DNA of 39,355 nucleotides from Sphaerochaeta sp. (GTDB lineage: Bacteria; Spirochaetota; Spirochaetia; Sphaerochaetales; Sphaerochaetaceae): assembly GCA_028699215.1 (NCBI GenBank), contig JAQVVB010000002.1, forward strand, positions 1-39,355. Direction: 5' to 3'. Shown one piece after another: positions 1 to 39,355 of the stretch. Under the pieces are notes generated by a model. That model was not told the DNA's origin. It worked only from the letters and a program-made list of their open reading frames with translations, and searched no databases. Position 1 is the stretch's first letter, and the number at the start of each line of letters is the position of its first letter. Both the position numbers and the translations under genes were made by a program.

Positions 1-39
1 CAGTGACCTATATTCAGATGTTACATCAATGATTCCCAT
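1..39 (-). CDS. 5' end of an unidentified CDS running off the window start (MGIIDVTSEYRSL...)
   Basis: Reverse strand ATG at 39 preceded by AAGGAG (about 47-52); 13 codons stay open to the window edge. Confidence 0.5.
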   Translation of the reverse strand, partial: MGIIDVTSEYRSL

Positions 40-52
40 AGCATGTCTCCTT

Positions 53-805
53 CTAAAGGCAACGAATCACGGCCTCACTGATAGCTTGGGCAACTACCTG
101 CCTCCATTGGGGAGAAACCAATTTGCGAGCATCCTCCTCATTGGTGATGAACCCAACCTCAACAAGTACAGCAGGGATTCGACTGGCATTCAATACATAG
201 AGATCCATTTCTTTCACCCCTCTATTCCGCGAAGTGGGAAGCTTCTCGGAAAACACTTCCTCAAAGGTCTTCGCTACGACAAGATTCCGGTGGTTGAGGT
301 CTCGATTGAGTTCAAGAAAGCTCTGAGACGAGAGTGTCCCTATGTTCATCAAGGGCGTGTCCTTATTGAGAAGGACTACCCGTTTATCCTGTTTCTTGGT
401 TAGAATCTCAAAACCTGAGGCTTCTTTGCTGGGTGCACTATTGATATGGATGGAAACGAACAATGCGCTGGTTTTAGGAGGAAGTTCTGTAGAATAGGCA
501 ATGCGACTGCGTTGCTCAAGAGAAAGGAAGGTATCGTCGTTTCGGGTAAGGATCAGGTGCAATTCGGGTTTTGAAACAGCGAGCAAGGAGTAGACACGTT
601 TGGTTATATCCAACGTCAAGTCCCTTTCATACACTGTGCCTCCAGCGAAAGCCCAAGCGGTACTGGTGCCAGGATCATGTCCTCCATGACCTGCATCAAG
701 GATAACCGTGGATACAGGTAAGGAATAGGGATCCTCAACACCGAAAAGAGGTGACAACGTATACAAAGCTATACCCAAAACGATCAAGGCTCTCCATCTG
801 CTCAC
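53..805 (-). CDS. N-acetylmuramoyl-L-alanine amidase (Amidase_3 family)
   Basis: Motifs VILDAGHGGHDPGT, SIHINSAPS, and VEVGFITNEEDARKL typical of the zinc amidase_3 fold; N-terminal hydrophobic segment. Confidence 0.9.
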   Translation of the reverse strand: MSRWRALIVLGIALYTLSPLFGVEDPYSLPVSTVILDAGHGGHDPGTSTAWAFAGGTVYERDLTLDITKRVYSLLAVSKPELHLILTRNDDTFLSLEQRSRIAYSTELPPKTSALFVSIHINSAPSKEASGFEILTKKQDKRVVLLNKDTPLMNIGTLSSQSFLELNRDLNHRNLVVAKTFEEVFSEKLPTSRNRGVKEMDLYVLNASRIPAVLVEVGFITNEEDARKLVSPQWRQVVAQAISEAVIRCL

Positions 806-1731
806 ATCAGCTCCTCACTCATGGATTTCCACTCTTTGCACAGTCTGGTAAAATCAGTCTTCTGCAACCAGAGCATTCTTTTTTTCACCTCTTCAGATAA
901 AACCTGTTTATCAACATACCCTTTGTATCTATGAACGATATTCTTACCGTTTATCTGATTGACCGATAACGCCTTGGTGTAACATCGTTTGAAACCTTCG
1001 CATTCGCTTCGGTCCTCGACTACAGACTCTCGGTCAGGAAACTGCATTAAGAGGGATTGTGTGATTTCCACCTTATATCCAAACAAGTAACAACGTATTC
1101 CCCAATCCAAAGCCTGCCAATATTCACTGAGTATCTGCTCGTCATATCCACGCAGGCGTTGAAAGAGAGCCCGATCATACAAGCCAAGCCCCATGACAGG
1201 ATAGAGCGTCAATAAAGGATTGTCGTTCTGCATGTTGGGAAAAGCTGAGAGGGGATCCAATTCCCGCTCAGATATATGGGGAGCACGGACACAGGGAATG
1301 ATTTCTTTATTGGCATTCGCCAGAACGACAGCAAGTGCTGCTGGATGTTCAGCCTGCCCCATACGAGAGAGCAGTTGCGGCCCATCGAAGCGCACCAGAA
1401 GAAGATCGCTTCTGACAATGAGAAAATAATTGGTATGGCATTCATTCGCCACCGCATTGATTTTCTCACCATTGAACGTCATGGTAGTAAATACCAGAAA
1501 CGTAACCTCTTTATAGGCTTCCTGCATTGCAAGGATGTCGATGCGATCTTCTTGGGTTACCACATGGAGTGCGTAATTCATGTTCTGTACAAACCAATCG
1601 AGGTTCTCCACCAATTGCTCTTTTGTACCGGTGTCGAGAATCCCCACGGCCAGTTGTTCGGTGCTGTGCAGTTGGTTTATTCTAGAACCAAGATCTTGTT
1701 TCCGTCGATAGATCCTGTAGTTATTCAACAT
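802..1731 (-). CDS. glycosyltransferase-like protein (GT-A/family 2-like), tentative
   Basis: ORF trimmed to MLNNYRIYRR (start 1731, overlapping the proB stop by 11 bp); NYFLIVRSDLLLV, PVMGLGLYDRALFQRLRGYDE resemble GT2-like proteins. Confidence 0.45.
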   Translation of the reverse strand: MLNNYRIYRRKQDLGSRINQLHSTEQLAVGILDTGTKEQLVENLDWFVQNMNYALHVVTQEDRIDILAMQEAYKEVTFLVFTTMTFNGEKINAVANECHTNYFLIVRSDLLLVRFDGPQLLSRMGQAEHPAALAVVLANANKEIIPCVRAPHISERELDPLSAFPNMQNDNPLLTLYPVMGLGLYDRALFQRLRGYDEQILSEYWQALDWGIRCYLFGYKVEITQSLLMQFPDRESVVEDRSECEGFKRCYTKALSVNQINGKNIVHRYKGYVDKQVLSEEVKKRMLWLQKTDFTRLCKEWKSMSEELM

Positions 1732-2845
1732 CGTCGAGCAACACCAAATCCTCCGGACGAAAAAGTACGTCCTTATGTCCAGAACCGAGAATCTCAACAA
1801 TCTCACTGCTCTTATGACCAGCCAATCGAGCGATATCAGTGCTGTTGTAGTACGGAGAAGCCTTGGCAAAAGGAACTCCATCCACGGTGCAAATCTGAAC
1901 GACATCACCCGAACCAAACACTCCCTTTACATTCACCACGCCTTTTGGAAGAAGGCTCTTATGAGAAAGCAAAGCTTTCTTTGCTCCTTCATCAACTTCA
2001 ATGGAACCCAGATGGGAGTTGTTGAGAATCCAACGTTCCCGTTGGCTCAACCTCTCCTTGGGATGTACAAAGGTGCCCAGCTCTTCCCCATCAAGAAGAC
2101 GAATGATGGCATTCTCCTCGTACCCACTTGCAATGATGGAACCACATCCTGCAACTGCAGCTATCTTGGCGGCAAGAAGCTTCGTCTTCATTCCGCCGGT
2201 GGAGAAAGTACTTCCTGCTCCCCCTGCATAGCTGAGAATCTGCTCATCAATAATCTCAATGTCGCTGAGCAACTTGGCATTCGGGTCTTTTTTGGGGTCT
2301 GCAGTATACAGACCGGGAATATCGGTAAGGATTATAAGAAGGTCAGCATCTATTTTACTGGCCACCATGGCACTCATACGGTCATTGTCACCAAACGCCG
2401 ATCCAATTTCAGCAGTACTGATTGCATCGTTTTCATTGAAAATTGGTAAAACACCCAAATCCAACAGCGTAAAAACGCTGTTTCTCAGGTTTACATAGGT
2501 ATGCCGGTTGTTCATATCCTTGCGTGTGATCAATACCTGAGAACAAAGCATATCATGACGCTTGAAGGATCTGCGGTAGCTGCTCATGAGCAGAGGCTGC
2601 CCAATGGAAGCACAAGCCTGGCGCATGGAAACCTGCTTGACGGCATCCTTCAATTTCAGTTCTTTGGCTCCCATTCCAACTGCTCCAGAAGATACCAACA
2701 AAACCTGATACCCTCTTTTTCTCAAGATGGCAATTTGGTTGCAGATATTGTCGATGCATTTCTCATCGATTCCGTCGGATGAGGAGAGCAAATTGGTACC
2801 GACTTTCAACACAACTCGATGGATAGATGAAAAGTCGCGACTCAT
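1721..2845 (-). CDS. proB: glutamate 5-kinase
   Basis: VVLKVGTNLLSS, VSSGAVGMGAKEL, NENDAISTAEIGSAFGDNDRMSAMVASKIDADLLIILTDIPGLYTADPK, and C-terminal PUA-like segment; trimmed start MSRDFSS. Confidence 0.95.
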   Translation of the reverse strand: MSRDFSSIHRVVLKVGTNLLSSSDGIDEKCIDNICNQIAILRKRGYQVLLVSSGAVGMGAKELKLKDAVKQVSMRQACASIGQPLLMSSYRRSFKRHDMLCSQVLITRKDMNNRHTYVNLRNSVFTLLDLGVLPIFNENDAISTAEIGSAFGDNDRMSAMVASKIDADLLIILTDIPGLYTADPKKDPNAKLLSDIEIIDEQILSYAGGAGSTFSTGGMKTKLLAAKIAAVAGCGSIIASGYEENAIIRLLDGEELGTFVHPKERLSQRERWILNNSHLGSIEVDEGAKKALLSHKSLLPKGVVNVKGVFGSGDVVQICTVDGVPFAKASPYYNSTDIARLAGHKSSEIVEILGSGHKDVLFRPEDLVLLDDVE

Positions 2846-4170
2846 TGTACATCTCCTGAAGCAAGACTGACTCCGTCCGTAGACATTTCGGTATGCAGAA
2901 AACCTTTTGCCTTCGATCCTGTATAGGTGGAAACAACTTGCCCTGATCCGACAAGAAGCCATTTGCTGCTCATCAATCCTGCAAGACCTACCGGCCCCCG
3001 TGCATGAATCTTTGCCGTGCTGATCCCAACCTCTGCCCCCAGGCCATACCTGAATCCATCCGCAAAACGAGTTGAACAGTTGGCGAATACATCAGCAGAA
3101 TCAACCTCACGCAAGAATCTTGCAATGAGTTGCTTATCTTCAGTCATGATGGCATCGGTATGATGGGAACCATATTCAGCAATATGAGCTACCGCCTCTT
3201 CATAGTTCTCCACAACTTTGATGTTCAATTCCAAGGCAAGATACTCAGTATGATAATCTCCCTCTTCATACGGAATGCAATCTATCAATGAACAAGTATA
3301 GGCATCACCGTGGATGCGTACACCTTTTTCTTCGAAGCGCTTTGCCATTCGCACAATGAACGTCGAAGCAACCGCCTTATGCACCAATAACGTCTCAATG
3401 GCATTACAAGCAGCAGGATACTGAATCTTAGAGTCATACGCGCATTCAATGGCTTTATCCAGGTCAGCTTTCTCATCTACATAGAGATGACAGATTCCAT
3501 CAGCATGTCCCAGCACCGCTATGGAGGTATGGTCCATGACATATCGGACAAATGCATTTGACCCACGGGGAATCAGCAAATCTATCTCCTTATCCATTTT
3601 CAGCATCACATCGACATCACTGTGACTTTCCAGGAGCAACAGCCAAGAGTTTCCCAAAACGGATTTTTCAGCGCTCTTCTTGATGGAAGCCATCAATGCT
3701 GTATTGGTATTGAAGGCCTCTTTGCCTCCCTTGAGGATGATTGCGTTCCCGCTTTTAAGGCAAAGCGATACAATCTGAACCAGAGCATCTGGACGTGATT
3801 CAAAAATCATGCCGATAACCCCGATCGGAAAACTGACTCGTTCCAGAAGCAAATCTTCATCCAGAATTCGTTTTTCCAATACTTTATTGATTGGATCACT
3901 CAAAGTCGCCACCTGCTTCAAGCCTTCGGTAACAGAAGCAAGTTTGTCTTGATCGAATATCAGACGCTTGACCAAGGATTCTTTCAGATTGTCTTCATGA
4001 GCTTTTCGAAGATCCTCTTCGTTTGCTTTTTGTATGATTTCCCAATCGCGATGCAATCCTTGTGCTATTGCAAGCAACAATTCATTGCGAACCGATTCGC
4101 TGCTTGTGCATAGCGCAACCGAGCTGGCCTTAAGCTTTTTTATATCTTCTTGAATGCATTTGCCATCCAT
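2842..4170 (-). CDS. proA: gamma-glutamyl phosphate reductase
   Basis: FPIGVIGMIFESRPDALVQIVSLCLKSGNAIILKGGKEA, DLLIPRGSNAFVRYV, NCSTRFADGFRYGLGAEVGISTAKIHARGPVGLAGL; 4-bp overlap with proB. Confidence 0.95.
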   Translation of the reverse strand: MDGKCIQEDIKKLKASSVALCTSSESVRNELLLAIAQGLHRDWEIIQKANEEDLRKAHEDNLKESLVKRLIFDQDKLASVTEGLKQVATLSDPINKVLEKRILDEDLLLERVSFPIGVIGMIFESRPDALVQIVSLCLKSGNAIILKGGKEAFNTNTALMASIKKSAEKSVLGNSWLLLLESHSDVDVMLKMDKEIDLLIPRGSNAFVRYVMDHTSIAVLGHADGICHLYVDEKADLDKAIECAYDSKIQYPAACNAIETLLVHKAVASTFIVRMAKRFEEKGVRIHGDAYTCSLIDCIPYEEGDYHTEYLALELNIKVVENYEEAVAHIAEYGSHHTDAIMTEDKQLIARFLREVDSADVFANCSTRFADGFRYGLGAEVGISTAKIHARGPVGLAGLMSSKWLLVGSGQVVSTYTGSKAKGFLHTEMSTDGVSLASGDVQ

Positions 4171-4289
4171 ATACAACCCCTTGACTATAGTGCTTATACA
4201 GTAAACCGAATACAAGAAGGTATCAAGGAGAAAACCAGTGTCATGATGTATCATTTACGATTGCATTTTCATAAACATAATGGTAGACT

Positions 4290-4305
4290 GCAACCGTTCG
4301 CAACA
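4290..4305 (+). promoter_or_regulatory. direct repeat GCAACC-N4-GCAACA (site D) in the ABC importer leader
   Basis: GCAACCGTTCGCAACA, 10-bp period; ends 15 bp before the ATG at 4321. Confidence 0.5.
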
Positions 4306-4320
4306 ACACAAGGAGCCATC

Positions 4321-5424
4321 ATGAACGCAAGAAGACTTTCTTTTCTCATTTTCCTGATTCTTATCCCTGCATTTCTGTTCGCACAAGCCAGTGCTGAAAA
4401 CCAGATGCTTGCAAGCGATTATTATAGTGCCGTCGATGCCAATGGAAGGACTGTCAAACTTAATGAAAAACCTGTCAAAGTATTGATTGCAGGCAAAGCG
4501 GGAAACATGCCGGCCAACGCGCTGTTCCTCTTTCCTGAAGTAGAAGACATGGATCTCACGCTCCCCCTCACCGACCAAGGCTTAGGTGATTTTTTTGCAT
4601 TCATCCGGCCTTCATTGCATGATACGGTTCGTATCAGCCAAAATGCCAGTGTTGAAGAGATTGCATCCAGAGAGCCACAGTTGGTTCTTACCAAAGCGAC
4701 ACACTTCGAATCCATAGCAAAAAAACTCGATCAGCTGGGAGTTCCCAACTTCACCTTGAATCTGGAAAGTTATGAAGACTGGCAGAAGGAAATCGAACAA
4801 CTGGGGAAATTGTTGAAAAACACCAAACGTGCAGAGCAAATACTCTCAATGTATGAAAACCGTCTCTTGCAGGTCACCTCAAAAGTCTCAACCTTGTCTG
4901 AAGTGAATAAAAAACGCGTATTGTTGTTACAAGGAGCAAGAGGGGACAATGCAAACTCCTTCAAGATTGCACCAGATACATGGATGCAGACCTGGATGGT
5001 GGAAACCATAGGAGCGATTCCGGTCTGGAAGGGGGCAAACTCTGCAGCAAACGGATGGAGCACCGTCTCTTTCGAACAAATTGCCGCATGGAATCCTGAG
5101 GTCATGTATATCGTCAGCTACAAGACCCCTTCAGACTCCTTCATCAAGGAGATATACAATTCCCCACTTTGGGCAGATCTTGATGCGGTGAAGAACCATC
5201 AGGTAAAGCAGACTCCTTCGGATATGATGAACTATATACAACCGGTCGCCAGTTGGATACTGGGCGTGGAATGGATGGCTAAAGATCTGTATCCTTCTCT
5301 CTTTCCAACGATGGACATGGAGAAGCAAATCGCATCTTTTTACCACGACTTCTATTCCATCAAGGATGAGGCTATGCTTGAAGAACTTCAAAAGCGTTAT
5401 AAAGCCTCAATTTCCCTTAATTAG
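4321..5424 (+). CDS. ABC transporter periplasmic substrate-binding protein (FecB/BtuF-like)
   Basis: Signal peptide MNARRLSFLIFLILIPAFLFAQA; helical-backbone binding protein features; RBS AAGGAG; followed by FecCD permease and ATPase. Confidence 0.8.
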   Translation: MNARRLSFLIFLILIPAFLFAQASAENQMLASDYYSAVDANGRTVKLNEKPVKVLIAGKAGNMPANALFLFPEVEDMDLTLPLTDQGLGDFFAFIRPSLHDTVRISQNASVEEIASREPQLVLTKATHFESIAKKLDQLGVPNFTLNLESYEDWQKEIEQLGKLLKNTKRAEQILSMYENRLLQVTSKVSTLSEVNKKRVLLLQGARGDNANSFKIAPDTWMQTWMVETIGAIPVWKGANSAANGWSTVSFEQIAAWNPEVMYIVSYKTPSDSFIKEIYNSPLWADLDAVKNHQVKQTPSDMMNYIQPVASWILGVEWMAKDLYPSLFPTMDMEKQIASFYHDFYSIKDEAMLEELQKRYKASISLN

Positions 5425-5429
5425 CCCCC

Positions 5430-6446
5430 ATGAACAGCTCAATATACAAACAAGAACAGAAGCGCAACAGGATCATCCTGTTGCTGCTCTGTTTCATCTT
5501 GTTGGTGCTATCTTTCCTTTTCCTGTTTGCTGGACGATATCCAAAGGGGGGCTTCACCTTTGTGAAGAACCTTTCAGAAAATTCCATGATGAAAAACATC
5601 ATCGTGAATGTACGCCTTCCTAGAATTCTGTTGGCCATCATGGCAGGAGCAATCCTGAGTGCAGCAGGGTTTACGTTTCAGATGCTTTTCTCAAATCCGC
5701 TGGTTGAACCTGGATTCCTTGGAGTGAGTCAAGGAGCGGCTTTTGGAGCAGCTTTGGTGATCGTTGCAGGAAGTGGCAGCTCGATCATGATTCAGCTCAG
5801 CGCCTCCTTTTTCGGGCTTCTGGCCTTAGGATCTTCGTATTTTTTGGCAAAGAAATTCCGATTTGGAGGTTGGTTGCTCAGGCTTGTCCTTTCAGGCATA
5901 GCGATTTCAGCAATTTTTTCATCTGGCCTGGGTGTCATCAAATTGGTGGCCGAACCAACCAAGGACTTACAGGACATTACGTTCTGGATGATGGGAGGGT
6001 TGTGGAACAGCAATTGGAACCAGATCTTTTCCATCATCCCTATTGTGGTGTTCTGCCTTTTGGTGATCTACAGCTACCGATGGAAGCTCAACCTACTCTC
6101 TTTACAGGAAAAAACAGCCTATTCAGTAGGTCTCAATCCCAAGCGGGACAGAACCATTTTATTATTGGTCGCCACGATAGGGACAACGCTGACCATTTCC
6201 ATTACGGGTTTGATCGGCTGGGTCGGCTTGATCATGCCCCACTTATCCCGCAAGCTTTTCGGTTCCGACAGCAAAGCAGCGCTTCCGGGATCAATGGTTA
6301 TGGGCGCTCTGTTTCTTCTTCTTTGTGATACGATAGGAAGGACGGTGCTGGCCACCGAGATCCCCATAGGCTTGCTTACCAGCTTCATTGGGGCGACCAT
6401 CTTCATCATCATTCTCTCACTCAGGCATCAGGAGGGAAAAGCATGA
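5430..6446 (+). CDS. FecCD-family ABC transporter permease
   Basis: RLPRILLAIMAGAILSAAGFTFQMLFSNPLVEPGFLGVSQGAAFGA, GLIGWVGLIMPHLSRKLFG, EIPIGLLTSFIGATIFI. Confidence 0.93.
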   Translation: MNSSIYKQEQKRNRIILLLLCFILLVLSFLFLFAGRYPKGGFTFVKNLSENSMMKNIIVNVRLPRILLAIMAGAILSAAGFTFQMLFSNPLVEPGFLGVSQGAAFGAALVIVAGSGSSIMIQLSASFFGLLALGSSYFLAKKFRFGGWLLRLVLSGIAISAIFSSGLGVIKLVAEPTKDLQDITFWMMGGLWNSNWNQIFSIIPIVVFCLLVIYSYRWKLNLLSLQEKTAYSVGLNPKRDRTILLLVATIGTTLTISITGLIGWVGLIMPHLSRKLFGSDSKAALPGSMVMGALFLLLCDTIGRTVLATEIPIGLLTSFIGATIFIIILSLRHQEGKA

Positions 6447-7198
6447 GATCTGTACAGATGGAACATATCTCCTATACCTATCCTACAGGAACCAAAGCAC
6501 TCCATGACATCTCCTTGGAAATAGAAGAAGGCTCTACTGTTGCCCTATTGGGAGCAAATGGTGCAGGAAAGAGCACCCTCATGGATCTGTTGCTTGGGTG
6601 GAAACACTCCCAAGGAATCAAGCTGTTCGACAAACCTCTCTCCTCTTATGGAAGAAAGGAACTCGGAAGGTGCATGGCTCTGGTTCCTCAAAGCGAAAAC
6701 TATAATTTTTCCTTTACGCTCCTCGACTACACGCTCTTTGGAAGAGCTCCATACCTTTCGGAAATGGGATCACCTACAGAGAACGATGTAGATATTGCCT
6801 ATGAGGCTTTGAAAGAAGTCGGTCTGGCATCGTATGCAAAACGATCCATCACTTCGTTATCAGGCGGAGAGCATCAATTGTTATTGCTATCGCGAGCAAT
6901 AGCCCAACAGAGCAAGGTATTGCTTCTCGATGAACCTACCAGTGCCTTGGATCCTGCCAACAGACAGAAGGTCATGAAAATCCTTGAGCATCTGCATGAG
7001 CAAAAGAAAACCCTCATCTTCACCACGCATGATGCAAACCTTGCCTACGAACTTGCCACCCATGTAGCAATGCTCAAACAAGGAAACTTGCTCTGCTTTG
7101 GGACAAAAGAAGAGGTGGTCACCACCGAAATGCTGACCACCCTGTATGAAACGAAAATGACGGTATGTTCCATTGGAGAAAAGACTCTGATTTATTGA
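6443..7198 (+). CDS. ABC transporter ATP-binding protein (FepC/BtuD-like)
   Basis: Walker A GANGAGKST, signature LSGGEHQLLLLSRAIAQ, Walker B VLLLDEPTSALD, H-loop TTHDAN; overlaps permease by 4 bp. Confidence 0.95.
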   Translation: MRSVQMEHISYTYPTGTKALHDISLEIEEGSTVALLGANGAGKSTLMDLLLGWKHSQGIKLFDKPLSSYGRKELGRCMALVPQSENYNFSFTLLDYTLFGRAPYLSEMGSPTENDVDIAYEALKEVGLASYAKRSITSLSGGEHQLLLLSRAIAQQSKVLLLDEPTSALDPANRQKVMKILEHLHEQKKTLIFTTHDANLAYELATHVAMLKQGNLLCFGTKEEVVTTEMLTTLYETKMTVCSIGEKTLIY

Positions 7199-7199
7199 G

Positions 7200-8939
7200 T
7201 TACAACTCCAAGGGGACGAAGGAGAAGGTCCTTACATCAAAAAGCCCCATATCAGTAAGTTTATAGGAAGGAATGACAGGAAGGGACATGAAGCAGAGCG
7301 TCATGAACGGATCGACTTCTTTACTGACCTGCAGTTCCTTCTGCGCCAACTCATGTAACGCATCCAGGGACTTCGCAATGGTGTCGCCCTGCAAGTCACT
7401 CATCAGGCCGGCAATAGGAAGAGGAAGATCCGACAAAACCTGACCATGCTTGACCATGACCATACCACCACCCAACTCCATCAAGTGGCGCACTGCTTGA
7501 TACATATCTTCATCATTGTCTCCCGCTACGATGATGTTATGCGAGTCATGGGCAACAGAGGTTGCAACAGCACCACCCTTGAGACCGTACCCCCTGAGAA
7601 GGGCGACGGCAACATTACCGGTGCCTGTATGCCTCTCAACAACTGCGAGCTTGATGATATCCTGATGTGGATCATGTACCCACTTTCCCTGTTCCACCTT
7701 GACGTTCGCCTCTCCAGCATTGGTGACGACTCCTCCCGGGATGATGTCGATGACCCTGACATGACTGGACTTCAAAGGGAGATTCAAAGATCCAAGGGTG
7801 AAGTCCTTCACGTTCATTTTTCCTACGACCCGCTCATCGAAGGCTGCTCGTAGAGGTTCAAGTATTTTCCCATCAACAGCTACCAGCTCTCCTCCTACAT
7901 ATACATGATGCATGGAAAAGTCTGTAAGGTTGTCACAAAGAAGGAAGTCTGCCCGTAACCCTGGAGCTATGGCTCCACGGTCAGTAAGATGATAGCAATC
8001 ACAGCTATTGATGGTTGCCATACAAATGGCCTCGATTGGATCGAGCCCCGCTTGCACGCTCAGGCGCACATTGTTGTTTATGTGCCCCTCTTCAAGAATG
8101 GTTTTGGGTTGTCGGTCATCGGTACAGAAAATACAACGCCGGCTGTTTGCTTGGGTTACTCCACCAAGTAGATTAAGCACGTTTCTACAGGCAGAACCTT
8201 CGCGAAGCATGACATACATGCCTCTTCTGATTCGTTGCTTCAACTCATCTGGGTTTTCACACTCATGATCGGTATGAATGGATGCACTGCAATAAGCATC
8301 CAGATCCGATCCATCGATTGCTGGACTGTGACCGTCTACTATCTTACCTGCAAGCTTTGCTTCCCATATCTTGTCAAGAACCATGGAAGAAGCAGAAATG
8401 ACACCCGGGTAGTCCATCATCTCTCCAAGACCCAATACCCGATCATTCCCCAATCTACTGGCAATCTCTGGAGCATGGAGTATAGCTCCACTATGCTCAA
8501 AAACGGTTGCAGGAACGCAGGACGGAACCATGAACATGGCTTGGAGCGGGGTGTTTTCTGAAGAAGAAAGCATATAGTCCAAACCAGACAATCCACAAAC
8601 ATTGCAGATTTCATGGGGATCGGCGACTACCGTAGTCGTGCCACAAGGAACCACCAGGTTGGAAAATTCCGCGACAGTACTGTGCGAGGATTCAATATGG
8701 ACATGTCCATCGATAAACCCAGGAAGCAAATATCTCCCTTTTGCATCGATGACGTGTTCCGCTTCACCGGTTCCCTTTTCAGAGAAACCACAGATGTAGC
8801 CATCGCTTACCAACAGATCGGCGTCAAACCACTCTTTATTATATACATCCAGGATGTGCGCTCCGGTTATGCAGATCTCCGCAATTTTTCTCCCGGAGGC
8901 TACATTGATTATCGTATCTAAATCTGATCTATTTTTCAT
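7200..8939 (-). CDS. ade: adenine deaminase
   Basis: LLPGFIDGHVHIESSHSTVAEFSNLVVPCGTTTVVADPHEICNV, VDGHSPAIDGSDLDAYCSASIHTDHE, and C-terminal VAHDSHNIIVAGDNDEDM; GGAGGGAAC RBS supports start at 8939. Confidence 0.95.
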   Translation of the reverse strand: MKNRSDLDTIINVASGRKIAEICITGAHILDVYNKEWFDADLLVSDGYICGFSEKGTGEAEHVIDAKGRYLLPGFIDGHVHIESSHSTVAEFSNLVVPCGTTTVVADPHEICNVCGLSGLDYMLSSSENTPLQAMFMVPSCVPATVFEHSGAILHAPEIASRLGNDRVLGLGEMMDYPGVISASSMVLDKIWEAKLAGKIVDGHSPAIDGSDLDAYCSASIHTDHECENPDELKQRIRRGMYVMLREGSACRNVLNLLGGVTQANSRRCIFCTDDRQPKTILEEGHINNNVRLSVQAGLDPIEAICMATINSCDCYHLTDRGAIAPGLRADFLLCDNLTDFSMHHVYVGGELVAVDGKILEPLRAAFDERVVGKMNVKDFTLGSLNLPLKSSHVRVIDIIPGGVVTNAGEANVKVEQGKWVHDPHQDIIKLAVVERHTGTGNVAVALLRGYGLKGGAVATSVAHDSHNIIVAGDNDEDMYQAVRHLMELGGGMVMVKHGQVLSDLPLPIAGLMSDLQGDTIAKSLDALHELAQKELQVSKEVDPFMTLCFMSLPVIPSYKLTDMGLFDVRTFSFVPLEL

Positions 8940-8953
8940 GTTCCCTCCATACA

Positions 8954-8969
8954 GCAACAAGTTGCAACA
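8954..8969 (+). promoter_or_regulatory. direct repeat GCAACA-N4-GCAACA (site A) between ade and the NCS2 permease
   Basis: GCAACAAGTTGCAACA, 10-bp period; a further single copy GCAACA occurs at 9039-9044. Confidence 0.55.
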
Positions 8970-9273
8970 TATTTTTCTTAGTTTATCACCGAAGCAAGAT
9001 TCTTCAAGTGAAAACTCGTTGTATTTTCAATTAATTTGCAACATTTCACCGAACAAAAAAAAATTTAAAATAATTTTTCTTCATTTGTTTTCAATCTACC
9101 CAATTCATATTTGTATTTTTTGTATATACTGCAAATTTTTAGCGAATTTTTTACAGTGAAATCACTATTTGAATTCCAGAATGTGCTATTTAACAATCAG
9201 AAAGATTTTTCTGTACTAGATTCGACACTTGTATTAGAATATCAATATTCAAACATCTGCAAGGAGTGCATCG

Positions 9274-10560
9274 ATGGAAAAATTTTTTAAGCTTAAGGAA
9301 AGAAAAACTGATGTCAAGACAGAAATCATGGCAGGAATCACCACATTCCTGACAATGGCCTATATTCTTGCCGTCAACCCTGGTATTCTTTCCGAATCAG
9401 GAATGGACTTTTCGAAGGTTTTTGCAGCAACGGCTATCGCCTCTGCAATCGCTACTCTGGTAATGGCCTTGTTGGCCAACCTTCCGTTTGCTCTCGCACC
9501 GGGCATGGGACTGAACGCCTTCCTTACCTACACCGTCGTTTTCGGCATGGGGTATACTTGGCAGTTCGCTTTGACCGCTGTTTTCGTTGAAGGTATCATC
9601 TTCCTCATCTTGACTGCTATCAACATCAGAGAAGCTATCGTCAACAGCATCCCCGCTAACCTCAAGAAGGCTATCGGAGTTGGTATTGGTCTTTTCATTG
9701 CCTTCATCGGCATGCAGAACGCCGGTATCATTGTAGATGGAGCCACATTGGTTTCCCTCAATGCTGATTGGTTCATGGGTGCTCCTGGCCTGGCAATGGT
9801 CGGTCTGGTCATCACCGGTATTCTGTTGGCTTACAAGGTCAATGGAGCACTGCTCATCGGTATCATCGCAACCACCATCATTGGCATTCCATTTGGAATC
9901 ACCAAGTATGCAGGCGGTTCTTTCGTTCCCCCAGCCCCTTATTTCTTCCCCTTTGAGTTCTCCAACATCCTTTCTTTGGATTTCGTCGTCATCGTATTCA
10001 CCTTTTTGTTCGTTGATATGTTCGACACCGTTGGAACCCTCATTGGTTGTGCAACCAAGGCCGACATGGTACAGAAAGATGGATCCATCCCCAATTGTAA
10101 GGAAGCTCTTTTCGCTGACGCAGTAGGAACCACACTCGGTGCAGTACTCGGTACTTCAACCGTCACTACGTTTGTAGAGTCTTCTTCAGGTGTTGTTGAA
10201 GGTGGACGCACCGGTTTGACCGCTCTTACCGTAGCCATTCTCTTCTTGCTTTCACTGTTCCTCGAACCTCTCTTTGGTTCGATCCCCAGTGCAGCAACTG
10301 CTCCTGCCTTGATTATCGTTGGTGTCATGATGATGTCTCCTGTAAAGGAAATCGAATGGAACGACATGACCGAAGCCATCCCTGCATTCCTGACCATGAT
10401 CTTCATGATCGTAGCGTACAGCATTGCAGACGGCATCATGTTCGGTATTCTTTCCTATGTTCTTCTCAAGGCATTCACCAAGAAAACCAAAGACATCAGC
10501 AAGATGACTTGGGTTGTATTCGGTCTGTTTGTATTGAAGATCATCTTCGGTGCTCTCTAG
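9274..10560 (+). CDS. NCS2 purine permease (AzgA/PbuG-type)
   Basis: EIMAGITTFLTMAYILAVNPGILSESGMDF, LAPGMGLNAFLTYTVVFGMGYTW, TVTTFVESSSGVVEGGRTGLTAL; RBS AAGGAG. Confidence 0.93.
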   Translation: MEKFFKLKERKTDVKTEIMAGITTFLTMAYILAVNPGILSESGMDFSKVFAATAIASAIATLVMALLANLPFALAPGMGLNAFLTYTVVFGMGYTWQFALTAVFVEGIIFLILTAINIREAIVNSIPANLKKAIGVGIGLFIAFIGMQNAGIIVDGATLVSLNADWFMGAPGLAMVGLVITGILLAYKVNGALLIGIIATTIIGIPFGITKYAGGSFVPPAPYFFPFEFSNILSLDFVVIVFTFLFVDMFDTVGTLIGCATKADMVQKDGSIPNCKEALFADAVGTTLGAVLGTSTVTTFVESSSGVVEGGRTGLTALTVAILFLLSLFLEPLFGSIPSAATAPALIIVGVMMMSPVKEIEWNDMTEAIPAFLTMIFMIVAYSIADGIMFGILSYVLLKAFTKKTKDISKMTWVVFGLFVLKIIFGAL

Positions 10561-10582
10561 AAACGATTGACTCTGTTCAAAG

Positions 10583-10610
10583 ACGGACTCCTTCAACGGG
10601 GTCCGTTTTT
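10583..10610 (+). terminator. rho-independent terminator after the NCS2 permease
   Basis: ACGGACTCC-ttcaac-GGGGTCCGT followed by TTTTC. Confidence 0.85.
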
Positions 10611-10826
10611 CTTTGCCAAAGGGCCTGATTCCCTTGCTTGTTTGGTTTCATATCCTCACACCGTTCATTCACACTTCCTTTCAAGCGATCTACACATATC
10701 TTCCTTATTTTTTTTCTGACAAGGTTTTATCTTGCCTAAAAATAAAATATATCACATTAAATGCTCATATAACCTTTACAAAGATAAGTGAAGATTCTAT
10801 GCTCAGAAAAAGAGAAGGAGAAATCC

Positions 10827-11273
10827 ATGAGGATACTCGATCATCTTTTTGAATCATCAGTGTTGTTCTTATCCAGTAGTGATAAACAAGAAATATTAGC
10901 TTCCATGGTTGCCCATGCATCTTCATTAGGGTTCATCTCTGAAGAGACTCCCTTCAAGCAGGCAATCCTTGAACGAGAGACTCTTATGAGCACGGGAATA
11001 GGATTGCAAGTAGCCATTCCTCATGCAAAATTACCAGAGATTTCAGAATTTTTCATCATCCCTGCCATTTTGTCACAGAATTCGAACTGGGACGCAATCG
11101 ACAAGCAACCCGTACGGCTTGTATTCATGATTGGAGGCCCTTCTGATAGACAAACAGACTATCTCAAGATTCTCTCCAAAATCACGCTTGTCATTAAAAA
11201 TCCTGCCAGAAGAAAAGCCCTCATGGCCGCAAAAGACGCAAAAGCTGTCTTGTCTGCATTTTCTGAACTATAG
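10827..11273 (+). CDS. PTS EIIA-type domain protein (EIIA-Fru/Ntr-like)
   Basis: ERETLMSTGIGLQVAIPHAKLPEI matches the EIIA active-site histidine motif; start trimmed to MRILDHLF with GGAG RBS. Confidence 0.8.
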   Translation: MRILDHLFESSVLFLSSSDKQEILASMVAHASSLGFISEETPFKQAILERETLMSTGIGLQVAIPHAKLPEISEFFIIPAILSQNSNWDAIDKQPVRLVFMIGGPSDRQTDYLKILSKITLVIKNPARRKALMAAKDAKAVLSAFSEL

Positions 11274-11291
11274 GACCAAGGAAATAGAATC

Positions 11292-12512
11292 ATGGAATTT
11301 CATCTGTTCTTATATCTTGCCGCCATTTTCGGGGCAGGATATTGCATTAAGGTCGTAACCAATGCAATCAAAATCCCGGAAGTCACCGGATATGTCCTAC
11401 TCGGTGTCATCTTGGGCACCTCTTTGGTCAAACTGCTGACCAACGAAGTGTTGGAAATACTCAGCCCGTTATCCTCAATAGCCTTAGGCCTGATTGCTTT
11501 CACCATCGGAATCGAACTGAAACTGGATGTCATCAAACGCTTGGGAAAGAGTATCCTAGCCATCGTCACGTTTGAAAGCATTGGAGCCTTCATCGTGGTA
11601 TTCGTGGTGCTGCAGTATCTCTTCAAGACTGATCTCAACACAGCACTACTTTTAGGCGCGGTTGCCTCTGCAACGGCCCCGGCAGCCACAGTGGCTGTAA
11701 TCAAGCAATACAGGGCAAAAGGTCCGTTGACTTCGACCATTCTTGCAGTTGTTGGTCTTGATGACGCTTTCGCCTTGATCATCTATGTTTTTGTGGAAGG
11801 TTTTGTAAGCGCCAATCTTGCAGGAGAATCGATTGCCATATTCACCATGCTGGGAAAGGCTCTGTTATCCATCCTCATAGCCATGGGAATTGGAGTTGTT
11901 GCGGCCATTATCTACAGCCTCATCCTTCGCAAGGTGAAAAACAATGATTGGATTGCCTTGCTGCTTACAGCATTTCTCTTCGGCCTTCTTGGAGTCTGCG
12001 AGTTGCTCGGAGTGTCGGAGCTCTTGTCGATCATGACGTTTGGCATGGTCATCGTAAACAGTTCTCCAACCTTGAGTAAAAAAAGCGAAAGCATCGTATC
12101 TGGTTTTTCTCCCATTTTTCTCGTTGCCTTCTTCATCTTGGGAGGAGCCCATCTGGATGTGGCGCTGATTGGAAAAATCGGAATCCTAGGCCTCTATTAC
12201 TTTGTTGCTAGAAGCATTGGTAAAATGGGTGGAGCAACACTTGGAGCCATCATTGGAAGGGCTCCCAAGACCACTAGAAAATTCATTGGTTTTGCTCTGT
12301 TACCCCAAGTCGGCATCGCATTGGCTTTGGCTCTTGCCATCAACAAAAAATTCAACATACCTCAGTTTGGCATACGTGGTGCCGAACTTGCGAGTACCAT
12401 CATCAATGTACTGTTGTTCACCACGATCATCACGGAAATTGTCGGACCTCTATTGACCCGCCTTGCTCTCAAAAAAGCAGGTGAGACGAACAGCATCGTT
12501 GATAACCGCTAG
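11292..12512 (+). CDS. cation:proton antiporter (CPA2/Kef-type)
   Basis: EVTGYVLLGVILGTSLV, LIAFTIGIELKLDVIKRLGKS, GAVASATAPAATVAVIKQYRAKGPLT, LAVVGLDDAFAL. Confidence 0.88.
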   Translation: MEFHLFLYLAAIFGAGYCIKVVTNAIKIPEVTGYVLLGVILGTSLVKLLTNEVLEILSPLSSIALGLIAFTIGIELKLDVIKRLGKSILAIVTFESIGAFIVVFVVLQYLFKTDLNTALLLGAVASATAPAATVAVIKQYRAKGPLTSTILAVVGLDDAFALIIYVFVEGFVSANLAGESIAIFTMLGKALLSILIAMGIGVVAAIIYSLILRKVKNNDWIALLLTAFLFGLLGVCELLGVSELLSIMTFGMVIVNSSPTLSKKSESIVSGFSPIFLVAFFILGGAHLDVALIGKIGILGLYYFVARSIGKMGGATLGAIIGRAPKTTRKFIGFALLPQVGIALALALAINKKFNIPQFGIRGAELASTIINVLLFTTIITEIVGPLLTRLALKKAGETNSIVDNR

Positions 12513-12524
12513 AAGGAGAACGCT

Positions 12525-12869
12525 ATGAATCTGTTGCTTATTGAATTATCCCAATTAGACTATAAAGAAGATGTGTTTTTGGCTCTCCAGAGTGTAGGGA
12601 TAACCAAAGCCTCCACCTTCGATGCAAAAAGCCTGAATCGGAGTCTGGAAAGTGAATTCAGCCTTTTTACCGGATTTCTGCAGAGCAGGAGCAACAAAGA
12701 AGGCGAGATGCTCATCATCATGGCTCCCATAGCCTCACCAGAGGATGCGAAGGAATTGCTTTCCAATCTGGAAGCTGGAGGCATTCCCATTAGAAGTGAA
12801 GACATCCTCAACCTTGTGGTGGTCCCTGTGGCCCTATCCTTCGACCAAGTGTTGGGTTTACAAGAATAG
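12525..12869 (+). CDS. small conserved hypothetical protein in the antiporter operon (possible ferredoxin/PII-like fold)
   Basis: 114 aa ORF, GAAGGAG RBS, 12 bp after the antiporter. Confidence 0.55.
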   Translation: MNLLLIELSQLDYKEDVFLALQSVGITKASTFDAKSLNRSLESEFSLFTGFLQSRSNKEGEMLIIMAPIASPEDAKELLSNLEAGGIPIRSEDILNLVVVPVALSFDQVLGLQE

Positions 12870-12925
12870 AAATCCTTGATCATGGAACAAGAGACAGCAA
12901 TGCAAACCTCTGCTATGATGGGATC

Positions 12926-14155
12926 ATGTATGACGTAATTATTATTGGTGGAGGCGCAGGAGGCTTGTTTCTTTGCGCCAACCTCAAAAACCAAAAGGTA
13001 CTGCTTTTAGAAAAATCCGACCGATTAGGAAAGAAAATCCTTATTACCGGTGGAGGAATGTGTAATCTGACAAATAGGGATGATACGCAGACCTTTCTCA
13101 CACACCTTGCAGACAAGAGACAAGCAAACTTTATCAAACCCGCCCTCTTGAATTTCGATACCCAAAAAACCTTTGATTGGTTTGAAAGCCAAGGACTTCC
13201 CTTGGTCATCAGAGAGGACAAAAAGGTTTTTCCAGCTTCGCTTAAGGCACAATCGGTCGTAGATCTGCTTGCTACGCTTGCAAGACATAATCATGTCGAG
13301 ATACACACATCTGAAAAAGTCACTGATCTTGCATACCACGAGACCCACTTCACCGTAACATCCTCCAAAGAGACCTACACATCCAGCAAGGTCGTACTCG
13401 CCACCGGGGGGATGAGTTATCCCACCACCGGCAGTGACGGCTCTGGGTACCCATTGGCTAAAGAACTTGGGCATACCATTGTAAGCCCTACCCCGGCTCT
13501 TGTCGGCATAACAGTTTCCAACTATCCCTATACCAATTTTGCAGGTAATTCAATAAGAAATTCTCAAGTCGATTTCTTTCATGCAGGAGAGACCAAACGG
13601 TATCTTTCAGACAAAGGAGACCTTCTCTTCACGCATGATGGGCTCTCAGGTCCCGTTATCCTCAACAATTCCCGTCTGATTAAAAAAGGCGATAGGATAC
13701 ATGCCTCCTTACTAGGCACGACAAACAAGGAAACCCTTTACAAACACCTTGGAGACCTCTTCACCCAAAATGCAAAAAAACAACTCTACACGCTGCTCAA
13801 GGGTGAAGGCTTGTTCGGAAATCTCGCCCAAGAGGTCTTAGCTACTCAGTTTCTTTCCACTACCGACACCTGTGCCAATCTCTCCAAAGAGAGACGCGTG
13901 AATCTGGTGAAAGCCCTGGCCGACCAAGAGTTCATTGTCTCGAGCAAGAAAGGATTCAATGCAGCAATGGTAACTGCAGGGGGAGTAGCGTTGGAGGAAA
14001 TCGACAGGAAAAGCATGGAATCGAAGCTGGTCAAAGGATTGTTTTTCACAGGAGAGGTCATGGATATCGATGGAGATAGCGGAGGATACAACCTACAAAG
14101 CGCTTTTTCGACCGCCAAACTGATGGCACAACACATACAAGGAAGTAAACCATGA
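12926..14155 (+). CDS. YhiN/HI0933-family flavoprotein (NAD(P)/FAD-dependent oxidoreductase)
   Basis: VIIIGGGAGGLFLCANL, LITGGGMCNLTN, VVLATGGMSYPTTGSDGSGYPLAKELGHTIV, FFTGEVMDIDGDSGGYNLQSAFSTA. Confidence 0.92.
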   Translation: MYDVIIIGGGAGGLFLCANLKNQKVLLLEKSDRLGKKILITGGGMCNLTNRDDTQTFLTHLADKRQANFIKPALLNFDTQKTFDWFESQGLPLVIREDKKVFPASLKAQSVVDLLATLARHNHVEIHTSEKVTDLAYHETHFTVTSSKETYTSSKVVLATGGMSYPTTGSDGSGYPLAKELGHTIVSPTPALVGITVSNYPYTNFAGNSIRNSQVDFFHAGETKRYLSDKGDLLFTHDGLSGPVILNNSRLIKKGDRIHASLLGTTNKETLYKHLGDLFTQNAKKQLYTLLKGEGLFGNLAQEVLATQFLSTTDTCANLSKERRVNLVKALADQEFIVSSKKGFNAAMVTAGGVALEEIDRKSMESKLVKGLFFTGEVMDIDGDSGGYNLQSAFSTAKLMAQHIQGSKP

Positions 14156-14514
14156 AATTTTGTTGGACGACACTCAATGTCAAGAACATGGACGATTCGT
14201 TGGATTTCTATCAACAGATAGCAGGATTACCTTTGCAAAGGAGAGCCTTCGCTGGACCGGGGATAGAACTGGCTTTTCTGGGAGAGGGAGAGACACAAAT
14301 CGAACTGATTTTCAGGGAAGGGAAAACAGATGCTTCCATAGGTGAAGATATCTCTCTTGGTTTTGAGGTCTCAAACCTCGATGATATGTTGGAATATATC
14401 CATGCCAAACAGATACCCATTCATTCAGGACCATTTCAGATTAATGAGCACATTCGATTTTTCTATGTACAGGATCCCAATGGATTGAGAATCCAATTTG
14501 TTGAACATTCATAG
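14152..14514 (+). CDS. VOC/glyoxalase-family protein
   Basis: WTTLNVKNMDDSLDFYQQIAGLPLQRR ... FFYVQDPNGLRIQFVEHS. Confidence 0.9.
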   Translation: MKFCWTTLNVKNMDDSLDFYQQIAGLPLQRRAFAGPGIELAFLGEGETQIELIFREGKTDASIGEDISLGFEVSNLDDMLEYIHAKQIPIHSGPFQINEHIRFFYVQDPNGLRIQFVEHS

Positions 14515-14522
14515 AGCTAGGA

Positions 14523-14548
14523 AAGGCCGGGATGTTACTCCCGGCCTT
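14523..14548. terminator. bidirectional terminator between convergent VOC gene and ygeW
   Basis: Perfect 9-bp stem AAGGCCGGG-atgttact-CCCGGCCTT. Confidence 0.85.
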
Positions 14549-14576
14549 AGCTTTACATGTTATTTTGGGTAATAAA

Positions 14577-15776
14577 TTACATGATTCTCTTGGTAGCCTG
14601 CTCAAGCAGTTCATCAAGCTTGGCAGAAGGATTCTGGAACTTTGCCATGAAGATCATTGCAGCAATTACGTATGGCTTATAGCTGGCTTCCTTGTACAAA
14701 GGAACCAAGTATCTGTCAAATACGGAAGCTTCAACTTCACCTTCTTTGCATGAAAGACCAGTGATGTCTGCAGGCAGACAATGCATATAAAGAGCTTTGC
14801 CGTCTTTGGTGGTCTTCATCAAGTCTTCAGTGCAGGTCCAATCCTTGAACTTGGCATTGTTTGCAAGACAGCTCTTCTCAAGAGCCTTCAAGGCATCCTG
14901 ATCACCGCTCTCTACAATCTGAGTTCTCTCTTCCATGACAGCAAAGGGAGCCCAACTCTTGGGATATACAATATCTGCATCCTTGAAAGCTTCAGCCATG
15001 GAATCAACACGCTTATAGGAACCACCGCTCTTCTCAGCATTGGCCTTGGCGATCTCTTCAACATCAGACATTACATTATACCCTTCTGGGTGAGCAAGGA
15101 CGACATCCATGCCAAAGCGGGTAAACAATCCGATGATGCCCTGAGGAACGGAGAGAGGCTTGCCATATGAAGGACTATAGGCCCAAGTCATTGCAATCTT
15201 CTTGCCTTTGAGATTTTCAATTCCGCCAAAGTGATTGATGACGTGAAGTGCGTCAGCCATGCTCTGGGTGGGGTGGTCGATATCGCACTGGAGGTTGACC
15301 AAAGTAGGTCTCTGCTCAAGAACTCCATCATCATACCCTTCCTGTACAGCACCGGCAACAGTCTTCATGTAGGTATGGCCCTTGCCAATGTACATATCAT
15401 CACGAATACCAATGACATCAGCCATGAAGCTGACCATATTGGCGGTTTCACGTACGGTTTCACCATGGGCAATCTGGCTCTTTCCTTCTTCCAAGTCCTG
15501 TACTTCAAGACCAAGGAGGTTACAAGCGCTGGCAAAGCTGAAACGAGTGCGAGTTGAGTTGTCACGGAAGATTGAAATTCCAAGACCACTTTCAAATACC
15601 TTGGTAGAGATATTGTTCTCACGCAGTGCGCGAAGAATTTCAGCTACCTCAAATACTGCTTTGATTTCATCATCGGACTCTTTCCAGGTGTGGAAAAAAT
15701 CATTGAGGTACATGTCATCGGTTTTAAGAGTCTTCAACTCTTCAATCATTTTCTTAATAGCGGCTTTGTCCTTCAT
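14577..15776 (-). CDS. ygeW: YgeW-type (knotted) carbamoyltransferase
   Basis: FRDNSTRTRFSFASACNLLGLEVQDLEEGKSQIAHGETVRETANMVSFMADVIGIRDD, MHCLPADI; located in the purine locus; GGAGG RBS supports start 15776. Confidence 0.9.
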   Translation of the reverse strand: MKDKAAIKKMIEELKTLKTDDMYLNDFFHTWKESDDEIKAVFEVAEILRALRENNISTKVFESGLGISIFRDNSTRTRFSFASACNLLGLEVQDLEEGKSQIAHGETVRETANMVSFMADVIGIRDDMYIGKGHTYMKTVAGAVQEGYDDGVLEQRPTLVNLQCDIDHPTQSMADALHVINHFGGIENLKGKKIAMTWAYSPSYGKPLSVPQGIIGLFTRFGMDVVLAHPEGYNVMSDVEEIAKANAEKSGGSYKRVDSMAEAFKDADIVYPKSWAPFAVMEERTQIVESGDQDALKALEKSCLANNAKFKDWTCTEDLMKTTKDGKALYMHCLPADITGLSCKEGEVEASVFDRYLVPLYKEASYKPYVIAAMIFMAKFQNPSAKLDELLEQATKRIM

Positions 15777-15812
15777 TCGGGAACCTCCATAGTATTTCTT
15801 CAAAAAGAATCC

Positions 15813-15850
15813 AGACATTGGCACTATAGCACGACTATCGTCCAATGTCT
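15813..15850 (-). promoter_or_regulatory. inverted repeat overlapping the ygeW promoter; could be operator or terminator/attenuator for xdhD readthrough
   Basis: AGACATTGG ... CCAATGTCT with inner ATAG-cacga-CTAT; on the minus strand it is followed by GGATTCTTTTTG. Confidence 0.65.
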
Positions 15851-15851
15851 A
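15823..15851 (-). promoter_or_regulatory. putative sigma70 promoter of ygeW
   Basis: Minus strand TAGACA-N17-TATAGT (each hexamer 5/6 to consensus). Confidence 0.65.
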
Positions 15852-15858
15852 GATTTTT

Positions 15859-15874
15859 TGTTGCAGTTTGTTGC
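15859..15874 (-). promoter_or_regulatory. direct repeat GCAACA-N4-GCAACA, putative activator site (site B)
   Basis: Minus strand GCAACAAACTGCAACA, 10-bp period, 7 bp upstream of the ygeW -35 box. Confidence 0.6.
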
Positions 15875-15882
15875 ACTAAAAA

Positions 15883-18762
15883 TTAGATTTTTCCAAGTTC
15901 CTGCAATATCTTTTCAGCTGAGAACGGCCATGAACGCATCCAAATGCCACAAGCATCATGAATTGCAATTGCGATGGCAGGTGCTGCTCCATTGGTTGCA
16001 ATCTCACTGATGGATTTAGCCCCGTAAGGACCTGCTTCATCATCGATATCAATCAGTACAGCTTTGAAATCATCAGGTTTCTCACTGATCATGGGAACAC
16101 CATAATCGGTAAGATTTGCATTGATGCATTCTCCCTTCTCGTCGATGATCATTGACTCATACAGAGTATGTCCAATCGACTTCAATGCAGCCCCATACAT
16201 CTGACAAAGAGCCAGTTCTGGATTGATTGGAGTGCCAGCATCCTGCAGAGCATAGAACTTCTGGACCTTGACCTGACCGGTTCTGACATTTACCGCCACT
16301 TGAGCAAAATGAGCACCGTAAGGAATTGAGTTATGGTTGGTTGTAAAGGAAGCTCGTCCCATCACCTGTCCACTTCCTGTTCCTGTAAGCGCATCGTGAG
16401 AAAGCTTGCCATACCCAAGCGTCTTTCCTGTCTTGGTACTGTATACCTCACCGGGGGCTCTACAAATCAGATCCTCAAAATTCTCATCCATCTGCTTTGC
16501 TGCCTCAGTAAGCAGGTTTTTCTTCAGGTCTTCTGCTGCCAGATAGGAAGCATTTCCACTGAAGAACGTTCCACTGGAAGCGTACGCACCGGTATCGAAG
16601 GTACAACTGTCGGTGTCTCCACTGACAATCGAGACCAAATCCATCGGAACGCAGAAGGCTTCGCTGATCATCTTGACGCTGATGGTATCGAGCCCTGTTC
16701 CAAGGTCTGCACCACCGCTGAAGATTTGAAAGGTTCCATCGGTGAGCAACTTGGCCCAAGCATTTGCATGGTCAAGCCCAGGAAGGCCGCTTCCCTGCTG
16801 GATCATGGCAAAGCCTTTGCCGATTTTCCAATCAGGATCAGAGGATTTCACCTTTTTACCCCATTCGATCATTTTGGCACCCTGCTTGAGGGCTTCATCC
16901 AACCCACAAGAACCTACGGGAACCACCGTACCTTCACGACCTTCACCAAGGCCTTTGAGAATCTCAAGCATATAGCCAGGCTCAACCTTGTTTTTCATAG
17001 CCATTTCGTAGTAGTCGATTCCAAGCTTGTCAGCAAGCTCTGCCATACAGGTCATCAACCCATAGGTACCCTTTGGAGCACCATATCCCTGATACGCACC
17101 GGTAGGAAGGATGTTGGTGTAATACGTGATTACATCGAACTTCATGTTGTCACATTTGAGCAACGGCAACGTCTTGGAACATGCATTCATGGGAACGGTA
17201 AGACAGTGGTTTCCATAAGGACCGGTATTGGCGCGGACATCCATATAGACACCAGTAAGCGTACCATCCTTCTTTGCCCCCATTTTCACGGTGACACGCA
17301 TTGGATGACGGGTGGAGTTTGCAATGAACTCTTCCTGTCGCGTATTGCGATAGTAGATGGGTTTGCCTGTAATCCAGGTGGCATATGATACCAGATCCTC
17401 AACCAGGATATCTTGCTTGGATCCATATCCGCCACCGACTTTTTCCTTGATGACATGAATCTTATTCTCAGGAATCTGACAGACCCAAGCCACTATGCGG
17501 CGTACGTGCCATGGCACCTGTGTGGAAGCGTGCACCACCAGACGACCATTGTCGATCTTTGCATAACAAAGATGGGGTTCGAGCGGGGTACATTGAATCT
17601 GACTGGTCTGGTAGGTTCTCTCCACCACTGCATCAGCTTCCTTGAAACCCTTCTCAACATCTCCAATCTGACCATGAGCGGCAGAAGCGACATTCCTTCG
17701 GATATCACCGTGGAGGGGGAATTGATAGATGACTTTCCCATCCCTGGGATCTGCACTCTTATTGTACTCGTCAAGATCAGCTGGAGCACCAGCACGGTAT
17801 TCAACAATCCCGTTGTGCACCAGAGGAGCTCCCTCTTCCATTGCTTCTTCAACGGTGAATATGGGCTTGAGTACCTCATACTCAACCTTGATGGCATCCC
17901 GAGCGGCAATGGCCTGTTCTTCAGTTTCAGCAACGATGGCAGCTACGCGGTCACCTACATGCCTTACCTTTTTATTGAGCAGACGTCTATCATGCGGACT
18001 CGGTTCAGGATTGCCCTGACCTGCCTGCATATAGAATACATCCGGGCAATTCTCGTGGGTGATGATGGAAATGACGCCATCCATAGCCAGAGCAGCTTTT
18101 GTATCGATTTTCTTGATATAGGCATGAGCATAAGGACTTCTCAGCACTACCATCGAGTAATAACCAGGCAATACACGATCTTCAACGAAACTCTTTTCAC
18201 CACTCACCAACTGAGGACCATCAACCTTGGACTTAGGTTTTCCGACGTAGCTCAGATGATCTCTGAATGTCGGGGAAATAGCGGTCTTATACGATCCTGT
18301 CTCTTTCTTCTCAATGGCAAGCTGCACTGCAAGATAGTAGTGCTCGTATCCTGTGTCACGGATGAAGATGCCGGAAAGGACAGTGTCTATCTGTTCCTTG
18401 GTGGGATGGCTCTCTTTTTCAAGCAGCCACGTCAACAATAAAGCTGCAGCAGGAGCATTATAGGCGCTTTGTACAACACCTGCATCAATCATCGCCTGTT
18501 GCACGATACTGAGGTTTCGACTATCCCCCAATCCTTCTGCAGTACGGATCTCAGCTCCATCCGCTTGAAGCGCGAGCATCAGATTCGCATACACGGGCAT
18601 ATCATTGAAAAGTATGGTATCACTACCGGCAAAACCTTCGCGGTCATCACTATCACGTACACTTTCATACCCGCTACGCACCAACAAGGAGCGCAAGGAT
18701 TCTGATCCTTCACAGGTAGCTTTCAGTGTTTTTCCATTAACAGTACAGGTAATCTTGTTCAT
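15883..18762 (-). CDS. xdhD: XdhD-type molybdenum hydroxylase (selenium-linked purine hydroxylase)
   Basis: Very close in layout to E. coli XdhD: SVRDSDDREGFAGSD, HASTQVPWHVRRIVAWV, VIKEKVGGGYGSKQDIL, GPYGAKSISEIATNGAAPAIAIAIHDACGIWMRSW. Confidence 0.92.
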   Translation of the reverse strand: MNKITCTVNGKTLKATCEGSESLRSLLVRSGYESVRDSDDREGFAGSDTILFNDMPVYANLMLALQADGAEIRTAEGLGDSRNLSIVQQAMIDAGVVQSAYNAPAAALLLTWLLEKESHPTKEQIDTVLSGIFIRDTGYEHYYLAVQLAIEKKETGSYKTAISPTFRDHLSYVGKPKSKVDGPQLVSGEKSFVEDRVLPGYYSMVVLRSPYAHAYIKKIDTKAALAMDGVISIITHENCPDVFYMQAGQGNPEPSPHDRRLLNKKVRHVGDRVAAIVAETEEQAIAARDAIKVEYEVLKPIFTVEEAMEEGAPLVHNGIVEYRAGAPADLDEYNKSADPRDGKVIYQFPLHGDIRRNVASAAHGQIGDVEKGFKEADAVVERTYQTSQIQCTPLEPHLCYAKIDNGRLVVHASTQVPWHVRRIVAWVCQIPENKIHVIKEKVGGGYGSKQDILVEDLVSYATWITGKPIYYRNTRQEEFIANSTRHPMRVTVKMGAKKDGTLTGVYMDVRANTGPYGNHCLTVPMNACSKTLPLLKCDNMKFDVITYYTNILPTGAYQGYGAPKGTYGLMTCMAELADKLGIDYYEMAMKNKVEPGYMLEILKGLGEGREGTVVPVGSCGLDEALKQGAKMIEWGKKVKSSDPDWKIGKGFAMIQQGSGLPGLDHANAWAKLLTDGTFQIFSGGADLGTGLDTISVKMISEAFCVPMDLVSIVSGDTDSCTFDTGAYASSGTFFSGNASYLAAEDLKKNLLTEAAKQMDENFEDLICRAPGEVYSTKTGKTLGYGKLSHDALTGTGSGQVMGRASFTTNHNSIPYGAHFAQVAVNVRTGQVKVQKFYALQDAGTPINPELALCQMYGAALKSIGHTLYESMIIDEKGECINANLTDYGVPMISEKPDDFKAVLIDIDDEAGPYGAKSISEIATNGAAPAIAIAIHDACGIWMRSWPFSAEKILQELGKI

Positions 18763-19592
18763 TTGGCACCTCCTGCAACAAATTCGGCAAATAGCTGGGC
18801 TATTCCCTCACTGGCGATATACCGCTTATAGGAGGAACTTCCGGTAAAATCATCCTTTGCTTCGATTGCATGTCCAACTGCTAGCTGGACATCCTGTCTA
18901 CTGGTCAACTCTCCATTCTCGATGGCGTTCTCTACATCAGAAAGGCGCTGTACGCCACTCCCCTTGACAGCAACATACACGCGTACATGATCGATGACCC
19001 CTTCATTGTTCTTGGTTGCACCGAATCCAACAGTAACGCCGGCTTGGCTTTCCAGGGTATTGGCGAAGCGAGAAGAGCCAACAAAACGTTGATCCTTGGA
19101 GAGGCTGACCCCGAGCAACAACGTACCACTGAATTGACTGTGGTAGGCATGATACTCCCTTATTGGAATGTTATCCTCGCTATACGCCCCACCTTCGGTC
19201 AGATTTGCCGTGAGCAAACGTGCACGGGATGCAAGCAATACGGGAGCAAGATACGAGTGATCCCCACAGAGTGCCAGGTTGCCTCCAAGTGTGGCCATAT
19301 TGCGCCGTGGAAACGAACCGCAATATAAAGCAGCATCTTTCAAGTATTGGGGAACCAAAGGAGATTCAACCAATTGTTGAAAGGTGACCATCGAACCAAT
19401 TCGAATCGAATTCCCTTCGTCGGTTATATTGTTCAGATGCAACTTGGAAAGACTGATGGCAGTCTTTGCCATCACGGTTGAATTCAAACGATTGATCTCT
19501 GTTCCTCCAGCATAAAACACGCTTTTAGGATTGTTTCTTCTCAATTTCAACGCATCTTCACTGTCATTTGCAATAAGAAATTCCTGTATCAT
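18759..19592 (-). CDS. ygfM: YgfM-type FAD-binding subunit partner of XdhD
   Basis: FYAGGTEINRLNS, CGSFPRRNMATLGGNLALCGDHSYLAPVLLA (CO-dehydrogenase flavoprotein-type); 4-bp overlap with xdhD. Confidence 0.85.
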   Translation of the reverse strand: MIQEFLIANDSEDALKLRRNNPKSVFYAGGTEINRLNSTVMAKTAISLSKLHLNNITDEGNSIRIGSMVTFQQLVESPLVPQYLKDAALYCGSFPRRNMATLGGNLALCGDHSYLAPVLLASRARLLTANLTEGGAYSEDNIPIREYHAYHSQFSGTLLLGVSLSKDQRFVGSSRFANTLESQAGVTVGFGATKNNEGVIDHVRVYVAVKGSGVQRLSDVENAIENGELTSRQDVQLAVGHAIEAKDDFTGSSSYKRYIASEGIAQLFAEFVAGGAK

Positions 19593-20977
19593 ACAGCCTC
19601 CTGTTTGGCAGCTTTGTCCATGAGTTTTCTGCTGATGGCATTAGCTTTATCAGCAAGTTCTTGTTCGTCGAAACCAACCAGCTGCCCAGCATCGACAACC
19701 ACTTTTCCATTGATGATCGTATAATCAGTATTATGATTGGTACCACAAAAAAGCAAGCTTGCAACGGGGTCACTTTGACTTCCCGCGTAGGGAATGGTGG
19801 AAACATCAAAGATGGCCATGTCTGCAGCCCACCCTTCTTCCAATTTTCCTACATTTCCAAAATTCAACATTTTCGCACCATTGATGGTCCCCATGGTAAA
19901 GGCTTCATTGGCTGTCAGCGCATCTGCACCATAACGAACTCTCTGCAACAACAAAGCCTGTCGAACTTCATTGAGCATATCGGAACTGTCATTGCTTGCG
20001 CTTCCATCGACGGCGATACCTACGTTGATACCCATAGCAAGCATCTCTTTTGCCCTACAGATGCCACTTCCCAATCTCATGTTGGAGGAAGGACAATGTG
20101 CAATGTGCGTACCGGTATCTTTCAAGATCTTAAGCTCTTCATCATTGAAGTGAATGCCATGTGCATAGAAAACATCTGAACCAATGAGGTTGCACTCCTG
20201 CATGAGCTGAACAGGACGCATCCCATACATCTCTACACAGAAATCTGCTTCATCGAAGGTTTCACACAGATGAGTATGCAATCTGACGCCATATTTTCTT
20301 GCAAGTGCAGCAGTTTCACTCATCAATTCTTTGGTGACACTGAAAGGACTGCAGGGAGCAAGGGCTATCTTGTGCATCGCATCAGGAGCTGGATCGTGAT
20401 ACGTCTGAATACACCGCTCACTATCGCTGAGAATCTCCTCGAGTGTCTGTACGACACTGTCAGGAGGAAGTCCACCATCTTTCTTGCTAAGACTCATGGA
20501 GCCTCTGGTAGGACTGAAACGCATTCCAAGCTGGTCGGCGGCCTTGAACTGCAAGCCCATCAAATCTCCGTTGAAATTACGGGGATACAGGTAGTGGTGA
20601 TCAGTGGTACAGGTACAACCGGTTTTCATCAATTCAGCCATGGCAAGCATGGAAGAATAATATACAGCCTCGTCATCAACATACTTCCACACATCATACA
20701 AGAATTTCAACCAGTCAAATAACTTTGCATTCTGAACAGCAGGATGGTTCCTTGTCAACGTCTGATAGAAGTGGTGATGTGTGTTGACCAATCCAGGAAT
20801 AACCACATGCTTTGAACAGTCTATGACCCGTACGCCTTCTTCAGCAACAAGCCCACCAGACGGTGCAATCTTAGCTACCTTATTGCCTTTGATAAGTAGG
20901 TCGGCTCCCTTGTACTGGGGACCGTCAAAACTGGGTTGCAGACAGAAAATGTCTTTCAGTAAAATCGAAGAGTCCAT
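19589..20977 (-). CDS. 8-oxoguanine deaminase-type amidohydrolase
   Basis: IPGLVNTHHHFYQTLTRNHPAVQNAKLFDWLKFLYDVW, LHTHLCETFDEADFC, AHCPSSNMRLGSGICRAKEML, VDGSASNDSSDMLNEVRQALLLQR; overlaps ygfM by 4 bp. Confidence 0.85.
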   Translation of the reverse strand: MDSSILLKDIFCLQPSFDGPQYKGADLLIKGNKVAKIAPSGGLVAEEGVRVIDCSKHVVIPGLVNTHHHFYQTLTRNHPAVQNAKLFDWLKFLYDVWKYVDDEAVYYSSMLAMAELMKTGCTCTTDHHYLYPRNFNGDLMGLQFKAADQLGMRFSPTRGSMSLSKKDGGLPPDSVVQTLEEILSDSERCIQTYHDPAPDAMHKIALAPCSPFSVTKELMSETAALARKYGVRLHTHLCETFDEADFCVEMYGMRPVQLMQECNLIGSDVFYAHGIHFNDEELKILKDTGTHIAHCPSSNMRLGSGICRAKEMLAMGINVGIAVDGSASNDSSDMLNEVRQALLLQRVRYGADALTANEAFTMGTINGAKMLNFGNVGKLEEGWAADMAIFDVSTIPYAGSQSDPVASLLFCGTNHNTDYTIINGKVVVDAGQLVGFDEQELADKANAISRKLMDKAAKQEAV

Positions 20978-20985
20978 GTATTCTC

Positions 20986-21855
20986 CTATTCGATGATTTC
21001 TCCAGAAGGACGCTTCGAAACTTCTGTCAAAAAATATTCCAGCATACGTTTGGTAGAAGTCCTTCTGTACTCCGGCATGGCATGCGGACTGATGATCTTG
21101 TCATAGTCAGCAAGGAAGGAGGGAAGCAACGAAGGAATATCCTCGACATTCTTTCCGATCAGGGTTGCTTCGAGAGCCTTGTTTCTTGCAATTTTTGGAC
21201 CTGCAGCACCGCTTGATGCGCGGAAATCGGTAATGACTCCCTTCTCATCAATCGTTATTGCAGCAGAAAGAGAGAGCTTTGTTATGGCATTGGCTCTCCG
21301 TGTTCCTATTTTTCGATACCAGCGATAGGTAAACGGCCTAGCTGGTTTCGGAATGATGATTTTAGTGATGATTTCATCATCTTGGAGAAGCGTCTTTTTC
21401 GCTCCATAGATAAAATCATCCAAAAGGACCGTTCGTTCGCCTTCGACACTGGCAAGAACGACAGAGGCATCAAGCAAAATCAAGGTTGCAGGAAGATCTC
21501 CCTTGGGAGATGCATTTCCGATATTCCCCCCGATTGTCGCCAGATTTCTCAAGGAAATGGCTCCCATACGGCTGGATGCCTCACGGACATGCCAGGGAAC
21601 AAGAGGAGAAGCAGCTATTTCGCTACTTGTGGTTGCACTGCCGATGCAAAGACTTCCATCAGGAGTTTCATTGATGCCGATGAGTTCCTTGAGATTTGAA
21701 ACGATCATGATCGGCCATGGAAACTTTGGGGTGACGCCAATACCTCTACGGTATTGAACCATCAGATCGGTTCCCCCTGACAACGGACGAGCACCGGTTT
21801 CCTTGCGGATGATCAAGGCTTCTTCAAGGGTCTTGGGAATATAGGTGCTCACCAT
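20986..21855 (-). CDS. xanthine dehydrogenase-family FAD-binding subunit
   Basis: TGARPLSGGTDLMVQYRRG, MGAISLRNLATIGGNIGNASPKGDLPATLILLDA. Confidence 0.93.
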   Translation of the reverse strand: MVSTYIPKTLEEALIIRKETGARPLSGGTDLMVQYRRGIGVTPKFPWPIMIVSNLKELIGINETPDGSLCIGSATTSSEIAASPLVPWHVREASSRMGAISLRNLATIGGNIGNASPKGDLPATLILLDASVVLASVEGERTVLLDDFIYGAKKTLLQDDEIITKIIIPKPARPFTYRWYRKIGTRRANAITKLSLSAAITIDEKGVITDFRASSGAAGPKIARNKALEATLIGKNVEDIPSLLPSFLADYDKIISPHAMPEYRRTSTKRMLEYFLTEVSKRPSGEIIE

Positions 21856-22325
21856 AAGCCATCCCCTCTTTCACTGGCAAGAGCAATACTCTCGACAATG
21901 AGGTCATATCCGGTACATCTGCAAATGTTTCCACTGATGCCCTTTCTGATTTCGTCTTCACTTGGATGGGGATTGGAACGCAGCAAATCTTCTGCAGCCA
22001 TCACCATACCGGGAATGCAGAAACCACACTGTACAGCTCCACCATCAGCAAATGCTTCTATGATGGTCTTTCCTTGTTCAGTTTCCTTGAGTCCATCGAT
22101 GGTTACGATATCACTACCCCCGACAGCACCAATGGGGACCATGCAGGTGGTGATGATCTTCCCATCCTTTAAAACCGAACAAGCGCCGCATTCGCCTTCT
22201 CCACAACCTTCTTTGGTTCCAGTAAGGCCGAAATCTTCTCGTATAACATCAAGTAAACGGCGAAGAGGATCCGTTGTAACGGAAACCTGTTGGCCGTTCA
22301 AGGTAAAATCAATCTTAGTTTCCAT
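21849..22325 (-). CDS. xanthine dehydrogenase-family 2Fe-2S subunit
   Basis: CGEGECGACSVLKDGKIITTC, GAVQCGFCIPGMVMAAEDLL, GNICRCTGYDLIVESI; trimmed start METKIDF. Confidence 0.95.
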   Translation of the reverse strand: METKIDFTLNGQQVSVTTDPLRRLLDVIREDFGLTGTKEGCGEGECGACSVLKDGKIITTCMVPIGAVGGSDIVTIDGLKETEQGKTIIEAFADGGAVQCGFCIPGMVMAAEDLLRSNPHPSEDEIRKGISGNICRCTGYDLIVESIALASERGDGLW

Positions 22326-24462
22326 GTATTTCCAGCTCCACAATAGTCTCTGGCGGGATGGGTATCTCGCAGATTCTTCTATCGATAGCACGACTCACTG
22401 CCTCACAGAATGCAGCATCGGCCCCATTGAAGACCAATTCCCCCATTCCTTTGGCACCAAAAGGTCCAAATTCGTAGGGATTGTCAACCAAGAAAGACTC
22501 CATTTTCGGGAAGTCCATGGAGGTAGGGATAATGTAATCGCTCATCGAGTTTTGCTTGAAGTAACCCTTTTTATTTTCCATCTTTTCCATGGAAGCATAT
22601 CCAAGACTCTGGATGACACCCCCATTCACTTGCCCCCGGATAAGCAGTTCATCAATGGGATGTCCAACATCATGACTTACCCAAATTCCCTTGGTTTCGA
22701 CTTCACTGGTAAGAGCATCGACCTCAACCTCGACAACAGCCGCTCCCCAGCCATACCCCAGATAGGCATCTCCTTGGAACGTGTTCTGGTCCCAAGGGAA
22801 CCCTTCTGGATGCTCATACTCTACTTCAACATGGAAGTCTTCTTCAGAATCATAGCGTTTTTTCATCAAGAGAGCTGCACGTTCTACAAGCTTGCCAACG
22901 ATCATCGTCGATCGACTGGCTGCGGTAGGACCGCTATCGGGGACCTTTGAGGTATCGGGATTATCATAGTTGATCATGTGCAGATCAAGGTCCAAGACCT
23001 GTGCTGCAATCTTTCGAAGAGCTGTCTGGAACCCCTGTCCCATCTCCGTACTACCGACAAGAATATCGACAGTTCCGTCAGAATGCTTGTGCAACCGAGC
23101 ATGGCCTTTGATGATCATTTGTTCACCATTGCCGGTAAATGCTCCTCCATGGTTGTACAGAGCGATGCCGATGCCTTTTCCAGTTCCTCTGCCATATTCT
23201 TTGGCCTTGCGCCAATAATCAGAGGCATCGGTAATTTGTTTGATCATTTCAGGAAGCTTCACTTCTTCATAGACATGACCATTGGTATTGGTAAGGGAAC
23301 CTTTCTTCAAAAGGTATTCATTTCTCAGTTCCAAAGGATCACGTCCCAAAAAATTTGCCAGATGATCCATATGACGTTCAATGGCAAAAAGTGTCTGTGG
23401 TGCTCCAAATCCACGGAAGGCATCACTGGGGAAGGTGTTGGTGGCAACTCCTCGACCATGAATCCTTGTAGAGGGAATACCGTAACAGCCTGTAGCATGA
23501 AACACACCTCGTTGCAGCACGACAAAAGAGCAAGAAAGATACCCACCGACGTTATAGACAACATCGATATCCATACCCAGAATTGCTCCCTTATCATCCA
23601 AGGCAGTCTTGATGATGGTTCTGCTTGGGTGACGTTTAACAGAGAATTCCATATCTTCCGATCGGTCAAAAACCATTTGTATCGGTTTTCCGATAGTATT
23701 CACAGCTACCAGAAGAGGCCCCGCCAGGACATCTGGAAAATGTTCTTTCCCTCCAAAAGCCCCCCCTGTAGTGGTTTGACGGACAATGATCTTATCATAG
23801 GGAATATTCAGCAATCCTGCTATGGATTTGCGAATATAGAAGGGGCATTGTGCAGAAGCGTAAATGACGAAGGCATCATCTTCTTGTACACAGGCAACAG
23901 AATTGGTTTCGAGATGCACATGTTCTTGGAATCCGGTACGATAGGTCTCTTCAAAGACCCGATCGGCTCGATTGAAGACTTCGTCCATCTCGTCACCGGT
24001 CTTTATCTCGAGTTCACAGAAAATATTCGTATCATTGACAAACGCCCCGCCCTTACAAGCCAAGCCCTCTTCAATGGAAATTGCTGGTTCATGTTCTTCA
24101 TACGTGATGATCAAGTCATCCAACAGGTTGGCCAGAACATTTCTATCTGGACCGACCAAGAGACCAATGGTCTCCCCTACATATCTTACTTCGTTCTCGG
24201 CAAAACACTTCCAATCTTTTGCAATCATCCAAAGCTCATTCTTGCCTTCAGGAGGAATATCTTTATGACTGATAAAATAATACCCTTCAGGCAACGAAGG
24301 AACTTCAATATTCTTGATGATTCCTCGAGGTATGGAAGAACGTACCATACGACTGTACAGCATTCCTTCAAAGGTCATATCTGATAGATATTTTTGCGTT
24401 CCGCTCGCTTTAGCTATTGCATCGGATCGTCTTACAGCGGTCTCAATCGGCATTTTTGCCAT
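22315..24462 (-). CDS. xanthine dehydrogenase-family molybdopterin-binding subunit
   Basis: YASAQCPFYIRKSIAGLL, TTGGAFGGKEHF, DAFRGFGAPQTLFAIERHMD, GSTEMGQGFQTALRKIA, FGPFGAKGMGE; GGAG RBS supports start at MAKMPIE. Confidence 0.93.
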   Translation of the reverse strand: MAKMPIETAVRRSDAIAKASGTQKYLSDMTFEGMLYSRMVRSSIPRGIIKNIEVPSLPEGYYFISHKDIPPEGKNELWMIAKDWKCFAENEVRYVGETIGLLVGPDRNVLANLLDDLIITYEEHEPAISIEEGLACKGGAFVNDTNIFCELEIKTGDEMDEVFNRADRVFEETYRTGFQEHVHLETNSVACVQEDDAFVIYASAQCPFYIRKSIAGLLNIPYDKIIVRQTTTGGAFGGKEHFPDVLAGPLLVAVNTIGKPIQMVFDRSEDMEFSVKRHPSRTIIKTALDDKGAILGMDIDVVYNVGGYLSCSFVVLQRGVFHATGCYGIPSTRIHGRGVATNTFPSDAFRGFGAPQTLFAIERHMDHLANFLGRDPLELRNEYLLKKGSLTNTNGHVYEEVKLPEMIKQITDASDYWRKAKEYGRGTGKGIGIALYNHGGAFTGNGEQMIIKGHARLHKHSDGTVDILVGSTEMGQGFQTALRKIAAQVLDLDLHMINYDNPDTSKVPDSGPTAASRSTMIVGKLVERAALLMKKRYDSEEDFHVEVEYEHPEGFPWDQNTFQGDAYLGYGWGAAVVEVEVDALTSEVETKGIWVSHDVGHPIDELLIRGQVNGGVIQSLGYASMEKMENKKGYFKQNSMSDYIIPTSMDFPKMESFLVDNPYEFGPFGAKGMGELVFNGADAAFCEAVSRAIDRRICEIPIPPETIVELEIHGN

Positions 24463-24539
24463 GTACAAGGCTCCTTCAATCGATATATAGTTATCCATTA
24501 TTTATCAAAATAATCAATGGACACCCAGAGGCTAAACAA

Positions 24540-24564
24540 CCACAAGGTAAATAATACCTTGTGG
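24540..24564 (-). terminator. hairpin between ygeY and the Mo-hydroxylase operon
   Basis: Perfect 10-bp stem CCACAAGGTA-aataa-TACCTTGTGG, followed on the minus strand by TTGTTT. Confidence 0.75.
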
Positions 24565-24608
24565 CTGTAGTATACCATACTGATTAACTAAGATAAACCT
24601 ATCGGCTC

Positions 24609-25823
24609 TTAGTTCTCCAAGGAGTAAGGGAGCATAGCATAGAAAGCACTACAAATCTCAAGATCGTCAATGCGGTTGATTTCGTTGGGAGCGTGAGCTT
24701 GTGACTCATCGCCAGGTCCGAAACCGATAGCAGGAATCTTGTGGCGTCCAGTGGTTGCAACCAAGTTGGTTGAGAAGGTCCACTTGTCTACGACAGGAGC
24801 CTTTCCAAAGAGAGCCTCATGTCCAGCTACACCAGCAACTACCAAAGGATGGGTTGCATCGATTTTCCATGTTGGGAAATAGAGCTCTTGAGAATAAGGC
24901 TTTTTGGTCCAGCCGATTTTCTCATAGTTGGGCATTTCAACAACGATTGATGCAGGATCATCTCCAGTTGCCTTGGCGATGTACTCGCGAACCTGGCTGA
25001 TGGCAAGATCTGCGTCTTCACCCCAAGTGAGGCGACGGTCGCAATAGAGCATGGCATAGTCTGCAACTGCACACTGGCTGGGGCCCTTTACATCCATCTG
25101 ACTGACGGTGATGGTTCCTTTCCCAAGGAACTTTTCGTCATCGGGTTGCAGGTCCTTGTTCAACTGCTCAATGGCGAGAGCTGCCTTGGCTGCTTTGTAC
25201 GCAGCACTCACACCGCGCTCAGGAGCACTACCATGGCAAGAAATGCCCTTGAGGATTACTCTGATTTCCATACGACCACGATGTCCGCGATAGAGGCGGC
25301 AGCTGGTGGGTTCAGTGGAAACCACCAAGTCAGGGCGGAAGTTCTCTTCTTCAATGAGGTACTTCCAGCACATGCCGTCACAATCCTCTTCCATTACCGT
25401 GAAGGTAAAGTAACAGGTATATTCACCACCGTAACCGAGTTCCTTAAGAATTCTTCCGGCAGTAATCATGGATGCAGCGCCACCCTTCTGGTCGCTGGTG
25501 CCACGTCCCCATACCTTTCCGTCCTTGATGTCGCCGCAGAAGGGATCAAAATCCCAGTTCTTGAGGTTACCGACTTCGACAGTATCGATATGTGCATCAA
25601 AAGCCAATTTCTTTGGTCCGTTACCAACGCGACCGATTACCGAGCCAAGTCCATCGATGTAGACTTCGTCAAATCCAGCCTCTTCACAGAGAGTGACGAT
25701 AAGACGACAAACATCCTCTTCCTGGGAGCTGTAACTTTTGGTTTTCACCATCTTTGAAAGGTTGATCGCCGTATAATCACGATATTCGGCAGCCTTTGCT
25801 CTGATCTGTTCCTGAATAGTCAT
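24609..25823 (-). CDS. ygeY: YgeY-family hydrolase (M20-type, selenium-metabolism/purine cluster)
   Basis: LAFDAHIDTVEVGNLKNW, GRGTSDQKGGAASMITAGRIL, VMEEDCDGMCWKYLIEE, EPTSCRLYRGHRGRMEI; start trimmed to MTIQEQ. Confidence 0.92.
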   Translation of the reverse strand: MTIQEQIRAKAAEYRDYTAINLSKMVKTKSYSSQEEDVCRLIVTLCEEAGFDEVYIDGLGSVIGRVGNGPKKLAFDAHIDTVEVGNLKNWDFDPFCGDIKDGKVWGRGTSDQKGGAASMITAGRILKELGYGGEYTCYFTFTVMEEDCDGMCWKYLIEEENFRPDLVVSTEPTSCRLYRGHRGRMEIRVILKGISCHGSAPERGVSAAYKAAKAALAIEQLNKDLQPDDEKFLGKGTITVSQMDVKGPSQCAVADYAMLYCDRRLTWGEDADLAISQVREYIAKATGDDPASIVVEMPNYEKIGWTKKPYSQELYFPTWKIDATHPLVVAGVAGHEALFGKAPVVDKWTFSTNLVATTGRHKIPAIGFGPGDESQAHAPNEINRIDDLEICSAFYAMLPYSLEN

Positions 25824-25871
25824 ATAATATTCCCCTTCGACCCTCATGGTCATATCTTCACATCACTCACT

Positions 25872-27194
25872 TCAAGGAGCGATTTTGTCTACTTTTTCCC
25901 AAACCCGCTGAGCAACCTTTGCAGCCTGCGCATAGATTGCATCGACATCAAGACCCGGGAATTTTCTGTTCTCCATGACGAACTTTCCGTCCACCATGAC
26001 ACTTTCAACACAATTGCTGCTCATACCCCATACAAAATGGGAAGCTGCATTATCAGCTACGAGCGGAGTTGGGTTATGGTAATCGAGAATATTCAGATCA
26101 GCCTTATACCCAGCTTCAATCCTGCCAAAATTACCGTCAAAGTACTTTTCAACAAGCTTGTTTCCTCGTGAAAGCGCTGTTACATAATCACCAGGCCACC
26201 AAGAACCGGTTTGGTCCTTATGCTTGAAGAATGCGAGCTTGAGCTCTTCAAACATGTTGCCACCACATCCATCGGTACCGATGATCAGATTCTTCACCTG
26301 CTGGATGTTCTTGCAATATCCAACATTGTTGTTCATGTTGCTTCTTGCATTATGAGCAAAAAAGCAGTCATGCTCGTTGATCTTTGCAATCTCAGATTCA
26401 TTCAGATGAAGACCATGAACCAACAGTGAGTTGGAGGTCAACAGACCGAACTTCTCCAGTCGATCGATGATGTCAGCATTGTAATGATGGTGAGAATGCA
26501 CGACATCGTACTTATCCTCAGCCACATGCAGGTGAAGTCCGGCGCCGGATTCCTTCATCGCCTCACCCATCATGCGAAGACCTTCATCAGGAATCGTAAA
26601 GGGAGCATGTCCACCTATCATTCCTCGAACAAGCTTGCTGCTCTTGCTGGACATGGCGAATCTAAGGTTCTCCTCTACTCCAGCTTCAACTTCCTTCATT
26701 CCACCGTTGCGGTCGGTCACTTCGTAGCAGGTTGCACCACGTACCCCAACTTCTTCCATTCCCTTGGCGATTGTATCCAAAGAGTTGGCGATATATGAAG
26801 GGCTGGCGTGATGATCGATACAGGTTGTGGTACCTGCAGCGATTGCATCCAAGGAGCAGATCAAAGAACTATAGTAACATGCTTCTTCGTCCAACCCTCT
26901 ATCAAGACGCCACCACCATTCCTTAAGAACCTGGATGAAATCATTTTGAGGTCCAGCTGAAATCAGCATTCCTCGTGAAAGCCCGGAATAGTAATGGTGA
27001 TGACCACATACGTTGCCAGGAATGACTGTTTTATGACTGCCGTCAATAATTCTGTCTGCCTTGACTGTAGAACCGGCATTTGCATGAACAGCGAGGATGA
27101 TGTCGTCTTGAATGACGACATCTACTCCCTCGGAAACTGCAAATGGAGGCATAGTCTGCATGACTCGCGTGTTTTTAATAACAATAGTAGACAC
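25872..27194 (-). CDS. ssnA: SsnA-type aminohydrolase
   Basis: IPGNVCGHHHYYSGLSRGM, CIDHHASPSYI, LHLHVAEDKYDVVHSHHHY, FFAHNARSNMNNNVGY, GTDGCGGNMFEELK; GTG start with GGAG RBS. Confidence 0.92.
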   Translation of the reverse strand: MSTIVIKNTRVMQTMPPFAVSEGVDVVIQDDIILAVHANAGSTVKADRIIDGSHKTVIPGNVCGHHHYYSGLSRGMLISAGPQNDFIQVLKEWWWRLDRGLDEEACYYSSLICSLDAIAAGTTTCIDHHASPSYIANSLDTIAKGMEEVGVRGATCYEVTDRNGGMKEVEAGVEENLRFAMSSKSSKLVRGMIGGHAPFTIPDEGLRMMGEAMKESGAGLHLHVAEDKYDVVHSHHHYNADIIDRLEKFGLLTSNSLLVHGLHLNESEIAKINEHDCFFAHNARSNMNNNVGYCKNIQQVKNLIIGTDGCGGNMFEELKLAFFKHKDQTGSWWPGDYVTALSRGNKLVEKYFDGNFGRIEAGYKADLNILDYHNPTPLVADNAASHFVWGMSSNCVESVMVDGKFVMENRKFPGLDVDAIYAQAAKVAQRVWEKVDKIAP

Positions 27195-27206
27195 TGCTCT
27201 CTCCTT

Positions 27207-30200
27207 CTACTCTTCTACATACCCAAGCAAATAGCTGTAGGATGTGAAGACTTCTTCTATCAGGGCAGCAACTTCATCGGTTATGCCCTCTTCATCTCCA
27301 ACCAAAATTCCATCCCCATCCATCGAACAATTGTAGATTTTTCCGTCAAGACGAACGAGAATCTCATCCCCTTCGACATAGAAACCACTGTTTTCGGAGT
27401 TCTTGAAATCATCAGGTCTGCTGAAGAGCGTGAACTTCTTGCGATAAGGACCACCATCATACGGACAGAAAGTCTCACAGTTGCCACATTCATTACAGTA
27501 AGCATCGAGGTGCAAAATCTGGAATGGATCGGAAAATACTCCGGTGTTACGGACATCGATTGCAACATTGGCACGGTTAGGACATACATCCACGCACTTA
27601 TTGCAGAGATACGAACACTCGAGACAACGCTTGGCTTCTGTTTCAGCAAACTTCTTATCACCGACCTCTTTGGAGGAGAGGATCTTGCTCTTCTTCAAAG
27701 CAATCTCTGCAAAGTAGTCATTTTCATCAGAGGTCATTTGTTCGCGTTCTTCATCGGTAAGGTCGTCATCGTCTTCGAAATCTTCCTCATCCTCACAATC
27801 ACACTCATCGCCACAATCACATTCATGGTCGTGGTCATGACCGCAACTACAATCGTGTTCATGCTCGTCTTCAACCTCAGGTCCAAGAACCTTGTCGATG
27901 GCTGCCTCAACTGCAACGCGTGCACTGGCTATACAACGCACAACCGTGGATGGACCACTTTGCACATCACCAATGGCGTAGACATTCTCAACTTCCGTCT
28001 CTTTGGTCTCTTTGTTGGTCTTCGGCCAATGTTTTTCATTGACAGGTACACCATACCAAGTGAGCTTTTCGGAATCTGCGTGTTCACCGATAGCGGTGAT
28101 CATGGAATCAGCGACCAAAGTGAAGGTCTCATCAGTTGCAACTGGACGACAACGACCAGAAGCATCCTTTTCTCCAAGCACCATTTTGCGGACAACCAAT
28201 TGGTTTGCTTCACAAGATTCGGGATTGGCAAGGAACATGAACTCTACGTTCTCTTTCTTAGCAAGGCCGTACTCTTCAAGGTCTGCAGGCATTTCTGCTT
28301 CAGTCCTTCTATATACGACAGTTACTTTTTCAACACCGGGAACCCTCAAGGCGGCACGGGCGCTGTCCATGGCAGTATTACCACCACCTACGACTACAAC
28401 CTGCTTGCCCAATTTCACAGAAGAAGGATCCTTTCGGTACGAACCAAGGAAAGAAAGGGATTCCATAATGTTGGAACGATCGCCTGCAAGAGGAATCTCA
28501 TTGTCGACTTCACTACCAATGGCATAGAAGATGTACGTATACCCCGCGTCTTTAAGAGCTTTGATAGTCATTTCATCACCCTTCACTCCAAAGTGGAAAT
28601 CCACACCATGGGCTTTGATGAATTCCACATCGCTTTCGATGGCTTCGACAGGAAGGCGGAAACCAGGAATGACATGACGGACCACACCACCAGCGCTCTC
28701 TTCCCGTTCAAAGACTGTGGTATCGAAACCACTTCTTGCAAGGAAATATGCAGCAGAAAGTCCTGCAGGACCAGCACCAACGACAGCTGCTTTGATTTCG
28801 CTCTTGTCAGTAGGACCTTCCCAGGTTTTCTTGTACTCTTCAAATCCATTCTCAACGGCGATCTTTTTCATCTCACGAATCTGTACAGCACCTTCATAGT
28901 CCATGCGTGTACAATGCAACTGACACTGGTGGTCGCAGATATGAGCAGTGATGGCAGGAAGTGCATTCTTATCATAGATGAGGGCCAAAGCATCGCTATA
29001 GCGTCCTTCACCTACAAGCTGCACATACTCAGGCACATCCTGATGAATTGGGCAAGCAACCTGACAGGGAGCAACATAACAATCAAAGACAGGAAGTTCT
29101 TCACCAAGCTTAATGGAGTCAGTACCCCTGAATTCCTTGTTGACACTTGCATATTTGCCTTCCCTTGCATCGCTGGAAAGCTGTGCAAGTTTCTCGATGT
29201 CTATCGATGTCATATCCCAAGCCTTACTCTTGTTCAGAATTTCAACCATCTGACCAAGTCTGGTGTATCCACCGGGCTTAAGCATATCGGTAGCAAGCGT
29301 GATCGGTCTGATTCCCGTCTCAAAAAGAGCCTGGACAGTCAGTGCATTTGCACCACCACTGTACGAGATTGGCAATTTTCCACCAAACTCCTTGCTGAGC
29401 AAGGTAGCTACGGTAGTGGAGATAGGAAGCAAAGAACGACCCGACATATACATTTCTGCACCAGGAAGTTGTCCCTGGTCATTGACGGATCCCAGAGTGT
29501 TGGTAAGCTTAACACCAAATCCCCTACCTTCTTTCTTTGCAAGATCAACCAAGCGATGAAGCATGGCTATTGCATCGTTATACTGTAGGTCGTGTTCAAA
29601 ATTTTCACGAGTCAGTCCAATGTACTTGAATCCTAGGTTGTCAAGAATTTCACGTACCTTGTCATAGCCCAACAGTGTCGGATTGAGCTTTACAAAGGTA
29701 TCGATTTTCTTTTCTGTAAGCATGTATGTACAAATGGCCTCGATTTCTTTGGGAGGACATCCGTGCATGGTGCTGATGGTCGTTGAAGGGCTGATGTTTG
29801 CACTGATCTTCGAGGTAAGTCCCTTGAGTTTCTTTTCAAGTCCTTCCCATGCAGAGCCATCAAACAGGCCTTCTTCCAACATTGCATCCAATTCGGCAAG
29901 ATACTCTTTGAAACGAGCATCCTTATTGGCATCAATCATTGAGTCGATGAACTGTTGCATCTTCTCGGTCTTGATACCTTCCAGGTTGTACCCAACAGAC
30001 ATATTGAAGATGAAGGATGGCTTTTCAAACGCACCTTTATGCTGCAATGCCTCAAGTACATGGAGAATGATCCAAGCCTTCGCATACTCATCCCAAGCCT
30101 TGGAAAGGGTATACTCAGTGGACCATTCTACGTTGTAGGCTTCATCCCTTGCATCAATGCAGGGTTTCTCAATCTCAAGGGTATCCATGACCTGGACGGT

Positions 30201-30449
30201 CTTCAATTCCATGAATCGTCCACCGGTAAGATAACTTGCCACGATGTTTTGGGCCAGTTGTGTGTGAGGACCGGCTGCGGGACCGCAGGGGGTCGAACAA
30301 CTCTGACCAAACACCTTTACGCTGTTTTTGCCTTTGTCCTGATAGAACTGTTCTTCGGCAATTCCAAAAATTGAATGATGGTTACGATATTCTCCAACAA
30401 TACGACTGATAAGTTCCGAGAAGGGAACTGGGCGCATGACGTCTCCCAT
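27207..30449 (-). CDS. ygfK: YgfK-type flavin/Fe-S oxidoreductase (annotated elsewhere as putative selenate reductase subunit)
   Basis: MRPVPFSELISRIVGEY; CQVACPIHQDVPEY; GAGPAGLSAAYFLARSGFDTTVFEREESAGG; VVVVGGGNTAMDSARAAL; CLECSYLCNKCVDVCP, CNECGNCETFCP. Start at 30449 (GGAG RBS). Confidence 0.93.
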   Translation of the reverse strand: MGDVMRPVPFSELISRIVGEYRNHHSIFGIAEEQFYQDKGKNSVKVFGQSCSTPCGPAAGPHTQLAQNIVASYLTGGRFMELKTVQVMDTLEIEKPCIDARDEAYNVEWSTEYTLSKAWDEYAKAWIILHVLEALQHKGAFEKPSFIFNMSVGYNLEGIKTEKMQQFIDSMIDANKDARFKEYLAELDAMLEEGLFDGSAWEGLEKKLKGLTSKISANISPSTTISTMHGCPPKEIEAICTYMLTEKKIDTFVKLNPTLLGYDKVREILDNLGFKYIGLTRENFEHDLQYNDAIAMLHRLVDLAKKEGRGFGVKLTNTLGSVNDQGQLPGAEMYMSGRSLLPISTTVATLLSKEFGGKLPISYSGGANALTVQALFETGIRPITLATDMLKPGGYTRLGQMVEILNKSKAWDMTSIDIEKLAQLSSDAREGKYASVNKEFRGTDSIKLGEELPVFDCYVAPCQVACPIHQDVPEYVQLVGEGRYSDALALIYDKNALPAITAHICDHQCQLHCTRMDYEGAVQIREMKKIAVENGFEEYKKTWEGPTDKSEIKAAVVGAGPAGLSAAYFLARSGFDTTVFEREESAGGVVRHVIPGFRLPVEAIESDVEFIKAHGVDFHFGVKGDEMTIKALKDAGYTYIFYAIGSEVDNEIPLAGDRSNIMESLSFLGSYRKDPSSVKLGKQVVVVGGGNTAMDSARAALRVPGVEKVTVVYRRTEAEMPADLEEYGLAKKENVEFMFLANPESCEANQLVVRKMVLGEKDASGRCRPVATDETFTLVADSMITAIGEHADSEKLTWYGVPVNEKHWPKTNKETKETEVENVYAIGDVQSGPSTVVRCIASARVAVEAAIDKVLGPEVEDEHEHDCSCGHDHDHECDCGDECDCEDEEDFEDDDDLTDEEREQMTSDENDYFAEIALKKSKILSSKEVGDKKFAETEAKRCLECSYLCNKCVDVCPNRANVAIDVRNTGVFSDPFQILHLDAYCNECGNCETFCPYDGGPYRKKFTLFSRPDDFKNSENSGFYVEGDEILVRLDGKIYNCSMDGDGILVGDEEGITDEVAALIEEVFTSYSYLLGYVEE

Positions 30450-30524
30450 ACTCACTCCTTCGATTAAAGGTGTCGTCAGGCACTAAGGCCCAACACTGTT
30501 CTATTCTAATGCAGATTGAAGAGA

Positions 30525-30530
30525 AGTCAA
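30525..30530 (-). promoter_or_regulatory. -35 hexamer of putative ygfK-ssnA-ygeY promoter (TTGACT-N16-TAGAAT)
   Basis: Minus strand TTGACTtctcttcaatctgcatTAGAAT, both hexamers 5/6 to consensus. Confidence 0.6.
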
Positions 30531-30538
30531 TCGTTTTT

Positions 30539-30554
30539 GCAACATTTCGCAACA
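30539..30554 (+). promoter_or_regulatory. direct repeat GCAACA-N4-GCAACA (site C)
   Basis: GCAACATTTCGCAACA, 10-bp period, 8 bp upstream of the ygfK -35 box. Confidence 0.6.
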
Positions 30555-30815
30555 CTTTTTTCTTGCTTGCCCATAATAACCTTTCTCTGACAAGTGTGTT
30601 GCATCCAACATATCCACATAAAAACCAATCCCAAATACATTGCTTTCACCGAGATACCAAGGCAAGGCATAGATACTCCACCCCATGGGAAAGGGAAAAG
30701 CTTTCTCACCTTCTATCTTATTATCATTAAATCGCACTTTACCATAAATTAAAATATATTTACTGCTACTTAACGCAAATTATTTGCAGAAAATCTAACT
30801 TTCACGAATTATCGC

Positions 30816-30843
30816 TTTACAATTTTCATCTTTCTTGTATACT
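30816..30843 (+). promoter_or_regulatory. putative promoter of the PLP enzyme gene
   Basis: TTTACA-N16-TATACT about 47 bp before the ATG at 30890. Confidence 0.55.
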
Positions 30844-30889
30844 TGACTAATCTAAAAAAGCAACCTAGTGTCAGCACGGAGGAAAAGAC

Positions 30890-32356
30890 ATGTTGATTAA
30901 TTTGAATGTGAACCCTGAAGTCAGGGAAAAGAACATTAAACGCTGTAGAGAAAAGGGCATCCTGCTTCCTACTTTCAAACAAATGGTGGATCCTTCCACT
31001 GTATCCGAGGATATCAAGAATAAACTCGCAAAAACTGGTCTTTGGGATGTTGATCCTGTAAACCTCTATAGAGTGACTTGGCACAATGAACCTGTTGAGA
31101 AAGGTGGAAAGTTTGGTGATGTCAACTTCATCGAAGTCCCCCATGAGATCACTGGCGTCAAAGCTAGAATCATCGCTCTTGCAGGAAAATGGTTCCCCAC
31201 CGGTGTCCATAAGGTAGGAGCTACGTATTCTTGTCTGGCCCCTGCACTTGTATCAGGTAACTTCGACTCCGTCGACCAACAGGCTGTATGGCCGTCAACC
31301 GGCAACTACTGCCGTGGTGGAGCATATAACAGCGCTTTACTTGGCTGCCAGTCCATTGCAATTCTTCCCGAAGAAATGAGTCAAGAACGATTCAATTGGT
31401 TGAAGACAGTCGCCGGCGAAATCATCGCCACTCCTGGTTGCGAATCAAACGTAAAAGAAATTTTCGACAAGTGCCATGAATTGGATGCAACTCGCGGAAA
31501 CCACATTGTCATTTTCAATCAGTTCGAACAGTTCGAAAACTACCTTTGGCACTATGTTGTTACTGGTGGAGCAATGATTGAAGTAGCTAAACAGCTTAAC
31601 ATTGCAGATAAAGACGTTCGTGGATATGTATCTGCCACTGGTTCAGGCGGAACACTTGCTGCCGGAGACCATCTCAAGGATGTCTACCCCAATGTAAAGA
31701 TTGGTGCAGCTGAAGCCCTTCAATGCCCGACCTTGCTCCGCAACGGATTCGGTGGACATAGAATTGAAGGTATCGGCGACAAGCATGTGCCTTGGATCCA
31801 CAATGTCAAGAACACTGATATGGTTCTTGCCATCGATGACCAGGATTGCATGGATGTTTATCGCCTCTTCAACGAACCAGCCGGTATCGAATATCTGAAA
31901 AAGATGGGAGTATCTGAACAAGATATCGCCAATCTTTCTCTCTATGGAATCAGCGGTGTAGGCAACTTGCTCGGTGCTATCAAAATGGCCAAGTACTATG
32001 AAATGGATCAAGATGATGTAATATTCACTGTACTTACCGACAGTTCCGAAATGTATACTTCAAGACTTGAAGAGCAGAATAAAGAACAGGGTAATTTCGA
32101 TGAATTTGCAGCTGTCAGAGCTTTGGCTGCCTGCCTTCACCATCAGACCATCGAGAATGCCAAGGAGCTGGGCTACTATGACAGACTTGCCATCCACAAT
32201 CTCAAGTACTACACTTGGGTTGAGCAACAGGGCAAGACCTATGAAGAAATCAATGCACAGTGGTATGATAAGAACTACTGGAAGCAGATTCCTTCTTATG
32301 CAGAGAAAATCGATGAGATGATTGAAGCATTCAACAAGGAAATCCTATCTAAATAG
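30890..32356 (+). CDS. PLP-dependent fold-type-II enzyme (cysteine synthase/threonine dehydratase-like beta-family protein)
   Basis: WFPTGVHKVGATYSCLAPALVSG, WPSTGNYCRGGAYNSALLG, YVSATGSGGTLAAGDHLKDVYPNVKIGAAEALQCPTLL; RBS GGAGGA. Confidence 0.8.
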   Translation: MLINLNVNPEVREKNIKRCREKGILLPTFKQMVDPSTVSEDIKNKLAKTGLWDVDPVNLYRVTWHNEPVEKGGKFGDVNFIEVPHEITGVKARIIALAGKWFPTGVHKVGATYSCLAPALVSGNFDSVDQQAVWPSTGNYCRGGAYNSALLGCQSIAILPEEMSQERFNWLKTVAGEIIATPGCESNVKEIFDKCHELDATRGNHIVIFNQFEQFENYLWHYVVTGGAMIEVAKQLNIADKDVRGYVSATGSGGTLAAGDHLKDVYPNVKIGAAEALQCPTLLRNGFGGHRIEGIGDKHVPWIHNVKNTDMVLAIDDQDCMDVYRLFNEPAGIEYLKKMGVSEQDIANLSLYGISGVGNLLGAIKMAKYYEMDQDDVIFTVLTDSSEMYTSRLEEQNKEQGNFDEFAAVRALAACLHHQTIENAKELGYYDRLAIHNLKYYTWVEQQGKTYEEINAQWYDKNYWKQIPSYAEKIDEMIEAFNKEILSK

Positions 32357-32371
32357 CTTGGATTTTCCATC

Positions 32372-32399
32372 AAATGCCGGGCAGCAGTGTCCGGCATTT
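32372..32399 (+). terminator. intercistronic terminator/attenuator hairpin
   Basis: AAATGCCGG-gcagcagtgt-CCGGCATTT then T, between the two PLP genes. Confidence 0.75.
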
Positions 32400-32415
32400 T
32401 CAGTTTGGAGGAAAT

Positions 32416-33639
32416 ATGCGTTTTACGTATGAATGCTGCGATTGCGGCAAAGTCTTTGAATCGGAAGAGGTACTGTACCAGTGCCCTGAATGTGCAGAAA
32501 AGAATGACGGAAGTTCATTTCCCAAGGGCAATCTGATAGTCAAACTCAACAAAGAAGACTTGGAAGAACTTGCAAAAAGAGAACATGTAACCATGTACGA
32601 CTTCTTCCCCTACACCATTCCAACCCCCGAGGTGTATCCTGTGGGAGGAACCCCCATTGCAAAACCTGCCAGACTTGCAAAAAAGTATGGCTTGAAGAAT
32701 CTTACTTGTAAACTCGACAGTGCCCTGCCTTCAGGTTCCTTCAAGGATCGGGCAAGTCAGCTGATTGCAGCCCAGGCGATTGCACACAAGCAGAACAGAA
32801 TAGCTCTCGCTTCAACAGGTAATGCAGGAGCTGCCATGAGTTGTGCAGGAGCTGCGTATGGTTTGGAGATCATTCTTTTTGTTCCTGCCACCGCCCCCAT
32901 CAACAAATTGATGCAGAGCGTACTCTATGGAGCCACCGTAGTCCCTGTCAAAGGAACCTATGATGATGCTTTCGCCCTTTCCATTGCCTATACGAAGAAG
33001 TTTGGAGGCATCAACCGCAACACCGCTTACAATCCGATGACGATTGAAGGCAAGAAGAGCATCTCCATTGAATTGTTTGAACAAATGGGAAGAAAAGCTC
33101 CCGATGTAGTATATGTCCCCGTGGGAGACGGCTGCATTTATGCAGGTGTGTTCAAGGGCTTCTACGACCTCAAGGAAGCTGGCCTCATCAATAAGATGCC
33201 CCATATCATTTGCGTACAAAGCAAGCAGAGCAATGCGATCAGCAAAGCCTGGGAAACCGGAGATTTCAGTTGCATCGATGCTGCCACCACCCGTGCCGAC
33301 AGCATTAGTGTGGAAAGTCCGGCAAATGGACGTATGGCGGTGCGATACATCAATGAATGCGATGGTTGGGCAACGCAAGTAGATGACAGTGAAATTCTTG
33401 AAGCCCAACTTGAACTGACCAGAGAAGCTGGTATTTTCGTAGAACCTGCAGCTGCTTGTGCTTGGGCAGGCGTAAAGAAAGACAACAAGATGCTCATCGA
33501 GAAGTTTGGAGAGGATGTCAGTGTATGTACGCTGCTCACTGGTACAGGATTCAAGGATATGGCGGTCTTCACCGGTCGCGTTTCCATTCCTGAAGCCATA
33601 GAGAACAGTACTGAAGCTGTAATCAAACGATTCGAGTAG
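32416..33639 (+). CDS. threonine synthase-like PLP enzyme with N-terminal zinc-ribbon
   Basis: CCDCGKVF...YQCPECAEK; LDSALPSGSFKDRASQLIAAQAIAHKQNRIALASTGNAGAAMS; start MRFTYECC with GGAGG RBS. Confidence 0.85.
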   Translation: MRFTYECCDCGKVFESEEVLYQCPECAEKNDGSSFPKGNLIVKLNKEDLEELAKREHVTMYDFFPYTIPTPEVYPVGGTPIAKPARLAKKYGLKNLTCKLDSALPSGSFKDRASQLIAAQAIAHKQNRIALASTGNAGAAMSCAGAAYGLEIILFVPATAPINKLMQSVLYGATVVPVKGTYDDAFALSIAYTKKFGGINRNTAYNPMTIEGKKSISIELFEQMGRKAPDVVYVPVGDGCIYAGVFKGFYDLKEAGLINKMPHIICVQSKQSNAISKAWETGDFSCIDAATTRADSISVESPANGRMAVRYINECDGWATQVDDSEILEAQLELTREAGIFVEPAAACAWAGVKKDNKMLIEKFGEDVSVCTLLTGTGFKDMAVFTGRVSIPEAIENSTEAVIKRFE

Positions 33640-33660
33640 ATCATTGATGGTGAAGAGAAG

Positions 33661-33690
33661 AAGCAAGCAGGCCGATTGGTCTGCTTGTTT
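33661..33690 (+). terminator. terminator after threonine synthase-like gene
   Basis: GCAAGCAG-gccgattggt-CTGCTTGT followed by a T-rich tract. Confidence 0.65.
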
Positions 33691-33723
33691 CATTTTTCCC
33701 TTACCACTCAAGGTTGAATCTCT

Positions 33724-34989
33724 TCACTTCCCAAGCTGCCTGATCCTCTTATCCACTTGTTTTCTCATTGTGGTGAAGAGAGGTTCTTTCATGGGTGAAG
33801 CAGGTAACAAAGCAACTGCTTCAAACGCCTTGACAATTGCAGAAACCATCGAGTCCAACAATGTTTCCATATAGTGTTTACCGATTCCCACCTCTTTTCC
33901 AAACCTAAGAAAATGTTCTTTTCTGATGTGTTCAATACGATATTCTCCACCGATCTTCATGGATAGGTTTGATGACAGATCCTCATACGCCATGGTAGAA
34001 ACCAAGTCATAGGATGGGGACAAGAGAGACGACCCTTGGTCAGGATAGAGGAAAGAAATATTCTTCCCATGTGCGTCACAGTTTCCGATGAGAAAACAAA
34101 AAACCGCGAGATCCAGCAATTCACGCACATCGATAATTGGTGCAGAAGAAATGTCTTGCACCAAAGAAACAATTTCACGGAATCCAGGACCGCCATCCGC
34201 TTCATATTTACAGTCCGGCATAATTCCAAGCGCCTGGCAGGCATCTTCTTGTTGGATACGTTCTATACAAGGAGGATCCAAGGAGCGTATTTTCCTGTCA
34301 TACCGCTCTATTATGAAGACGGGAGTGCTTTCCAGCATCATCAACTCAGTGGAAGGTACCGAAAGCCCACACAGAGAAGCAACCTGCATACACAAATACT
34401 CATTCACAGCAAGGTCAGGAAATGGATGTCTTGAGGGTTTCAGAATATGGGTGGAAGGCGCCCCTGAAAGGGGAATATACCAAACACCATTGAAACGAGC
34501 CAATGGAATCTTCTGTTGTGCACCCGCCAAGGATACTCTTGCATCTGAAACTCCGACAAGAAGTGGCCGTTTGTCCATCCGCTTAATCAAAGCAGCAAGT
34601 TCGCTATCTTCAATCCTCCGGTATTGGGTTGTAAAAGGTAAAGGAATGAAGCTTTCCAAGTTTTCCTTATATTCTTTTTCATTGACCAAAGTCACAGATC
34701 CTGCACACTCTTTGCCCAAAGCCTCCAGCAATTTCAAAGAGCTCGATTCCGATACATGAAGGAATTCGGAAATCTTCCTTTTCAATTCACCGTCAGGAAG
34801 AAGACCTGAGAAAAAAGGGAGACAGGCCTTTGAGGAGAACTCTTGCCTCTGCAGTGGAAGAGAGTGCGACAGGGGTTTTGCATCAGGAGTGTCCAGATAC
34901 TTGTAATCATAGCGAAAGGTTACCCCTCGATCCACCGTACCGCACAGAAGACCAATCCTGTTTCCTTTTTGACTGACTACAAGATTCAT
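33724..34989 (-). CDS. hipA: HipA-family serine/threonine kinase toxin
   Basis: LAGAQQKIPLARFNGVWYIP, HILKPSR, NEYLCMQVASLCGL, LIGNCDAHGKNISFLY, LSPSYDLVSTMAY are HipA motifs. Confidence 0.92.
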   Translation of the reverse strand: MNLVVSQKGNRIGLLCGTVDRGVTFRYDYKYLDTPDAKPLSHSLPLQRQEFSSKACLPFFSGLLPDGELKRKISEFLHVSESSSLKLLEALGKECAGSVTLVNEKEYKENLESFIPLPFTTQYRRIEDSELAALIKRMDKRPLLVGVSDARVSLAGAQQKIPLARFNGVWYIPLSGAPSTHILKPSRHPFPDLAVNEYLCMQVASLCGLSVPSTELMMLESTPVFIIERYDRKIRSLDPPCIERIQQEDACQALGIMPDCKYEADGGPGFREIVSLVQDISSAPIIDVRELLDLAVFCFLIGNCDAHGKNISFLYPDQGSSLLSPSYDLVSTMAYEDLSSNLSMKIGGEYRIEHIRKEHFLRFGKEVGIGKHYMETLLDSMVSAIVKAFEAVALLPASPMKEPLFTTMRKQVDKRIRQLGK

Positions 34990-35201
34990 ATACGTTTCTC
35001 CGCGTTCAGGTCAATTCCCAAACGAGAAAGGACCGTCAACACCTTGCCCAAATGGAGAGACTCTTTGCCATTTTCAAGTTCCGACCAGAAACGTACCCCT
35101 ACTCCACAAAGTCCTGAAGCCTCTTTCTGCGTGAGGCCCAATTCTTTACGACGGGACCGGACGAGTGTGGCAATGTCGATGCTTTCCTTGATATGGTTCA
35201 T
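34986..35201 (-). CDS. hipB: HipB-like HTH antitoxin
   Basis: IATLVRSRRKELGLTQKEASGLCGVGVRFWSELENGKESLHLGKVLTVLSRLGIDL (XRE HTH); 4-bp overlap with hipA; start trimmed to MNHIKES. Confidence 0.9.
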   Translation of the reverse strand: MNHIKESIDIATLVRSRRKELGLTQKEASGLCGVGVRFWSELENGKESLHLGKVLTVLSRLGIDLNAEKRI

Positions 35202-35219
35202 AGTAAGTATCTTAGTATT

Positions 35220-35327
35220 CCCGAACGGGTAAATCAAGCAATCCTTCTAGCTTTTTCGTTACTATTTTCCCGTTCGGGTAAATTTATCATACCATAGCTC
35301 TTTTTCCCTAGTATTTTCCCGTTCGGG
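35220..35327. promoter_or_regulatory. three HipB-type operators (CCCGAACGGG/CCCGTTCGGG) at 35220-35229, 35269-35278, 35318-35327
   Basis: Three near-palindromes spaced exactly 49 bp, immediately upstream of hipB. Confidence 0.8.
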
Positions 35328-35567
35328 ATTTTACAAATTAAAATTTTTCAAATACTTATACTCTCTTGGTTGGATTCTTGGTCACTTAGGGGTTTTCCTT
35401 TCCCATGCAACCAATCCCTTTGATCTGCCTGATGGAAATCGTACAAAAGATATTGCCGAAAAAGCTCTAAGGATAGGAAAACGAGAGGGCTTGTTCCTTT
35501 TCACCTTTGACAAAACTGGTTCATTGCAGTACCTTTTGTCTTGAGATAGTAACGAGAGGTAATTTGC

Positions 35568-36041
35568 ATGCAGAACTTTCTTATCGGTCTCGGCATCGGA
35601 GTCGTTCTAGCCATTGTTCTTGTCGTAGTCCTGTCTGTGAAAAGGCACAAGGAAATCCTTGTTGCTTCCAAAGAGACTGAACGCTTGAAAAGAATGTTGA
35701 CGGATCGAATGGATCTCGAGAGCGAAGGGATCGCAAAGTTGAAAGACCAATATGAGGATGTCAAGAAACAGAATGAAAACCTCAGGATGAGTCTCAACAC
35801 CTACTCCCAGAAGCCTGGGAGAAAAGAAATTGCTCGTTTGCATGTATACCAACTTGCTGTCGATAGGTTGACGATCAACAGTCCTGGATTTGGAGCAGCA
35901 TGGCAAGCCGCACTAAAGGAAAGTGAGGACGAATTTCAGAAGACCTATTTTGGAGTGCAACCCTTCATCAAGCGCTTGATTCCCATCAAGACAGATGCAG
36001 CAGTGCTTCCCCAAGCGATCGGTACTGACGAGAAAAACTGA
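35568..36041 (+). CDS. membrane-anchored coiled-coil hypothetical protein
   Basis: N-terminal TM helix (FLIGLGIGVVLAIVLVVVLSV) followed by K/E-rich coiled-coil. Confidence 0.65.
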   Translation: MQNFLIGLGIGVVLAIVLVVVLSVKRHKEILVASKETERLKRMLTDRMDLESEGIAKLKDQYEDVKKQNENLRMSLNTYSQKPGRKEIARLHVYQLAVDRLTINSPGFGAAWQAALKESEDEFQKTYFGVQPFIKRLIPIKTDAAVLPQAIGTDEKN

Positions 36042-36047
36042 AAACAA

Positions 36048-36131
36048 GCCGAAATGGTGGAATTGGTAGACACAAGGGACTTAAAATCCCTTGCTCTTTA
36101 GAGCGTACGGGTTCAAGTCCCGTTTTCGGCA
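36048..36131 (+). tRNA. tRNA-Leu (anticodon TAA)
   Basis: Acceptor GCCGAAA/TTTCGGC + A, D-loop GGTGGAATTGGTAGACAC, anticodon arm AGGGA-CTTAAAA-TCCCT, long variable arm, T arm CGGGTTCAAGTCCCG. Confidence 0.97.
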
Positions 36132-36152
36132 AACCATTACAATTCATAGAAA

Positions 36153-36190
36153 AAAACAGGTTCCACCATCAATTTGGGAGAACCTGTTTT
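36153..36190. terminator. hairpin terminator after tRNA-Leu / end of the minus-strand hypothetical
   Basis: 10-bp stem AAAACAGGTT ... AACCTGTTTT. Confidence 0.8.
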
Positions 36191-36258
36191 CCTTTTTATC
36201 AAGACAGAAAGCCACTTGGCCCTATTCCCTGGAAGAGAATTTCAATGAACCTTTGAGA

Positions 36259-36672
36259 TTATTTTCCTTCATCAACCAATTCAAACATCGCAGCCGGTAC
36301 ATTCTTTTCAATGAAAGGGAGGAAACTCCCACACACTTCCTTCTCGTACTCGACATCGATCATTTCACCATCCAGGCGAACGACTTTGAATTGCACGAAA
36401 TCATCAGCATCTCTGAATGAACGGAGATACAGCATATCGCCGATTGCAAAGGATGCTTCCGCTGGCATCGTTTCTTCTGGTTTCAATACGAGATTACTTC
36501 CCTGAATTTTCTTCCAATGCAATGTTTTTTTAAAAATATAGTAGCACCAATAATCATCCCCACCCTTGCCATCTTTATTTGGCTCAAATGAACCATGAAT
36601 AACATAGATCTTATTTTTATCGACACTATTTCTTACAATATCTCCACTCTGAAATCTTCCACCATCATCCAT
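36259..36672 (-). CDS. hypothetical protein
   Basis: 137 aa ORF with AAGGAG RBS; no family recognised. Confidence 0.6.
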   Translation of the reverse strand: MDDGGRFQSGDIVRNSVDKNKIYVIHGSFEPNKDGKGGDDYWCYYIFKKTLHWKKIQGSNLVLKPEETMPAEASFAIGDMLYLRSFRDADDFVQFKVVRLDGEMIDVEYEKEVCGSFLPFIEKNVPAAMFELVDEGK

Positions 36673-36819
36673 ACTGTTCGTTCTCCTTGATTCCTCAATC
36701 GAAATCCATCTTTTTCAGGCAAGAATAATTTCGTTGCTTGTTCGTACTCACCATACATTTCTTATCCTAAGAAGTATACAATTGGCTCCAAATTATCCTC
36801 TATTTGTTGACTCCCAACA

Positions 36820-37938
36820 ATGTTCCTTTCAGGACAATCACCAAACTTCCTTGACCACACCATGTTTTTATTCCATGCTCTATCCATGTGGGAAACCTTT
36901 ACAACCGATACGGGATTACAGGCAAGTCAAGTACAGACAATCCAAGAGAAAGCAATCGCACTCAAGGATTCTCCTCTTCACCTTAGTCTTACTCACAAGG
37001 CCAAAACAGCCATCTTCAACCAAGACAATGCATCGTTGGCATCGCTATGCAAACAGGGTATTGCTTCCTATGGGTTCTTGTATCCTTTGGTGCTTCTCCA
37101 AGCTGCATTTACTTCCATCCTTTCCCTCTTTGAAAATCTTGCAATCGATGAGCAGATCAGAAGGGATACGCTTTCAGATATTTCCATTTGGGTGAAGGTC
37201 TATGAAAAACACCATCAGGGAGAACCAGGTCTTAAACAAGTCGATTGGATCAGTAAAAGCTGTTGTGCCAAGGTTCTCCGCTTTGGTAGGCTCCAGTATG
37301 AAAAAGGTCCGTTTATGTTCCCCTACTCCATCTACTATGATACGTTGAGCCAAACATACAGGATTTTCGCCAACCAAGGAGTCTTCTGTGATGAAAAAGG
37401 ATTCATTGTCGATGAAGAGCGAAGTTCTTTTACAACCTCCTATCTACAGACTCCTGATTTCCTGATAGCCAATGAAGTGAACCAAACACAAGGTTGTATA
37501 GCAGAAGAACCAACGAAAAGTTATCTAGCTTTCCTTGTATTGCTTTGCGAAAAAGATGATATCGTAGTCCATATGCATATTCCTGAAGGAGAAATGCTTA
37601 CACCACTCTCAGTCGACAACTCACTTTCACAAGCGAAAACGCATTTTTCATCCTGTCCATTATTTGTTTGTGCCTCTTGGCTGCTTGATCCAGAACTCAT
37701 GCAGGTAAGCAATCCAGACGGGAACATATGCCGCTTCATGCAACGTTTTTTGAAATTCCCCATCGCGTTTGGTACACCTCAACTATATGAGAGGGTCTTT
37801 GATTTTGGATGCGACAAAGCATGTGTCCTCAGCTATGAATGTACAACCAGCCTGCAGAAGCAGGTACAAAAACATCTCATGCAAGGAGGAACGTTTCACA
37901 CGATGGGAGGATTCCTCCCCAGACCATGCAAAGAGTAA
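36820..37938 (+). CDS. acyltransferase/GNAT-like domain protein (tentative)
   Basis: 372 aa ORF; VHMHIPEGEMLTPLSVDNSLSQA and the C-terminal region resemble the 'acyltransferase domain-containing' NAT_N/GNAT_C family; in-frame TGA just upstream of ATG. Confidence 0.5.
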   Translation: MFLSGQSPNFLDHTMFLFHALSMWETFTTDTGLQASQVQTIQEKAIALKDSPLHLSLTHKAKTAIFNQDNASLASLCKQGIASYGFLYPLVLLQAAFTSILSLFENLAIDEQIRRDTLSDISIWVKVYEKHHQGEPGLKQVDWISKSCCAKVLRFGRLQYEKGPFMFPYSIYYDTLSQTYRIFANQGVFCDEKGFIVDEERSSFTTSYLQTPDFLIANEVNQTQGCIAEEPTKSYLAFLVLLCEKDDIVVHMHIPEGEMLTPLSVDNSLSQAKTHFSSCPLFVCASWLLDPELMQVSNPDGNICRFMQRFLKFPIAFGTPQLYERVFDFGCDKACVLSYECTTSLQKQVQKHLMQGGTFHTMGGFLPRPCKE

Positions 37939-37958
37939 GGTCAAAGAACCTATGCCTT

Positions 37959-39355
37959 TTATTGTTTTTTCTTTTTCTTCCCTTGCAACTGCTTCTCTAT
38001 CGCAGAGGAAGCAAGTTTCCCAGTAAGCACACTGATTGGTAATCCGGAGGGAGAAAACGTCCACTGCCCGGCTTGAAATACATCTTTCATCGGAGTTTCT
38101 ATTGCCTTCTTGATCTTCTTGAACCCACTTATCGAAGGTTGAATCTCATTGGTGAAAGACCATCCGGTTATCGCTCCGTCACAGGAATTGGTGAGTTTTT
38201 CAATGCTGAGAGGAGTAGAACAGAGAGAGACCACTACATGTTCAGTGAAAGCAGGAAACAGGCTCTTTTCAAAAAGACCTATGATGGTGTTCGTACAAAG
38301 GACCTTGAGTTCTTCATACCACCCATCTTGCTGAATGTATTTGGCAAGCCCATAGTCAAAGAGTGTGCTGAGTATGATGCCGCAACAACCTTCAGGAGCA
38401 AGAGAAGCATCCCTTACTGCAGGAGAGGAGATTTCATATGTGGTGAGCTCAAGATACTGAACGATATGCTCTTGTAAGGCTTGTCGTTTCTTTTCTCTTG
38501 AAAGCTGATCATTCTTTACGATTTTTTCCCACGCCTCAGTCGTCAAAGGCCCCACTCCTTTTGTTGAAAGTGTATGAAACCGATGAGCTCCACAGTGAGC
38601 ATCTACAAAGGAAGGAGCATAGGAACTTCCCACATACAGCGATAGAATGGAGTTTCCACCTTTTGAATGGTCGAGCAAAACCTTTCTTTTCGAGATGCTC
38701 TCTACTAGCCTCTTAGTATCGAGTGTTGAAAGATCAACAGCCTTGTACAGACTTTTCTGATCGGCAGCCCAAACAAGCTTCTTAAAACCAAAGGCTCGTC
38801 CCTCTGTATCAACAACACATTTTTCTTGCATATTCACTGAGACTATTTCCGTTTCATTCTCAAAATCAGCACCCCGTTCCATACAATATGATGTCAATTT
38901 CTCCACTAGGACACCAGTACCTCCCAAGGGGTAACAGTAATCGAGATAAAGCCCAAAATAACTGAGGGCAAAAAAAGCAGGGGTATCAGTAAAAAAATGT
39001 TGGGTGATTACATCGATGAGGGATTGGTCATCTGTAAATTGTTTGAGAAACGCAACGATCGGCTGTGAATACTTCCCTACTTGCTTGATGGTCTTGCGAT
39101 ATCTTGAAAGCCAAGGCAAGAGCGTATGAAGCATGTAATCCTTGTCTGAATAGGAATCGAGAAAAAGCGGATTGTCAATTCCATAGAGGACATCCATAAA
39201 CTCCATACTCTTTTCAATTTCTTGGATTATTTTCGAAATTTCACCCTTTCTCTGGGGGAATTGGCGTTGCATCATATCTTGATAGGCATAGAGACTCTGT
39301 CTATTCACCAAGACTAAAGAGTCATCTCCAAGACCGATGGTAACGTTGTTTTGTA
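37959..39355 (-). CDS. FAD-dependent oxidoreductase, CrtI/phytoene desaturase-like; 5' end outside window
   Basis: Frame stays open to the window edge (..QNNVTIGLGDDSLVLVNRQ); PLGGTGVLVEKLTSYCMERGADFENETEIVSV; C-terminal GQWTFSPSGLPISVLTGKLAS. Confidence 0.7.
   Translation of the reverse strand, partial: QNNVTIGLGDDSLVLVNRQSLYAYQDMMQRQFPQRKGEISKIIQEIEKSMEFMDVLYGIDNPLFLDSYSDKDYMLHTLLPWLSRYRKTIKQVGKYSQPIVAFLKQFTDDQSLIDVITQHFFTDTPAFFALSYFGLYLDYCYPLGGTGVLVEKLTSYCMERGADFENETEIVSVNMQEKCVVDTEGRAFGFKKLVWAADQKSLYKAVDLSTLDTKRLVESISKRKVLLDHSKGGNSILSLYVGSSYAPSFVDAHCGAHRFHTLSTKGVGPLTTEAWEKIVKNDQLSREKKRQALQEHIVQYLELTTYEISSPAVRDASLAPEGCCGIILSTLFDYGLAKYIQQDGWYEELKVLCTNTIIGLFEKSLFPAFTEHVVVSLCSTPLSIEKLTNSCDGAITGWSFTNEIQPSISGFKKIKKAIETPMKDVFQAGQWTFSPSGLPISVLTGKLASSAIEKQLQGKKKKKQ

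Follow-up and report, generated by a model that had tools for sequence, protein, structure and literature searches.

A conserved pair of fold-type-II PLP enzymes associated with reductive urate genes in Spirochaetota, a candidate alternative or parallel to YgeX

The biochemistry of the reductive urate pathway, which bears on gout and on how the gut handles urate, was established only in 2025 (Li et al., PMC12507026). The accessible portions of that paper and of the commentary by Percudani describe pathway variants at the reductase and ureido steps (UacX, UacY and an F420-type reductase) and, within those portions, no substitute for YgeX. In their neighbourhood survey, Li et al. (PMC12507026) scored YgeX by PF00291. 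Both proteins described below, which we call PLP1 and PLP2, also match PF00291, and if they work as proposed, surveys of this kind would lump unlike enzymes. Their closest described counterparts are YgeX (DpaL), threonine synthase (ThrC) and the CBS/CysK family with Fn1055, a cysteine (hydroxyl) lyase that converts cysteine and water into serine and H2S (PMC9865163).

The stretch of DNA analyzed here (the window) comprises 39,355 nucleotides of a Sphaerochaeta sp. genome. Family profile scores place ygfK, ssnA, ygeY, ygeW and xdhD together in it, as in the reductive uric acid pathway of Li et al. 2025 (PMC12507026), so that the window carries a reductive urate cluster (Table 1). The cluster is a minus-strand run of ygeW, xdhD, a ygfM-like subunit, an 8-oxoguanine-deaminase-like gene, xdhB, xdhC, xdhA, ygeY, ssnA and ygfK, with adenine deaminase and purine permease genes to its left; the hydantoinase gene hyuA and the carbamate kinase gene lie outside the window, on contigs C394 and C250. 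The amidohydrolase encoded within the xdh block (19589-20977) scores above the PRK08203 (8-oxoguanine deaminase) cut-off and is kept beside PLP1 in distant spirochaetes. PLP1 and PLP2 are adjacent, with 59 bp between them, and both are divergent from ygfK. The start of PLP2 was set at 32416 and not at 32374 of the open reading frame list, since a GGAGG lies just upstream of it and orthologue alignments begin there. The hairpin that follows PLP2 suggests a single PLP1-PLP2 transcript. A HipA-like kinase gene (33724-34989) is convergent with PLP2.

Table 1. Positions of genes and sequence elements in the window
Feature	Position	Strand	Remark
Third perfect GCAACA-N4-GCAACA site	8954..8969	+	At adenine deaminase gene start, beside divergent gap with purine permease
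ygeW	14577..15845	-	TIGR03316, 774 bits against cut-off of 500
Second perfect GCAACA-N4-GCAACA site	15859..15874	-	Just 5' of ygeW
xdhD-type molybdopterin subunit	15883..18762	-	TIGR03313, above cut-off
ygeY	24609..25853	-	Above both NCBIfam cut-offs
ssnA	25872..27194	-	Above both NCBIfam cut-offs
ygfK	27207..30455	-	TIGR03315, 1426 bits against cut-off of 835
ygfK/PLP1 divergent intergenic region	30456..30889		434 bp
Sigma-70-like promoter toward ygfK	30503..30530	-	Consensus match, directly beside operator-like site
Operator-like site C, perfect direct repeat GCAACA-N4-GCAACA, GCAACATTTCGCAACA	30539..30554	+	About 80-100 bp from ygfK start
Sigma-70-like promoter toward PLP1	30816..30843	+	Consensus match, about 260 bp from operator-like site
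PLP1	30890..32356	+	488-aa fold-type-II PLP enzyme, CysK/CBS-like core, N- and C-terminal extensions
PLP2	32416..33639	+	407-aa threonine-synthase-like PLP enzyme, N-terminal four-Cys zinc ribbon
Terminator-like hairpin	33660..33691	+	Strong, 3' of PLP2

The initial annotation had reported two PLP enzyme genes divergent from ygfK across a gap with site C, and both open reading frames and the repeat are present. It had also reported that no YgeX was visible, which stands for the window, where no YgeX-like gene was found, and fails genome-wide. A search of the whole genome with TIGR03528 retrieved a full-length YgeX with the ATDGNHG motif on contig C154 (5613-6869), next to a sodium-symporter-like gene and unrelated genes. 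It scores 531 bits with PRK08206 (cut-off 276) and 510 with TIGR03528 (cut-off 532), and it passes the TIGR01747 cut-off (274). The absence of YgeX was thus rejected at face value: a bona fide ygeX exists elsewhere in the genome, and "ygeX replaced" is false as a statement of genome-wide absence, while the slot in the cluster is still held by other genes. YgeX lies outside the urate cluster in the Sphaerochaeta-group genomes examined and inside it, beside ygeY and ygeW, in Brachyspira-like genomes.

The PF00291 gathering score is exceeded by PLP1 and by PLP2, and Pfam together with structure comparison gives both the fold-type-II fold. The pair resembles YgeX/DpaL in this fold and in cluster position, and the same net reaction is proposed for it; the pair differs in being made up of two proteins, of which PLP2 bears a zinc ribbon, and in showing no family-level match. 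PLP1 has no listed match to the YgeX/DpaL profiles, and PLP2 reaches about 19 bits (cut-offs: TIGR03528, 532; PRK08206, 276; TIGR01747, 274). The Asp of the ATDGNHG loop is taken as a functional residue of YgeX/DpaL; it is missing from both proteins, which have PSTGNYC (PLP1) and ASTGNAG (PLP2) instead, each invariant or nearly so.

PLP1 carries an HK108 Schiff-base lysine motif (TrpB-like HK), a PSTGNYCRGG loop and an invariant HRIEGIGDKHVPW that includes Asp297. Its AlphaFold model has a pLDDT of 91.4, with low confidence in the loop that bears Asp297 (residues 290-301), and the closest structural neighbours of the model are CBS and Fn1055. PLP1 shares with Fn1055 and the CBS/CysK family the catalytic core, and Asp297 aligns with Asp232 of Fn1055, the position changed in the D232N structure, where cysteine synthases have GIGAGF. 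It differs from them in the HK lysine motif, the distinct STGNYCRGG loop and the added N- and C-terminal regions; identity over the core is about 24%, and hydroxyl-lyase activity of PLP1 is putative. Membership in the cysteine synthase and CBS families is not supported by profile scores (cysK, 108.7 against 351 bits; CBS, 71.2 against 510). An OrtB-type thiolase was considered as the identity of PLP1 and rejected, as no such family is among its listed profile matches.

Asp297 is kept in 40 of 40 PLP1 sequences and in homologues from Rhizobium and Bosea, whose two plasmid records were the only ones outside Spirochaetota in which the distribution search found PLP1 homologues. These are 41-42% identical to PLP1 and retain GIGDKHVP; genes for M20 hydrolases and TauE exporters are close by, in Bosea together with RidA and a YgeX-like gene. 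Such contexts fit beta-substituted alanines generally as substrates, without singling one out. The YgeX-like gene of the Bosea plasmid (L191, 14743-15894) is seemingly frame-broken and lies about 4 kb from the PLP1 homologue, with RidA and gamma-glutamyltransferase genes between them.

The PLP2 model (pLDDT 93.5) has the ThrC fold (TM 0.72-0.77 over the query in comparison with bacterial ThrC), and the zinc ribbon, whose Cys 7, 10, 23 and 26 are invariant in 38 of 38 orthologues, is common to some ThrC. PLP2 differs from ThrC (TIGR00260, PRK08197) in falling below all curated cut-offs, with 157.1 bits against 167.1 for TIGR00260; the true ThrC of this genome, whose gene is beside thrA, reaches 254.7 bits. 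Arg160 and Thr88 (T. thermophilus numbering) are the substrate-phosphate residues of threonine synthase. The aligned Arg160 position is Arg in four solved ThrC structures and Thr209 in PLP2, and Thr88 corresponds to Ala137; both replacements are found in 38 of 38 orthologues. An invariant Arg201 located a few residues from the Arg160-aligned position could compensate for the lost arginine, so the residue argument is strong, not final. Judged by its sequence, PLP2 is probably not a threonine synthase, and such activity, which the initial annotation had considered together with a ygeX elsewhere as grounds against its proposal, is unlikely given Thr209 and Ala137. A housekeeping threonine synthase was rejected as the identity of PLP2 on the active-site residues and the thrA-linked thrC.

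We scanned contigs for PLP1 relatives; the best 80 of 390 matches all carried spirochaete record titles. The neighbourhood is conserved: of 80 named loci, 75 have PLP2 directly 3' of PLP1 and 36 have a divergent ygfK within 1.5 kb, while only 59 have any pathway gene within the examined flank. In L172-L174 (families f26 and f30) the genes form one long operon, ygfK-ssnA-ygeY-PLP2-PLP1-oxoG-ygfM-xdhD, followed in L173 and L174 by ygeW. In L154, L155 and L171, PLP2 adjoins ygeY (or ygfK) and PLP1 is within the xdh operon, while L159 has the order ygeY-PLP1-ygeW. Carbamate kinase or hydantoinase genes are found near the pair in many further loci, and in G079 carbamate kinase, PLP1, a carbamoyltransferase-like gene and PLP2 are clustered without ygfK. 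Brachyspira-like genomes are without PLP1 and have ygeX-ygeY-ygeW instead, in L184 followed by carbamate kinase. The PLP1-PLP2-ygfK arrangement is not due to chance, and since arrangements differ between distant spirochaetes, the linkage to urate genes reflects more than shared ancestry of one locus. Because PLP1 and PLP2 are also found apart, they are probably separate enzymes and not an obligate complex. One genome (G059) has two PLP1 copies, one between ygeY and ygeW (L159) and the other with PLP2 beside ygfK (L158). A gene of about 200 codons lies directly 5' of PLP1 in about 36 loci (e.g., L167, L082 and L110); for one of these genes the product has a weak hit (36.9 bits; cut-off, 1500) to the end of the anti-phage ProA model.

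Among 197 Spirochaetota genomes that are at least 90% complete, 35 contain ygfK, and PLP1 is present in 16 of these against 2 of the other 162 (Fisher p = 4e-12, ignoring kinship). The 35 genomes divide into 8 with PLP1 only, 18 with YgeX only, 8 with both and one with neither (G075, locus L181). PLP1 was found in 8 of 9 ygfK-containing genomes that lack YgeX and in 8 of 26 that have it (p = 0.005), a value that ignores kinship and is weakened in particular by the YgeX-only group being largely one genus. Among 60 closer relatives, 43 have ygfK: 26 with both PLP1 and YgeX, 13 with PLP1 only, 4 with YgeX only and none with neither; PLP1 occurs without ygfK in three close relatives, besides the two genomes of the phylum sample. 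The non-orthologous replacement of YgeX proposed by the initial annotation is therefore upheld at the phylum level, by the urate operons in which the genes sit beside ygeY and ygeW and by the 8 of 9 genomes, and is, in the form proposed, unsupported for this organism in view of the YgeX on C154. Since YgeX is kept in 26 of 39 close relatives with PLP1 and ygfK, the pair is not a simple YgeX replacement here or in these relatives.

GCAACA was found in 69 of 71 ygfK-PLP1 intergenic regions, with 158 occurrences against 10.9 expected, some loci being overlapping stretches of the same genome. The distance from the operator-like site to ygfK hardly varies, and of 58 PLP1 copies away from ygfK only 5 have the site, which is near the 3.6% background. 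Thus, site C is best read as the own operator of ygfK, and purine control of PLP1 and PLP2 through it is unsupported. The c4 gene, which is 5' of PLP1 in other lineages, was rejected as carrier of the operator (2 of 36). The GCAACA site also precedes carbamate kinase and ygeW. It precedes YgeX only in G022 and G023, both without PLP1 (2 of 4 genomes lacking PLP1 against 0 of 14 with PLP1, p = 0.04); in G006 and G027, also without PLP1, YgeX has no such site. This hints, in a small sample, that genomes without the pair have YgeX in their purine regulon. GCAACA-N4-GCAACA repeats were also seen before genes for a BMP-family transporter protein, a xanthine/uracil-type permease and pyruvate phosphate dikinase-like and carboxylase-like proteins (G000 contigs C80, C250, C272 and C348; G016 and G018, loci L204-L211; genes named partly by eye), which suggests a purine regulon that may extend into pyruvate metabolism.

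One can propose that PLP1 and PLP2 are a conserved reductive-urate pair of Spirochaetota that acts at the amino-acid end of the pathway as an alternative or parallel to YgeX, and we give this reading about an even chance of being correct. The pair is likely to function at the amino-acid end of urate breakdown, and in genomes lacking YgeX it has plausibly replaced that enzyme; here, given the stand-alone YgeX, it may be a parallel route and not necessarily the sole one. The analysis establishes the genes, how they are linked, their co-occurrence with ygfK, the residues and the folds. For the step, its substrates, the order of the two enzymes and how they share the work, we infer that the pair would act on 2,3-diaminopropionate or on the final ureido-alanine once YgeY and YgeW have stripped the ureido groups. 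PLP1 would eliminate the beta-amino or ureido group, leaving aminoacrylate on PLP, and Asp297 might activate water for re-addition, yielding serine and ammonia or urea by analogy with Fn1055. PLP2 would then deaminate the product to pyruvate or perform the elimination on the other stereoisomer. The narrower scheme, in which PLP1 converts 2,3-diaminopropionate or albizziine to serine by water-adding beta-replacement, PLP2 deaminates serine and YgeX is displaced in several spirochaete families, we regard as doubtful. Parsimony speaks against the pair acting in place of or beside YgeX, as two enzymes would do what one YgeX does, in a genome that already has Fe-S serine dehydratases. So do the YgeX genes of this genome and of many relatives, the lack of the operator at most PLP1 copies away from ygfK, the loci with no pathway gene in the examined flank, the PLP1 carriers without ygfK and the low confidence of the loop with Asp297.

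The pair could instead form a side branch that turns carbon and nitrogen of diaminopropionate into an amino acid for biosynthesis (serine, or cysteine through beta-replacement by sulfide), with YgeX leading to pyruvate. The relatives that keep both enzymes and the proximity of PLP1 to beta-replacing CBS/CysK enzymes agree with this; however, genomes with ygfK and PLP1 only would be left without a terminal step, the pair occupies the ygeX slot of catabolic operons and the genome has its own cysK, which makes a side branch rather unlikely. A step earlier in the pathway, at which the pair would either release the last ureido group as urea through beta-elimination or racemise a D-configured ureido or diamino acid for the lyase, would suit the strong match of PLP2 to serine racemase, a fold-type-II enzyme, and the gene grouping in G079, and PMC12990295 treats ureido cleavage order and stereochemistry as still debated. 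We consider it improbable, since ygeY and ygeW already cover ureido removal alongside the pair in many operons and YgeX is reported to be active on D- and L-isomers (PMC12507026). Finally, the two may be nothing more than neighbours of the urate genes, PLP2 being a threonine synthase that has diverged and PLP1 an enzyme of general amino-acid metabolism. The narrow miss of PLP2 against the thrC profile (157 against 167 bits), the many loci with no urate genes nearby and the PLP1 copies that are away from ygfK and lack the purine operator would all be expected then, but this reading is improbable in view of the true ThrC beside thrA (254 bits), the loss of Arg160 and Thr88 in all 38 PLP2 orthologues and the strong association of PLP1 with ygfK.

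The proposed role of the pair at the amino-acid end of the pathway is directly testable in ygfK-containing strains that lack ygeX. If true, it would add a last-step variant to the reductive urate pathway, with purine carbon possibly routed through serine.
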